Positions 1 through 54,229 of a DNA stretch of 54,229 bases are shown one piece after another. The DNA comes from Brachyspira pilosicoli (GTDB lineage: Bacteria > Spirochaetota > Brachyspiria > Brachyspirales > Brachyspiraceae), in assembly GCF_008016535.1 (NCBI RefSeq), contig NZ_SAXY01000074.1, positions 1 to 54,229 of the forward strand, in the 5' to 3' direction. The position numbers and the translations under genes are program-made. Position 1 is the stretch's first letter; every line of letters begins with the position of its first letter. The notes under the pieces were generated by a model. It did no database searches and was not told the origin of the DNA. It was given only the letters and a program-made list of their open reading frames with translations.

Positions 1-379
1 TATAGAAAACTTCACCTTTTAGGATACAATCTATACAGACCGATAATGGTATGGAATATACTTATCGCTGTATTAATACTCCTAAAATAAATATTTTTGA
101 TGAATATTGTCTTAAAAATAAATTAGAACGAAGATATATTCCTGTAGCAACACCAAGATATAACGGCGTAGTAGAAAGAGTACACGGCATAGACGAAAGA
201 GAATTTTATTCACGATTAAATAAAAATATCACAGTAGAATTATTAAGAGAAAAATTAAAAGAATATACACATTTTTATAACAATCAAAGATTGATTTCTT
301 CGTTAGGTTATATTACAATCAAAGAAAGAATCAAAAATATTATAGCAAGTAAAAGTACAATATCTATGGCTCCATGACA
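1..379 (+). mobile_element. IS481-family element, 3' part (cut by window start)
   Basis: This is the transposase-end portion of an IS481-family element. Its terminus can be placed at 379: the sequence from the transposase stop to CATGACA matches the end of the complete copy at 26708-27743, after which the two loci diverge. The 108 residues encoded by 54-377 are identical to those of the complete copy, yet the DNA differs at several synonymous positions. The copies are therefore not a very recent duplication and both look constrained. The element ends about 120 bases before the first CRISPR repeat. Confidence 0.85.
6..377 (+). CDS. IS481-family transposase, C-terminal part
   Basis: The readable frame encodes the second half of a DDE (rve) integrase-fold transposase, including the second catalytic Asp (IQTDNG) and the Glu in NGVVERVHG. 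It matches residues 189-311 of the full-length 311-aa transposase at 26710-27645. Position 3-5 reads TAG in this frame where the other copy has a Leu codon. Either the gene is interrupted here or the first few bases of the window are unreliable. The remainder lies outside the window. Confidence 0.75.
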   Translation, partial: KTSPFRIQSIQTDNGMEYTYRCINTPKINIFDEYCLKNKLERRYIPVATPRYNGVVERVHGIDEREFYSRLNKNITVELLREKLKEYTHFYNNQRLISSLGYITIKERIKNIIASKSTISMAP

Positions 380-399
380 CAAAAAATACATAAAACTAC

Positions 400-428
400 T
401 TGAAAAATAATAAAAAATGTATTATAAT
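400..428 (+). promoter_or_regulatory. Candidate promoter in CRISPR leader (distal)
   Basis: TTGAAA (400-405), a 17-nt spacer and TATAAT (423-428) point toward the array. It lies 20 bases beyond the IS end and outside the element. Confidence 0.55.
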
Positions 429-441
429 ACGAGCAAGTTCT

Positions 442-470
442 TTGACATTAAGATATAAAATATATATTAA
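442..470 (+). promoter_or_regulatory. Candidate promoter in CRISPR leader (proximal)
   Basis: TTGACA (442-447), a 17-nt spacer and TATTAA (465-470) lie 30 bases before the first repeat. With the upstream TTGAAA/TATAAT pair this argues that the array is transcribed on the plus strand. Confidence 0.5.
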
Positions 471-499
471 TGTGAAGAAAATATAAAGGCTAAAAAGCA

Positions 500-987
500 G
501 TCTCGATACCCTACTGTATGTAGGAAAGCGGGATTTTTAGCTAATCCGCCAAGATCCATATCGTGTCTCGATACCCTACTGTATGTAGGAAAGCGGGATT
601 TTGCCTTGTTTAGTATCTATACTGCCTTGGTCTCGATACCCTACTGTATGTAGGAAAGCGGGATTAGTTCTTAACGAATATTTAGGCGGCGGAAGTCTCG
701 ATACCCTACTGTATGTAGGAAAGCGGGATGCAATACGGTAATAAGTGCCGATGCTTTAGGTCTCGATACCCTACTGTATGTAGGAAAGCGGGATATTTTT
801 TAGATGAGCCCAAACTTCTACGAAGTCTCGATACCCTACTGTATGTAGGAAAGCGGGATTTGAATAAAACAGGCAAATGGGAAGATTATGTCTCGATACC
901 CTACTGTATGTAGGAAAGCGGGATTTAATATAATAAATTATGCTTCATAATAGTCTCGATACCCTACTGTATGTAGGAAAGCGGGAT
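500..987 (+). CRISPR. CRISPR array, 8 repeats of 35 nt, 7 spacers
   Basis: Eight identical 35-nt repeats start at 500, 565, 630, 695, 760, 825, 890 and 953. Each begins GTCTCGATACCC and ends GAAAGCGGGAT. The bases on both sides vary, so 35 nt is the exact repeat. Six spacers are 30 nt and the last is 28 nt. The repeat contains a small internal hairpin, CCTAC-TGTAT-GTAGG. No cas gene is present in the window; any would have to lie left of position 1, beyond the IS481 element, or elsewhere in the genome. Uniform 30-nt spacers with a repeat of about 36 nt are typical of class 2 (type II or V) arrays, but the repeat does not match a family I recognise, so the type is left open. Spacer 860-889 translates sensibly (LNKTGKWEDY), as expected for a protospacer from a phage gene. 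Confidence 0.97.
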
Positions 988-1014
988 AAAATAGAATCTC
1001 TATAATATGATTCT

Positions 1015-1055
1015 TCAGGATAATGAATATTTCAGATAAATATTCGTTATCCTGA
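1015..1055 (+). other. 18-bp inverted repeat (hairpin) after the array
   Basis: 1015-1032 and 1038-1055 are complementary over 18 positions, with one G-U pair in RNA, around a 5-nt loop CAGAT. No T-run follows on either strand, so it is not a classical terminator. A TATAAT box at 1001-1006 would place a transcription start just before it. Confidence 0.8.
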
Positions 1056-1125
1056 AAAACTGTTAAATTCGCCTTTCTTTACTCGCCTATAAAATGTAGA
1101 ATAGGAAAGAAAAATTGATATCTCT

Positions 1126-1155
1126 GCTCAAGTAATAAACTTGGGCTATTTTTTA
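1126..1155 (+). terminator. Rho-independent terminator after CRISPR trailer
   Basis: GCTCAAGT (1126-1133) pairs with ACTTGGGC (1139-1146), with one G-U pair, around a 5-nt loop. It is followed by TATTTTTTAATTTTT. It would end plus-strand transcription from the array or trailer before the convergent rplT operon. Confidence 0.75.
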
Positions 1156-1261
1156 ATTTTTAAAAGTTTTGACAATTAATTTTTTGAATGATATATAATT
1201 TATTTTTTGATTTATATATTTTTTAAAATTTATTTATAAAAATATGTGCAATGATTTTTAA

Positions 1262-1300
1262 AATAAAAAACCGTCAGCATTCATTAATAATACTAACGGT
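1262..1300 (-). terminator. Terminator of the thrS-infC-rpmI-rplT operon
   Basis: A 12-bp stem (1270-1281 with 1289-1300, two G-U pairs in the minus-strand RNA) is followed on the minus strand by TTTTTTATTTT. It lies 25 bases beyond the rplT stop. Confidence 0.85.
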
Positions 1301-1325
1301 AATTTTATACATAAGTAAATATTTT

Positions 1326-1679
1326 TTAAGCAAGTGCTTTTTTAGCTACTTCAACAACAGCCTCAAACGCTTTATAATCATCAATAGCTAAATTAGATAA
1401 AGCTTTTCTATCTATTAAAACATTAGCTTTTTTAAGACCATTAATAAACTTACTGTAAGATATACCCAAAGGTCTGCACGCAGCATTGATACGAAGAGTC
1501 CATAATCTTCTCATCATTCTCTTTTTCTGTCTTCTATCACGATAAGCATATTTTAAGCCTCTTATTACAGCCTCTTTAGCCTGCTTAGTTTGCTTGCTAT
1601 GAGAACCATAATAACCCTTAGCCATTTTTAATATTTTTTTAACTTTTTTCTTTCTTACTATTCCGCTAACTGCTCTCAT
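1326..1679 (-). CDS. rplT: 50S ribosomal protein L20
   Basis: This 117-aa protein has the L20 hallmarks: a basic N-terminus with [22 protein letters not shown], then [23 protein letters not shown]. It binds 23S rRNA early in large-subunit assembly. In many bacteria it also represses its own operon at the infC-rpmI-rplT mRNA, though no operator structure was identified here. It is the last gene of the operon, 17 bases after rpmI and just before a strong terminator. Length is normal. Confidence 0.97.
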
Positions 1680-1696
1680 TTTAGTCTCCTTTTATA

Positions 1697-1900
1697 TTAT
1701 CTACCGTAAGGCATTAATCTTGGCATCTCTAACATATTAGTATCATCAGCAATTTTTACTTTACGATACTTTCTTTTAGTGTCAGGTCTTTTGCTTAAGA
1801 ATTTGTGGCTACCAAATGCATGAGCGAACTTTACTTTACCTGTCTTAGAAAATCTAAAACGTTTTTTAGCACCGCTTTTTGTTTTTAACTTTTGTTTCAT
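1697..1900 (-). CDS. rpmI: 50S ribosomal protein L35
   Basis: This 67-aa basic protein starts MKQKLKTKSGAKKRFRFSKTGKVK and contains the L35 signature around HKFLSKRPDTKRKYRK. It is part of the large ribosomal subunit. It sits between infC and rplT in the conserved IF3-L35-L20 order, and the start codon is preceded by AAAGGATAT in the transcript. Confidence 0.96.
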   Translation of the reverse strand: MKQKLKTKSGAKKRFRFSKTGKVKFAHAFGSHKFLSKRPDTKRKYRKVKIADDTNMLEMPRLMPYGR

Positions 1901-1999
1901 AAACTAATATCCTTTAAAATTATATTTACTATATGCTCAATCTACTCGTATGATAAGTACAAAGTAGTTAGTGGGCTTAAAAAAATTAATTATATTTAC

Positions 2000-2590
2000 T
2001 TACTCTTCAGTATTAGCTGAAGCTTCTTTTTTGGAAGCTGCCTCAGAATCAGAAGAAGAAGTCTTTTTAACTTTCATTGGATTAAGCACTGCAGAAAGAT
2101 TTTTGCCTTCTAATTTAGCAGGCTTTTCTGTAGAAGCTTCATTTTCCAAATCTTGTATAATTTTATTAATAAGGTCATAACCAAACTCTGTATGAGCCAT
2201 TTCACGGCCTCTAAACATTATTGTGATTTTTACCTTATTACCTTCATCTAAGAACTCACGAATATGTTTCATCTTAAAGTTATAATCATGTATGCTTATT
2301 TGAGGACGCATTTTTATTTCTTTAAGCTGAACTGACTTTTGTTTTTTCTTAGCTTCTTTACTCTTTTTTTGAATATCAAATTTATACTTACCATAATTGA
2401 TAATCTTACAAACAGGAGGCTCTGCTGTAGGAACTATCTCTACTAAATCTGAACCTTCTTCCTTGGCTAATGCTAAAGCATCTTTTATGCTCATAATACC
2501 AAGGCTGCCTTTCTCATCATGTACTACCCTAACTTCTGGTGCAGTAATAAACTGATTAATTCTCTCTCCTTCTTTTTTTACTGTTGCCAT
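2000..2590 (-). CDS. infC: Translation initiation factor IF-3
   Basis: This 196-aa IF-3 has an N-terminal domain (INQFITAPEVRVV, about residues 12-80), a lysine-rich linker and a C-terminal domain (QLKEIKMRPQISIHDYNFKM onward). It keeps 30S subunits free and checks initiator tRNA pairing. The C-terminus is about 20 residues longer than the usual ~175 aa, with a Ser/Glu/Ala-rich tail. The start is plain ATG at 2590, not the AUU/AUA autoregulatory start known in enterobacteria. Its ribosome-binding site GAGGT overlaps the thrS stop codon (TGAGGT), which suggests coupled translation. Confidence 0.97.
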   Translation of the reverse strand: MATVKKEGERINQFITAPEVRVVHDEKGSLGIMSIKDALALAKEEGSDLVEIVPTAEPPVCKIINYGKYKFDIQKKSKEAKKKQKSVQLKEIKMRPQISIHDYNFKMKHIREFLDEGNKVKITIMFRGREMAHTEFGYDLINKIIQDLENEASTEKPAKLEGKNLSAVLNPMKVKKTSSSDSEAASKKEASANTEE

Positions 2591-2602
2591 TATTTAGCTA
2601 CC

Positions 2603-4534
2603 TCATTTAGTAGTAAATATAGAATCATTCATTCTCTCCTTATATTCTTTCTGTAGTTTTTCCATAAACTCAGTTAAATCCATATCTTTTATTTCTTGTG
2701 AATAACGTGTTCTAATAGATAATTTTCCATTAGAAACTTCTTCTCCTCCTATTATAACTGTATATGGAGTTCTTTGCAAGCGATATTTTTTTATCTTAGT
2801 ACCTAAATTATCATTACTTTCATCAATTTCTACTCTGAAACCTGCTTCTTTTAACTTTTTAGCTACTTCATGAACTCTATTTATTTGTGCCTCTTCATTA
2901 AGAACATTAACAACAGCAACCTGTATTGGAGATAACCATAGTGGAAACTTACCATTATAATGCTCTACCAATATACCTATAAAACGCTCCATTGAACCAA
3001 GTATAGCCCTGTGAAGCATTACAGGAGTATGTTTTTTACCGTCTTTACCCTCATAGCTAATCTCAAATCTCATAGGAAGTGAGAAGTCAACTTGTAAAGT
3101 ACCGCATTGCCAGTTTCTGTCAAGAACATCTTTAATATTGAAGTCTATTTTAGGGCCATAGAAAGCTCCGTCGCCTTCATTAACTTTGTAGCTTATGCCA
3201 AGCTTATCCAAAGCATTCATTAAAGATTTAGTAGCAAGCTCCCAAATCTCATCGCTTCCTATTGATTTTGTTGGTCTTGTAGAAACAAATATTTCAAAGT
3301 CCTTAAAACCAAAGTCTTTATATACAGATAAATAATATTCGATAGTGTTAATAATCTCATCGCATAATTGTTCTTCTGTACAGAATATATGAGCATCATC
3401 TTGAGTGAAAGCTCTTACTCTGAAAAGTCCATGTAAAGCTCCAGAAAGCTCATGTCTATGTACAAAACCTAACTCAGCAACTCTTAAAGGCAAATCTCTA
3501 TAACTATGTATATTAGAATTATAAACAATCAAACCGCCCGGGCAGTTCATAGGTTTTACAGCATATTTAGTTTCGTCAATTTCTGTAAAATACATATTTT
3601 CTTTATAATTATCCCAGTGTCCGCTTCTATGCCATAACTCTTCATTAAGTATAGCAGGAGTTTTAATCTCAACGTATCCGCGTTTATCATTTTCATTTCT
3701 TATATATGATTCAACTGCCTTATAAATAATCATACCATTGGGGTGCCAGAAAGGAAAACCTGGACCTTCATCATGGAAACTAAATAAGTTTAATTCTTTA
3801 CCTAATTTTCTATGGTCTCTTTCTTTTGCCTCTTTAAGTTTTTTAAGATATTTATCTAATGCCTCTTTACTTTCAAAAGCAGTACCATATATACGAGAAA
3901 GCATTTTATTGTTTGAATCGCCTCTCCAATAGCTTCCTGCAACAGACATAAGTTTATAAGATTTTATATATCCTGTTGAAGGTACATGGGGTCCTCTGCA
4001 AAGGTCTATAAAATCACCTTGCTCATAGAATGATACAGTATCTGCATCTATTGCCTCTATAATTTCAACTTTATATGGTTCATTTGCTTTCTTGAAATAT
4101 TCTATAGCTTCATCTTTTTTCATTACTTTTCTTACTACAGGAATATTTTCTTTTACAATTTTTTTCATTTCATCTTCAATTTTTGGCAAATCCTCTTCAG
4201 TAAAAGGTCTCTCAGCATCAAAGTCATAGTAAAAACCGTCTTTAATAGCTGGTCCTATAGTAACTTGAGTATTAGGATAAAGTCTTCTAACTGCCTGAGC
4301 CATTAGGTGGCTTGTAGAGTGTCTTAATATTTCAAGCCCCTCTTCGGTGGTTGTAAGTATCAATTCTAAATCGCCGTCTGTTTCAGGCGTATATGTAAGG
4401 TCAACTTGTGTTCCATTAAACTTTGCTGCTACTGCATCTTTGGAATCTTTTTTTGCATTTTGTTTAAGGAAGTCTAATAAAGACTCTCCATGGGACAAGT
4501 CATAAGACTGTCCTAAATAATTAATTTTTGACAT
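2603..4534 (-). CDS. thrS: Threonyl-tRNA synthetase
   Basis: This class II synthetase of 643 aa has the domain order TGS (MSKINYLGQSYDL...), SAD editing domain (HSTSHLMAQAVRRLYP; zinc-site Cys in DLCRGPHVPS), catalytic core (PMNCPGG, HRHELSGALHGLFRVRAFTQDDAHIFC, GDGAFYGPKIDF) and C-terminal anticodon-binding domain. It charges tRNA-Thr. The reading frame is open 16 codons further upstream, but the ATG at 4534 has an AGAGGTG ribosome-binding site. The upstream ATG would lie only a few bases from the predicted transcription start. First gene of the operon; no T-box leader was seen. Confidence 0.97.
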   Translation of the reverse strand: MSKINYLGQSYDLSHGESLLDFLKQNAKKDSKDAVAAKFNGTQVDLTYTPETDGDLELILTTTEEGLEILRHSTSHLMAQAVRRLYPNTQVTIGPAIKDGFYYDFDAERPFTEEDLPKIEDEMKKIVKENIPVVRKVMKKDEAIEYFKKANEPYKVEIIEAIDADTVSFYEQGDFIDLCRGPHVPSTGYIKSYKLMSVAGSYWRGDSNNKMLSRIYGTAFESKEALDKYLKKLKEAKERDHRKLGKELNLFSFHDEGPGFPFWHPNGMIIYKAVESYIRNENDKRGYVEIKTPAILNEELWHRSGHWDNYKENMYFTEIDETKYAVKPMNCPGGLIVYNSNIHSYRDLPLRVAELGFVHRHELSGALHGLFRVRAFTQDDAHIFCTEEQLCDEIINTIEYYLSVYKDFGFKDFEIFVSTRPTKSIGSDEIWELATKSLMNALDKLGISYKVNEGDGAFYGPKIDFNIKDVLDRNWQCGTLQVDFSLPMRFEISYEGKDGKKHTPVMLHRAILGSMERFIGILVEHYNGKFPLWLSPIQVAVVNVLNEEAQINRVHEVAKKLKEAGFRVEIDESNDNLGTKIKKYRLQRTPYTVIIGGEEVSNGKLSIRTRYSQEIKDMDLTEFMEKLQKEYKERMNDSIFTTK

Positions 4535-4594
4535 TATAACACCTCTTTGAATTGATACTTTATTATTTACAATAATATGCAAATAATTTGAAAT

Positions 4595-4622
4595 ATTATA
4601 ACATATTTTGTTTTATAGTCAA
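4595..4622 (-). promoter_or_regulatory. Promoter of the thrS operon
   Basis: On the minus strand TTGACT (4622-4617), a 16-nt spacer and TATAAT (4600-4595) predict a start near 4588, giving a leader of about 54 nt before the thrS ATG. The IS at 4646 ends just upstream and left the promoter intact. Confidence 0.75.
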
Positions 4623-4645
4623 TTAGAATAACATATTTAATTTTT

Positions 4646-5359
4646 GGGGCTGTCCTAGATAACTAAAAAAGCTCCTTTCTTGCTAAATTATATATAATTT
4701 CCAACTGTTTGTCAACTTTTGGATTATTAAATCTAAATTGACACTCTTTAATAAATAAGTGAAAATGTTCTTTTGGTATTCCATTAAATTTACGAAGATA
4801 TCTCTTTGCTTGATTCCAAAAGTTCTCTATACCATTAATATGGTTCTTTTCTTCAGCAAACTTTTCACTATGATTAATTCTAAAGTGTTTAAATTCAGAG
4901 ACATCTAATACATCATAACTATGATAATAATCTGAATAAACTATACTATCTGGCTGTACTTTTTGCCTAATAATAGGCATTAAAGTGCTTATTTGGGTAT
5001 TATTTATCATTTTTACATATACTTTTCCGCCTCTTTTTAATAAACCAAACACTGGTATCTTATCTTTAGCTCCTCTGCCTCTTTTTCCTTTTCTTTTACC
5101 GCCAAAATAACTTTCATCAACTTCTATTTCGCCGTTAAAAATTTCTTCTTCTTTTTCTTTCTCATATTCAAATATTAATTCTCTTAATCTTAAAAAATAA
5201 TACGAAGCTGTAGTTTTATTAACACCAACTAAAACTGATGTAGTTCTTGCTGTGGTTCCTGCTACAAAATGTTCTATTAATTTTAATTGTTTATCTTGAC
5301 TTAATTTACTACGTTTCATACTTTAATTTTAACAAATTTAAGTTATCTAGGACAGCCCC
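4646..5359 (-). mobile_element. IS1595-family (IS1016-type) insertion sequence, complete
   Basis: The element is bounded by perfect 19-bp inverted repeats, GGGGCTGTCCTAGATAACT at 4646-4664 and its complement at 5341-5359. It is 714 bp long with one transposase gene. IS1595 elements usually make 8-bp target duplications, but the flanks here (TAATTTTT and TAAAAAAA) do not match. Together with the gene stump on the right side, this suggests an adjacent deletion or recombination after insertion. Confidence 0.92.
4663..5319 (-). CDS. IS1595-family transposase (ISXO2-like domain)
   Basis: This 218-aa transposase has an N-terminal helix-turn-helix region (LVGVNKTTASYYFLRLREL) and an ISXO2-like DDE domain. 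Candidate catalytic residues are D68 (EVDESYFGG), D130 (VYSDYYHSY) and E165 (INGIENFWNQAKRYL), a D-D-35-E spacing. It lacks the N-terminal zinc ribbon of longer family members, as in the short IS1016 group. It appears intact, and its stop lies inside the inverted repeat. No ribosome-binding site is obvious. Confidence 0.9.
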   Translation of the reverse strand: MKRSKLSQDKQLKLIEHFVAGTTARTTSVLVGVNKTTASYYFLRLRELIFEYEKEKEEEIFNGEIEVDESYFGGKRKGKRGRGAKDKIPVFGLLKRGGKVYVKMINNTQISTLMPIIRQKVQPDSIVYSDYYHSYDVLDVSEFKHFRINHSEKFAEEKNHINGIENFWNQAKRYLRKFNGIPKEHFHLFIKECQFRFNNPKVDKQLEIIYNLARKELF

Positions 5360-5361
5360 TA

Positions 5362-5541
5362 AAAAAATATAGGCCAAGTTTAGCAGTTGCAATTTATCAT
5401 GGAGGAGAGCTTTTTATGGAAGATTTTTTTAAAATACCAGTATTTATAAAAAGCATTGCAGATGATTATGAGTATTATATACGAAGCTATTCACCTTGGG
5501 GTGGAGAAACCATTCTTTTTTGTAAGCCTAAAGAAAAATAA
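5362..5541 (+). pseudogene. 3' stump of an FkbM-family methyltransferase gene
   Basis: Immediately right of the IS, the frame reads KKYRPSLAVAIYHGGELFM, then FKIPVFIKSIADDYEYYIRSYSPWGGETILFC and a stop. This matches the C-terminal end of FkbM-type SAM methyltransferases, where a LAISVYH segment, a (D/E)hhxIPhhIKS segment, then YxxYhRHYSP..ETVLY are typical. About 60 of the usual ~250 residues remain. The missing 5' part is not on the other side of the IS, where the thrS promoter lies, so this is a deletion remnant rather than a simple insertion. Confidence 0.75.
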
Positions 5542-5591
5542 ATCTAAAATAAAAAAAATAAATATGCATTAATTAAAAATAATATCTTTTA

Positions 5592-5801
5592 TTAAAATTT
5601 AGAAATTACCCACATTATAAAAGATAGTACTATACTAGCTATTATAGAAGTTACTATTGGAAAAGCAAAAGTGAAATTTTCTCTTTTTATTACAATATCA
5701 CCCGGAAGTTTTCCTATTGGAATTTTTAATAGTATTAATATACCTATTATTATAGCAATGATTCCTACGGCAATAAGCAGCTTTGCAAAATAGTTATTCA
5801 T
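5592..5801 (-). CDS. DUF2905 small membrane protein
   Basis: This 69-aa protein has two hydrophobic segments (about residues 6-25 and 47-68) separated by IPIGKLPGDIVIKRENFTFAFPI. That is the core signature of the DUF2905 family, small inner-membrane proteins of unknown function. Its ATG at 5801 is preceded by a weak AGAAG site. It lies 75 bases downstream of the RCK protein gene and may be cotranscribed with it. Confidence 0.85.
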   Translation of the reverse strand: MNNYFAKLLIAVGIIAIIIGILILLKIPIGKLPGDIVIKRENFTFAFPIVTSIIASIVLSFIMWVISKF

Positions 5802-5875
5802 TATACTTCTCTTATTTTTAATTATATTAATTTTTCTTTGTAAAATGTTTATTTATAAAATTTATTTATAATAAC

Positions 5876-6562
5876 TTATTCAGAAAGTTTTCTATGTAAT
5901 TTTTCTATATCTTTATCATGCCCAGCTATTACAAGTATATCTCCCTCAACCATAGATTCTTCAGGGTCAGGTGTACAATCAACTATAATCTTTTTTTCTC
6001 CTAATATACTAGTTGTTTCTTTTTTTATAGCTACAACATTAATTTTATATTTTTTTCTCAAATCAAGTTCTTTTAAATTTTTACCAGCAAGTCCAGCATG
6101 CACAGGAAACTCTACTATTGAGTGATATTCAGTTAAGTCGTATAAAAGCAAAGAATCTCCAACTTCAAGCTGCTCTGCTATATGTATACCCATAGATTCT
6201 TCTGGGCTTACAAGGTGTGTGATTCCTATTTTGCTTAATATTGCTTTATGTCTTTCATCAGAATATCTTGCTATTATGTTTTTTACATTTAATTCTTTTA
6301 ATATTAGTGAAGTTAATATACTTGTCATAATGTCTTCACCTATAGTAACTATAACAGCATCGAATTTATTAATTTCTATAGCCTCTAATGCTTCTCTTTG
6401 AGTAGAGTCTAATTTCATAGCTTGAGTAACACTATTTTTTATAGCTTCTATTTCATTAATATCATTATCTATTGCTAATACTTCTATTGAAGGTTTATTC
6501 ATCAATCTATTTATTAGAGCTTTACCTAAAGTACCAACTCCTATAACAGCATATTGCAGCAT
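5876..6562 (-). CDS. ktrA: KtrA/TrkA-type potassium channel regulatory protein
   Basis: This 228-aa protein has an N-terminal RCK/TrkA-N Rossmann domain (GVGTLG at residues 8-13, acidic residue D32 after beta2 for nucleotide ribose binding). A TrkA-C domain follows from about residue 135 (GLAGKNLKELDLRKKYKINVVAIKK). Such proteins form cytoplasmic rings that gate Ktr/Trk K+ channels in response to nucleotides. No channel subunit (KtrB/TrkH) is adjacent. The start has a good AGAGGTA ribosome-binding site. The exact Ktr versus Trk assignment is inferred from length. Confidence 0.88.
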   Translation of the reverse strand: MLQYAVIGVGTLGKALINRLMNKPSIEVLAIDNDINEIEAIKNSVTQAMKLDSTQREALEAIEINKFDAVIVTIGEDIMTSILTSLILKELNVKNIIARYSDERHKAILSKIGITHLVSPEESMGIHIAEQLEVGDSLLLYDLTEYHSIVEFPVHAGLAGKNLKELDLRKKYKINVVAIKKETTSILGEKKIIVDCTPDPEESMVEGDILVIAGHDKDIEKLHRKLSE

Positions 6563-6719
6563 TTGAATACCTCTATAAAAATAATTTTTTAATTATAAAT
6601 TAATAATAAGTTTAATTATATATTTTTATTATAGTTTAATATAAAAAATTGTCAAAAACAAAATTAAAATATAGATAATATATGTATTATAACATAATAT
6701 TAAATTTTGGTTTAGACTA

Positions 6720-6747
6720 TTGCAATCATATTATTAATATATATAAT
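6720..6747 (+). promoter_or_regulatory. Candidate promoter of the 6785 lipoprotein gene
   Basis: TTGCAA (6720-6725), a 16-nt spacer and TATAAT (6742-6747) lie 38 bases before the ATG, which itself has a GGAGGT ribosome-binding site. Confidence 0.55.
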
Positions 6748-6784
6748 ATTAAATATATTATAGAAATAAACGGAGGTACGCTAT

Positions 6785-7288
6785 ATGAAAAATAACAAAT
6801 TGTACTTGATTATAACTATTATGATGATGATAGTATTATCTTCTTGCGGAACTGGAGTTAGCAGAAACAATCCTGAAGGTTGGATAAATGATGATACTTT
6901 TAGGGTAATGGGAATGGGTTCTCCTAGTGACGATATAGATGTTGATGATAAGTTTAGAAGAGAAGTTGTATCAAGACAGGCTGCAGAGTTAGATGCTAAA
7001 AATAAGATAGTAGCTAAGATAGTGGGTTCTTACATAGAATCTTTAAGCTCTACAGAAAAGGGTATGATAGATGAATATGTAATACAAGAAAGAGTTGCAG
7101 GAAGAGTGAGAGGCGTATCTATTGTTGAGAGCAAATGGGATTCTAAACAAAACTGTACTGTTGTAGCAGAATTATATTCAAAGGGTTTAAAAAAACAAAT
7201 GGATACTTTAATTTCAAAATATCTTCAAGAGGTTGGTATGCAATACACTGCTGAAGATGTTGCTGGCAGAGTAAGAACTTACGAATAA
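6785..7288 (+). CDS. LPP20-like lipoprotein
   Basis: This 167-aa secreted lipoprotein has a hydrophobic signal sequence and the lipobox VLSSC, with the lipidated Cys at residue 21. The mature part contains a stretch of the type RQAAELDAKNKIVAKIVG...ESLSS, which resembles the LPP20/surface lipoprotein family (repeated-Ala helix followed by short strands). It is a likely envelope protein of unknown role. It begins a closely spaced plus-strand series (SDR, unknown protein, acyltransferase). Confidence 0.7.
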   Translation: MKNNKLYLIITIMMMIVLSSCGTGVSRNNPEGWINDDTFRVMGMGSPSDDIDVDDKFRREVVSRQAAELDAKNKIVAKIVGSYIESLSSTEKGMIDEYVIQERVAGRVRGVSIVESKWDSKQNCTVVAELYSKGLKKQMDTLISKYLQEVGMQYTAEDVAGRVRTYE

Positions 7289-7317
7289 TAATAAATAATT
7301 ATATAAGGGCAGTTTTT

Positions 7318-8097
7318 ATGTATAAAGAAGATATTAAAGGCAGATTAGCTTTTATTTCTGGGGCTAGTGCTGGTATTGGCGAAGCGGTTGCTAAAATGCT
7401 TGCTTCTAATGGCGTTAATCTTATTTTAACAGCGAGAAGAATTGAGAAATTAGAATCTCTTAGAAGTATGTTGGAAAAAGATTATAATGTAAAAGTAAAA
7501 GTTATAAAAGTAGATTATGCTGATACCAATAGTATAAAAAATGCTGTAACTTCATTAGAAAATGAATGGAAGAATATAGATATACTTATTAATAATGCAG
7601 GGCTTGCTTTGGGTAAGGATTATTTTTATAACAATGATATAGAAGACAGCTTACAGATGATAAGAGTAAATTGTGAGGGTTTAATAACATTAACAAAAAT
7701 GATAATACCTTTAATGCTAGGTAGTAAAAATGCAGATATCATTAATTTAGCTTCTGTTGCTGCAGATGAGGCTTATTTTGGTGGGGCTATTTATTGTTCT
7801 ACTAAATCTTTTGTAGAGATGTTTGGAGATGCTTTAAGAATTGAGTTAATAGATAAGCCTATAAGAGTAACAAATATAAAACCAGGTGCTGTAAACACAG
7901 AGTTTTCTACAGTTAGATTTAAAGGAGATAAAGAAAAGGCTGATAATGTTTACAAGGGTTTTGAACCTTTATATGCAGAAGATATAGCCGATAATATAGA
8001 GTATGTTATTACTAGAAAAAAACATGTTCAAATATCTAGTATGACTATTTTAGCGGGCAATCAAGCCACAGCCACTATGATACATAGGGGTAATTAA
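7318..8097 (+). CDS. Short-chain dehydrogenase/reductase (YdfG-like)
   Basis: This 259-aa classical SDR has the cofactor motif GASAGIG (residues 15-21), NNAG (92-95) and the catalytic S146, Y159 and K163 (YCSTK). An Arg pair after beta2 (TARRIEK) indicates NADP(H) preference. Closest in flavour to YdfG-type NADP-dependent 3-hydroxy acid/serine dehydrogenases; the substrate cannot be read from sequence. It starts 29 bases after the lipoprotein gene with a weak ribosome-binding site and is 27 bases from the next gene. Confidence 0.88.
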   Translation: MYKEDIKGRLAFISGASAGIGEAVAKMLASNGVNLILTARRIEKLESLRSMLEKDYNVKVKVIKVDYADTNSIKNAVTSLENEWKNIDILINNAGLALGKDYFYNNDIEDSLQMIRVNCEGLITLTKMIIPLMLGSKNADIINLASVAADEAYFGGAIYCSTKSFVEMFGDALRIELIDKPIRVTNIKPGAVNTEFSTVRFKGDKEKADNVYKGFEPLYAEDIADNIEYVITRKKHVQISSMTILAGNQATATMIHRGN

Positions 8098-8124
8098 TAA
8101 TTATATTTTTAGGAGTTATTTTCT

Positions 8125-10005
8125 ATGGGTGATATAGATAATACTAGAAATAGATTAAAACTAGATAATCTTAAAGAAGATGATAGAAGAAATTTGTTTA
8201 ATAAGTTTGTAGATGCAGGCGGCGAGGTAATAACTAACAGAAAAAAGCAATCTGCTCCAGATTATTCATATAAGAGAAGCACCCCTAGTTATAATAAGCC
8301 TAAAAATACTAACTCTAATAGCACTCCAAGAGGAAATTATGTTTATACTAATACCTCTCAAGCTGCTAAAAAAGAGAAGCCAAACAATACTTTAATTGTA
8401 AAAAAGCAAAAGAGTGTATTTTTAAGTTTAAAATTATGGTTAGATGCCTTATCTAATAAAGTAATAACAACCTTTGGAGGAAATGTACATAATAAGTTTT
8501 TGGGTTTTATAGATAAGAATGTTATTTCAGCATTTTTAGAGATGGACACTCTTATATTCAATGCTTTAAATCCGGTAGATGATAATTCTCTAGAACCTAA
8601 AAGTAAGAAAGAAAAAATATTAGCTCAATTTGCTAATGATTTGGAAGATGTTGAGCTTTTAGAGCGTATAAAAGGTCAATATGATGAAAATATTTATAAG
8701 ACTTTTTTAAGACAGTATAAAGATTTACACTCTACAACAAAAGCTAGCAGTTATGTGAATGAACTTAAAGCTATGTTTAAGCCTTTATATATTTTGCATG
8801 CTTATTCTTCAAAATTAAAATTGGCTGGAGAAAAAGCCTTGCTTGCATATTCTATAGTAGATAATATTAGTAAAGGTGTTATTAATCCTAGAATATCTAA
8901 TTTTAAAAAGGATGTAGATTTAATATATTCAAAATATTATCCAAAATTATTTTCTTTGCTTCAATATGCTTCTAAAGAAAAACTTGAAACATTATCTGAA
9001 ATCAATAATTTTCTAGGAATTACAGAAACAGATGTAGTTGGATATTATACTAAATTAAAAAAAGAAAAAGAGTTAAAACAAAAAGAAGAAATTACAAAAC
9101 AGCATCAGGAAGAAACAAAAGAAACTCAAACACCTGAAGACAATGAAGAAGAAAAATTAATGAAAATAGAATCTATAGGTGTAAAACTTATAGAGAAAGT
9201 GGTTTCATATAGAAAAGCAGATAATAATATAGAGATAGAAGGAGACCCTTTCTTCAATGTATTGGATACTGATAAAATATATAGAATAAAAGTGTTATTA
9301 GATTTTTTGGATAGAGAATATTCTGTATTATTTGTTTCTAATAAGGTAAAATATAATTTAATTTATGATAATTTAGTGAGAACAGATTATAAGAGCGATT
9401 TTAATAATATATTTTTATCATTATCAGATTCCAATTCTAGATTTTTAGAGTATAGCGATATGTGCAAGAATGCTTTAAAAGTAGAACGAGATACATCTCT
9501 TAGATTTGAGCAGAGAGTATCTATGTTAGCTGAAAAAAATGGACAAATATCATACACTGCGAAGAATTTAAAATCACATATAGTTTCTATTATATCATCT
9601 TTAAAAAAGAAATTAGACAAATTATTATTAGATAAAGAAGAAAGAGAGAGAATCATAGCAAATCCTAATGATATATTAACATTTTTTATTGATGTCAGCG
9701 GAAGTAAAAAGAGAATACAAGGATATAATGTATTAAAAGCTTTAACAGAGGCTTATTATTTTATATCTGGTTTTTATTATTTAATTACTTCAGGAGAATT
9801 AGCTGGTGCTGGAATATTAATAGAAGGCTCTAAAAAAGCAGAAGAATATAAAAATAATGAAGATAATAATGTTAATAATAATGATGAAAAAAAAGATGAT
9901 TTAGATGATAATTTACAAAAATTAGAGAAAGAATTTACAGAAGATGATAATGCATCTGAATCAAAAAAAGAAGAAAATAATATTGGCGGAAACGATCAGG
10001 AGTAG
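8125..10005 (+). CDS. Unknown 626-aa charged protein
   Basis: I do not recognise this protein. Residues 1-85 are polar and Asn/Ser/Lys-rich (disordered). Residues 100-320 and 345-580 look predominantly helical, with many Leu/Ile/Lys/Glu heptads. They are separated by a Glu/Gln/Lys-rich linker near 310-345 (KEKELKQKEEITKQHQEETK). The last 60 residues are an acidic Asn/Asp/Glu tail. There is no signal peptide; a short hydrophobic stretch (about 545-570, AYYFISGFYYLITSGELAGAGIL) could be membrane-associated. The ribosome-binding site is TAGGAG. Its stop lies 3 bases before the acyltransferase start, so the two genes are probably cotranslated, which hints at an envelope role. Confidence 0.8.
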   Translation: MGDIDNTRNRLKLDNLKEDDRRNLFNKFVDAGGEVITNRKKQSAPDYSYKRSTPSYNKPKNTNSNSTPRGNYVYTNTSQAAKKEKPNNTLIVKKQKSVFLSLKLWLDALSNKVITTFGGNVHNKFLGFIDKNVISAFLEMDTLIFNALNPVDDNSLEPKSKKEKILAQFANDLEDVELLERIKGQYDENIYKTFLRQYKDLHSTTKASSYVNELKAMFKPLYILHAYSSKLKLAGEKALLAYSIVDNISKGVINPRISNFKKDVDLIYSKYYPKLFSLLQYASKEKLETLSEINNFLGITETDVVGYYTKLKKEKELKQKEEITKQHQEETKETQTPEDNEEEKLMKIESIGVKLIEKVVSYRKADNNIEIEGDPFFNVLDTDKIYRIKVLLDFLDREYSVLFVSNKVKYNLIYDNLVRTDYKSDFNNIFLSLSDSNSRFLEYSDMCKNALKVERDTSLRFEQRVSMLAEKNGQISYTAKNLKSHIVSIISSLKKKLDKLLLDKEERERIIANPNDILTFFIDVSGSKKRIQGYNVLKALTEAYYFISGFYYLITSGELAGAGILIEGSKKAEEYKNNEDNNVNNNDEKKDDLDDNLQKLEKEFTEDDNASESKKEENNIGGNDQE

Positions 10006-10008
10006 GAA

Positions 10009-10938
10009 TTGGCTTACAAATCGAAAAAAATTATTATGCTTGAATATATTCCATTAAGAATATTAATGGAGATTATATCATTTTTTCCTTATATTTTTGT
10101 GATATTTTTTGCAAAGATTATAGGGATTTTAATGTTTTATGTAGCTCCAAAGACGAGGAAAATTGCTTTAATTAATTTGAAGCAGGCTTTTCCAGAGAAA
10201 TCTTATTTGGAGAGGCGACTTATTGCTAGACGATCTATGAAATCTATGATGATGACTTTTGCTGAGTTTATAAAGGCTTCAAGAATGTCTAATAAGCAGA
10301 TACTAAATCGCATAAAAATAGAAGGTATAGAGATATTTGATAAGGCTCTAGAAGAAAATAAGGGTATAGTAGCTATTACTGGGCATATTGGTAATTGGGA
10401 GTATATAGCTTCATATTTTGGTATTAAGGGTTATAATCCTAGTGTTATAGTGAGGCCTTTAGATAATCCAAAATTAGATACTTATATGAAGTCTTGGAGA
10501 GAAAAGAGGGGAGTTAAATGTATTGCTAGAAAGGGCAATTTAAAAGATATATTTTATACTTTAAGAGAGAATAAACCTGTTGCATTTTTATGTGATCAGA
10601 ATTATATAGATGGAATTTATGTTGATTTTTTTGGCGAAAAATGTGCAACTGCTGTCGGTCCTGTTGCAGTAGCAATGAAAACTAAAGCTCCTATGGCTAT
10701 ACTTTATGATGTGCCAGATAGGTATGGTCATCATAAAATAATTGTATCAGAAATAATGCGTATAGAAGAGAAATCAACTAAAGAGGAGACTTTATATCAT
10801 AATACTCAAAGATATACAAAAAAGTTAGAAGATATTATAAGAAAATATCCTGAGAATTGGCTTTGGTTGCATCCTAGGTGGAATACTCGTCCTAATGGAG
10901 AGCCTGAAATTTTTTATAAGCATAATAATTATAGATAA
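10009..10938 (+). CDS. Lysophospholipid/lipid A acyltransferase (LpxL/HtrB family)
   Basis: This 309-aa protein has an N-terminal membrane segment (about residues 20-45) and the catalytic H-x4-E motif at H126/E131 (TGHIGNWE). Further LpxL-family blocks follow (PLDNPKLD, CDQNYIDGIYVDFFG, NWLWLHPRWNTRP). LpxL/HtrB enzymes add acyl chains to lipid A precursors; some spirochaete members probably act on other glycolipids. The start is TTG at 10009, supported by AGGAG 6 bases upstream inside the end of the previous gene. The next in-frame ATG (10036) has no ribosome-binding site. Confidence 0.88.
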   Translation: MAYKSKKIIMLEYIPLRILMEIISFFPYIFVIFFAKIIGILMFYVAPKTRKIALINLKQAFPEKSYLERRLIARRSMKSMMMTFAEFIKASRMSNKQILNRIKIEGIEIFDKALEENKGIVAITGHIGNWEYIASYFGIKGYNPSVIVRPLDNPKLDTYMKSWREKRGVKCIARKGNLKDIFYTLRENKPVAFLCDQNYIDGIYVDFFGEKCATAVGPVAVAMKTKAPMAILYDVPDRYGHHKIIVSEIMRIEEKSTKEETLYHNTQRYTKKLEDIIRKYPENWLWLHPRWNTRPNGEPEIFYKHNNYR

Positions 10939-11044
10939 TTTTACTTTACTTTTTTATAATAGGTTTATATAGTGAAATCATCATTCAATCAATATAGTAA
11001 AATTAGTTATATAGAAACCACAATTATAGGAGGTAATTATATAT

Positions 11045-12553
11045 ATGAATCAAAATAAAAAATCATTTATGTTTTTTCTCAATCTTGGTCTTACATTTAC
11101 TTTATTAGGAATAATAATATCATTTTTTATATTTTCTTATGAAAAGAACTCTAAAGATGGCGATTTTGTTGTACATGCTCAAGCTGCACCAGAGAAGGCT
11201 GCTTTTAATGGTTCTTTAGATGGAGCTTTAGAGGTTGAGAGTGCTATTAGAGATGTTGTTGATAAGAATATGCCTGCCGTTGTTAATATATCTACAGAAA
11301 TTGAATCTGGTCAGACTTATGAAGATAGATATGCTGATGAGTTTTTTAGATTTTTCTTTGGCGATCAAATGCCTAGACAGAGAAGAAGTCAAAAATCTTT
11401 AGGAAGCGGTTTCATAGTTAATGATGAGGGATATGTTCTTTCTAATTACCATGTTGTTAAGGGTGCTACTAAGATTATGGTGCTTTTATATGGCGAAGAT
11501 GAGGAATTGCCTGCTAAATTAATAGGTTTTGATGAGGCTTATGATTTGGCTTTATTAAAAATTGAATCTGACAGAGTATTTCCTTATGTAGCTTTGGGAG
11601 ACAGTGATGCTATAGAACCTGGTGAGTTTGCTATTGCTATTGGTAACCCTTATGGTTTAAATAATACTGTTACTTTTGGTATAGTTAGTGCTAAAGGCAG
11701 AAGTGATGTTGGCGCTAACAGATATCAGAGATATATTCAAACAGATGTTGCTATAAACCCAGGTAACTCTGGCGGTCCATTATTTAATATACATGGTCAA
11801 GTTATAGGAATTAATACTTTGATATATTCTACTTCTGGCGGAAGCATTGGTATAGGATTTGCTACTCCTATTAATATTGCTACTTCTGTTATGAAGGATT
11901 TAAAAGATAATGGAAAAGTTACTAGAGGATATTTAGGAATATATTTACAAGATATTGATGAAAATCTTTCTAGAGGTTTAAATGTTAAACAAAACTCTGG
12001 TGTATATGTAAGTGAGGTTATACCTAATTCTCCTGCTTCTAAGGGCGGTTTACAAGATGGTGATATTATAATTGAGTTTGATGGTGAGAGAATGACTAAG
12101 AGTGTTGACTTATTTAATAAAGTTGCTACTACTAAAGTTGGAAGTAAGGTTGAAGTTAAATATTTAAGAAATGGAAAAGAAAGAGTTACAAGAATTACAA
12201 TAGAGGCTAGGGAAGAAGATGAAGATGTTGTACCTAGTTCTAATTCATCACAAAGCTCAAGAGATGCTAATGCTTGGATGGGTTTAGATGTTTCTGATGT
12301 TACTCCTGAGATATCTCAAAGACTTCAGATTAGAAGCAATGAGAGAGGTGTTGTTGTAGTAAATATGGCTCAAAACTCTAAAGCTTATTCTGCTGGACTT
12401 AGACCTGGTGATGTAATTAAGGCTATTAATGGTATAACAATATCTAATATTGATGATTATAATAAGTTTGTTAAATCTTATGGTGAAGATAAGTCATTTA
12501 CAATTACAATAAAACGTTCTAGAATGACTTATGTTATAATTATAGAAGAATAA
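11045..12553 (+). CDS. HtrA/DegP-type periplasmic serine protease
   Basis: This 502-aa protein is a Do/HtrA protease. It has an N-terminal membrane anchor (residues 10-30), a trypsin-like domain with H136 (SNYHVVKG), D167 (DEAYDLALLKI) and S242 (NPGNSGGP), and two PDZ domains (about 290-385 and 405-495). The linker between them is Ser-rich. It degrades or refolds misfolded envelope proteins. The ribosome-binding site is AGGAGG, and a strong terminator follows 27 bases after the stop. Confidence 0.95.
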   Translation: MNQNKKSFMFFLNLGLTFTLLGIIISFFIFSYEKNSKDGDFVVHAQAAPEKAAFNGSLDGALEVESAIRDVVDKNMPAVVNISTEIESGQTYEDRYADEFFRFFFGDQMPRQRRSQKSLGSGFIVNDEGYVLSNYHVVKGATKIMVLLYGEDEELPAKLIGFDEAYDLALLKIESDRVFPYVALGDSDAIEPGEFAIAIGNPYGLNNTVTFGIVSAKGRSDVGANRYQRYIQTDVAINPGNSGGPLFNIHGQVIGINTLIYSTSGGSIGIGFATPINIATSVMKDLKDNGKVTRGYLGIYLQDIDENLSRGLNVKQNSGVYVSEVIPNSPASKGGLQDGDIIIEFDGERMTKSVDLFNKVATTKVGSKVEVKYLRNGKERVTRITIEAREEDEDVVPSSNSSQSSRDANAWMGLDVSDVTPEISQRLQIRSNERGVVVVNMAQNSKAYSAGLRPGDVIKAINGITISNIDDYNKFVKSYGEDKSFTITIKRSRMTYVIIIEE

Positions 12554-12579
12554 AAACTTAATAAAGATATTATTATTTG

Positions 12580-12615
12580 AGAGCTGGGATATTATTATTT
12601 CTCAGCTCTTTTTTA
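12580..12615 (+). terminator. Terminator after the htrA-type gene
   Basis: AGAGCTGGGA (12580-12589) pairs with TCTCAGCTCT (12600-12609) around a 10-nt loop and is followed by a run of T. Confidence 0.85.
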
Positions 12616-12676
12616 TTTTTAGTATTTTTTTAATAATCAAAAAATACTTATTAAAAAATATTCCTATAATAATAAT

Positions 12677-12704
12677 TTGACTTAATTTATTATTATAGTA
12701 TGAT
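12677..12704 (+). promoter_or_regulatory. Promoter of truA
   Basis: TTGACT (12677-12682), a 16-nt spacer and TATGAT (12699-12704) lie 34 bases before the truA ATG. Confidence 0.6.
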
Positions 12705-12738
12705 TATTCAAATATAATTTTTACTAGTATAAATAATA

Positions 12739-13482
12739 ATGACAAATATAAAAATAACAATACAATATGATGGTACAGATTTTTTTGGCTGGCAGATACA
12801 GCCTAATTTGAGAACAGTTCAGGGTGAAATTTACAAAGCGGTTCAAAAAATATATTCAAAAAAAAGCACTATATATGGATGCGGACGCACTGATGCTGGG
12901 GTGCATGCTTTGGGGCAGGTGGCTAATTTTAGAGTTGAAAAAATGCTTGTGCCTATAGAAAGAGTTACTAGAGCTTTAAACTCTTCTCTTCCTAAAGACA
13001 TAAGAATAATTAATGCTGAAGTTGTAGATGATAGTTTTAATGCCAGAGCGTCTGCTACATTTAGAGAATATATTTATGTAGTTCAAAACAGTGATATATC
13101 AATTCCTTTTTATGAGAGATATTCTTGGTTTTACAGAAAGAATATTATAAACGAAAAACTTATAAATGAATATGCTAAATATATTATAGGTGAGCATAAT
13201 TTTACATCTTTTTGTTCTACTGAAGATGAGAATGACTCAAAGTTTAGGTATATTGAGAGGGTGAGGGCTATAAGAAAAAAAGATACTATATATTTTATTA
13301 TAAGGGGCAATGCTTTTTTGCATAACATGGTTCGTATTATAGTTGGTACATTGGTAGAGGGGCAAAGAAAAAATATGCCTATTAACTTTATAGAAGAGAT
13401 ATTAGAAAAAGAGGATAGAACTCTTGCTTTTGTTACTGCTCCTGCTCATGGGCTTTATTTTAGAAGGGCTTTTTTTAAATAG
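12739..13482 (+). CDS. truA: tRNA pseudouridine(38-40) synthase
   Basis: This 247-aa protein has TruA motifs: QYDGTDFFGWQIQP at the N-terminus, the catalytic Asp at D52 in CGRTDAGVHALGQVANF, and HNMVRIIVGTL near the C-terminus. It modifies uridines 38-40 in the tRNA anticodon arm. No convincing ribosome-binding site precedes the ATG; the chosen start aligns with family N-termini. The DAHP synthase gene follows after 42 bases. Confidence 0.95.
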   Translation: MTNIKITIQYDGTDFFGWQIQPNLRTVQGEIYKAVQKIYSKKSTIYGCGRTDAGVHALGQVANFRVEKMLVPIERVTRALNSSLPKDIRIINAEVVDDSFNARASATFREYIYVVQNSDISIPFYERYSWFYRKNIINEKLINEYAKYIIGEHNFTSFCSTEDENDSKFRYIERVRAIRKKDTIYFIIRGNAFLHNMVRIIVGTLVEGQRKNMPINFIEEILEKEDRTLAFVTAPAHGLYFRRAFFK

Positions 13483-13524
13483 AAAATATATATATTTAAT
13501 ATTATTTTTTAAGGAGATTTTATT

Positions 13525-14568
13525 ATGATAGTAGTAATGAAACCAAATGCTAAAGAAGAGCATATAGAAAGTATTATAGAAAGATTAAAAAATGCTGGGT
13601 TAGGAATACATAAAAGTGTGGGAGTTGATTATACAGTAATAGGAATGGTGGGTGATACTTCTAAAATAGACAGAGATTTGATAGCATCTTTACCGGGAGT
13701 ATCAAAAGTTTTAAAAGTACAAGAGCCATTTAAAAGGGCTAATAGGGTATTTAAAAAAGAAGATACTATAGTAGAAGTGTCTGGTGTAAAAATAGGTGGA
13801 GAGAAACCTGTGATAATAGCAGGCCCTTGTTCTGTAGAAAGCGAGGAGCAATTAATAAGCATAGCAAAAAGTGTAAAAGCTTCAGGAGCTTCAATGCTTA
13901 GAGGAGGAGCTTTTAAGCCTAGAACTTCTCCTTATGCTTTTCAAGGTTTGGCACTTGACGGACTTAAAATATTAAAACTTGCAAGAGAAGAGGTTGGTAT
14001 ACCTATAGTAAGTGAGATAGTGTCCATTAGACATTTAGAGGATTTTGAAAATACTGTTGATATGATTCAAATTGGTGCTAGAAATATGCAGAACTTTGAG
14101 CTTTTAAAAGAGGTTGGTAAATTAAAAAAACCAATACTTTTAAAAAGAGGATTAGCTAATACTATAGAAGAATGGCTAATGAGTGCTGAATATATACTTA
14201 ATCAGGGTAATGATAATGTTGTATTATGCGAGAGAGGGGTGAGGACATTTGAAACTTACACAAGAAACACTTTCGATGTATCAGCAATACCTGCAATAAA
14301 GCGTTTGAGTCATTTACCTGTGATAGGCGACCCTTCGCATGCAAGCGGCAAATCTTGGATGGCACTTCCTCTCACTTTAGCAGCAATTTCTGCAGGTGCT
14401 GACGGTATGATTATAGAAGTACATAATGACCCTGAGCATGCTTTATGTGATGGGGCACAGTCTATAAAGCCTGATGTGTTTGATGATATTATGCAGTCTG
14501 TTAATATGATATCAGATACCGTTGCAAAAATAAAAGAAAAACATAATGGCAAAATTTATACTAAATAG
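13525..14568 (+). CDS. aroF: 3-deoxy-7-phosphoheptulonate (DAHP) synthase, Bacillus type
   Basis: This 347-aa enzyme condenses PEP and erythrose-4-phosphate as the first shikimate-pathway step. It has an N-terminal ferredoxin-like regulatory domain (about residues 1-70, MIVVMKPNAKEEHIESIIERL) and a TIM-barrel catalytic domain with GPCSVES, RGGAFKPRTSPYAFQG, LLKRG and DPSHASGK. This is the type I-beta (KDO8PS-like) architecture. The ribosome-binding site is AAGGAG. No other aro genes are nearby. Confidence 0.93.
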   Translation: MIVVMKPNAKEEHIESIIERLKNAGLGIHKSVGVDYTVIGMVGDTSKIDRDLIASLPGVSKVLKVQEPFKRANRVFKKEDTIVEVSGVKIGGEKPVIIAGPCSVESEEQLISIAKSVKASGASMLRGGAFKPRTSPYAFQGLALDGLKILKLAREEVGIPIVSEIVSIRHLEDFENTVDMIQIGARNMQNFELLKEVGKLKKPILLKRGLANTIEEWLMSAEYILNQGNDNVVLCERGVRTFETYTRNTFDVSAIPAIKRLSHLPVIGDPSHASGKSWMALPLTLAAISAGADGMIIEVHNDPEHALCDGAQSIKPDVFDDIMQSVNMISDTVAKIKEKHNGKIYTK

Positions 14569-14588
14569 TTTCAATAATGTATATTTTT

Positions 14589-14622
14589 AAGCTGTAAATA
14601 TATTTATTTTACAGCTTTTTTT
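14589..14622 (+). terminator. Terminator after the DAHP synthase gene
   Basis: A perfect 10-bp stem AAGCTGTAAA (14589-14598) / TTTACAGCTT (14608-14617) runs into a T-run. It separates the DAHP synthase gene from the downstream surface-decoration operon. Confidence 0.9.
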
Positions 14623-14675
14623 ATGTTTAAATTATTGAAAAATATTTATTTGTTTAATTTTTTTTATAAAAATGA

Positions 14676-14704
14676 TTGCAATAATTATAATTTAATGTTA
14701 AAAT
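14676..14704 (+). promoter_or_regulatory. Promoter ahead of the heptanucleotide repeat
   Basis: TTGCAA (14676-14681), a 17-nt spacer and TAAAAT (14699-14704) predict a start near 14711, about 26 bases before the repeat tract. The repeat would therefore be transcribed as part of the operon leader. Confidence 0.6.
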
Positions 14705-14732
14705 GTATAAAATGATTGAAAGCGGAGATAGA

Positions 14733-14909
14733 ATGACAGTCAACAGTCAACAGTCAACAGTCAACAGTCAACAGTCAACAGTCAACAGTCAACAGTCAAC
14801 AGTCAACAGTCAACAGTCAACAGTCAACAGTCAACACTTCATAATTTATTTTTGTCTTTATCATTACATAGAAAAAACATATCCTTTGTGTTTTATCAAA
14901 AAATTATAA
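14733..14909 (+). CDS. Leader ORF containing the heptanucleotide repeat
   Basis: An ATG at 14733, with GGAG 5 bases upstream, opens a 58-codon frame that reads through the repeat as tandem TVNSQQS units. It ends at TAA 14907-14909, 33 bases before the next gene. The peptide has no recognisable function; its frame may matter more than its product. With one repeat more, the same start would read in another frame to a TGA at 14951-14953, overlapping the start of the 14943 gene. With one fewer it would stop at 14842. Translation is inferred, not shown. Confidence 0.45.
   Translation: MTVNSQQSTVNSQQSTVNSQQSTVNSQQSTVNSQHFIIYFCLYHYIEKTYPLCFIKKL
14737..14834 (+). repeat. Heptanucleotide tandem repeat (CAGTCAA)14
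   Basis: Fourteen perfect head-to-tail copies of CAGTCAA occupy 98 bases between the promoter and the first gene of the surface-decoration operon. A unit of 7 bases is not a multiple of 3, so each gain or loss shifts any frame crossing it. Perfect identity implies recent slippage. Confidence 0.98.
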
Positions 14910-14942
14910 ACTCAAAAGAGCTCATTTCTTGGGAGGATTATA

Positions 14943-17930
14943 ATGTTTTTTGATATACTTTATAATATTTTAATATACCCTATAGAATTTATTATAGAAA
15001 TATTATTCTATTTGTTTAATAATGTATTTAAATCAAGTTATGGTATAAGTTTATTTTTACTTAGTATATGTATAAATTTTTTGTCGCTTCCTCTATATAA
15101 TATAGCCGAATCTTGGCAGGCTAAAGAAAGAGCCATACAAGATAAAATGAAGCCAATGATAGATAATATTAAGGCTGTATATAAAGGAGATCAAAGATAT
15201 TTATTAATTAGAGCTTGTCAAAGAATAAATGGATACAAAACAATATATGCTTTTCGCGGTACTTTGGGACTTTTAATACAAATTCCTTTCTTTATGGCTG
15301 CTTATAATTTTGTGCATAGTTTAACAGGATTAAACGGTGTGCCTTTTTTATTCATTAAAGATTTATCTAAGCCTGATGCTTTAATTCATATAGGCAGTTT
15401 TAGTATTAATTTGCTTCCATTTGTAATGACTTCATTTAGCTTATTAGCAGGTTTTGTTTATTCTAAAAAATTAAATTTTAAGGAGAGTCTTCCTTTATAT
15501 ATAGTATCATTAATATTTTTAGTTTTATTATATACTTCACCTTCAGGACTTTTATTTTATTGGACTATAAATTGTTTGTTTTCTTTATTAAAAAATATTG
15601 TAATTGAATACAAGCTTTATAATATATTTGTAGTTAATAAACATAAATTATTAAAAGCTTATAATATATTTTTTATTATAGTTACAATATTATTTATATT
15701 ATTAATCTCTTTAGGAAAAATAGAAAGAAAGGCGTATTTATCTGATTTTAATTTTATTTTTATTAAAAATAATAATAATTATGTATACTCTGCTAGAATA
15801 AAATATTACAGCAAAATATTTATAAGCAGTGATATATTTGAATTTAGAGGTAATGTTAATAAGCTTACAAAACACATAAAAAAAATAGAATTTAATGGTC
15901 TTAATACTAAAAATGCTATTGTAGAATTAGATAAAGATATAAATACTATAAATGAAAATATAGATATTTATTATACATTATCTCCTAAATCTTATTCAAT
16001 TAATATATATACTTTTTTATTAATATTAACTTTTATAGTTAACATAGGTAATGTTTACAGATTGATATTTAAAAATAAAGAAGAGGAGTTTTCTTTTACA
16101 TCTATTAGAGATAAATTGATTATTATATCTTGTATTGTTATAAGTATATTGTCTGGCTTATTTATACCTACTTCATTAATAGGTAATTCCCCTCAAGAGT
16201 TTACTAATCCTTTTTATTTAATATTTAATAATTTATCTATATGTATTGGATTATTTTTATTTTACCCTTTATTTATATATTCTTTATTTTCTGAAAGAGT
16301 TAAAAATTATTTGACATTATTGATAGTTTTTTTAGTTTTTATTGTACTTATAAACACATTTATAATGACAGGAAATTATTTAAATATTAATGCTGATTTG
16401 ATATTTGATAATTCTAATTTGCTTATATCATCTTTTAAAGAAATATTTTTGATGCTGTTATTAATTATATTATCTCTATTATTAACGATTTTTATTTTAA
16501 AGAAAAATAATACTATACTTATTAATATTTTTTATATTATATTAATTGTATTTGTATTTATTTCTTCATTTAATATTTATAAAATTATAAAATCTCATAA
16601 TAGTTTTGTGAAAAATGATTATATTGCTAATAATAGTAATAGCTTAAAGATATTTAATTTATCAAAGACAGGTGAAAATATATTTGTTTTTATCCTTGAC
16701 AGAGCTATAAATTCTTACTGGATAGATGCTTTGGAAAGATATCCAGAGTATAAAGAAAAATTAGATGGTTTTACTATTTATCCTAATACAGTTTCTTTTT
16801 CTGATTTTACAGCTACAATAGCTTCTTTATATGGGGGATATGATTATCTTCCTTATGAATTGAGTACAAACAACAATTATAGTATAAAAGATAAACATAA
16901 TGAAGCGTTATTAATGTTGCCAAGAGCATTAGAAAAATATGGTTATAAATCATCTATATTAGAGCCTGTTTATGCTAATTTTCAATATACACCTGATTTA
17001 ACTATATTTAAAGATTATACTAATGTTAAAGCTTATAATAATAATGTTATTGATAAAGATAGTATTGCAAAATATTTTAATCTAGCTGATTTTAATATTA
17101 ATGAGTATAATAAGATAAAACAAAAAAATAGATTTATAAGATTTTCTATATTAAGAATGCTTCCTATTAATTTAAGATATGATTTTTACAGTAATGGTAA
17201 TTGGTTTAATATTGATAGTTTTAATATTAATTCAAGTATATATTCTTATGCTATTTTGAAGAACACTAAAGATTTAATCAATATAAAAGAAGAAGGTAAT
17301 TATTATAATATACTTCATAATATGATAACACATGAACCGCAGTTTTTTGATTCTGATTGTTTACCTTATTTTGAATCGAAAAATGTTAAAGATGAAGATT
17401 TATTAATTTATAAAGATGAATTGAGTGTAAGGCATTTTTATGCTAATGTGGCTTCTATAAATATTTTAATCGATTTTATAGAATATTTAAAAACGAATGA
17501 AGTTTATGATAATACAAAAATTATATTAGTTTCAGATCATGGGCGAGATGTTAATACAAGAGTATTTGATGGTAATTTAAAATTTGCTTCTTGGTACAAT
17601 GCTTTGCTTATATATAAAGATTTTAACAAGAGAGGTGCGATAGAAATAAATACTAACTTTATGACTATAGCTGATACTCCTTATTTAGCAGTTAAACATA
17701 TACCAAATATAAAAAATGTGTTTAATAATAAGATTATTACAAATGATTATAAGACAAATGGAGCTTATATAATTCAATTAAACAAATGGGAGATTAGTAA
17801 GCAATTTTATAATTATTATAATTTTAACTATTATTATTATGTTAAAGATAACATATTTAATATAAATAATTGGGAAAAATTTAAAATAGATATAAAAAAT
17901 AAAAATATAGAAGAAGCGCAATTAAAATAG
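14943..17930 (+). CDS. YidC/Oxa1-like membrane domain fused to sulfatase/LTA-synthase-like domain
   Basis: In this 995-aa membrane protein, residues 1-225 resemble YidC/Oxa1 insertases: paired segments around LSLPLYNIAESWQAKERAIQ, a KMKPMIDNIKAVYKGDQRYL helix, then GLLIQIPFFMAAYNFV and later membrane segments. Residues 240-560 contain a loop region and about six more membrane segments. From residue 573 an alkaline-phosphatase-superfamily domain follows: FVFILDRAINSYW, SFSDFTATIASLYGGYD (candidate nucleophile Thr/Ser), THEPQFFD, and the metal motif VSDHGRD near 862. This domain resembles enzymes that move phospho-alcohol groups (LTA synthase, phosphoethanolamine transferases). Ribosome-binding site GGGAGG. 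The genes that follow handle CDP-linked alcohols, so I infer a role in transferring a phosphoglycerol- or phosphocholine-type group onto surface glycans. Confidence 0.8.
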   Translation: MFFDILYNILIYPIEFIIEILFYLFNNVFKSSYGISLFLLSICINFLSLPLYNIAESWQAKERAIQDKMKPMIDNIKAVYKGDQRYLLIRACQRINGYKTIYAFRGTLGLLIQIPFFMAAYNFVHSLTGLNGVPFLFIKDLSKPDALIHIGSFSINLLPFVMTSFSLLAGFVYSKKLNFKESLPLYIVSLIFLVLLYTSPSGLLFYWTINCLFSLLKNIVIEYKLYNIFVVNKHKLLKAYNIFFIIVTILFILLISLGKIERKAYLSDFNFIFIKNNNNYVYSARIKYYSKIFISSDIFEFRGNVNKLTKHIKKIEFNGLNTKNAIVELDKDINTINENIDIYYTLSPKSYSINIYTFLLILTFIVNIGNVYRLIFKNKEEEFSFTSIRDKLIIISCIVISILSGLFIPTSLIGNSPQEFTNPFYLIFNNLSICIGLFLFYPLFIYSLFSERVKNYLTLLIVFLVFIVLINTFIMTGNYLNINADLIFDNSNLLISSFKEIFLMLLLIILSLLLTIFILKKNNTILINIFYIILIVFVFISSFNIYKIIKSHNSFVKNDYIANNSNSLKIFNLSKTGENIFVFILDRAINSYWIDALERYPEYKEKLDGFTIYPNTVSFSDFTATIASLYGGYDYLPYELSTNNNYSIKDKHNEALLMLPRALEKYGYKSSILEPVYANFQYTPDLTIFKDYTNVKAYNNNVIDKDSIAKYFNLADFNINEYNKIKQKNRFIRFSILRMLPINLRYDFYSNGNWFNIDSFNINSSIYSYAILKNTKDLINIKEEGNYYNILHNMITHEPQFFDSDCLPYFESKNVKDEDLLIYKDELSVRHFYANVASINILIDFIEYLKTNEVYDNTKIILVSDHGRDVNTRVFDGNLKFASWYNALLIYKDFNKRGAIEINTNFMTIADTPYLAVKHIPNIKNVFNNKIITNDYKTNGAYIIQLNKWEISKQFYNYYNFNYYYYVKDNIFNINNWEKFKIDIKNKNIEEAQLK

Positions 17931-17989
17931 TTTATCTCTATATTAAAAAATTATACTATTTATTGATATATTAAATTTTAGGAATAAAT

Positions 17990-19279
17990 ATGATAATTAC
18001 TATTTTAACATTGTTTATATTAATTCAAAATAATGTTTTTGGATATATAGACCCTGGAACAGGAAGTTTACTTTTTTCAGCACTTTTTGGTATAATAGGA
18101 ACACTTTTCTTCTTATCAAAAGCATTAGTGATAAAGTTAAAAACTATGTCTTTTTCTAAAAGTAAAAATATAGAAACAGAAGCTTCAAAAAAGGCAAGAA
18201 TAATAATTTATGGAGAAGATAAAAGATATTATAATGTATTTAAGCCTATAATAGAGGAACTTATAAAATTGGAAATACCAGTAATATATTATAGTTCAAG
18301 TGAAGATGATCAAATTTTTGAAATGAAAAATGATTTACTTCATACTGAGTTTATAGGGGTAGGTAATAAGGCTTATGCTAAACTAAATTTTATAGAAGCT
18401 GATATTTGTTTAATGACTACACCTAATTTAGATGTATTTCAATTAAAACGCTCTAAAGGAGTAAAAAAATATATTCATATAACCCATTCATCAGCAGAGA
18501 CATCTACTTATTGTTTGTATTCATTGGATTTTTTTGATATTGTATTTTTAAATGGTGAACATCAAATAAGAGATATACGCGAGCTAGAAAGAAAAAGAAA
18601 TGCTATTATAAAAGATTTATATGTTGTAGGAAGTCCATATTTAGATGAATTGTCTAAACTTAAAAGTACTGTTGTTAAAGAATTAAAAGGAAAATATAAA
18701 GATAATAGAAAAACAGTATTGTTAGCTCCATCTTGGGGTATGAATTGTATTTTTAGGAGATTTGGTGAAAAACTAATAGATAATATAGTTAATTCAGATT
18801 ACAATGTTATAATAAGACCTCATCCTCAATCTATAATATCTGATAAAGATATTTTGGATAAATTTAAAGAAAGATATAAAGACAAAGATAATGTCGAATG
18901 GGATTTCAACAGATTAAATATTTATTCATTATCAAGAGCTGATATTATGATATCCGATTTTTCAGGTGTTATATTTGATTATTTGTTTTTATTTGAAAAG
19001 CCTGTTATAATACCAAGTTTTGTATTTGATAAAAGAGGTACAGATGCAATAGAGATAGATGAAGAAGTATGGACTTTTGAAACTCTGCCAAAAATAAGTT
19101 TTAAGTTAGATGAAAGCAATTTTTCAAATATTTCTTCTATAATATCTCAAACAATTAATAATAATGCATTAAGAGATAATATTATTAAAGCAAAAGAAGA
19201 AGCTTATATGTATCCTGGTGAATCTGCTAAAAGATCTGCTGATTATATAAAAAATATGCTTGCTGATTTATCTATATAA
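17990..19279 (+). CDS. CDP-glycerol glycerophosphotransferase-family protein
   Basis: This 429-aa protein starts with a membrane segment and the N-terminal motif YIDPGTGSLLFS, then a second hydrophobic helix (to about residue 45). A TagB/TagF-like GT-B domain follows: GVKKYIHITHSSAE, VVGSPYLDEL, LLAPSWG, VIIRPHPQS and DIMISDFSGVIFDYLFL. Family enzymes transfer glycerol-phosphate from CDP-glycerol to a membrane-bound acceptor. No CDP-glycerol synthesis gene (tagD) is nearby, so the donor is uncertain; CDP-choline from the next gene is a conceivable alternative. Ribosome-binding site AGGA; 60 bases after the fusion gene. Confidence 0.85.
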   Translation: MIITILTLFILIQNNVFGYIDPGTGSLLFSALFGIIGTLFFLSKALVIKLKTMSFSKSKNIETEASKKARIIIYGEDKRYYNVFKPIIEELIKLEIPVIYYSSSEDDQIFEMKNDLLHTEFIGVGNKAYAKLNFIEADICLMTTPNLDVFQLKRSKGVKKYIHITHSSAETSTYCLYSLDFFDIVFLNGEHQIRDIRELERKRNAIIKDLYVVGSPYLDELSKLKSTVVKELKGKYKDNRKTVLLAPSWGMNCIFRRFGEKLIDNIVNSDYNVIIRPHPQSIISDKDILDKFKERYKDKDNVEWDFNRLNIYSLSRADIMISDFSGVIFDYLFLFEKPVIIPSFVFDKRGTDAIEIDEEVWTFETLPKISFKLDESNFSNISSIISQTINNNALRDNIIKAKEEAYMYPGESAKRSADYIKNMLADLSI

Positions 19280-19293
19280 ATTAAGGTGATGTT

Positions 19294-20760
19294 ATGAAAG
19301 CTATAATACTTGCTGCAGGAAAAGGAACTAGATTAGCACCAATGACTTTAATAAAACCTAAGCCATTATTGAAAATAAACGGAAAAACATTGCTTGAGAA
19401 TATGGTAAAAATATTAAAGAATAATGGAGTAGATGATATAGTTGTTGTTGCAGGATATAAACATGAAATGTTTGATGAATATAAAGAAAAACTTGGATTT
19501 AAAAAAGTTATATATAATGATTATGCAGTTAAAAATAGCAGTGCTTCATTAAAATTTGTTATAGATGAGATAGTAAAAGGTACAATGATATTTAATGGAG
19601 ATCTATATTTAAAAAATAATTTTTTTTCTTATATAAGATCAGATTCATCTCAGTTTTTAGCTCAGAAAATAGTAGATGGTGTTACATCTTGGGGATATAT
19701 AGTTGATAGGAATTTTAAATTAATAGATATAGATACCAATGCTACAAGTGGTTATGGAGATGGTATAGCAGTATTTGATAATGAAGAAGATGTGAAAATT
19801 TTAAAGGAAGAACTTCTTAATACGTCTGATGATGAATATTGGGAATATTGTGTTTTAAGATCAATAAATAAAATAAATTTTTATGCTTTTAATCATGATG
19901 ATTTATATGTTGAAATAGATTCTTTTAAAGATGCTTTATATCATGATTTGATAACCCCAAAAGAAATAGCTGAACAATGTTCTGATGATGGAAAAATTGA
20001 TAAACTTGCAGGGATAACAAATGTTAACTATAAAATTAAATTTTTAGGTGAAGATAAAATTATAAGAATACCTGGTAAAGGTACAGAAAATATAATAGAT
20101 AGAACTTCTGAAAAGAAAATATTATCTCTTATATATGATAAAGACATAGTACCAAAAAGTGATTTTTATGAAAGTGATATAAAATTGACTGATTTTTTAT
20201 ATGGATATAGGTCTTTAGATTTTAATGATTTAAAAAATTGTGATATTATTTTTCCTTTGATTGCAGAGCAAATGAAAAAACTTCATAATATTAGTCATGA
20301 AGATCATATGGATTTTAAAATTATTTCTATGGTAGAAGAAATAGAAAATTATGAAAACCTTTCTCAAATAAAAATAGTTAATAAATCAGAACATAAATTC
20401 TTATTAAATTTAGCTAGAGATATGGATAAAGGTAAGCAAGTATTATGTCATAGAGATTTACAGCTTCCTAATATAATGTATAATGGTGAAATAATAAAAT
20501 TTGTTGATTTTGAATATGCAGGTTTTAGTTCTATATTGTGGGAGCTTGGTAATTTCACAGCCGAATTAGAATTAAACAAAGATCAAATAATGAAATTTAT
20601 AGAAATTTATAAAGATATAACCTATGAAGAAATAATTATAGGTCAGATGATGTCAAATTATATATGGGCATTATGGGGCTGGATTTATGATTCCATAGAT
20701 TTAGGAAGGAATTATCTTTCTAGATTTCATTCTAATATCAATTTTTTAATGAAAAAATAA
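19294..20760 (+). CDS. licCA: LicC-LicA fusion: phosphocholine cytidylyltransferase / choline kinase
   Basis: This 488-aa protein has two parts. Residues 1-235 form a nucleotidyltransferase domain (ILAAGKGTRLAPMTLIKPKPLL; metal-binding GDLY; YGDGIAVF) of the LicC type. Residues 245-488 form a choline/ethanolamine-kinase-like domain (KFLGEDKIIRIPGKGTENIIDR; catalytic CHRDLQLPNIMYN at about 385-397; FVDFEYAG; LGNFTAEL) like LicA. Together they would turn choline (or ethanolamine) into the CDP-linked form. Fused licCA genes are known in treponemes, where they feed CDP-choline phosphatidylcholine synthesis. Ribosome-binding site AAGGTG; 14 bases after the previous stop. Confidence 0.88.
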   Translation: MKAIILAAGKGTRLAPMTLIKPKPLLKINGKTLLENMVKILKNNGVDDIVVVAGYKHEMFDEYKEKLGFKKVIYNDYAVKNSSASLKFVIDEIVKGTMIFNGDLYLKNNFFSYIRSDSSQFLAQKIVDGVTSWGYIVDRNFKLIDIDTNATSGYGDGIAVFDNEEDVKILKEELLNTSDDEYWEYCVLRSINKINFYAFNHDDLYVEIDSFKDALYHDLITPKEIAEQCSDDGKIDKLAGITNVNYKIKFLGEDKIIRIPGKGTENIIDRTSEKKILSLIYDKDIVPKSDFYESDIKLTDFLYGYRSLDFNDLKNCDIIFPLIAEQMKKLHNISHEDHMDFKIISMVEEIENYENLSQIKIVNKSEHKFLLNLARDMDKGKQVLCHRDLQLPNIMYNGEIIKFVDFEYAGFSSILWELGNFTAELELNKDQIMKFIEIYKDITYEEIIIGQMMSNYIWALWGWIYDSIDLGRNYLSRFHSNINFLMKK

Positions 20761-20783
20761 AAAAGACTTTTATGGAATAATTT

Positions 20784-21674
20784 ATGGGACAATATTTATT
20801 AGGACATTTTTTAGCATTTTTAAGTGTATTTTTTTGGTCTTCTCTTTATGTTTCTACTAAGATATTATTGGAAGACTTTACTCCTCTTGAATTACTTGTG
20901 ATGCAGTTTGTAATAGGCTATTTATTTTTATTAATAATAAAACCTAAAAGACTTGTGCTTGAAAATAAAAAAGATGAAATATATTTTGCACTTTGCGGTT
21001 TAACAGGTATCACTATATATAATTTGTTTTTAAATTTAGCTATAGATTATTCTTTGGCATCAAATGTTAGTGTCATAATAGCAGCAGCTCCTTTATTTAC
21101 AGGTATATTTTCATTTATATTAAAAATAGATAAGCCGTATATAAATTTCTTTATTGGATTTATTATATCAATTATAGGTATTATCATATTGAGTTTTAAT
21201 GGTAAAATAGAACTTCAATTAAATCCTTTTGGAGATATTTTAGCAATAATATCAAGTATGGGATGGGGACTTTATTCTGTTTTGATAACAAAGATTACAG
21301 ATAAAAAATATGATGTTATTTTATCTACTAGAAAAATTATATTTTATGGAATAATATTTATGATTCCTTCATTTTTGTTTTTAGATTTTAGCCCAAATTT
21401 TTTAGCATTAAAAAAACCAGTAACATTATTTAATATGATATTTGTAGCAACTTTTGCTTCTGGTATATGTTTTATTATATGGAATAAGGCTACTTATTTG
21501 ATAGGGGCTATTAAAACTAATATATATGTATATTTAACTCCAGTTATTACTATTATAGTTTCTATTATTATACTTAAAGAGAAAGTAACTTTTATATCTA
21601 TTTTAGGCATGTTTTTAACATTATTTGGGGTTATTATTTCAGAACTAAGAAGAAATAAAATATTTAATAAATAA
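20784..21674 (+). CDS. EamA/DMT-family permease, LicB-like
   Basis: This 296-aa protein has about ten membrane segments arranged as two EamA repeats (residues 5-135 and 150-290), with the typical FFWSSLYVSTK start and FGVIISE end. Haemophilus and pneumococcal LicB choline permeases belong to this superfamily. Directly following a LicC-LicA fusion (23-base gap), choline or ethanolamine uptake is the natural reading. DMT transporters are diverse, so the substrate is inferred from context only. Confidence 0.82.
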   Translation: MGQYLLGHFLAFLSVFFWSSLYVSTKILLEDFTPLELLVMQFVIGYLFLLIIKPKRLVLENKKDEIYFALCGLTGITIYNLFLNLAIDYSLASNVSVIIAAAPLFTGIFSFILKIDKPYINFFIGFIISIIGIIILSFNGKIELQLNPFGDILAIISSMGWGLYSVLITKITDKKYDVILSTRKIIFYGIIFMIPSFLFLDFSPNFLALKKPVTLFNMIFVATFASGICFIIWNKATYLIGAIKTNIYVYLTPVITIIVSIIILKEKVTFISILGMFLTLFGVIISELRRNKIFNK

Positions 21675-21764
21675 TTTTTATTTAAATATTACTAATTTTA
21701 TATTTATAGTAATTAGAATTGTTATATTAAAAAATAAAAAAGTGTTATAAAAGCTTAGAAAAAT

Positions 21765-21793
21765 TTGACTTCATTAGTTATTTGTGTTATAAT
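21765..21793 (+). promoter_or_regulatory. Promoter of rplM-rpsI
   Basis: TTGACT (21765-21770), a 17-nt spacer and TATAAT (21788-21793) predict a start near 21800 and a leader of about 54 bases before rplM. Confidence 0.8.
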
Positions 21794-21853
21794 TAATCAC
21801 TCGTTACATTTTAGAACAAACCACAATATTTAAAAACTTTTAGAAGGTGTATT

Positions 21854-22309
21854 ATGGATAAGAAAACTTTAAAAACAAAAGATAGTACTTATGTTTTATC
21901 CCAAAAAGATATAAAACAAAACTGGCTTATTATAGATGCTAAAGGTAAATCTTTAGGAAGAGTTGCAAGCAGAGCAGCTTATTTATTGAAAGGAAAACAT
22001 AAAGTTGATTATGCTTACAACTTAGATAATGGCGATTATGTTATTATTATTAATGCTAAAGATATAGTATTAACAGGAAACAAAAAGAAAGGCAAAATAC
22101 ATTACAGACACACAGGTTATCCTGGCGGTATAAAATCTGTAAGCTATGGTGAACTATTAGATAAAAATCCTGAAAGAATGGTAAAAATAGCTGTTAAAGG
22201 TATGCTTTCACATAATCCATTAGGCAGACAGCATCTTAAAAAATTAAAAGTATATGCTGGCAGCGAACATCAGCATGAAGCTAATAAACCTACAGTTGTA
22301 AATATATAA
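21854..22309 (+). CDS. rplM: 50S ribosomal protein L13
   Basis: This 151-aa protein carries the L13 blocks WLIIDAKGKSLGRVASRAAYLLKGKHK, GDYVIIINA, YRHTGYPGGIKS and GMLSHNPLGRQHLKKLKVYAGSEHQHEA. The N-terminus has about 10 extra residues (MDKKTLKTKDSTY) compared with E. coli. It is a large-subunit protein at the start of the conserved rplM-rpsI pair. The ribosome-binding site is AGAAGGTG. Confidence 0.97.
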   Translation: MDKKTLKTKDSTYVLSQKDIKQNWLIIDAKGKSLGRVASRAAYLLKGKHKVDYAYNLDNGDYVIIINAKDIVLTGNKKKGKIHYRHTGYPGGIKSVSYGELLDKNPERMVKIAVKGMLSHNPLGRQHLKKLKVYAGSEHQHEANKPTVVNI

Positions 22310-22323
22310 TTAGGAGTTAAAAA

Positions 22324-22722
22324 ATGGCATCTAAACAATTAACTATATTCACAGGCAAAAGAAAAACTGCTAATGCTAGAGTTCGTATAGCTTTAGGAAG
22401 CGGTAAAATTTTAATAAATGGTAAAAATTATGCTGAATATTTCTGTAACAGAGCAGCTTTACTTAAAGTTGTAGAAGACGCTTTAAAAGTAACAGGAAAT
22501 TTAGGTAAATATGATGTATATGCTAATGTACGCGGAGGCGGAGTTTCTGCTCAAGCTGATGCTGTTAGACATGGTATAGCTAAAGCCTTAATAGGTGAGA
22601 GTCAAGACTTTAGAACTACTTTGAAGCGTAACGGTTTCCTTACAAGAGATTCTCGTGTGGTTGAACGTAAAAAATACGGTAGATCTGGTGCTAGAAAGCT
22701 ATTCCAATTCTCAAAACGTTAA
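22324..22722 (+). CDS. rpsI: 30S ribosomal protein S9
   Basis: This 132-aa protein has GKRKTANARVRI at the start, GGGVSAQADAVRHGIAKAL in the middle and the C-terminal tail ending RKLFQFSKR. The tail, with its terminal Lys-Arg, reaches toward the P-site tRNA. It is 14 bases after rplM with ribosome-binding site AGGAG. Confidence 0.97.
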   Translation: MASKQLTIFTGKRKTANARVRIALGSGKILINGKNYAEYFCNRAALLKVVEDALKVTGNLGKYDVYANVRGGGVSAQADAVRHGIAKALIGESQDFRTTLKRNGFLTRDSRVVERKKYGRSGARKLFQFSKR

Positions 22723-22765
22723 TTATATATTATTCTCTTAAAATATTATATAAGGTGTTTAAGAA

Positions 22766-23131
22766 ATGAATGCTAAAAAATTAAAGAAATTTAAAGATTT
22801 AATATTAGAAGAAAAAAGAAAGACTTTAGACGAACTATTAAGCGGAAATGAATCTTACGAAACACTTAAAGAAGATGCTCATGGTGATTTGGCTGATATA
22901 GCTTTTCAGGCTTATGAAAAACAAAGTTTAGTATCTTTTTCGCAAAAAGAAAGAGACAGATTAGATATGCTTAATAATGCTCTTAAAAGAATTGAAGATG
23001 GTTCTTATGGTAAATGCATAGATTGTAAAGAAGAAATTAATGAAGAGAGATTAACTGCAATACCATATACTTTAAGATGTATTAATTGTATGTCTAAATA
23101 TGAAGATAAAAAACGCCGTGAAAAAATGTAA
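22766..23131 (+). CDS. DksA/TraR-family zinc-finger protein
   Basis: This 121-aa protein has a helical coiled-coil N-terminal part (KLKKFKDLILEEKRKTLDELL...). A C4 zinc finger follows in the last third: CIDCKEEINEERLTAIPYTLRCINC. DksA-type proteins bind the RNA polymerase secondary channel and adjust initiation with ppGpp. It is shorter than E. coli DksA (151 aa), and the acidic coiled-coil tip is not clearly DxxDA, so DksA-like activity is likely but unproven. Its stop overlaps the priA start (TAATG). Confidence 0.88.
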   Translation: MNAKKLKKFKDLILEEKRKTLDELLSGNESYETLKEDAHGDLADIAFQAYEKQSLVSFSQKERDRLDMLNNALKRIEDGSYGKCIDCKEEINEERLTAIPYTLRCINCMSKYEDKKRREKM

Positions 23132-25122
23132 TGTATGTTAAAGTCGTTTTTAACCTTCCTATAGATAAGGTACTTACATACAAAAAACCTGATGATATAA
23201 ATGATAGTTTGATAGGTTGTAGGGTTATAGCTCCTATAAGAAATAGAGGTACTAAGGGGATTGTAATAGAGGAAACTGATACACTTGACGGAGATTATAA
23301 AGTACTGCCTATCACAACTAGAATAGACCTTGAACCTATATGCTCTGAAAATGAATTTAATTTAGCTAAATGGATGAGCAGATATTATCATTCTTCCTAT
23401 GGTGAGGCACTATTTGCTGCTTTACCTGCTGGAAATCCTTCCAAAAAGAAAACTACGCCAAAACCTATAAAAGTAAAACAAAAGCCTTATTTAAAACTTA
23501 ATGATGAACAAGAAAATGTTTTAAATACAATATTAAAAAGTATAGAAGAGAAAAAAGCTAAAAGTTTTTTACTTCATGGTGTTACTGGAAGCGGTAAGAC
23601 AGAAGTTTATTTGCAGGCTATAAAAAGGGTAGTGGATTTAGGAAAACAGGCTATTGTAATACTTCCAGAAATATCCCTCACTCCTCAAACCATCAAAAGA
23701 TTTGCTGAAAGGTTTGAAGGGAAAATTGCTGTGCTTCACAGTAAATTATCTCCTACTGCTAAATATAGATATTGGCAGATGATAAGAAATAATGAGATAA
23801 AAATTGTGATAGGGGCAAGAAGTGCTATATTTTCTCCTACGCCTAATCTCGGTATTATAGTGATAGATGAAGAGCATGAAACTAGCTATAAGTCAAATGA
23901 AACTCCGAGATATCATGCAAGGCAAATTGCTTTCTATAGAAAAGAAAGAGAAAATGCTACGCTTATTTTGGGAAGTGCTACTCCTTCTCTTGAAAGCTAT
24001 TATCATGCTTTAAATGGCACTATAGAACTTCTCACTCTAACTAAAAGAGCATCATCAATTAATATGCCTGAAGTTAAGATTTTGGATTTAAAAAAAGAAA
24101 AGAGGGCTGATTCTTTTCCAATGCTTACCCAAACACTGGTGGAAGAGATTAATAAAAAACTAGAGCTTAAAGAGCAAATAATATTATTTTTAAACAGAAA
24201 AGGATATGCACCAGTGGTGAGCTGTTCTCATTGCGGAGTGGTATTGGAATGTCCTAATTGTTCTGTTTCGCTTACTTATCATAAAAAAAAGAATGTTGTT
24301 ATGTGCCATTACTGCGGTTATACTCAATTTGTAGAAGAGTTATGCGATAAATGTAATATTGGGCATTTTGAGAGAATTGGAACTGGTACAGAAAAAGTTG
24401 AGGAGAATCTTAATACTTTATTTCCAAATGCTGTTATAGAGAGAATGGACCAAGAAACTGTTGGCGGAACAAAAAAATATGAAGATATATTCAAAAGGTT
24501 TGCAGATAAACAAATAGATATTTTAATTGGCACTCAAATGATAGCTAAGGGGCTTGATTTTCCTAATGTTACTTTGGTTGGTGTTTTGCTTGCTGATATG
24601 TCGCTTCATATACCAGATTTTAGAAGTGCTGAGAGAACTTTTAATTTAATAACCCAAGTTGCTGGAAGAAGCGGAAGGGGTGATAAAAAAGGCGTTGTTT
24701 ATATTCAGGCATTTAATACTAATCATTATTCAATACTTTATGCCAAAGAGCATGATTATATTTCTTTTTACAATAGAGAAATAGAAAATAGAAAACATAC
24801 TACAGGACTTCCTTATCCTCCCTTCTTGAGGTTGGTGAGAATTGTTGTACGAGGGATAGATGAAAAAAAAGTATCAAGTGATGCTAATATTATAGCAGAT
24901 TTGGCTAGAACTCTTACATATAAATATACTGAAAAAGTGGAAATATTAGGTGCTACATCTTGCACTATGAGTAAGCTAAATAAATATTATAGATGGAATA
25001 TTTTAATAAAAACTACATCTCATTTACTTTTAAAAGAGTTTTTTGAAAGTTTAAATAAATCATTTATACCTCAAAAAGGCAACTATATAGAAATAGATAT
25101 AGACCCTGTTAATATGCTTTAA
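23131..25122 (+). CDS. priA: Primosomal protein N' (PriA helicase)
   Basis: This 663-aa superfamily 2 helicase restarts stalled replication forks. It has an N-terminal 3'-DNA-binding domain (residues 1-105), Walker A HGVTGSGKTEVYLQA, DEEH box (VIDEEHETSYKS), and eight zinc-binding cysteines (CSHCG, CPNC, CHYCG, CDKC). The helicase motifs ILIGTQMIAKGLDFPNVTLV and QVAGRSGRGDKKG follow. It is translationally coupled to the preceding gene (ATG overlaps TAA). The last 4 bases overlap the convergent gene at 25119. Confidence 0.96.
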   Translation: MYVKVVFNLPIDKVLTYKKPDDINDSLIGCRVIAPIRNRGTKGIVIEETDTLDGDYKVLPITTRIDLEPICSENEFNLAKWMSRYYHSSYGEALFAALPAGNPSKKKTTPKPIKVKQKPYLKLNDEQENVLNTILKSIEEKKAKSFLLHGVTGSGKTEVYLQAIKRVVDLGKQAIVILPEISLTPQTIKRFAERFEGKIAVLHSKLSPTAKYRYWQMIRNNEIKIVIGARSAIFSPTPNLGIIVIDEEHETSYKSNETPRYHARQIAFYRKERENATLILGSATPSLESYYHALNGTIELLTLTKRASSINMPEVKILDLKKEKRADSFPMLTQTLVEEINKKLELKEQIILFLNRKGYAPVVSCSHCGVVLECPNCSVSLTYHKKKNVVMCHYCGYTQFVEELCDKCNIGHFERIGTGTEKVEENLNTLFPNAVIERMDQETVGGTKKYEDIFKRFADKQIDILIGTQMIAKGLDFPNVTLVGVLLADMSLHIPDFRSAERTFNLITQVAGRSGRGDKKGVVYIQAFNTNHYSILYAKEHDYISFYNREIENRKHTTGLPYPPFLRLVRIVVRGIDEKKVSSDANIIADLARTLTYKYTEKVEILGATSCTMSKLNKYYRWNILIKTTSHLLLKEFFESLNKSFIPQKGNYIEIDIDPVNML

Positions 25123-25727
25123 ATATCTACATAAAACCTTAAAGCATTTCTTATTCTTGCATTTAATTCGTTTTGACCCACAGGTTTTTGTACATAATCG
25201 CAAGCTCCCTTTTCAAGTCCATTAACTACATCATCTTCATTATATTTTTTTGTGATTATAATAATAAGTGCCATTCTTAAACTTATTTCTTTTTTTATCT
25301 CATCTAATAAATAAAAATAATCCTTATCATCAGATAAATTAATATCCATTAGAATAATATCTGGAAGTATTTTTTTTAATTCATTTAATGGATTAGTTAA
25401 ATTAGATACTATAGAAACTTCATAATCATTTTTAAGCCATTGTAAATAGTTTTTTCTTGTAATTTCAATTGGCTCTATAATTGCTATTTTGTATTTAGAT
25501 ACTTTTCTTTTTAATTTTACTCTTTTCTCTCTTTTATTGAATGCTAAAAATACTTTTAAATCAGCATATCTAATTTTGTATCTTTTGCCCGGTGTGAGGT
25601 CTGCTTTAAGTCCATAATGTCTTACCCAATAATTTACAGTTGTTCTCGACACTCCTAATATCTTTGAAACGTCTATTGGGGAGAGTAAATCATCATCTTC
25701 ATATATAACATTTTTTTCTAAATCCAT
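25119..25727 (-). CDS. HTH-receiver protein with reversed domain order
   Basis: This 202-aa protein has an N-terminal MerR/excisionase-like helix-turn-helix (residues 13-62, LLSPIDVSKILGVSRTTVNYWVRHYGL) and a C-terminal receiver domain (78-200). The receiver has phospho-acceptor D128 (ILMDINL), T159 and K181 (VQKPVG). Normal response regulators have the receiver first. One acidic-pocket position near residue 85 reads IIEP, less canonical than DD. No histidine kinase is adjacent. It probably binds DNA and responds to phosphorylation or protein contact; target unknown. It converges on priA with a 4-base overlap. Confidence 0.8.
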   Translation of the reverse strand: MDLEKNVIYEDDDLLSPIDVSKILGVSRTTVNYWVRHYGLKADLTPGKRYKIRYADLKVFLAFNKREKRVKLKRKVSKYKIAIIEPIEITRKNYLQWLKNDYEVSIVSNLTNPLNELKKILPDIILMDINLSDDKDYFYLLDEIKKEISLRMALIIIITKKYNEDDVVNGLEKGACDYVQKPVGQNELNARIRNALRFYVDI

Positions 25728-25822
25728 TAAATTTCCTTTATTTTTAATAAATAATAAAAAAAATAGAATAATATATAGCTATATATTTGTCAATAAAGTA
25801 AATATACAGTTATATTTTAAAT

Positions 25823-26607
25823 TTAAAAAAATTTTCTAATATTTCCAATAAGATTTTTCACTTTTTCTAAAATATTATTATTATTTATAATATCTTCTAT
25901 GTCTTTATCAAAATTATCTGGCAATTTTTTACATAATTTTTTAGCGTAACTTATAAGTTTTTTCTCACCAACATGAAGCTCTTCATTTATAGCAAATAAT
26001 ATATCAAAATATGATGCTAATATAGCAGTTATTCTGTGATTAATACTAACAATATCATTTCTTTTTACTGCATTTTCTAATTGTTCGTAAAATGAAACTG
26101 ATTTTTTAGCATACATAACATTATAGTTTTTTTCTATTATATTATCTTTAAGTTTTTTAGGATAATCTTTATTTAATTCTTTTTGAAAATTTCTAAAGGA
26201 ATCATTACTCTCGTAAAGAATTTTAGAGTTTTTTATATTGTATAAAAATGCTGTAGTGTAGCCTATTTTTGAATTATAATTTCTCCACACATAGTTAATT
26301 TCATTTTCTATAAAAGAAATATCTCTATACATAAAATCTAAACATATATTATTTTCTTTTAGTATAATCTCATCTCCATGTTCAAAATAATTATTTTCTA
26401 TTTCATAATTCACTGAATATTTTTTTGCGAATTTCTCTCTCATTTCTATATTTATTTTATCTTTAGAATAAACATAAATATCATAATCTGACATATTATC
26501 GTTAATTAAACTAGTTTGAGAGCCAGCAAGAACTATAGCATCTACATTATTTTTTGTGTTGCATGTTCTATATAATCATTAATTATTGTTTCTATAGTAT
26601 TATTCAT
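25823..26607 (-). pseudogene. Nucleotidyltransferase-domain protein, frameshifted
   Basis: The 3' frame (25823-26494) encodes 223 residues starting SDYDIYVYSKDK, which lacks the start of a nucleotidyltransferase fold. Upstream, an ATG at 26607 starts MNNTIETIINDYIEHATQ and runs to a stop after an A-run (T6 on plus, 26550-26555). Adding one A joins it to NVDAIVLAGSQTSLINDN, giving the GS...DYD active-site motif and a protein of about 260 aa. The rest resembles DUF4037/aminoglycoside-nucleotidyltransferase-like proteins. The break is a one-base contraction of a homopolymer: a real mutation, reversible slippage or a sequencing error. Confidence 0.75.
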
Positions 26608-26707
26608 ATATAAATTAACCTAATAATGTTTTGTATATTATAATTTTTTAAAAAGTATGAGAAATGTATTATGAATTTTTTTTAATTTTTATTATTCAGA
26701 TTGTATA

Positions 26708-27743
26708 TGTCATGGAGCCATAGATATTGTACTTTTACTTGCTATAATATTTTTGATTCTTTCTTTGATTGTAATATAACCTAACGAAGAAATCAATCTT
26801 TGATTGTTATAAAAATGTGTATATTCTTTTAATTTTTCTCTCAATAATTCTACAGTTATATTTTTATTTAATCGTGAATAAAATTCTCTTTCGTCTATAC
26901 CGTGTACTCTTTCTACTACGCCATTGTATCTTGGTGTTGCTACAGGAATATATCTCCTCTCTAATTTATTTTTTAAGCAGTATTCATCAAAAATATTTAT
27001 TTTAGGAGTATTAATACAGCGGTATGTATATTCCATACCATTATCGGTCTGTATAGCTTGTATCTTAAAAGGTGAAGTTTTTAAGACATACTTTAAGAAA
27101 GATAAAGCACTATAAGGTGTTTTATCCTCATAGATTTGCCTCCAACTATAACGAGTAGCTAAATCTACAGCAGTGAACTGATAGACTGTTTTTCTGCCTA
27201 ATTTGATATATTTAGTATCTATTTGAACTATTTTGCCTTCTTTTTGTATTTTAGAGACAAATTTTCGTTTATCATATCGCTTCTTTTTCTTTTTTGTTTT
27301 ATATCTCCAAAGATTATTTCTTTTTAGTACATTCTCTATAGCTGTAACACCTATCTTAATGCCTTCACGATTTAAATATGCTTTAATATAATGTTTTCCC
27401 CTATACTCTTCAGTATAGAGTTTAATAATTAAATTAATAGCTTCTTGATTATTAAAGATATTTGGAGAAGTTTTCGGTCTAGTACTAAAATTAGCAACTG
27501 TTCCAGTATTTTTATATTTCTTAATCCAAGTATAAAAAGTAGATTTGGGTATTTCTTCTATCTTTAGAAATCTTTTAATATTTTTAGTTTCTAATGCTTC
27601 ATCCACTATAAATAATTTAAATTCTGTGCTATAATCTTTTTTCATAGTAGCATCCTTTTTATTTGTTTTATGTTCAAAATATTATAACAAGGATACTGCT
27701 TTTTTTATACTAAAAAATGTCCAATATCTCATACTCCTTAACA
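26708..27743 (-). mobile_element. Complete IS481-family element with 14-bp target duplication
   Basis: The ends are TGTCATGGAG (26708) and, reversed, TGTTAAGGAG (27743). They are imperfect inverted repeats of about 25-30 bp that share GGAG and AGATATTG blocks and have the family's TGT...ACA tips. The element is 1036 bp. Both flanks carry ATTCAGATTGTATA (26694-26707 and 27744-27757), a 14-bp target-site duplication, so the insertion is intact and comparatively recent. Confidence 0.92.
26710..27645 (-). CDS. IS481-family transposase
   Basis: This 311-aa protein has an N-terminal helix-turn-helix (KRFLKIEEIPKSTFYTWIKKY) and a second one near 90-115. An rve integrase core follows with D143 (VQIDTKYI), D201 (IQTDNGMEY) and E245 (NGVVERVHG), then a YNNQRLISSLGY end. 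It is intact. The stop codon lies 2 bases inside the element tip. The C-terminal 108 residues are identical to the copy at the left edge of the window. Confidence 0.93.
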   Translation of the reverse strand: MKKDYSTEFKLFIVDEALETKNIKRFLKIEEIPKSTFYTWIKKYKNTGTVANFSTRPKTSPNIFNNQEAINLIIKLYTEEYRGKHYIKAYLNREGIKIGVTAIENVLKRNNLWRYKTKKKKKRYDKRKFVSKIQKEGKIVQIDTKYIKLGRKTVYQFTAVDLATRYSWRQIYEDKTPYSALSFLKYVLKTSPFKIQAIQTDNGMEYTYRCINTPKINIFDEYCLKNKLERRYIPVATPRYNGVVERVHGIDEREFYSRLNKNITVELLREKLKEYTHFYNNQRLISSLGYITIKERIKNIIASKSTISMAP

Positions 27744-27953
27744 ATTCAGATTGTATACATATTGATTTATGATTTTGCATAACATATAATATTTTAACAA
27801 TGCTAAAAACTTACTAATTGGATAAAATAAATATATAAACACTAATAGAAAATATATAAATAAAATAATTTTTACTATATTTATAATATAGTTTTTATAA
27901 AATTAATTTACACACTTATAATAAATAAAAATAAATTATAAAGGCAAAATTAA
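27744..27953. other. Spacer between IS481 and the methyltransferase gene
   Basis: Apart from the target duplication copy (27744-27757) this is AT-rich DNA without a convincing open frame. A TATAAT-like box near 27915-27925 may serve the methyltransferase gene, but no good -35 box was found. Confidence 0.5.
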
Positions 27954-28865
27954 ATGTTAAATAATATGACCGAATCTAAAAATAAAAATTTAAATGAAAT
28001 CATTGAAGATACATTGTTTATAGATAGTAATAATCTAGATTATGAAAAATTAAATGATATAGATTGTGTATTTAAAGTTGATAATATATTAAATAATTTA
28101 TTTATATCTGACTGTGTAGACTTTATGAAAAAATTACCTGACAATTGCATAGATCTTACTATAACCTCTCCACCATATGATAATTTAAGATGCTATAATG
28201 GATATAGTTTTGATTTTGATTCTATAGCTTTAAATTTATATAGAATTACAAAAAAAGGTGGTGTTGTAGTATGGGTAGTTGGGGATAAAATAAATAAAGG
28301 AAGATCTTTAACTAGCTTTAGGCAAGCTTTATATTTTCAAGAAATAGGTTTTTTTATGCACGATGTTATGATATATGCAAAAAAAAATACTCCTTTTATG
28401 AGATCTAATGCTTATACTAATTGTTATGAATACATGTTTATACTTTCAAAAGGTAAACCAAAAACATTTAATCCAATAAAAGAAAAAACTGTTAGGAGTG
28501 GTTTTGAAAAACTTGTAGCAAATAAAAAATCTGATGGAGTGAATAAAAAAGTTTTAAAAGAGTTGAAAACAGAAAAGACTAAAAATAATATATGGTTTTA
28601 TGCTGTAGGATTTGGTGGTACTACAGCAGATAGAGAAGCTTTTAAACATCCTGCTGTATTTCCAGAGAAATTAGCAGAAGATCATATACTATCTTGGAGT
28701 AATGAAAACGATATTGTTTTTGATCCTATGTGTGGTAGTGGTACTACTTGTAAAATGGCATTGATAAACAAAAGAAATTATATTGGTGTTGATATAAGTG
28801 AAGATTATATAAAAATAGCTAAACAGAGATTAAATAAAGTCGAAAATAATCTCTATGAAAAGTAA
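27954..28865 (+). CDS. Type II DNA methyltransferase (beta class, N4-cytosine or N6-adenine)
   Basis: This 303-aa SAM-dependent methyltransferase has the catalytic motif TSPPY at about residues 70-74. The SAM-binding motif FDPMCGSGTT comes later, at about 256-265. Catalytic motif before SAM motif defines the beta group. The base specificity (m4C or m6A) cannot be read reliably. Residues 1-45 are a low-complexity Asn/Asp-rich extension. The last 11 bases overlap the endonuclease gene, so the two are a translationally coupled restriction-modification pair. Confidence 0.9.
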   Translation: MLNNMTESKNKNLNEIIEDTLFIDSNNLDYEKLNDIDCVFKVDNILNNLFISDCVDFMKKLPDNCIDLTITSPPYDNLRCYNGYSFDFDSIALNLYRITKKGGVVVWVVGDKINKGRSLTSFRQALYFQEIGFFMHDVMIYAKKNTPFMRSNAYTNCYEYMFILSKGKPKTFNPIKEKTVRSGFEKLVANKKSDGVNKKVLKELKTEKTKNNIWFYAVGFGGTTADREAFKHPAVFPEKLAEDHILSWSNENDIVFDPMCGSGTTCKMALINKRNYIGVDISEDYIKIAKQRLNKVENNLYEK

Positions 28866-29439
28866 AAATGTTTATTTAGTTAATACTAAATTAATAAAAT
28901 ATAATGGTATTAATATTCTACCTAATTCTGTAGCTAAGTTAATAAATTATGATTCAAATAATATTAATGTTTTATTTATTGGAAAGAATATAGTTTTAAA
29001 TATTCCAAGTAATTTTATGGAAGAAATTAATGTTAATAATACAGGCAAAGGATTTAGTAAGAAAATATGTAATATATGCCATATATTAAAAAATAATGAA
29101 GATTTTGAAATTAATCAAACAGATGCTAAAGGCATAAAAACTACTAGACCTTCATGTAGAATGTGTAGGAAAGATATAAATGGTACTCCTATGATGAAAG
29201 ATGAAGAAAAAAGAATGGAATCAATTAAGCCAGCTAAAAATAGTATATTTAAATGCCCAATATGTGAAAAAACTAGTATTGTTGGTGTAACTGCTAATTT
29301 AGTAAAGGATCATAATCATGTTACAGGTAAAGCTAGAGAATGGATATGTGATAGTTGTAATACAGGATTAGGTAGATTTAAGGATGATATTGAAATATTA
29401 AAAAGAGCAATAGATTATCTTAATAAAAATGACAATTAA
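28855..29439 (+). CDS. HNH (endonuclease VII/Hpy99I-like) restriction endonuclease
   Basis: This 194-aa protein has Cys pairs CNICH, CRMCR, CPICEK and CDSCN around the beta-beta-alpha-metal core DHNHVTGKAREWICDSCNTGLGRFKDD. This is the pattern of recombination-endonuclease-VII-like nucleases, which include the restriction enzyme Hpy99I. Overlap with a type II methyltransferase gene makes a restriction role likely. The N-terminal 60 residues (LVNTKLIKYNGINILPNS...) may hold DNA-recognition elements. Specificity is unknown. Confidence 0.85.
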   Translation: MKSKNVYLVNTKLIKYNGINILPNSVAKLINYDSNNINVLFIGKNIVLNIPSNFMEEINVNNTGKGFSKKICNICHILKNNEDFEINQTDAKGIKTTRPSCRMCRKDINGTPMMKDEEKRMESIKPAKNSIFKCPICEKTSIVGVTANLVKDHNHVTGKAREWICDSCNTGLGRFKDDIEILKRAIDYLNKNDN

Positions 29440-29443
29440 AATT

Positions 29444-29539
29444 TTATCTCTCTACATAAAAAATATCTTTTATAATTTCATTTGATCTCTCGAATGGAAA
29501 TTGCCAAGTATTTTTTAAATCTTCAATTGTATAATTCAT
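29444..29539 (-). CDS. Small ORF, 31 aa, with strong ribosome-binding site
   Basis: An ATG at 29539, preceded by GAGGGGG, opens a 31-codon frame (MNYTIEDLKNTWQ...) ending at TAA 29444-29446, just beyond the endonuclease stop. I do not recognise the peptide. It could be a real small protein or the 5' remnant of a gene replaced when the restriction-modification pair was acquired. It lies 13 bases downstream of the zinc-finger gene on the same strand. Confidence 0.45.
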   Translation of the reverse strand: MNYTIEDLKNTWQFPFERSNEIIKDIFYVER

Positions 29540-29552
29540 TAATCCCCCTCAA

Positions 29553-29807
29553 TTATAAAGCAGGTGCATGCTTACCTTTATTAGTACCATTAGGGTGTCT
29601 AGGACAATAACCATTAGTTAATGACTGCAAAGATTTGTTTTTAGTTCCGCAATACTTACAGAAATATTCCGACTTTTCTCCTCCCTCATAAAGTTTATGT
29701 TTTCCTTTATTTGTACCATTTGGATGCCTATGACAGTAACCGTTAGTAAGTGAAGCTATTGAAGAATATTTAGCTCCGCAGTATTCACAGTAAAAATTTT
29801 GAGACAT
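29553..29807 (-). CDS. Small protein with two tandem zinc-binding repeats
   Basis: This 84-aa protein is made of two near-identical units, each of the form YCxYCGxKxxSxxSLTNGYC followed by xRHPNGTNKGKH (residues about 6-37 and 48-80). Each unit has three Cys and two His, so each probably binds one zinc. I have no named function for it. The upstream site (AAGGAG) supports translation. Its position beside a restriction-modification pair suggests accessory DNA. Confidence 0.7.
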   Translation of the reverse strand: MSQNFYCEYCGAKYSSIASLTNGYCHRHPNGTNKGKHKLYEGGEKSEYFCKYCGTKNKSLQSLTNGYCPRHPNGTNKGKHAPAL

Positions 29808-29885
29808 AACGAACTCCTTTGCTTTTATGATAAATTAATTATATATTAAAGTTAAACTAAAACCACAATAATTTTTTATATAGTG

Positions 29886-29939
29886 TAAAAATAAAAGGCT
29901 TCACCTTAAAATTTTTTAAACCTTCAAGTAAAGCCTTTT
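29886..29939 (-). terminator. Terminator of the 29960 lipoprotein gene
   Basis: 29893-29907 pairs with 29925-29939 (about 13 pairs including G-U). On the minus strand it is followed by TTTTATTTTT. Confidence 0.75.
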
Positions 29940-29959
29940 AGTAAAAATATAATAGATTA

Positions 29960-30406
29960 TTATTTTTTATTACAAACTATATCCTTACCTATAGTATCAG
30001 GTACTACTGTATTTTTTGTAAATCTAACTGTTACAGAAGTATCAGTAAATTTTAAAGTACCTGATACCCTACCATCACCAGAATCAAAAGTATAATCAGC
30101 ACCAGAGCCATTTACAGTAGGTATATAAAATCCATCAAAACTACTAGGTGCAGTAGCATCATTAGCATCAGGACGTATAGCTAATTTTCCATCTTTTACT
30201 GATACCCATGCATATGCTGCCGTTAAAGTTGGACCATAACCCGAAGCATCAAAAGTTTTTGTTGATACATAAGTATTGCCGTTAAACTGCTCTATCCCTT
30301 TTGAATCATCAATAGTAGAACCCGTTTTGTCAGAATTGGAACAGCTTATTGAGAAGATGCCCACTAAAAATAGGCTTAAAAAGATTGTTAGAATTTTTTT
30401 ACTCAT
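29960..30406 (-). CDS. Small lipoprotein behind a pentanucleotide repeat
   Basis: This 148-aa protein has a signal peptide and lipobox FSISC, with lipidated Cys at residue 22. The short mature domain is beta-rich (GNTYVSTKTFDASGYG..., DGRVSGTLKFTDTSVTVRFTKN), lipocalin-like in flavour, with no recognised family. The start at 30406 has AAGGAG 7 bases upstream. The frame is open much further upstream (to a TTG at 30631 and past it into the repeat tract), but that segment would bury the signal peptide. The repeat lies about 300 bases upstream in the transcript leader. Confidence 0.8.
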   Translation of the reverse strand: MSKKILTIFLSLFLVGIFSISCSNSDKTGSTIDDSKGIEQFNGNTYVSTKTFDASGYGPTLTAAYAWVSVKDGKLAIRPDANDATAPSSFDGFYIPTVNGSGADYTFDSGDGRVSGTLKFTDTSVTVRFTKNTVVPDTIGKDIVCNKK

Positions 30407-30693
30407 AGTAAAACTCCTTAAAATTAATTTTATTATAAACATTCTTAAAAAATGTTTGCTCTCATATATTAGGGTTTCAAGCTCGCGTAAAATAAAGTCT
30501 ATATTCGTACTATTATTGTAATTCCGCACTCCCTCAAAAACTAGGGTTTTAAGCTCTTTTAAAATACTTTGATTAATAGTTGAAATTATTGAAATGTTAT
30601 TAAAAACTATATGATTAAAAAAATTGTGCAAAGAAAATATCGACTGAAAATAATATAAAATAGATAATAATAAATAATTTGAAAAGTTTAAAC
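30407..30693 (-). other. Long untranslated or leader segment upstream of the lipoprotein
   Basis: This segment has no gene with its own ribosome-binding site. It is open in the lipoprotein frame throughout. Two similar blocks (plus-strand TAGGGTTTCAAGCTC near 30470 and TAGGGTTTTAAGCTC near 30541, encoding LRELETLIYE and LKELKTLVFE) lie about 70 bases apart, an old internal duplication. Confidence 0.5.
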
Positions 30694-30801
30694 TTATCTC
30701 ATTGTCTTGTCTTGTCTTGTCTTGTCTTGTCTTGTCTTGTCTTGTCTTGTCTTGTCTTGTCTTGTCTTGTCTTGTCTTGTTAAGAAAATAAAGCTTTTCA
30801 T
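30694..30801 (-). CDS. Leader ORF containing the pentanucleotide repeat
   Basis: An ATG at 30801, within 2-3 bases of the predicted transcript start (so possibly leaderless), begins MKSFIFL, continues as five TRQDK units through the repeat and stops at TAA 30694-30696. With 14 or 17 repeat copies instead of 15, this frame would join the frame that stays open to the end of the lipoprotein gene. With 16 it would stop at once. Translation is inferred; there is no Shine-Dalgarno site. Confidence 0.35.
   Translation of the reverse strand: MKSFIFLTRQDKTRQDKTRQDKTRQDKTRQDKTMR
30706..30780 (-). repeat. Pentanucleotide tandem repeat (CTTGT)15
   Basis: Fifteen perfect CTTGT units on the plus strand (ACAAG on the transcript strand), preceded by a partial TTGT, lie between a strong minus-strand promoter and the lipoprotein gene. 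The 5-base unit shifts frame with each copy change. Confidence 0.98.
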
Positions 30802-30809
30802 ATAAAAAT

Positions 30810-30837
30810 ATTATACTTTAAATAATTATTTTGTCAA
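30810..30837 (-). promoter_or_regulatory. Strong promoter ahead of the pentanucleotide repeat
   Basis: On the minus strand TTGACA (30837-30832), a 16-nt spacer and TATAAT (30815-30810) are both consensus hexamers. The start would be near 30803, about 23 bases before the repeat. Confidence 0.8.
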
Positions 30838-30896
30838 TTTTTTATATGATTTTAATTGAAATTATTTATAAAATTTTATTAAATTAAAAATTAAAA

Positions 30897-30977
30897 CCGC
30901 ACGATTAATGAATTTATACATAAAATAAAAATGTTATTATTAATAAACTTATATTTTAAAACCAATTAAACGTGCGG
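30897..30977 (-). terminator. Long-loop hairpin terminator after the 30983 gene
   Basis: CCGCACGATTAAT (30897-30909) pairs with ATTAAACGTGCGG (30965-30977), one mismatch, across a 55-nt AT-rich loop. On the minus strand it is followed by TTTTAATTTTTAATTT. The long loop makes it atypical. Confidence 0.5.
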
Positions 30978-30982
30978 AGAAA

Positions 30983-32020
30983 TTATCTTGTAAACATCTT
31001 GACGTATCTTTCTCTATATTTATAGCTTAATAGCTTTTTATTATATAATTCAGAGAGTTCTTTTATTTCTGTATTATCCATTTTTTCTGTGTCTATTGCA
31101 TAAATATAACTATCTTCTTTAAAACCTTTTATCATAATATTTATATAGCTATTAAATTTTTTATCCAAAAATATTTTAAAGAAGAATATAGAAAATACTA
31201 AGATTAGAGAATTAACTATAACATATGCCAAAATAAAAATATAATAAGAATATGTAAACTTTTTACCGCTGCTAAGTATAAAAAAACCTTCTCCCTGATA
31301 TATGGCTGTTTCAAATAATAAATGCTTCTTTTTAAAAGTATCCCAATCATCTTCCTGATATTTAAGTTCATTATCATAATAAATTAAAGCTGCATCATAA
31401 CTATTTGCAAATCCTTCATAATCTATATTATCGGATTCCAAAGAAAAAGTAGTTTGTGCTTCATATATAATATTATCTTTTACATCACTATAAGAACTAG
31501 AAATCCTGCCGTTAAATGCCCAATTAAAAATGCTGTATAATATCATAAATATTAAAGCAACAACTATTGATACACATACTACAAAATTTGATGATAAAGA
31601 AGAGAAAAAAGTATTGTTATTTTCAATGCTAAATAAATAGAAAAAATATATTATATGACTAATATAAAAAATAAATATTACATGATATATTCTAGTTAAA
31701 AAAGAAGCAATTATACTTTCTCTTAAAAATATTCTATCAAGCGAGAAGAAATTAAAAGCATAAAATAATCCCAATATAGATAATATAAAAGGCATCAAAT
31801 AAATAACTAGATAAAAAAATAGTTCAATCCTAGAATATTTCTTAACATTATAAAAGAATACACATACAAAATAAAATGAACATAAAAACTCTATACAAAT
31901 TAATATATTCATTATATATATATTAACATTGAGTATCATATATGCACACATAGATATAATAGTTAAAGAAGATATTGCTGCTGCTATAAAATTAATATTA
32001 TATTTAATTAGTTTTTCCAC
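30983..32020 (-). CDS. Unknown polytopic membrane protein
   Basis: This 345-aa protein has about six membrane segments in residues 10-170, an extracytoplasmic region (about 175-255, SYSDVKDNIIYEAQTTFSLE...), a seventh membrane segment (258-285) and a cytoplasmic C-terminal tail of about 60 residues. The layout, with the tail reminiscent of a HAMP linker, resembles a sensor truncated after the last membrane helix. No kinase, cyclase or chemoreceptor domain follows. No family is recognised. Its start overlaps the end of the next upstream gene by 13 bases, so the two are cotranslated. Confidence 0.7.
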   Translation of the reverse strand: MEKLIKYNINFIAAAISSLTIISMCAYMILNVNIYIMNILICIEFLCSFYFVCVFFYNVKKYSRIELFFYLVIYLMPFILSILGLFYAFNFFSLDRIFLRESIIASFLTRIYHVIFIFYISHIIYFFYLFSIENNNTFFSSLSSNFVVCVSIVVALIFMILYSIFNWAFNGRISSSYSDVKDNIIYEAQTTFSLESDNIDYEGFANSYDAALIYYDNELKYQEDDWDTFKKKHLLFETAIYQGEGFFILSSGKKFTYSYYIFILAYVIVNSLILVFSIFFFKIFLDKKFNSYINIMIKGFKEDSYIYAIDTEKMDNTEIKELSELYNKKLLSYKYRERYVKMFTR

Positions 32021-32760
32021 TCTATTTCCCCTGTTTTTGCTATATCATACAATTTTTTAATCATATTATAATCTAATCCCAAAAATGAAGCATTATTTAC
32101 CAAATTATATACAGCACTTACAAATATAGGCTGAGTATGTAATATATTTTCTTCAACATATGGATATGATGATATTATCCTAGATATATTAAACAAAATA
32201 GCTATAAGTCTTGATGAAGAAGATAACTCATCATTTTTGATTGAATACGGTAATATGCTTTTTGCAGCTATTGCTATAAATATTGGATTAATATTCTCTA
32301 AAGTAGATATATTATCAATAGAATTATCTATCATTTCTTTTGCTTTATCTCTAAACTCCTTAACATCATATTTATATTCGTTGTAAATAGGAAGATATGC
32401 AATATAGCTTGTATGCATTATATCTTTTAATATTAAAAGTACAGATAAATAATTAATTAACTCATCATCAGTAAGATTAAATTTATCATCATTAATAAAA
32501 GAATATTCCTCTCCGTTTTCATTTTTTATTCTAGTAAATACTATCTGTTTTATTATATTACTTTTTAGAGTTTGATAAGTATATGCCGTATAATCTATAA
32601 AAGATTCATTATTATTAGATTTTTTTATAAGTTTAATAATAGATTCTCTTTGAACTTCATAACTTTTATCATAACCCGGTATATGTGATAGAAACTCAAA
32701 ATCTATATTATTTTCTACATATTCAATAAACTTGTTGTAAGCGTCATTTCCCAAAAGCAC
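32008..32760 (-). CDS. Unknown 250-aa soluble helical protein
   Basis: The sequence is almost entirely helical in composition (IKKSNNNESFIDYTAYTYQTLKSNIIKQ, SSRLIAILFNISRIISSYPYVEENIL). It has no signal peptide, no membrane segment and no recognised motif. It overlaps the following membrane-protein gene by 13 bases; a partner role for that protein is a guess from gene coupling only. Confidence 0.65.
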   Translation of the reverse strand: MLLGNDAYNKFIEYVENNIDFEFLSHIPGYDKSYEVQRESIIKLIKKSNNNESFIDYTAYTYQTLKSNIIKQIVFTRIKNENGEEYSFINDDKFNLTDDELINYLSVLLILKDIMHTSYIAYLPIYNEYKYDVKEFRDKAKEMIDNSIDNISTLENINPIFIAIAAKSILPYSIKNDELSSSSRLIAILFNISRIISSYPYVEENILHTQPIFVSAVYNLVNNASFLGLDYNMIKKLYDIAKTGEIEWKN

Positions 32761-32951
32761 AAAAACAATCCTATAATATTTTTAGTATAATTCTGTTTAT
32801 CATATTCGGTAAAATTTGCATATATATAAGATAATTATTTTTTATAATATTTTTATGCAGCAAATATTATATATAGTTTTATTTTATATAGTATATTTTT
32901 ATAAAATTATGAAATAATTTATATACGATACATTTTTACATAATAAAAATA

Positions 32952-33548
32952 TTATATAGAAATATCTATTTGAGGGAGTACAGGATAAGAAAATATCATA
33001 TTGAAATTAAAATCATCTGTTTTTATTGTAACATCTCTATCTTTTATATCAGAACATAAACTTATTATATAAGAATCATCAAGAATAAATGTAGCAAAAA
33101 ATAAATTATCAGCATTATATATTACTCTTTCATCTAAATCTATTTCTATAGAATCTTTTATATCAAAAATTACCTTGCCAAGTTTTTTTATATAAGCCTC
33201 TTTTAATGTCCATAAAGTAAAAAAATCTATTTCTAATTTCTTTGAAGATTTTAAAAACTTACACTCTTTAAAATAAAAATATTCGCTTGCAATATCTAAA
33301 AATTTTCTCTCTTTAATAAACTCAGCATCAACTCCTATAGCATCATCAGACATTCCAATACAAATTAAATCTTTACTATGAGAACCATTAAAAAATATAT
33401 TATTCTCATTTTCAAAATAAGGCTTACCATTATTATTTCTTTTTATTATTAAACTATCTTTATTATAATGCTTATAAGCCATCTCGTTTGATAAACTTTC
33501 TATATTGCCATTACATTCATTATTAAAAACATATTTTAAATAAATCAT
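32952..33548 (-). CDS. 4'-phosphopantetheinyl transferase, Sfp type
   Basis: This 198-aa protein has the Sfp/AcpT motifs: GSHSKDLICIGMSDDAIGVDAEFI (the GVDxE Mg2+ site) and FFTLWTLKEAYIKKLGK (the W-x-x-KEA-x-x-K motif). It transfers phosphopantetheine from CoA to carrier proteins. No polyketide, peptide-synthetase or carrier-protein gene is in the window. Its ATG lies 2 bases after the TelA stop with no separate ribosome-binding site, so it depends on upstream translation. Confidence 0.87.
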   Translation of the reverse strand: MIYLKYVFNNECNGNIESLSNEMAYKHYNKDSLIIKRNNNGKPYFENENNIFFNGSHSKDLICIGMSDDAIGVDAEFIKERKFLDIASEYFYFKECKFLKSSKKLEIDFFTLWTLKEAYIKKLGKVIFDIKDSIEIDLDERVIYNADNLFFATFILDDSYIISLCSDIKDRDVTIKTDDFNFNMIFSYPVLPQIDISI

Positions 33549-33550
33549 AA

Positions 33551-34627
33551 TTATTCTTTTGCATTCAATATTTTGTTTTTAAGTTCGTTCTCAATGTTTG
33601 CTAATTCCATTTCAGCATTTTTTCTTTTTTCTCTTCCCTCATTCTGTATCTTTATTACTTCGTCCAATGTAGAAATTAGTTGTTCATTTGTGTGTTTTAA
33701 TGTTTCAATATCAACTATAGCTCTTTCAGACTCTTTTGCTGTTTCTATAGTAGAAGTTTTTAGCATATCAGCATTTTTTCTAAGAAGTTCATTAGTGGTG
33801 TCAGTAACTGCTCTTTGTGCTTTTGCTGCTTCATTAGAATGATGAAGCCCTATAGCTAATACCATCTGATTCTTCCACAAAGGTATAGTATTAACGAGTG
33901 TAGACTGAATCTTTTCGCTCATAACAACATTATTATTTTGAACCATTCTTATTTGCGGTATAGTTTGTATTGATACTGCTTTAGTTAGCTCTAAATCATG
34001 AAGTCTCTTTTCAAATCTATTAGCTAAATCTTTATAATCTCTTACAGCCTGTGCATCTTCTTGGGAGTTAGTTTGTTTTGCTTTTTCTTCTAATTCTAAT
34101 ATTTTTTTGTTTATATCATTATTTAATTTCTCTTTTCCAGCTTTAATATATAATTCAAGTTCTTTTAAATAATCCAAATTATAATCATACATTTGGTCTA
34201 ATATACTAATATCTTTTAATAATGTTCTTTGATGATTTTCTAATATCTTTATTATACCGTCAATATTAACTTCAACTTTAGAATATTTAGTTTTTAATTT
34301 GCTTAAATTATTAACACCTTTCTTAAAAAAACCAAATATACCTTTAGATTCTTTTTCTATATCAAAACCTTTAAGCTCTACTATTAAATCACTAATAGTA
34401 TTTCCTATATCTTCCAAATCTTTATTCATCACAGTGCTTAATGTATTTTCAGAAAATTGAACCATTTTATTTTGTGCAGCAGAACCATAAGACATTATAG
34501 AAATAGAATCTTCTAAATTTATACTATTAGATAACTCTTTTATTTTGTTATTGTCACTATCACTTATTTTAGAATCTATACTTTTTTGAATATCTAAACT
34601 TAAAGAATTATTATTATTTTCTTGCAT
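33551..34627 (-). CDS. TelA/KlaA-family toxic anion resistance protein
   Basis: This 358-aa all-helical protein has the family core MSYGSAAQNKMVQFSENTLSTVMNKDL, FFKKGVNNLSKLKTKYSKVE, KILENHQRTLLKDISILDQMYDYN and QIRMVQNNNVVMSEKIQSTLVNTIPLWKNQM. Named for plasmid tellurite resistance, chromosomal members are widespread and probably act in envelope stress. The C-terminal 50 residues form a charged coiled coil. Good site GGAGG. It follows an XpaC-like gene, a pairing also common in Firmicutes. Confidence 0.88.
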   Translation of the reverse strand: MQENNNNSLSLDIQKSIDSKISDSDNNKIKELSNSINLEDSISIMSYGSAAQNKMVQFSENTLSTVMNKDLEDIGNTISDLIVELKGFDIEKESKGIFGFFKKGVNNLSKLKTKYSKVEVNIDGIIKILENHQRTLLKDISILDQMYDYNLDYLKELELYIKAGKEKLNNDINKKILELEEKAKQTNSQEDAQAVRDYKDLANRFEKRLHDLELTKAVSIQTIPQIRMVQNNNVVMSEKIQSTLVNTIPLWKNQMVLAIGLHHSNEAAKAQRAVTDTTNELLRKNADMLKTSTIETAKESERAIVDIETLKHTNEQLISTLDEVIKIQNEGREKRKNAEMELANIENELKNKILNAKE

Positions 34628-34647
34628 AAATAAAAACCTCCAAAAAA

Positions 34648-35166
34648 TTATATTAATCCATCTTTTTCAAGCATGTTTTTTAGTACATCTATATCGCTAT
34701 TTATATCAATTAATTTATTTTCATTCATCTCAAGAAGCATTTTTTTTAATGCCTCATTCAATTTGATTATAGCATCTTCTATCTCTAAAGAAGTGTTTTC
34801 TATATTAGCATTTTTAACAGGCAAATTGCAAAAGTCAATATAATATTTAAGCATTTTTATAGCAGTTGGAAGATGATATTCATTTATCTTTTGAAGTTTT
34901 TTCTCACCTTCTTTGTTAGCCTTAGAATAAGCAACCATATTGTCAAGTATAGAAATCATTTCAGATAAAGCAGGATTAAGTTCAGCGTCATTAATATCTT
35001 TTGAATATTCTTTTATTTTTGATATATTTCTTTTTGTTTCTAATACTACTAAACTTTCTTCATCATTATTAAAATTATTATTAGAATATTCTTTATCATT
35101 ATCTACAGGAAAGTTTATGTCTAAATTTAGTTTTAATTTTTCAAAAATATATTTATCTTCTTCCAT
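34648..35166 (-). CDS. XpaC-like protein (5-bromo-4-chloroindolyl phosphate hydrolysis family)
   Basis: This protein of about 172 aa has a poorly ordered N-terminus and a helical C-terminal part. The motif INEYHLPTAIKMLKYYIDFCNLP, followed by IEDAIIKLNEALKKMLLEM, is the conserved region of XpaC-family proteins. It pairs with TelA 20 bases downstream. The frame is open to a TTG at 35175, but ATG 35166 is as good; neither has a clear ribosome-binding site. Biochemical role unknown. Confidence 0.75.
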   Translation of the reverse strand: MEEDKYIFEKLKLNLDINFPVDNDKEYSNNNFNNDEESLVVLETKRNISKIKEYSKDINDAELNPALSEMISILDNMVAYSKANKEGEKKLQKINEYHLPTAIKMLKYYIDFCNLPVKNANIENTSLEIEDAIIKLNEALKKMLLEMNENKLIDINSDIDVLKNMLEKDGLI

Positions 35167-35237
35167 TTTTAGCAATTTAAAATTAAATAAAATATGTTAA
35201 CTTTTATTATAAACAATAAAATTATTATTGCAATATA

Positions 35238-36962
35238 TTACTTTACCTTTTGATATATACACTCAAATGTATCTCCAAGATTAAATCTTTGTGCAAGTTT
35301 TTTATATAATTTTTCAGAAGCTTTAGAGTTTTTAAAAATCTTAAATACATCAGTAAATCTATTATAATAAACACTCTGATTTTCTAAACTAATTCTTTTA
35401 AGTGAATATTTAGCAAAAAACATATCCAAAGATTTAGGATTAGCCTCAAAAGCATGATCGCTCGGAACTATAGAATAATAATTTTTATTAAACCTACCGC
35501 TTACCCCATAACCATTAGGCATAGCTAAAGCAAATATACCATCATCTTTTAAAGAATATAAAATACTTTCAAAAATTTTATCAAAATTATAAATATGCTC
35601 TACAACATACCAAGCAGTGATTATATCATATTTTTTTTCTATATAATTAAAATCAAGTAAAGAACAATTATGAACATTTAGGTGTAGTGTATTAACACAG
35701 TAATTTGAAGCATACTCGCTTATCTCTATACCCTCAGTGATATATCCATAATTAGAAGCCTCTCTAAGAAAAAAGCCCATCGCACTTCCAATATCTAAAA
35801 CTCTTCCATTTGGTTTTATTTTTTTTATCTTTTCTATTCTTCTTTTTGCCAAGCGGCTTAAATTTTCAACATCTTCTTCATAAGTTTTTCCATATTGTTT
35901 TTTATAATCCTCTACAAAATATTTTGATGAATAATCTGTAAAAGGAGATAAAAAATATTTTCTAAACAAAGTATTACAATGGTGGCATTTATATAAATTA
36001 GATTCCAAATTTCTATTTTTTCTTTCTATATTGGTGCTTTTGCAGAAAGGACATTTTATATCTTTAAAATCTTTTATATTATAAAAAATTGTCTTTAGTC
36101 TCTCTATAGATTCATCAGTATTTATTTGCCGAGCATTCTCTATTAAACTATTTTGCTTTTCTTTATTGTTTATAAAACTCTCTATTTTTTTTATACTTTC
36201 ATCAATATCAGCATCTTCAAAAAATCCTAAATTAAAAAATATGTCATCGCACTTATTAGCTAATTCATCATGATATTTAGTAGGAGAAAATAGTATAGTA
36301 GGAATCTTTGACTCTATACATTCAAAAGCGGTAAGCCCAAAATATGTTATAACTGCAGAATATGAATTAGTAAATATATCCTTTGAAAAATCAATATATT
36401 CTATATTAGAAAACTCACTTTCTCTTTTAAAATCTATTATTACAAATTTTTTATGAGTTATTTTTGATATTATTTGAATTGCTTTATCTTTTAATTTTTT
36501 ATTAAAGCCCAAATAAACAAGTATAGGAGATTTTTCATTATATGTAGGTTTTATAGAATTATTTAATATAGTAGTAATAAATGGCTTAATATTTACCTCC
36601 TTAGAGTTATCCAAATTAGGGAGCATCTCTATTACAATATCAGCTAACCTCCTCTCGCTTCCAATACTATCCACTATTATAACAGATGATATTTTTTTAA
36701 AATAACTTATATATTTCTCTTCAACCTCTCTCGCATCAACCAATATTATATAAGGAGATATATCTTTTATATTTTCAAATTGAATAGTTTTTATATCAGC
36801 TTTTTTATATAATTCGCTTTTCTTATTTACAGATGAAAAAGTAAAATCATATATATCGCTTAATCTATTAGCAATAAGGCTCATTCTAGTAAAATGTCCA
36901 TAGCCATATATACCATTAATATCTGTTATTATGCATATATTTTTTTTTATATTATTTGTCAT
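35238..36962 (-). CDS. PseG-like GT-B domain fused to zinc-ribbon SAM methyltransferase
   Basis: This 574-aa protein has three parts. Residues 8-295 resemble the PseG/GT-B nucleotide-sugar hydrolase fold (DINGIYGYGHFTRMSLIANRL, ILVDAREVEEKYI, VITYFGLTAFECIESKIPTILF). Residues 300-330 form a C4 zinc ribbon (CPFCKST..., CHHC). Residues 345-574 form a class I methyltransferase (VLDIGSAMGFFLREASNYGYITEGIEIS, AWYVVEHIYNF). PseG acts in pseudaminic-acid synthesis; here the fusion suggests modification of a surface sugar, which is inference. No other pse/leg genes are nearby. Confidence 0.75.
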   Translation of the reverse strand: MTNNIKKNICIITDINGIYGYGHFTRMSLIANRLSDIYDFTFSSVNKKSELYKKADIKTIQFENIKDISPYIILVDAREVEEKYISYFKKISSVIIVDSIGSERRLADIVIEMLPNLDNSKEVNIKPFITTILNNSIKPTYNEKSPILVYLGFNKKLKDKAIQIISKITHKKFVIIDFKRESEFSNIEYIDFSKDIFTNSYSAVITYFGLTAFECIESKIPTILFSPTKYHDELANKCDDIFFNLGFFEDADIDESIKKIESFINNKEKQNSLIENARQINTDESIERLKTIFYNIKDFKDIKCPFCKSTNIERKNRNLESNLYKCHHCNTLFRKYFLSPFTDYSSKYFVEDYKKQYGKTYEEDVENLSRLAKRRIEKIKKIKPNGRVLDIGSAMGFFLREASNYGYITEGIEISEYASNYCVNTLHLNVHNCSLLDFNYIEKKYDIITAWYVVEHIYNFDKIFESILYSLKDDGIFALAMPNGYGVSGRFNKNYYSIVPSDHAFEANPKSLDMFFAKYSLKRISLENQSVYYNRFTDVFKIFKNSKASEKLYKKLAQRFNLGDTFECIYQKVK

Positions 36963-37045
36963 ACAAACTCTTTTTATAGAAAATTAAAATCAATAAGAAT
37001 AATGCAAAATTATACAACAAAAACTTATAATTACAAATAATATAA

Positions 37046-37921
37046 TTATAGTGTATTATTTTTTATCTTTTCTTCAGCATTTTTAAAATATCTTTCATAA
37101 GCTTTTTTACAATAATTTTCATGCTTACTCTTTTGATTTTGTGGAGGGTTTTCAAATTTATATGGACCATTTACCTTCCAAGCTGTAAGAATTCCTATAT
37201 TTATAGCATTTACTGGACATCTAAAAGCACAGCTTGCACACATAACACACTTATTTTTAAATTTAATATCTCCATTATCATCATTATAAATATTATTAAC
37301 AGGGCATTTTTTTACACATAAATTACAATGAGTACATATGTTTTTTACTTTAAAAAGATTGCCATTAACTTTCATAGCAGGATGCTCTATTCTAAAAAGA
37401 AAAGCAATAAATCTTGAAAGAGGAAATTTTTTAAGAAATACTTTTTTATTATCTAATATCTCTTTTAAATCTATAGCACATAATTTTTTAGCAGTATTCC
37501 ACATCTTTGAAGCCATCTCATCAGTATGTCTAAATACCAAATTATAAGGCATAACATAATGATACTCATTTGTAAGTATATATCCTTTTTTATTTAATCT
37601 AGCCATTAAAGGTTCTGATGAAATGTTATTTATTGATAGAGGTTCTCCGGAAGTTTTTAATATAAATATTTTTTTATCTTTAGTTTTTGGAAATAATTTT
37701 ATTAAATCAAAAATAGGGTATGGGGCATTAAAACCATGAATAGGGTAGGCTAATCCTACATAATCATAATCATTTGGATTTGGCAGATTATCAAAATTAT
37801 CTGTAACTCTATATAATGTTATATTTATATTATTTTCTTCAAGATTTTTTTTATATTCATTTACAACCTTTTCTGTATTACCTGTACCAGAAAAATAGTA
37901 TATAATTGCATTTTTATTCAT
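37046..37921 (-). CDS. EFR1-family ferredoxin (flavodoxin-4Fe4S fusion)
   Basis: This 291-aa protein has an N-terminal flavodoxin-like domain with the FMN phosphate loop YFSGTGNTEK (residues 9-18). Near residues 190-240 it carries two 4Fe-4S clusters (CTHCNLCVKKCP and CVMCASCAFRCP). EFR1 proteins are predicted electron carriers of unknown partner. The ATG at 37921 has a weak site. It lies 84 bases upstream of the fusion gene on the same strand and may be independent. Confidence 0.87.
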   Translation of the reverse strand: MNKNAIIYYFSGTGNTEKVVNEYKKNLEENNINITLYRVTDNFDNLPNPNDYDYVGLAYPIHGFNAPYPIFDLIKLFPKTKDKKIFILKTSGEPLSINNISSEPLMARLNKKGYILTNEYHYVMPYNLVFRHTDEMASKMWNTAKKLCAIDLKEILDNKKVFLKKFPLSRFIAFLFRIEHPAMKVNGNLFKVKNICTHCNLCVKKCPVNNIYNDDNGDIKFKNKCVMCASCAFRCPVNAINIGILTAWKVNGPYKFENPPQNQKSKHENYCKKAYERYFKNAEEKIKNNTL

Positions 37922-38025
37922 TTTATTATAAATACCTTTTTATATGATTTTTTAATTTTATTATAACAAAAAAATATAATATTTAAAGTTTAATTATATT
38001 TAAGAGTTTTATATATTAGACATGC

Positions 38026-38053
38026 TTGACTTTTGTTAATAAATGGTTAAAAT
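38026..38053 (+). promoter_or_regulatory. Promoter of the M30 peptidase gene
   Basis: TTGACT (38026-38031), a 16-nt spacer and TAAAAT (38048-38053) lie 30 bases before the ATG. Confidence 0.55.
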
Positions 38054-38083
38054 TATGACAAATATTAGGATATACTTTATATT

Positions 38084-39298
38084 ATGAATTTCAAATTAAT
38101 TTTTATAACTCTTATAAGTTCGATTTTAATTTCTTGTTACAGCCCATTTTATTCTATTGATACTGATGGTTTTTCTGTATACAGAGCTTCTTCATATGGA
38201 AGCAGTCTATCTTCAGATTTTGTAAAAGCTACTATTGTTAAAGAGACAGAAAATTTAATTGTATATATAGAAAGAGGTGAAACTTATAATTCTAGCAGTT
38301 TAGATTTAGTTTGCGAAGAGTTTGAAAAACATTATGATAAAGAAAAATCAATTTACGGTAATCATACCGATGTTGATAAAAATGGCAAAATTATTATTTT
38401 ATTCTTGGATTTAAATCCTAAATACGGCAGCAGCAGCTCCATACTTAACGGATATTTTAATCCTGCAGATTTAATAAATGGTCAGGGCAATAATGCTGAT
38501 ATGCTTTATATGGACTTAGGATGGCTTAATAATAGTCCATATTATATGGCTGGAACAATATTGCATGAATTACAGCATTTGATAAATTATAATGTTAATG
38601 TTTTAGAAAATGGAAGTGAAATGGATGTATGGCTTAATGAGGCTTTATCAGAATCTACTTCTGTTTTGTTTAATGAAACTACTATAAATAGCAGAAATAA
38701 AGAATTTAATAATATAAATTATTATTGCTTTTATACTTGGGATTTACCAATAAATGTATTTGCTAATTATCCTTCTGCTTCTGTTTTTATGAATTGGCTT
38801 TATATTAAAAATGATTATAATGAGAATGTATTTAAAAATATTGCTGCTTTCAAATCTACTTCATCATATAATAGAGTTTTATCTCAAGTAACTACAGTTT
38901 CATCTACTTGGGATGATTTACTATTTCAATGGATAGATGATATTAATAGCGGTATTGTAATAGGGGCTAAAATTAATAAAATTAAAAATACTGTTAATAC
39001 ATCTATACCTTTATATCCTGGTGCTTTATTGGCTTTTGATTCATCTAACATAGGAAATGTTGATACTAGTAATTCTCTTTTAAAAAGTAAAAGAAATAAT
39101 GGTTTATTGATATTATTGAATAGTGATACATATACAGGAAATAGTCCTACTTCTATAAATATTACATTAGCTCCTACTAGCAGTTCTATTTTAAGAAGTG
39201 CAAAATCATCTATAGCAGAGAGTTCATATTCAGATAATTCATATTTAGAAGTAATAAGTAATACTAAACCTAAATATAGAAATATATTGTTGAAATAA
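38084..39298 (+). CDS. M30-family (hyicolysin-like) metallopeptidase lipoprotein
   Basis: This 404-aa protein has a signal peptide with lipobox LISC (Cys 18). The zinc-protease motif HELQH lies near residue 162, in GTILHELQHLINYN, followed by a downstream Glu (WLNEALSES). YxxFYTWD and the WDDLLFQWIDDI region fit peptidase family M30. It is probably an outer-surface or periplasmic protease. The C-terminal third has a Ser-rich tail. It stands alone and is followed by a bidirectional terminator. Confidence 0.85.
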   Translation: MNFKLIFITLISSILISCYSPFYSIDTDGFSVYRASSYGSSLSSDFVKATIVKETENLIVYIERGETYNSSSLDLVCEEFEKHYDKEKSIYGNHTDVDKNGKIIILFLDLNPKYGSSSSILNGYFNPADLINGQGNNADMLYMDLGWLNNSPYYMAGTILHELQHLINYNVNVLENGSEMDVWLNEALSESTSVLFNETTINSRNKEFNNINYYCFYTWDLPINVFANYPSASVFMNWLYIKNDYNENVFKNIAAFKSTSSYNRVLSQVTTVSSTWDDLLFQWIDDINSGIVIGAKINKIKNTVNTSIPLYPGALLAFDSSNIGNVDTSNSLLKSKRNNGLLILLNSDTYTGNSPTSINITLAPTSSSILRSAKSSIAESSYSDNSYLEVISNTKPKYRNILLK

Positions 39299-39322
39299 AA
39301 TTAACTAAATAGTTATATATTA

Positions 39323-39359
39323 AAAAAGGAGCTTCAATTAAATATTGAAACTCCTTTTT
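39323..39359. terminator. Bidirectional terminator between M30 peptidase and ptsI
   Basis: 39323-39338 (AAAAAGGAG...) pairs with 39344-39359 (...CTCCTTTTT), one internal mismatch. A-run and T-run sit on opposite sides, serving both convergent genes. Confidence 0.85.
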
Positions 39360-39375
39360 ATTTTCTAATAAATTA

Positions 39376-41121
39376 TTAATAACTTATAGTTTCGCCTCTT
39401 TCATGAACTTCTAAGAATCTAAGTAGTTCAGCTTTTACTTCTTCTGCAGTAGATAAAGTTAGAACTCTTTTAGCAAGCATAGCACATTCGCTCTTATCTA
39501 AAGATATAATCATTTTTTTAACTTCAGGTATAGATATAGCAGACATAGAAAATACATCAAGTCCTAAACCAAATAGCAAAGGCACAGCAAGTAAATCACC
39601 GGCAAGCTCTCCGCACATTGATATGATAATACCATTAGCATGAGCACCATCTATAGCCATTTTTATAGCAATAAGCACAGAAGGGTTGTAAGGGTCGCAT
39701 ATAGAAGCAATTTTTTCATTACCTCTATCAGAAGCTAAAGTATATTGAGTTAAATCATTTGTACCTATAGAGAAGAAATCAGATTCTCTAGCAAAAGCTT
39801 CAGCTCTAAATACAACAGAAGGTGTTTCTATCATCATTCCAAGCTCTAAACCTTCATTAAAAGCTATATTTTCTTTTACTAATTCTAATTTACATTCATT
39901 GAATATATTTTTAGCCTTTCTAAGTTCCTCTATAGATACAATCATAGGAAGCATAACTTTAATTTTTCCAAAAGCAGAAGCTCTAAGTAAAGCCCTAAAT
40001 TGAGTTTTTATAATAGCAGGTCTATCTAAACATATCCTCAAAGCTCTCCATCCCAAAGCAGGGTTTTCTTCTTTTGGCATTTCCAAATAAGGTAAATATT
40101 TATCTCCTCCAATATCCATAGTTCTTATTGTAACAGTATGTCCGCTCATAGCTTCAGCAACTTCTTTATATGCCCTAAATTGCTCATCTTCTGTAGGGAA
40201 GTTAGTATTTTCCATAAAAAGAAACTCTGTTCTATAAAGTCCGATACCATCAGCCCCATTTTTTAATACTCCGCCTAAATCTGCAGGAGAACCAATATTA
40301 GCATAAACTCTTATTTTTGTTCCATCTTTAGATATAGCATCTCTATGAGCATATTCTTTTAATAAAGCCCTTTTCTTATCAAATTCTTCTTTTAACTTTT
40401 CACACTCTTCTATTGACTTCTCAGTTGGTTCTATGATTACTCCGCCAGTATTACCGTTCAATATAATAATATCTTCATTTTTTACTTCTTTTATTATTTC
40501 GCCAATACCCACAACAGCAGGAATCTCTAATGATCTAGCCATAATGGAAGTATGAGAAGTACGGCCGCCTATTTCTGTAATAAAACCTAATGTGTTATCT
40601 AAATCTAAATTAGCAGTGTCAGATGGAGTTAAATCTCTTGCTACAACTATAGAGTTTTCAGGAAGGCTAGATAAATCTAATATCTTCTCTCCTCTGATAT
40701 TTCTTATCCATCTATCAGCTATATCAGTTAAATCATTAGCCCTTTCTCTCAAATATTCATCTTCTACTTCGCTTAAAATTTGTTTGTATACTTCTATACC
40801 TTTTGATAAAGCATAATCAGCAGCAACTTTATCATCAGTAATAATATTATTTACCTCTTCTAATAAGTCTTCGTCCTCAAGTAAAGTAATATGTGCATCA
40901 AATATACTAGCCTTTTCTGTAGAAACTTTTTTAGAGATTGTTTCTTTTATCTTTTCAAGCTGTTCTTTAGTTTGATTTCTAGCCTCAAGGAGTTTGATTT
41001 TTTCTGTCTCTGGATCTTTGCATGGACATTTATTCAGCTCTATTTTTTTAGGGTTAAATATATAAATTTTACCTATTGCTATACCGGGAGAAACCCCAAT
41101 ACCAGTTATTCTTTTTTCCAT
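39376..41121 (-). CDS. ptsI: Phosphoenolpyruvate-protein phosphotransferase (PTS enzyme I)
   Basis: This 581-aa enzyme I takes phosphate from PEP and passes it to HPr. It has the HPr-binding and phosphohistidine domain with GGRTSHTSIMARSLEIPAVVG, and the PEP-binding barrel (GIGLYRTEFLFM, RTMDIGGDKYLPY, GWRALRICLDRP, MCGELAGD with active Cys). Normal length. It follows ptsH by 20 bases. No sugar-specific enzyme II is in the window. Confidence 0.96.
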   Translation of the reverse strand: MEKRITGIGVSPGIAIGKIYIFNPKKIELNKCPCKDPETEKIKLLEARNQTKEQLEKIKETISKKVSTEKASIFDAHITLLEDEDLLEEVNNIITDDKVAADYALSKGIEVYKQILSEVEDEYLRERANDLTDIADRWIRNIRGEKILDLSSLPENSIVVARDLTPSDTANLDLDNTLGFITEIGGRTSHTSIMARSLEIPAVVGIGEIIKEVKNEDIIILNGNTGGVIIEPTEKSIEECEKLKEEFDKKRALLKEYAHRDAISKDGTKIRVYANIGSPADLGGVLKNGADGIGLYRTEFLFMENTNFPTEDEQFRAYKEVAEAMSGHTVTIRTMDIGGDKYLPYLEMPKEENPALGWRALRICLDRPAIIKTQFRALLRASAFGKIKVMLPMIVSIEELRKAKNIFNECKLELVKENIAFNEGLELGMMIETPSVVFRAEAFARESDFFSIGTNDLTQYTLASDRGNEKIASICDPYNPSVLIAIKMAIDGAHANGIIISMCGELAGDLLAVPLLFGLGLDVFSMSAISIPEVKKMIISLDKSECAMLAKRVLTLSTAEEVKAELLRFLEVHERGETISY

Positions 41122-41141
41122 AAGTTGTTATCCAAATAATA

Positions 41142-41408
41142 TTAATCTTTTAAATTAGCTAAAAACTCTTCTATCTTTTTCAAAGCTTCCTCTTCATTTT
41201 CTCCATCACAATATACAGTTAAAACAGAACCTTTCTTTACACCAAGTGATAATACTTTTAAAAGCGATGATGCATTAACTTTCTTTCCTGCCTCATTTTC
41301 TATTTCTACTTTACAATTAGTTAAAGTTTTTATAAATGTAACAAATTCATTACCAGGTCTTGCATGAAGACCTGTTTCATTTTGTATAGTAACTTGTCCT
41401 TTAGTCAT
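41142..41408 (-). CDS. ptsH: Phosphocarrier protein HPr
   Basis: This 88-aa HPr has the active-site His15 in NETGLHARPG and the regulatory-serine region VNASSLLKVLSLGV. S48 aligns with Ser46 of Gram-positive HPr, so HPr-kinase control is possible. The residue after HARP is Gly rather than the usual Ala. Ribosome-binding site AGGAG. Confidence 0.95.
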   Translation of the reverse strand: MTKGQVTIQNETGLHARPGNEFVTFIKTLTNCKVEIENEAGKKVNASSLLKVLSLGVKKGSVLTVYCDGENEEEALKKIEEFLANLKD

Positions 41409-41439
41409 ATGAACTCCTTTTTTACATATTATATATTAA

Positions 41440-41467
41440 AGTATATCAGTTTTTTGTGTTTTGTCAA
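41440..41467 (-). promoter_or_regulatory. Promoter of ptsHI
   Basis: On the minus strand TTGACA (41467-41462), a 16-nt spacer and TATACT (41445-41440) lie about 32 bases upstream of the ptsH start. Confidence 0.7.
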
Positions 41468-41535
41468 ATAAGAAATATTTTAGTACAAAAAAATATAGAT
41501 TTTGTATTTAAAAGTTAAATACTATAACATAAAAA

Positions 41536-42324
41536 TTATTTTCTTCCATAATGCGTATCTATCATATTAAAATATATTCCCTGCAATACCAAGTATGGGT
41601 ATATTTTGCATTTTAATAGTTTTAAATTTGATATACCGCCTGTAAGAAATATTTTGCTTTTTATATTATATTTTTCTTTAATAGTTTTTTTAATTTCTGC
41701 AACACTATAATTGGCAGCACCTATTGTATTATAAATAGAGCCAGCTATTAATGCATCTTCAACATTATTATTAATAGGGTTAGGAAGACCTGTTATTTCT
41801 CCTATATTAAAATATGGCAGAGAAGTTTTTCTTGATAATGCAAAAGAACTAGTTTTAGTACCCGGCATAATCATACCACCTAAAAATACAAAATCTGAAA
41901 GCATAATACTTATTGTGGTAGCTGTACCCATATCTATAACAATAGAAGCATATTTATTTTCTTCATTGAAGCCTTCTAAGCATATTGAAGCGTAGGTTGA
42001 AAGAAGTCTATCTATACCAACGGAATCTTTTGGCTCATACATGTTACCTTTTAATTGTATATCTTTATGTGTAACTCTGTATACATCTTTTTTTAATATA
42101 TCTTGTACTGATGAAACAAACATATCATTTACTTTAAAAGATACACTGCTATAAAAAACTTTATCTATTTTTCCATCAAAATTCTTTTTTATCTCTCTTA
42201 AAGTTTTAAATAACCCCAAAGCATTATGCTCATTAGCATTAAAATATATAGGGTTATGGTTATCATCAAATATAGCTGATTTTATTCTAGTATTTCCAAT
42301 ATCTCCTATTAAATACATAATCAA
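41536..42324 (-). CDS. coaX: Type III pantothenate kinase
   Basis: This 262-aa ASKHA-fold kinase has the N-terminal phosphate loop LIGDIGNTRIKSAIFDD, then VGIDRLLSTYAS, VIDMGTATTISIM and FLGGMIMPG. It phosphorylates pantothenate in the first step of CoA synthesis and is the form used by many bacteria lacking CoaA. The start ATG overlaps the end of the CCA-adding enzyme gene by 4 bases (ATGA), so translation is coupled. Confidence 0.93.
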   Translation of the reverse strand: MIMYLIGDIGNTRIKSAIFDDNHNPIYFNANEHNALGLFKTLREIKKNFDGKIDKVFYSSVSFKVNDMFVSSVQDILKKDVYRVTHKDIQLKGNMYEPKDSVGIDRLLSTYASICLEGFNEENKYASIVIDMGTATTISIMLSDFVFLGGMIMPGTKTSSFALSRKTSLPYFNIGEITGLPNPINNNVEDALIAGSIYNTIGAANYSVAEIKKTIKEKYNIKSKIFLTGGISNLKLLKCKIYPYLVLQGIYFNMIDTHYGRK

Positions 42325-43715
42325 GCCTCATTATTAATATTATTGCTTTCTAGAAAATTTCTAGTTTTTTCTAATAAAATATCTTTTTCATTTAGGTCTG
42401 GTTCATCTAATATTAAATCTAAGAGATAATTAAGTATTTTGCCTATCATAGGTCCTTGCTTCAAATTGAACTCTCTAATCAAATCATTTCCATCAATTTT
42501 TAAATCTTTAACAGTGATAGCATTTTCTGCTTCTATAATTTTTTCTATTCTCGCTAAAAGTTTTGGTATCGCTTTACTTTCTTTATCTTTTCTATTACCG
42601 CTTCCAATTCTATCTGCTTCTCTTAATTTTAATAAAGGTTTAATGTTTTCAACACCAACAGCACGCATAAACCTTCTAACAGCTCCGTCAGTCCATTCAT
42701 CTTGATAATAAAACATATGCTGCCTTACTAAAAGAGTAACAAACTCTATTTCTGCATTAGAATATTTTAGTCTTTTCATTATTTTTTTAGCAACAGAAGA
42801 ACCTACAACCTCATGATTATAATAAACAGGATCGTCCTGCTTTGATACTTTCTTTTGAACCATAGGTTTAGCAATATCATGAAATAATGCTGCTAATCGT
42901 ACAAGTAAAGTTAATTGAGCATTTTCTAATGGTTCTACAGCTTGTATAGTATGAAGTATATGATAATAGACATCATATTTGTGAAACTTATTTTGATTAA
43001 CTCCAAAACCTTGCATTAATTCTGGCATTATTAAAGGAAGAATTCCTGTTTTTCTAAGAAGTTCTATTCCTCTAAAAGGGTTGTTTGAAAGAAGTATCCC
43101 ATTAAACTCTTCTCTTATTCTTTCAGCTGCAATAGATGCAAGCATGCCTGTAGAATGACATATAGCTTCAAATGTTTCTTTCTCTATTTCAAAGTTTAGT
43201 TTTGTAGCAAATCTAATAGCCCTCATTATTCTAAGACCATCTTCAGTAAATCTTTCATAAGGATTGCCCACAGAACGTACAATTTTTCTTTTTATATCTT
43301 TCATACCGTCAAACATATCTATCAATGTGCCATCTAATACATTATACGCCATAGCATTAATAGTTAAATCTCTTCTTGGCAAATCTTCTTCTATACTAGA
43401 AGCATATTCTACTTTATCTGGGTGTCTTCCATCGCTATAATTGCCATCGCTTCTGAAAGTAGTTATTTCTACATGCATATCTTCTATTATTACTAATACA
43501 GTTCCATGTTTTATACCTGTTGGAACGGTGTATTTAAACATTCTCTGCACGTCTTCTGGTTTTGCATCTGTGGTGATATCGTATTCATGAGGAGTTATAC
43601 CCATTATAGAGTCTCTAACAGCACCTCCTACTAAGAAGCATTTAAAACCTTCTATATGTAAAATTCTTGCTATTTCTTTTACTGCATGCGGTATGTTTGT
43701 AAATATTTTTTTCAC
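42321..43715 (-). CDS. tRNA nucleotidyltransferase/poly(A) polymerase family (CCA-adding) with HD domain
   Basis: This 464-aa class II enzyme has the head motif FLVGGAVRDSIMGITPHEYDITTDA, followed by DLPRRDLTINAMAYN and RFTEDGLRIMRAIRFATKL. An HD domain is present (LAALFHDIAKP near residue 275). It adds or repairs the 3' CCA of tRNA. The first of the two metal-binding acidic residues reads Glu (HEYD) rather than the common Asp (DxD), a conservative change. Gene symbol withheld because CCA and poly(A) activities are hard to separate by sequence. Confidence 0.88.
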   Translation of the reverse strand: MKKIFTNIPHAVKEIARILHIEGFKCFLVGGAVRDSIMGITPHEYDITTDAKPEDVQRMFKYTVPTGIKHGTVLVIIEDMHVEITTFRSDGNYSDGRHPDKVEYASSIEEDLPRRDLTINAMAYNVLDGTLIDMFDGMKDIKRKIVRSVGNPYERFTEDGLRIMRAIRFATKLNFEIEKETFEAICHSTGMLASIAAERIREEFNGILLSNNPFRGIELLRKTGILPLIMPELMQGFGVNQNKFHKYDVYYHILHTIQAVEPLENAQLTLLVRLAALFHDIAKPMVQKKVSKQDDPVYYNHEVVGSSVAKKIMKRLKYSNAEIEFVTLLVRQHMFYYQDEWTDGAVRRFMRAVGVENIKPLLKLREADRIGSGNRKDKESKAIPKLLARIEKIIEAENAITVKDLKIDGNDLIREFNLKQGPMIGKILNYLLDLILDEPDLNEKDILLEKTRNFLESNNINNEA

Positions 43716-43853
43716 TAATTGCTATCCAACTTTTTTACTTTTTATTATTTAAATAGTATATACAATTTTTATCTTATTACAACTTTATAAACTAATAAAA
43801 CGAAATCATTATATTGATAAAATAATAAAAGTCAAATATATATCAATAAAAAA

Positions 43854-44216
43854 TTATTTTTTAATTTCAATGTTTCTAGTAGCAACTATATTAACACCAG
43901 CAGCATTTTGTACAACAATATCTCCTATATGAATAGGTGCTTGAACTTCTACAGTTTTTAAAGCCTCTAAACATTCATTAATTCTTGATTTTTCTATAGG
44001 CTCTTTAGTTTTTACAGGAAGCATTTTTAATTTTCCATTTTTTACTTTCACTATAGAAGTAACCATTCTTACAGGACGAACAACTTCATTTCTTGCATAA
44101 GTATCGCCTCTTTTGCAAGTGTTTCCGCTTACATTTAAAACATTACTGCCTTCTAATTCTACAGACAAACCACAGCCCATAGGGCAGCATATACAAGTTA
44201 ATTCTTTTTTTTCCAT
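43854..44216 (-). CDS. DUF1667 protein of the glycerol-oxidation operon
   Basis: This 120-aa protein starts with the cysteine motif LTCICCPMGCGLSVE, then GNTCKRGDTYARNE and RPVRMVTSIVKVKNG, which define DUF1667. The four N-terminal-half cysteines probably hold an iron-sulfur cluster or zinc. It is typically encoded with two FAD oxidoreductases of the glycerol-3-phosphate operon, as here, and is a probable small subunit of that complex. Last gene of the operon. Confidence 0.88.
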   Translation of the reverse strand: MEKKELTCICCPMGCGLSVELEGSNVLNVSGNTCKRGDTYARNEVVRPVRMVTSIVKVKNGKLKMLPVKTKEPIEKSRINECLEALKTVEVQAPIHIGDIVVQNAAGVNIVATRNIEIKK

Positions 44217-44259
44217 ATTTATTACTTCCTTATATTCTTTGTTTTTTAATTATATTGAG

Positions 44260-45132
44260 TTAATTAAATAAACTCAAATCAGCCATCATATTTTTTAGCA
44301 TTATCTCAACTCTTGGCATATGTTCTGCTATAGTAAAGCCGACAATTTCCTTTTCTCTTGAAATATCATTTATTATTTTCACTGCTTCGTTTATCTTCAT
44401 TCCATTAGGAGAAACGCCTACTGCAGCTATTATCTCATTAGGCTCAAGCACATCCAAATCAAAATGTATTAAAACTTTAGAGGTATTTGTTTTTTTAAGC
44501 CATTCTATTACAATTTCACTTGATGAAGAAGTGTCTTCAGGAGCAAAATGAGATATCCCGTATTCTTCTTGGCGTTTTTTTATCTCATCTCTTTCCCAAT
44601 CTCTAAGCCCTACAAATAATATTTTATCAGCTGAAATTCTGCTTGGAAGTATAGAGCTTATATATTCATCAGCATTACCCATACAAGCACTAACAGCCAT
44701 AGCATGATATCCAGCATAAGTATTATCTTTTGGCAAAGTGATATCAGGATGAGCATCTATCCAAATTAAAGCGATATCATTATTATACTTTTTGTTTAGA
44801 TATGTGAAAGGCACTACACTTACAGAACATTCACCTCCAAAAGTTATTATTTTATCAGGATTATTTTTATTTAAAATATCCAATGCGTTTTTAGTTTGAG
44901 ATACTATAAAATCATAATCCATAATGCCGTTTTTTATCTCTCTTTTTTCTATATCTAAAGAAACAGGAACTTCTATACTTTCATGGTTATTATTTTTTGG
45001 TGCAAGAATGCTAAGCAGTTTTGCACCAATATAATAACCTCTTGAAGAATCTTCAGCTTTTAGTTCAGGTATCCAATGAGAAATAATTCCGCCCTGCCAC
45101 TGCGGATAAATTAATCTTATAGTTTTACTCAT
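44260..45132 (-). CDS. Arginase/agmatinase-family protein inside the glp operon
   Basis: This 290-aa ureohydrolase-fold protein has metal sites DAHPD (D126, H128, D130) and HFDLDVLEP (D225, D227). The first motif, normally GGDHS, reads GGECS (99-103), so the His metal ligand is replaced by Cys102. Other arginase-family proteins with Cys at this place exist, but the substrate (arginine, agmatine, guanidino compound or none) cannot be assigned. It sits between a FAD oxidoreductase gene and the DUF1667 gene that usually adjoin. Confidence 0.82.
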   Translation of the reverse strand: MSKTIRLIYPQWQGGIISHWIPELKAEDSSRGYYIGAKLLSILAPKNNNHESIEVPVSLDIEKREIKNGIMDYDFIVSQTKNALDILNKNNPDKIITFGGECSVSVVPFTYLNKKYNNDIALIWIDAHPDITLPKDNTYAGYHAMAVSACMGNADEYISSILPSRISADKILFVGLRDWERDEIKKRQEEYGISHFAPEDTSSSSEIVIEWLKKTNTSKVLIHFDLDVLEPNEIIAAVGVSPNGMKINEAVKIINDISREKEIVGFTIAEHMPRVEIMLKNMMADLSLFN

Positions 45133-45201
45133 ATATAAATAACCTCTTTTTGATATTTTTAATGCTTTTATTATATATCATAAAAATTGTTATTTAAAAT
45201 T

Positions 45202-46476
45202 TTAATTGTCTTCTATTTTAAACTCAATATTTTTTAAGCCTTCTTTTGAAAGCATTGCTTTATCAAGTTTTACAGTCTCCATTTCTCCCGGAGCAAATAT
45301 TAAATGCTTTTTATGCATTACTCTTTCACCATCAAAATAGACATTCAAGAATTTATTTTGAAATATATTGCTTACTCTAAATCTCACCATCACATGATCA
45401 TCTACATTGTCAGTATTAATCATAGAAGGAACAGTGTATCTAACACCATTAGAACCTTTTAATAAAATAGAGTTTTTATCATCTCTTCTTTTGTTTTTAA
45501 GAACATAAGAAGCAGCACTATTACCTGCAGTTTCAGCCTCTTCAGATACAAAGTCTACTAAGTCGTGAACATGAAGTACATTGCCGCAAGAGAATACTCC
45601 GTCAATATTAGTTTCCAAGCTTTCATTAACTATAGCCCCAGAAGTAATAGGATTAATCTCAACACCAATCTCTTTTGAAAGCTCATTTTCAGGTATAAGC
45701 CCAACAGATAAAAGCAAAGTATCGCAGGAATAATATTCTTCAGTACCTTTAATAGGCTTCATATTCTCATCAACTTTAGCTATTGTAACACCCTCAAGTC
45801 TTTCTTTTCCTTTAATGTCAATAACTGTATGACTTAGCTTAAGAGGTATACCAAAATCGTCCAAACATTGAACAATATTTCTTTTAAGACCTCCGGAGAA
45901 AGGAAGTATTTCAGCTACTACTTTTACTTTAGCTCCCTCAAAAGTCATTCTCCTAGCCATAATAAGCCCTATATCACCAGAACCAAGTATAACAACTTCT
46001 TTACCAGGCATATATCCTTCAATATTAACTAAATGCTGAGCAGCACCGGCAGAAAATATTCCCGCAGGTCTAAATCCTGGTATATTTAAAGCCCCTCTTG
46101 AACGCTCACGACAACCCATAGCAAGTATTACAGCTTTGGCATTGATTTGAATAACACCCTCTTCTTTATTTATATAAGTAATTGTTTTTGTTTTATCGTC
46201 GTTAAGAACAATATCCAAAACCATAGTATTAAGTTTATAATTGATATTTAAATTATAAACTTTTTCTATAAACCTATAAGCATATTCAGGTCCTGTAAGC
46301 TCCTCACCAAATCTATGAAGCCCAAAACCATTGTGTATGCATTGATTTAGTATGCCTCCAAGCACATTGTCACGCTCTAACATAAGCAAATTATCTATTC
46401 CATTTTCTTTAGCAGAAATGGCAGCAGCAAGTCCAGCAGGACCGCCTCCTATAACAACAACATCATAAGATTGCAT
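45202..46476 (-). CDS. FAD-dependent oxidoreductase of the glycerol-3-phosphate operon
   Basis: This 424-aa pyridine-nucleotide-disulfide-type flavoprotein has the FAD-binding GGGPAGLAAAISA (residues 10-22), a central NAD-binding GSGDIGLIMARR, and the C-terminal FSCGNVLHVHDLVDFV. The last ~80 residues are an extra beta domain. In the common triad with a GlpA-like protein and DUF1667 it is thought to pass electrons from glycerol-3-phosphate oxidation to NAD or another acceptor. It follows the GlpA-like gene after a 160-base gap with a hairpin. Confidence 0.87.
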   Translation of the reverse strand: MQSYDVVVIGGGPAGLAAAISAKENGIDNLLMLERDNVLGGILNQCIHNGFGLHRFGEELTGPEYAYRFIEKVYNLNINYKLNTMVLDIVLNDDKTKTITYINKEEGVIQINAKAVILAMGCRERSRGALNIPGFRPAGIFSAGAAQHLVNIEGYMPGKEVVILGSGDIGLIMARRMTFEGAKVKVVAEILPFSGGLKRNIVQCLDDFGIPLKLSHTVIDIKGKERLEGVTIAKVDENMKPIKGTEEYYSCDTLLLSVGLIPENELSKEIGVEINPITSGAIVNESLETNIDGVFSCGNVLHVHDLVDFVSEEAETAGNSAASYVLKNKRRDDKNSILLKGSNGVRYTVPSMINTDNVDDHVMVRFRVSNIFQNKFLNVYFDGERVMHKKHLIFAPGEMETVKLDKAMLSKEGLKNIEFKIEDN

Positions 46477-46533
46477 TTTTTACCTCGTTTATTTTTATAT
46501 ACTAAAAATTTTCAAGTTTGATAATTTTTTGTT

Positions 46534-46559
46534 GTTCTTTTTCCCGCAGCAAAAAGAAC
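46534..46559. other. Hairpin in the gap between the two glp oxidoreductase genes
   Basis: GTTCTTTTT (46534-46542) and AAAAAGAAC (46551-46559) form a perfect 9-bp stem with the loop CCCGCAGC. It is followed on neither strand by a clear terminator T-run. The GC-rich loop stands out against AT-rich surroundings; it may be a dispersed genomic repeat or an mRNA-processing site. Confidence 0.6.
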
Positions 46560-46640
46560 CAAAAAGTGCAAGTATAAAATTAGTACCAAACCGCAGTAGT
46601 TTTTTTATATATAAAAATATTTTATATAAAATACTAATTA

Positions 46641-48080
46641 TTAAAAACTTTCCTTATCATAACCAATAACTATTTCAGAACCCTTACCGCATTTTGTAAT
46701 AGTTATAGGTGAAACATTAAGCTCCCTAGCCAAAATCTCTATTATCTTAGGAGAGCAGAAACCGCCCTGACATCTTCCAAGCCCAGCACGTACACGCCTT
46801 TTTACTCCGTCAATAGATTTAGCTCCTATAGGGCTTTTTATAGCCTCTACTATTTCTCCCTCTGTAACCTTCTCGCATCTGCAAATAATATGCCCGTATA
46901 AAGGATTTTCTTTTATAAGTTTGTTTTTCTCTTCATTAGAAAGTGCATTAAAATGAGTAATTCCTTTTCTCTTTTCTATAAAGTTTTCTTTCTTCTCGAA
47001 ATTTCCTTTTTTGCTTACTATATCAGCAACCATAACTCCTACAGCAGGAGAAGAAACAAGTCCAGGAGATTCTATACCAGCACAGTCAAAAAATCCCTCG
47101 CAGTCTTCAAGTTCTTTTATAATAAACTCATGATTATCTTCATGAGGACGAAGCCCGCAGAAAGAAGTAATAACTTTATTGTAAGGAATATTTTTCACTG
47201 TCATTTTGGATTTTTCTATAATCTGAGCAAGTCCGTCAGCAGTAGTGTTTAACCCTTCTTTGTCTTCTATATCAATAGCAGTAGGTCCAAGCATTATATT
47301 TCCATGAGCTGTTGGAGTAACTAAAATACCTTTTCCTAATTTTGTAGGCAAAGCAAATATTGTAGAAGTAACAAGATTATTAACTTCTTTGTCTAACAAA
47401 ATATAATCACCTCTTCTAGGCGTTATATGTATTTTATTTTTACTCATCATGTTATGAAACTTATCAGCATAAACTCCAGTAGCATTTACAACATACTTTG
47501 TTTTTATAATGCCATTATTAGTCTCTGCTTCAAAAGTGCTGTCAGGGAGTTTTTTAATGTTGATTACTTCTGTATTAAATTTAAACTCCGCTCCATTAGC
47601 ATGAGCATTTTCAGCATAAGCAATATTTAAAATGAAAGGATCAACTATACCCCCAGTAGGAGCATACAAAGCAGCACATACATTATCATTTAAGTTAGGC
47701 TCTCTTTTATGAACTTCCTCTCTGTTTAATATTTGAAGCCCCTCAACTCCATTTTTTATTCCTCTTTCGTATATTACTTTTAAATTAGGAATATCCTCTT
47801 CATTAGTGCAAACTACCAAAGAACCATTTTGTCTAAAAGGCACATCAAGGTCTTCTGCTATTTTTGGCATCATTTTATTACCTAATACATTTAATTTAGC
47901 CATAAGTGAACCATTAGTAGCATCAAACCCCGCATGTACTATTCCGCTATTAGATTTTGAAGTACCTGAGCAAACATCTTCGCCTCTTTCAACAACACAT
48001 ATATTAGCTTTGTATCTTGACAATTCTCTTGCTGAAGAAGTTCCTGAAACCCCTGCTCCTATAATCAATATATCATACAT
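46641..48080 (-). CDS. GlpA-like glycerol-3-phosphate dehydrogenase with BFD-like [2Fe-2S] domain
   Basis: This 479-aa FAD enzyme of the DAO fold has IIGAGVSGTSSARELSRY at the N-terminus and SGIVHAGFD. A C-terminal BFD-like domain carries four cysteines in HIICRCEKVTEGEI and GRCQGGFC. It oxidises glycerol-3-phosphate to dihydroxyacetone phosphate. The frame is open 10 codons further, but ATG 48080 has GAGGAAA at good distance and gives the family N-terminus. It stands between glpK and the second oxidoreductase. Confidence 0.9.
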   Translation of the reverse strand: MYDILIIGAGVSGTSSARELSRYKANICVVERGEDVCSGTSKSNSGIVHAGFDATNGSLMAKLNVLGNKMMPKIAEDLDVPFRQNGSLVVCTNEEDIPNLKVIYERGIKNGVEGLQILNREEVHKREPNLNDNVCAALYAPTGGIVDPFILNIAYAENAHANGAEFKFNTEVINIKKLPDSTFEAETNNGIIKTKYVVNATGVYADKFHNMMSKNKIHITPRRGDYILLDKEVNNLVTSTIFALPTKLGKGILVTPTAHGNIMLGPTAIDIEDKEGLNTTADGLAQIIEKSKMTVKNIPYNKVITSFCGLRPHEDNHEFIIKELEDCEGFFDCAGIESPGLVSSPAVGVMVADIVSKKGNFEKKENFIEKRKGITHFNALSNEEKNKLIKENPLYGHIICRCEKVTEGEIVEAIKSPIGAKSIDGVKRRVRAGLGRCQGGFCSPKIIEILARELNVSPITITKCGKGSEIVIGYDKESF

Positions 48081-48254
48081 ATATATATTTCCTCTAAATT
48101 TTTTATACAATAAAACTTTAAACTCTTTAGAATCAATAAAACAATTTTTTAATAAAATTGTCTATTATAAAATTAATTTCAAAAAAACAAGAATATAATA
48201 TGCATATTAATATCTTACATAAATAAAATATCAATATGCATAATTAATGACAAA

Positions 48255-49763
<1,509 letters not shown>

Positions 49764-50507
49764 TTATTGTTTTTTAGAAAATATATTTCCTATTGTAACA
49801 TCATATACAATAGCTCCAAAAATTCCCCCAATTATAGGTCCTATTACAGGAACTATCCAAACATTACTTCCGTCTGTAAGTCCATTGTTTTTAAAACCTG
49901 CAACAACTGCAAAAAGTCTAGGTCCTAAATCACGAGCAGGATTAATAGCATAACCATGCATAAATCCAAATGACATACCTATAGCTACTATTATAAGCCC
50001 AACTATTATAGGTCCTAAATTAGCACCGGCAGGTGTATTGTTGGCATCACCTGTAGCAAGTATTAAAAATACTAAAAGAAATGTACCTACAACTTGGTCT
50101 ATGAATCCATATAAAAATCCTGGAACTGCTGGAAAAGTGGCAAAAACCCCTGCAGTATTTTCAAAATTAGGATCAACCTCTATCCATTTACCATAATAAA
50201 CAGCAAATACTATAGCAGCACCGATAAAGAACCCTATCATTTGTGCCACTATATAATACCAAACTTTAGACCATTGAAATCTTCCTGTAACGGCTAATGC
50301 TAAAGTAACAGCAGGATTTAAATGTGCTCCGCTTATTTTACCAGAAGCATATATACCAAATGTAACGGCAAGCCCCCAAGCAATATGTATGTTTATAGGA
50401 GCACCATTGCTGCCTACAACTACAGATGCTACAACTCCGCATCCAAATAACGCTATAAACATAGAGCCAATTATTTCTGCTAAAAATTCTGATTTTTTAC
50501 TATACAT
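49764..50507 (-). CDS. glpF: Glycerol uptake facilitator (aquaglyceroporin)
   Basis: This 247-aa MIP-family channel has six membrane segments and two NPA half-helices: HLNPAVTLAL and YAINPARDLGPR. The Asp after the second NPAR is typical of glycerol-conducting GlpF. It mediates passive glycerol entry for GlpK. The open frame starts 5 codons earlier (ATG 50522), but GGGGGT is correctly spaced for ATG 50507 and the family N-terminus begins there. It follows the rubrerythrin gene by 43 bases without an evident terminator. Confidence 0.94.
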   Translation of the reverse strand: MYSKKSEFLAEIIGSMFIALFGCGVVASVVVGSNGAPINIHIAWGLAVTFGIYASGKISGAHLNPAVTLALAVTGRFQWSKVWYYIVAQMIGFFIGAAIVFAVYYGKWIEVDPNFENTAGVFATFPAVPGFLYGFIDQVVGTFLLVFLILATGDANNTPAGANLGPIIVGLIIVAIGMSFGFMHGYAINPARDLGPRLFAVVAGFKNNGLTDGSNVWIVPVIGPIIGGIFGAIVYDVTIGNIFSKKQ

Positions 50508-50550
50508 AATTATAACCCCCATAAATTTTTAATTTATAATAATTAATTAT

Positions 50551-51050
50551 TTAGTTTATTCCTCCAACTCTATATTGTTCGCATACAGGACATCTTTTTG
50601 GTGCTTTAGCCTCTGTATGTATATATCCGCATTTTTGACATTGCCATTTTGCTGTTTCATTACTTTTTTCACCTAAAAAGCCTTCAAACATATTTTTATG
50701 TCCTTCTTCTATTTTTGCTACATGTTCAAAAAGTATAGCTATGTCATTAAATCCTTCTTCTTTGGCTGTTTTAGCAAAGTTTAAATACATTTCTTCAGAT
50801 TCATAAGTCTCTCCTGCAATTGCATCTTTTAAATTCTCTTCTTTAGATAAAATTCCATGATAATGCTCAAACCATAACTTTCCATGTTCCTGCTCATTTC
50901 TTGATGCTTTCTCAAAAGCTAATGCCAAGCTTTCCATTCCCTCTTCTCTTGCTTTTTCAGCGTAATATATATATATTTGCACCTTGCCATCGCCTCGCCA
51001 ATAAAGGCTGTCTTTAAATTTTCACTAGTTTTTGAGTTTTTTAAATCCAT
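50551..51050 (-). pseudogene. Rubrerythrin, frameshifted at a TA-repeat
   Basis: An ATG at 51050 with GGGGGG upstream starts MDLKNSKTSENLKTAFIGEAMARCKYIY. It then runs out of frame at a TATATATATA tract (about 50966-50976) and stops after LR. The remainder (IYYAEKAREEGMES..., EEGHKNMFEGFLGE, then the rubredoxin domain CQKCGYIH and CPVCEQY) is intact in the second frame to 50551. Removing one TA unit restores CKYIYYAEKA exactly, the canonical rubrerythrin. Rubrerythrins reduce peroxide with a di-iron site and protect anaerobes. The break removes the first iron-ligand Glu (IGEA) from the main frame, so this allele should be inactive unless frame is restored. Confidence 0.85.
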
Positions 51051-51090
51051 GTTATTACCCCCCTAAAATATTAATGTTTTACAATTACAT

Positions 51091-51118
51091 AGTATAGAAA
51101 TTTTATTACTGAAATCAA
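51091..51118 (-). promoter_or_regulatory. Candidate promoter of the rubrerythrin gene
   Basis: On the minus strand TTGATT (51118-51113), a 16-nt spacer and TATACT (51096-51091) lie about 40 bases before the ATG. With no terminator before glpF, the glycerol operon could also be read from here. Confidence 0.5.
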
Positions 51119-51364
51119 TATTTATATGTAAAAAAATATTTTTTTATTGATTTTTATTTACAAAAAAATTTGAAAAATAGCGGCAGTTAAATAGAAATAT
51201 ACCTAAGGATGGTATGGTTTATTGAAACAAAATTTATGCGAAATTTAATTAAAAATTATACTAAAAATACATTTGATATTATTATAATGTTAAATATACA
51301 TATACATAGTATGTCTATAACAGTAAAATAATTTAAAAATAGAAATTATACATTTTATACATTT
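51119..51364. other. AT-rich intergenic stretch without a gene
   Basis: I see no open frame with a ribosome-binding site and no strong stem-loop. The stretch separates the rubrerythrin promoter from the end of the 47-aa cysteine-rich membrane protein gene. Confidence 0.5.
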
Positions 51365-51508
51365 TTAACTTTTCCTCTTCTTGCAGCAGCATTCTTTGGA
51401 TTCTCCTGAGCAGCCGCATTCTTTCTTTAATACTTTCTTCCTTAATGAAAAAAACATTATTATTATCGCTAATAGTATTATTATCGGTATTGCTATTATA
51501 TCTATCAT
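51365..51508 (-). CDS. FeoB-associated-type Cys-rich small membrane protein
   Basis: This 47-aa protein has one N-terminal membrane helix (IDIIAIPIIILLAIIIMFF), a basic stretch (LRKKVLKKE) and a cysteine-rich tail CGCSGESKECCCKKRKS. It matches the layout of FeoB-associated Cys-rich membrane proteins linked to ferrous-iron uptake. The transcript has AAGGAG 11 bases before the ATG. No feoA/feoB gene is in view, so the link to iron is by family only. Confidence 0.75.
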   Translation of the reverse strand: MIDIIAIPIIILLAIIIMFFSLRKKVLKKECGCSGESKECCCKKRKS

Positions 51509-51674
51509 TATTTAAATATCTCCTTATATTTTGTTAGTATATTCTAACAAAATATCGAAACTTGTCAACCTACGTTTTATAATAAATTTTAGAATATTTA
51601 TATTAAATAAACATTTTACTATTTTTAAAATTAGTAGTATAATTAATATAAATTTTTATTTAAGGATTTTGATT

Positions 51675-52955
51675 ATGATAGATGTAAAATTAATAAGAGA
51701 GAATATTGAATTAGTAGAGGAGAACTTAAAAAAGAGAAGAAGTAAAGTTTCTCTTGACAAATTAAAGGCTTTAGAGCATGAGAGATTAGACTTTTTAAAA
51801 GAAGTAGAACAAGACAGAGCAAAGAAAAATGAATCTTCAAAAAAAGTCGGCGAATATATGAAAGCTGGAAAGAAAGAAGAGGCAGAAAAGATAAAAGAAG
51901 AGATGAAAACATTTACTGAATCCTTAAATAAAAAAGAAGAAAAATTAGCAGAATTAGAAGAGGCAGTTAATAACGAAATACTTTATTTGCCAAATATGCT
52001 TTCTGAAGATGTGCCTGACGGCGATGATGAGAAGGCAAACAAAGAAATAATAAGATGGGGAGAGCCTCGAAAGTTTGATTTTGAAGTGAAAGACCATGTG
52101 GATATAGCCTTAGGGCTTGATATACTTGACATTGAAAGAGCTGTAAGAATGGCAAGAACTCGTTTTTCACTTATGAAAGGAAAAGGGGCTGCATTAGAGA
52201 GGGCATTGATTAACTTTATGCTTAAAAAACACACAAGCGAGCATGGTTATACAGAATATGTGCCTCCTATGCTTGTTAATGGCAGAACTATGACTGGTAC
52301 TGGTCAGCTTCCGAAGTTTGAAGAGGATTTATTTAAAACTACAGATGACCCTGCTTTATACCTAATACCTACTGCAGAAGTTCCTCTTACAAACATATAC
52401 AGAGAAGAGATTATACCTGAAAATATGCTTCCATTATATTGTACTGCTTATACACCATGTTTCCGTTCTGAGGCTGGCTCTTATGGTAAGGATATGAGAG
52501 GTTTAATAAGACAGCACCAATTTGACAAAGTAGAGCTTGTAAAAATATGTGCTGCTGACAAGTCTAAAGAAGAGCATGAGAAAATGCTTAAAGATGCTGA
52601 GAGTATTTTACAGGCATTAGAATTACCTTACAGAGTGGTTGTTCTTTCTTCTGGAGACATAGGAAATGCTGCATACAAAACTTTTGATATAGAAGTTTGG
52701 CTTCCTTCACAAAACATGTACAGAGAAATTTCAAGTGTAAGTAACTGTTGGGATTATCAGGCAAGAAGAATGCAGATGAGAACTAGAAGAAACGGCAAAA
52801 CTGAATTAGTACATACATTAAACGGTTCTGGCATTGCTGTTGGAAGAACTTGGATAGCTATACTTGAGAATTATCAGCAGGCAGACGGAAGCGTAATAAT
52901 TCCAGATGTTTTAAGACCGTTTACTGGTTTTGATAAAATAGAAAAGGTTAATTAA
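51675..52955 (+). CDS. serS: Seryl-tRNA synthetase
   Basis: This 426-aa class II synthetase has an N-terminal coiled-coil arm that grips the tRNA-Ser variable loop (residues about 28-100, highly charged Lys/Glu). The catalytic domain has LIPTAEVPLTN, FRSEAGSYGKDMRGLIRQHQFDKVE (motif 2) and NGSGIAVGRTWIAILENYQ (motif 3). The open frame extends 48 codons upstream, but ATG 51675 has AAGGA and matches the family start MIDVKLIREN. The stop overlaps the next gene (TAATG). Confidence 0.97.
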   Translation: MIDVKLIRENIELVEENLKKRRSKVSLDKLKALEHERLDFLKEVEQDRAKKNESSKKVGEYMKAGKKEEAEKIKEEMKTFTESLNKKEEKLAELEEAVNNEILYLPNMLSEDVPDGDDEKANKEIIRWGEPRKFDFEVKDHVDIALGLDILDIERAVRMARTRFSLMKGKGAALERALINFMLKKHTSEHGYTEYVPPMLVNGRTMTGTGQLPKFEEDLFKTTDDPALYLIPTAEVPLTNIYREEIIPENMLPLYCTAYTPCFRSEAGSYGKDMRGLIRQHQFDKVELVKICAADKSKEEHEKMLKDAESILQALELPYRVVVLSSGDIGNAAYKTFDIEVWLPSQNMYREISSVSNCWDYQARRMQMRTRRNGKTELVHTLNGSGIAVGRTWIAILENYQQADGSVIIPDVLRPFTGFDKIEKVN

Positions 52956-53281
52956 TGCCGTCATCTAAAGACTTTCTTAATATAGTATTAAACAAACTAG
53001 ATTCTTTAGATGATATTAATTATAAACAGATGATGGGGGAATACATAATCTATTATAACAAAAAAATAACAGCTTATGTATGCGATAATCATCTTTTTAT
53101 AAAGCCTACTGATAAGGCAAAAACTTTAATAAAAGATTATATATTAAAGCCGCCTTATAAAAATGCTAAAGATATGATATTTATAGAAGATATCAATAAA
53201 TATGATGATGATTTCTTTGAGCATTTATTCAAAGAGATTTATGATGAGCTTCCTTCTATAAAGAAAAAAGCTAAAAAATAA
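52955..53281 (+). CDS. TfoX N-terminal-domain protein
   Basis: This 108-aa protein has the TfoX/Sxy N-domain pattern: YKQMMGEYIIYYNKKITAYVCDNHLFIKPTDKAKTLIK. Full-length TfoX regulates competence in gammaproteobacteria, but stand-alone N-domains are widespread and of unknown function. It is translationally coupled to serS and followed by a terminator. Confidence 0.85.
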   Translation: MPSSKDFLNIVLNKLDSLDDINYKQMMGEYIIYYNKKITAYVCDNHLFIKPTDKAKTLIKDYILKPPYKNAKDMIFIEDINKYDDDFFEHLFKEIYDELPSIKKKAKK

Positions 53282-53291
53282 ATAAAACATT

Positions 53292-53326
53292 AAAGTGCAA
53301 ATCCTAAACAAGGTTTGCACTTTTTT
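53292..53326 (+). terminator. Terminator of serS-TfoX operon
   Basis: AAAGTGCAAATCCT (53292-53305) pairs with AGGTTTGCACTTT (53311-53323), one bulge, and runs into six T. Confidence 0.88.
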
Positions 53327-53439
53327 ATTGTTCTTTTCCATAAATTTTAATCAAAAAACTATATCACTAGTAAATTATCACATTTTTAAGTTTTTATAAA
53401 AATATGTTATAATAAAGAATAGATTAGGAGTTTATATTT

Positions 53440-54229
53440 ATGGCTAATTTATCTTGGAATGAAATAAAAAACAGAGCTTTGGATTTTCAAAAGAAATGGG
53501 AAAATGAAAAAAGAGAAAATGCTGAAAAACAAACTTTTTATAATGAGTTTTTTGAAGTTTTTGGATTAAGCAGAAGAAGAGTTGCAAGTTTTGAAGAACC
53601 TGTAAAAAAATTAAATAATAGACAGGGGTTTATAGATTTATTTTGGAAAGGAGTTTTAATTGTTGAGCATAAATCTTTAGGAAAAAACTTACAAGAAGCT
53701 AAAGCACAGGCATTTGAATATTTTGAAGGATTAAAAGAAGGAGAACTTCCAAGATATATATTAGTTTCTGACTTTAATAATTTTGAACTTTTTGATTTAG
53801 ATGAAAATGAGGAATATAGATTTGAGTTTAAAGATTTTTATAAGAATATAAAATTATTCGGCTTTATAGCAGGATATCAGAAAAGAGTTTATAAAGATTT
53901 AGAGCCTGCCAACATAAAGGCTTCAGAACTTATGGGAAAACTATATGACAGACTTGCAAAAAATAATTATAAACAGCATGATTTGGAATTATTTTTGGTG
54001 AGGGTGCTTTTTTGTTTGTTTGCTGATGATACTGGAATATTTAAAAATGAAGATTTTAAATATTTAATAGAAGATAAAACAAAAGAAGACGGAAGCGATA
54101 CAGGAATATGGCTTCATCAATTATTTGAAGTGCTTGATACAAAAATAGAAGAGAGACAAACTAATTTAGATGAAACATTAAAAGAGTTTCCTTATATTAA
54201 TGGGTCTTTATTTGAAAATGCAGTTAAGA
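53440..54229 (+). CDS. MmeI-like type IIG/IIL restriction-modification enzyme, N-terminal part
   Basis: The frame starts at ATG 53440 (AGGAG upstream) and is still open at the window end (263 codons). It contains the MmeI-family N-terminal nuclease region: FYNEFFEVFGLSRRRVASFEEPVKKLNNRQGFIDLFWKGVLIVEHKSLG, with D...ExK catalytic residues in FIDLF...VEHK, then YILVSDFNNFELFDL. Further on, a helical linker with LVRVLFCLFADDTGIF is typical of these enzymes. The methyltransferase and target-recognition domains would lie beyond the window. Confidence 0.88.
   Translation, partial: MANLSWNEIKNRALDFQKKWENEKRENAEKQTFYNEFFEVFGLSRRRVASFEEPVKKLNNRQGFIDLFWKGVLIVEHKSLGKNLQEAKAQAFEYFEGLKEGELPRYILVSDFNNFELFDLDENEEYRFEFKDFYKNIKLFGFIAGYQKRVYKDLEPANIKASELMGKLYDRLAKNNYKQHDLELFLVRVLFCLFADDTGIFKNEDFKYLIEDKTKEDGSDTGIWLHQLFEVLDTKIEERQTNLDETLKEFPYINGSLFENAVK

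Follow-up and report, generated by a model that had tools for sequence, protein, structure and literature searches.

A repeat-bearing leader ORF and a predicted start-hiding hairpin suggest phase-variable translation of a LicD-less, putative surface-decoration operon in Brachyspira pilosicoli

What does a perfect tandem repeat of CAGTCAA do in front of four closely spaced genes of Brachyspira pilosicoli, and what might those genes make? The surface of host-associated spirochaetes such as Brachyspira is poorly known, and full-text literature searches turned up no description of phase variation through repeats in the genus. The commonest role of such repeat tracts is translational frame switching inside a gene. 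A first-pass annotation of the window (the whole stretch analysed, 54,229 nucleotides) had described a promoter, (CAGTCAA)14 and four genes as a lic1-like phase-variable operon. The array and the genes (14943-21674) are as described (Table 1). The promoter does match the consensus; its support above chance is slight, however, as a consensus scan gave seven matches against 3.9 expected in shuffles.

Table 1. Positions of the leader, its signals and the four operon genes in the window
Feature	Position	Strand	Evidence
Sigma-70-like promoter, candidate (TTTATA-17-TATAAT)	14663..14691	+	consensus scan only
Second, weaker sigma-70-like promoter candidate	14676-14704		consensus scan
Leader-ORF Shine-Dalgarno, GGAG	14724..14727	+	sequence; most related loci with complete upstream also have such a motif and a start codon ahead of the repeat
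Leader ORF, assembled state n = 14, 58 aa; ATG 14733, stop TAA 14907-14909	14733..14909	+	
CAGTCAA heptanucleotide array, 14 perfect copies	14737..14834	+	sequence
Predicted RNA hairpin over Shine-Dalgarno and start region of first main gene	14894..14955	+	
Shine-Dalgarno of YidC-sulfatase gene, GGGAGG	14931..14936	+	sequence
Stop/start overlap with main ATG: TAA 14941-14943 (TAATG); TGA ending 14953	14941..14953	+	
YidC-like and alkaline-phosphatase-superfamily (sulfatase-like) fusion, 995 aa	14943..17930	+	Pfam
CDP-glycerol glycerophosphotransferase-like, 429 aa, YIDPGTGS N-terminus	17990..19279	+	Pfam Glyphos_transf E 9e-11
LicC-LicA fusion (cytidylyltransferase and choline/ethanolamine kinase), 488 aa	19294..20760	+	Pfam NTP_transferase and Choline_kinase
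EamA/DMT-superfamily permease, 296 aa	20784..21674	+	Pfam EamA

The array falls within a separate leader ORF, outside the first main gene. The leader ATG and its Shine-Dalgarno sequence, which place the repeat there, had been missed; the idea of a repeat-based switch is retained here as a model, with the tract in the leader rather than in a surface gene. A 7-nt unit cannot be divided into whole codons, and each extra copy therefore changes the leader frame; for copy numbers of 0, 1 and 2 modulo 3 the leader stop lies at +10, -99 and -34, respectively, from the A of the main ATG. Hence at n = 15 the leader ends 10 nt beyond the main ATG and at n = 13 it ends 99 nt upstream, while at the assembled n = 14 the stop is 34 nt upstream and inside the 5' arm of a predicted hairpin (see below), which makes the window's own assembled state ambiguous. 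One of the window's two coupling frames is closed by two stops, and fusion of the leader to the main ORF is possible at no copy number.

We compared 26 Brachyspira genomes, one per species. CAGTCAA arrays occur in 17 of them and the pattern read backwards in none (0/26), so the occurrence exceeds chance. Relatives of the YidC-sulfatase protein (E below 1e-100) were found in 15 of the 26, with paralogues in several, and arrays stand at the equivalent position upstream of sixteen such relatives, the window locus included. Five repeat units are used at these loci (CAGTCAA, AACAGCA, GCAAACC, TTCTCAC and TCTCA), all of them 5 or 7 nt long and none divisible by 3; copy numbers in the CAGTCAA arrays run from 9 to 20. 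Wherever the contig extends far enough, a start codon directly precedes the array (units CAGTCAA, AACAGCA, TCTCA and TTCTCAC), with a Shine-Dalgarno-like motif at most such loci; the GCAAACC locus starts at a contig edge and its upstream region is incomplete. Several contigs terminate in or at CAGTCAA arrays (G018:C6, G018:C38, G019:C15, G019:C16, G021:C102, G022:C8 and G022:C48), and draft genomes therefore under-report such loci and their copy numbers.

Between the repeat and the main ATG, 26 of the 48 frames at the sixteen loci are open compared with 3.8 expected from 2000 dinucleotide shuffles (highest shuffle count 10), although the loci are homologous, so that these counts are not independent events. 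Every locus (16/16) has at least one frame that reaches the main start and at least one that stops earlier. The open frames end on the main ATG itself (TGATG, TAATG, ATGA) or at +10/+13, and in the main group a stop at +10 (or +13) is found in 14 of 14 loci. The usual stop of the third register lies 55-94 nt upstream of the main ATG, ahead of the hairpin arm at about -50. Loci with complete leaders represent every kind of state: the B. alvinipulli paralogues L019 (n = 9) and L036 (n = 10), whose post-repeat sequences are almost identical, have leaders ending at 0 and -91. Five leaders lack a repeat (L014, L018, L035, L054 and L056) and all five are in a traversing frame, as expected if the traversing state is the active one.

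The 5' flank and repeat unit of L041 and L023 are near-identical and the sequence right behind the array differs, which would fit an exchange of the leader end. In L040 (genome G007, 7651-10988, minus strand) a YidC-sulfatase paralogue is split into two frames, with another repeat-encoded ORF upstream (MINNQQSTINNQQ...).

A hairpin is predicted for the segment from -60 to +20: its 5' arm, for which most loci have ATCAYAAACTC, pairs with the Shine-Dalgarno sequence and the surroundings of the ATG. These predicted structures are AT-rich. The window hairpin has a z-score of -2.90, and covariation was found in its relatives. Median z was -3.46 for 21 leader loci versus +0.84 for 10 leader-less paralogues (Mann-Whitney p 4e-5, a value that overstates independence because the loci are homologous). 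In an alignment of 18 sequences the pairing held in 90.9% of cells compared with 52-60% when the partner was slid, and the covariation score was 0.143 against at most 0.076; columns 20/54, for instance, read CG in eight, UA in seven and UG in two sequences. L020, the leader of an orthologous four-gene operon (L111 in G001), and L024 differ strongly from the rest in leader sequence and have other repeat units, yet in both the ATG is buried in a stem. By z-score the hairpin is weak in L035, L053, L054 and L057, and the leader-less control L058 has a strong one.

The start-hiding hairpin was absent from six other CAGTCAA leaders tested, before an MFS transporter and other genes, and it was rejected as a general trait of such leaders. 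In most of the MFS-transporter leaders (L092, L094, L095 and L098, in four genomes, with from 6 to more than 18 copies) a single long frame runs up to the vicinity of the Shine-Dalgarno sequence. Leaders with a long open frame and no hairpin suggest that the leader may be used in more than one way.

From the leader and its frames, the predicted hairpin with its covariation, their conservation and the donor modules described below, we infer switching, coupling and a chemistry. Our main reading, to which we give a probability of roughly 60%, is that a phase-variable leader controls translation of the operon, which would make CDP-choline or CDP-ethanolamine and place the phospho-head group on the surface. 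The short ORF with its own Shine-Dalgarno sequence would traverse the heptamer array, and slippage by one unit would change its frame, so that the leader ribosome would halt either well ahead of, or beyond, the hairpin hiding the YidC-sulfatase start. If the leader ended at the main ATG or shortly behind it (TGATG/TAATG or +10), its ribosome would open the hairpin and initiation could be coupled (ON); with a stop upstream the hairpin would remain closed (OFF). Gain or loss of one repeat would probably turn the operon on or off. In the window the prediction is ON for n = 15, OFF for n = 13 and low or intermediate for n = 14, because the stop at n = 14 falls within the 5' arm. Judged by sequence comparison, this leader arrangement, a probable switch, is real, conserved and unusual, and the LicD-less operon behind it, probably for surface decoration, is of a type widespread among spirochaetes.

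A broader reading, which we offer tentatively, is that Brachyspira has a genus-wide class of switch with exchangeable 5- and 7-nt arrays, hairpin unzipping, a stop/start handover and up to three levels of expression, in which leaders of differing sequence and unit have converged on, or swap, one shared design. If the main reading is true, this would be a second leader-based phase-variation mechanism beside the streptococcal attenuator, and host-associated spirochaetes would possess a switchable surface modification with interchangeable chemistry (choline or ethanolamine phosphate, or phosphonate).

The closest known arrangement is that of pil1 in Streptococcus gallolyticus, where a simple sequence repeat in the leader acts together with a transcription terminator (Danne et al. 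2014, PMC3894217). The pil1/pil3 and Brachyspira loci share a tandem repeat in a short leader ORF with its own ribosome-binding site upstream of an operon, and in both a change in copy number moves the leader into a frame with a different stop, with longer leaders ON (in Brachyspira by prediction) and two of three frames ON, as is predicted for most Brachyspira loci. However, pil1/pil3 have a strong terminator hairpin between leader and gene, and transcription is what is controlled. In Brachyspira it is the start of the gene itself that lies under the conserved hairpin, leader stops overlap with the ATG, most units are heptamers, and many loci across one spirochaete genus show the design. Placing a repeat in a leader is a trick known from one streptococcus, and the version with a genus-conserved start-hiding hairpin looks new.

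Transcriptional control of the pil1 kind, in which an untranslated leader RNA would end early by an intrinsic or Rho-dependent route unless a long leader is translated, is in our view unlikely here, despite that direct precedent. L020 does carry a perfect 7-bp palindrome and a T-rich sequence immediately behind its repeat, and the hairpin-less open frames of the other CAGTCAA leaders would fit polarity or Rho control. But L020 is the only one of 21 leaders with a candidate terminator, the window has no intrinsic terminator between leader and gene, and a conserved structure over the Shine-Dalgarno sequence and ATG, together with stops overlapping the start codon, is what translational coupling would be expected to leave.

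We consider it improbable that the array works through its length, by setting promoter or mRNA spacing or mRNA stability, or that it is a neutral mutational hot spot. Array length does vary between loci, over the 9 to 20 copies of CAGTCAA noted above, but the array sits 3' of the likely promoter, and neither version would lead one to expect the conserved start codon, the open frames, the stop/start overlaps or units of 5 and 7 nt. Classical translational phase variation, with the repeat in the first gene's N-terminus and frame shifts breaking the gene as in lic1 and in neuO, where heptamers serve this purpose (PMC3046976), is the most usual role for tracts of this kind and has counterparts in the genus in CAGTCAA arrays inside restriction-modification-like genes (in frame in L096), but we rejected it as very improbable, since the main-ORF frame between array and main ATG is closed at all sixteen loci (open at 0/16) and the main ATG, where orthologues begin as well, has a strong Shine-Dalgarno sequence of its own.

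Turning to the operon products, the first protein matches Pfam 60KD_IMP (YidC-type; E 3e-21, residues 33-222) and Sulfatase (E 6e-7, residues 625-878). It was rejected as the housekeeping YidC because it scores 81.6 bits against the NCBIfam YidC model, below the cut-off of 84.3, and a separate YidC-type frame of about 630 aa is present at G000:C54. The sulfatase-like residues D586, T623/T625, H797, D865 and H866 are conserved in six relatives. With a pLDDT of 48 for the AlphaFold models, whether of the whole protein or of its sulfatase domain, the top Foldseek matches of the domain, which include MCR-1, EptA and LtaS, are only a hint to its subfamily and substrate. The domain shares the alkaline phosphatase superfamily with these three enzymes but, unlike them, is joined to a YidC-like domain.

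In the third protein, residues 1-214 align to pneumococcal LicC (1jyk, E 5e-24) and residues 232-465 to a LicA-type choline kinase (4r77, E 8e-18), in each case the best solved relative. Both domains are full length, and comparison supports the proposal of a CDP-activated alcohol. The permease had been called LicB-like; it belongs to the EamA/DMT superfamily, but it matched general models only and LicB specifically is not supported. The absence of LicD (PF04991) noted for the window extends to all 26 Brachyspira genomes. The operon thus resembles Haemophilus lic1 (licABCD) in having LicA and LicC activities, a DMT-type permease and a phase-variable tract, and differs in that LicD is missing, LicC and LicA are fused, the repeat is a heptamer in a leader ORF rather than a tetramer in licA, and a YidC-sulfatase and a glycerophosphotransferase are added.

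Among the Brachyspira genomes, LicCA or LicC (E below 1e-40) was found in 12 of the 15 that encode the YidC-sulfatase and in 0 of the 11 that do not (Fisher p 5e-5, uncorrected for phylogeny). The YidC-sulfatase itself is present in 69 of 296 sampled Spirochaetota genomes, and at nearly all of thirteen loci inspected outside Brachyspira it has a Glyphos_transf relative in its vicinity, so the pair is widespread and the novelty first claimed for the gene combination does not hold for it. Beside this conserved pair the donor genes vary: LicCA with a DMT permease (window, L111), LicCA with the ethanolamine permease EutH (L103, L114) or, in B. alvinipulli (L006/L041), phosphonopyruvate decarboxylase, PEP mutase, AEP transaminase and a stand-alone LicC. 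EutH and the three phosphonate enzymes passed their NCBIfam cut-offs. Such exchange of donor modules fits surface tailoring with exchangeable head groups.

The B. alvinipulli loci, with the pair followed by PEP mutase genes, recall PntC (PMC6697681), whose cytidylyltransferase is of the same family as that of the window. In contrast to PntC, the window enzyme retains a kinase domain and its genome has no full PEP mutase; and the stand-alone LicC of the aminoethylphosphonate modules lacks Trp133 and has FWE instead of YWE, whereas the fusions, the window's among them, retain Trp133 and YWE. A PEP mutase also lies on the contig carrying the pair in G018. In G009 the PEP mutase gene of an aminoethylphosphonate module (G009:C2:1395993-1397845) is interrupted by stops and adjoins an aminotransferase fragment and LicC; this is a decaying cargo module.

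These comparisons support a CDP/CMP-activated surface decoration without LicD. The exchangeable EutH and aminoethylphosphonate genes of relatives support the earlier surface-decoration reading; the window head group would be either choline or ethanolamine, and EutH in some relatives points to ethanolamine. The operon would yield CDP-choline or CDP-ethanolamine, and the glycerophosphotransferase and/or the outward-facing sulfatase-like domain may transfer phospho-choline or phospho-ethanolamine to a surface glycan or lipid.

LicCA-dependent phosphatidylcholine synthesis is described in Treponema denticola, and the operon might likewise serve phospholipid synthesis, by a CDP-choline or CDP-ethanolamine route to phosphatidylcholine or phosphatidylethanolamine. 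We hold this to be a poor prospect. Just one CDP-alcohol phosphatidyltransferase, a PgsA-like protein of 185 aa, is encoded in the window's genome, which makes such a role less likely; moreover, the operon is centred on the glycerophosphotransferase and the sulfatase-like protein, and relatives swap LicCA for aminoethylphosphonate genes, which suits surface tailoring (PMC6697681).

At L096, L101 and L102, CAGTCAA arrays lie within large restriction-modification-like genes or where these begin, in frame at the first locus and apparently out of frame at the other two; this would be classical phase variation with the same repeat unit. The window holds a second array, (ACAAG)15 (30706-30780, minus strand), with a leader ATG at 30801 close to a good promoter. 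With 14 or 17 copies its reading frame would continue into that of a lipoprotein gene some 300 nt further downstream (ATG 30406), and with the 15 assembled the leader stop comes 288 nt ahead of that ATG, so that this array is probably another phase switch, OFF in the assembly. Near the contig end, about eight 35-nt repeats of GTCTCGATACCCTACTGTATGTAGGAAAGCGGGAT with unlike spacers (499-988) form a CRISPR-like array, which adjoins a transposase fragment (51-377); a full copy of the transposase is found at 26710-27645.
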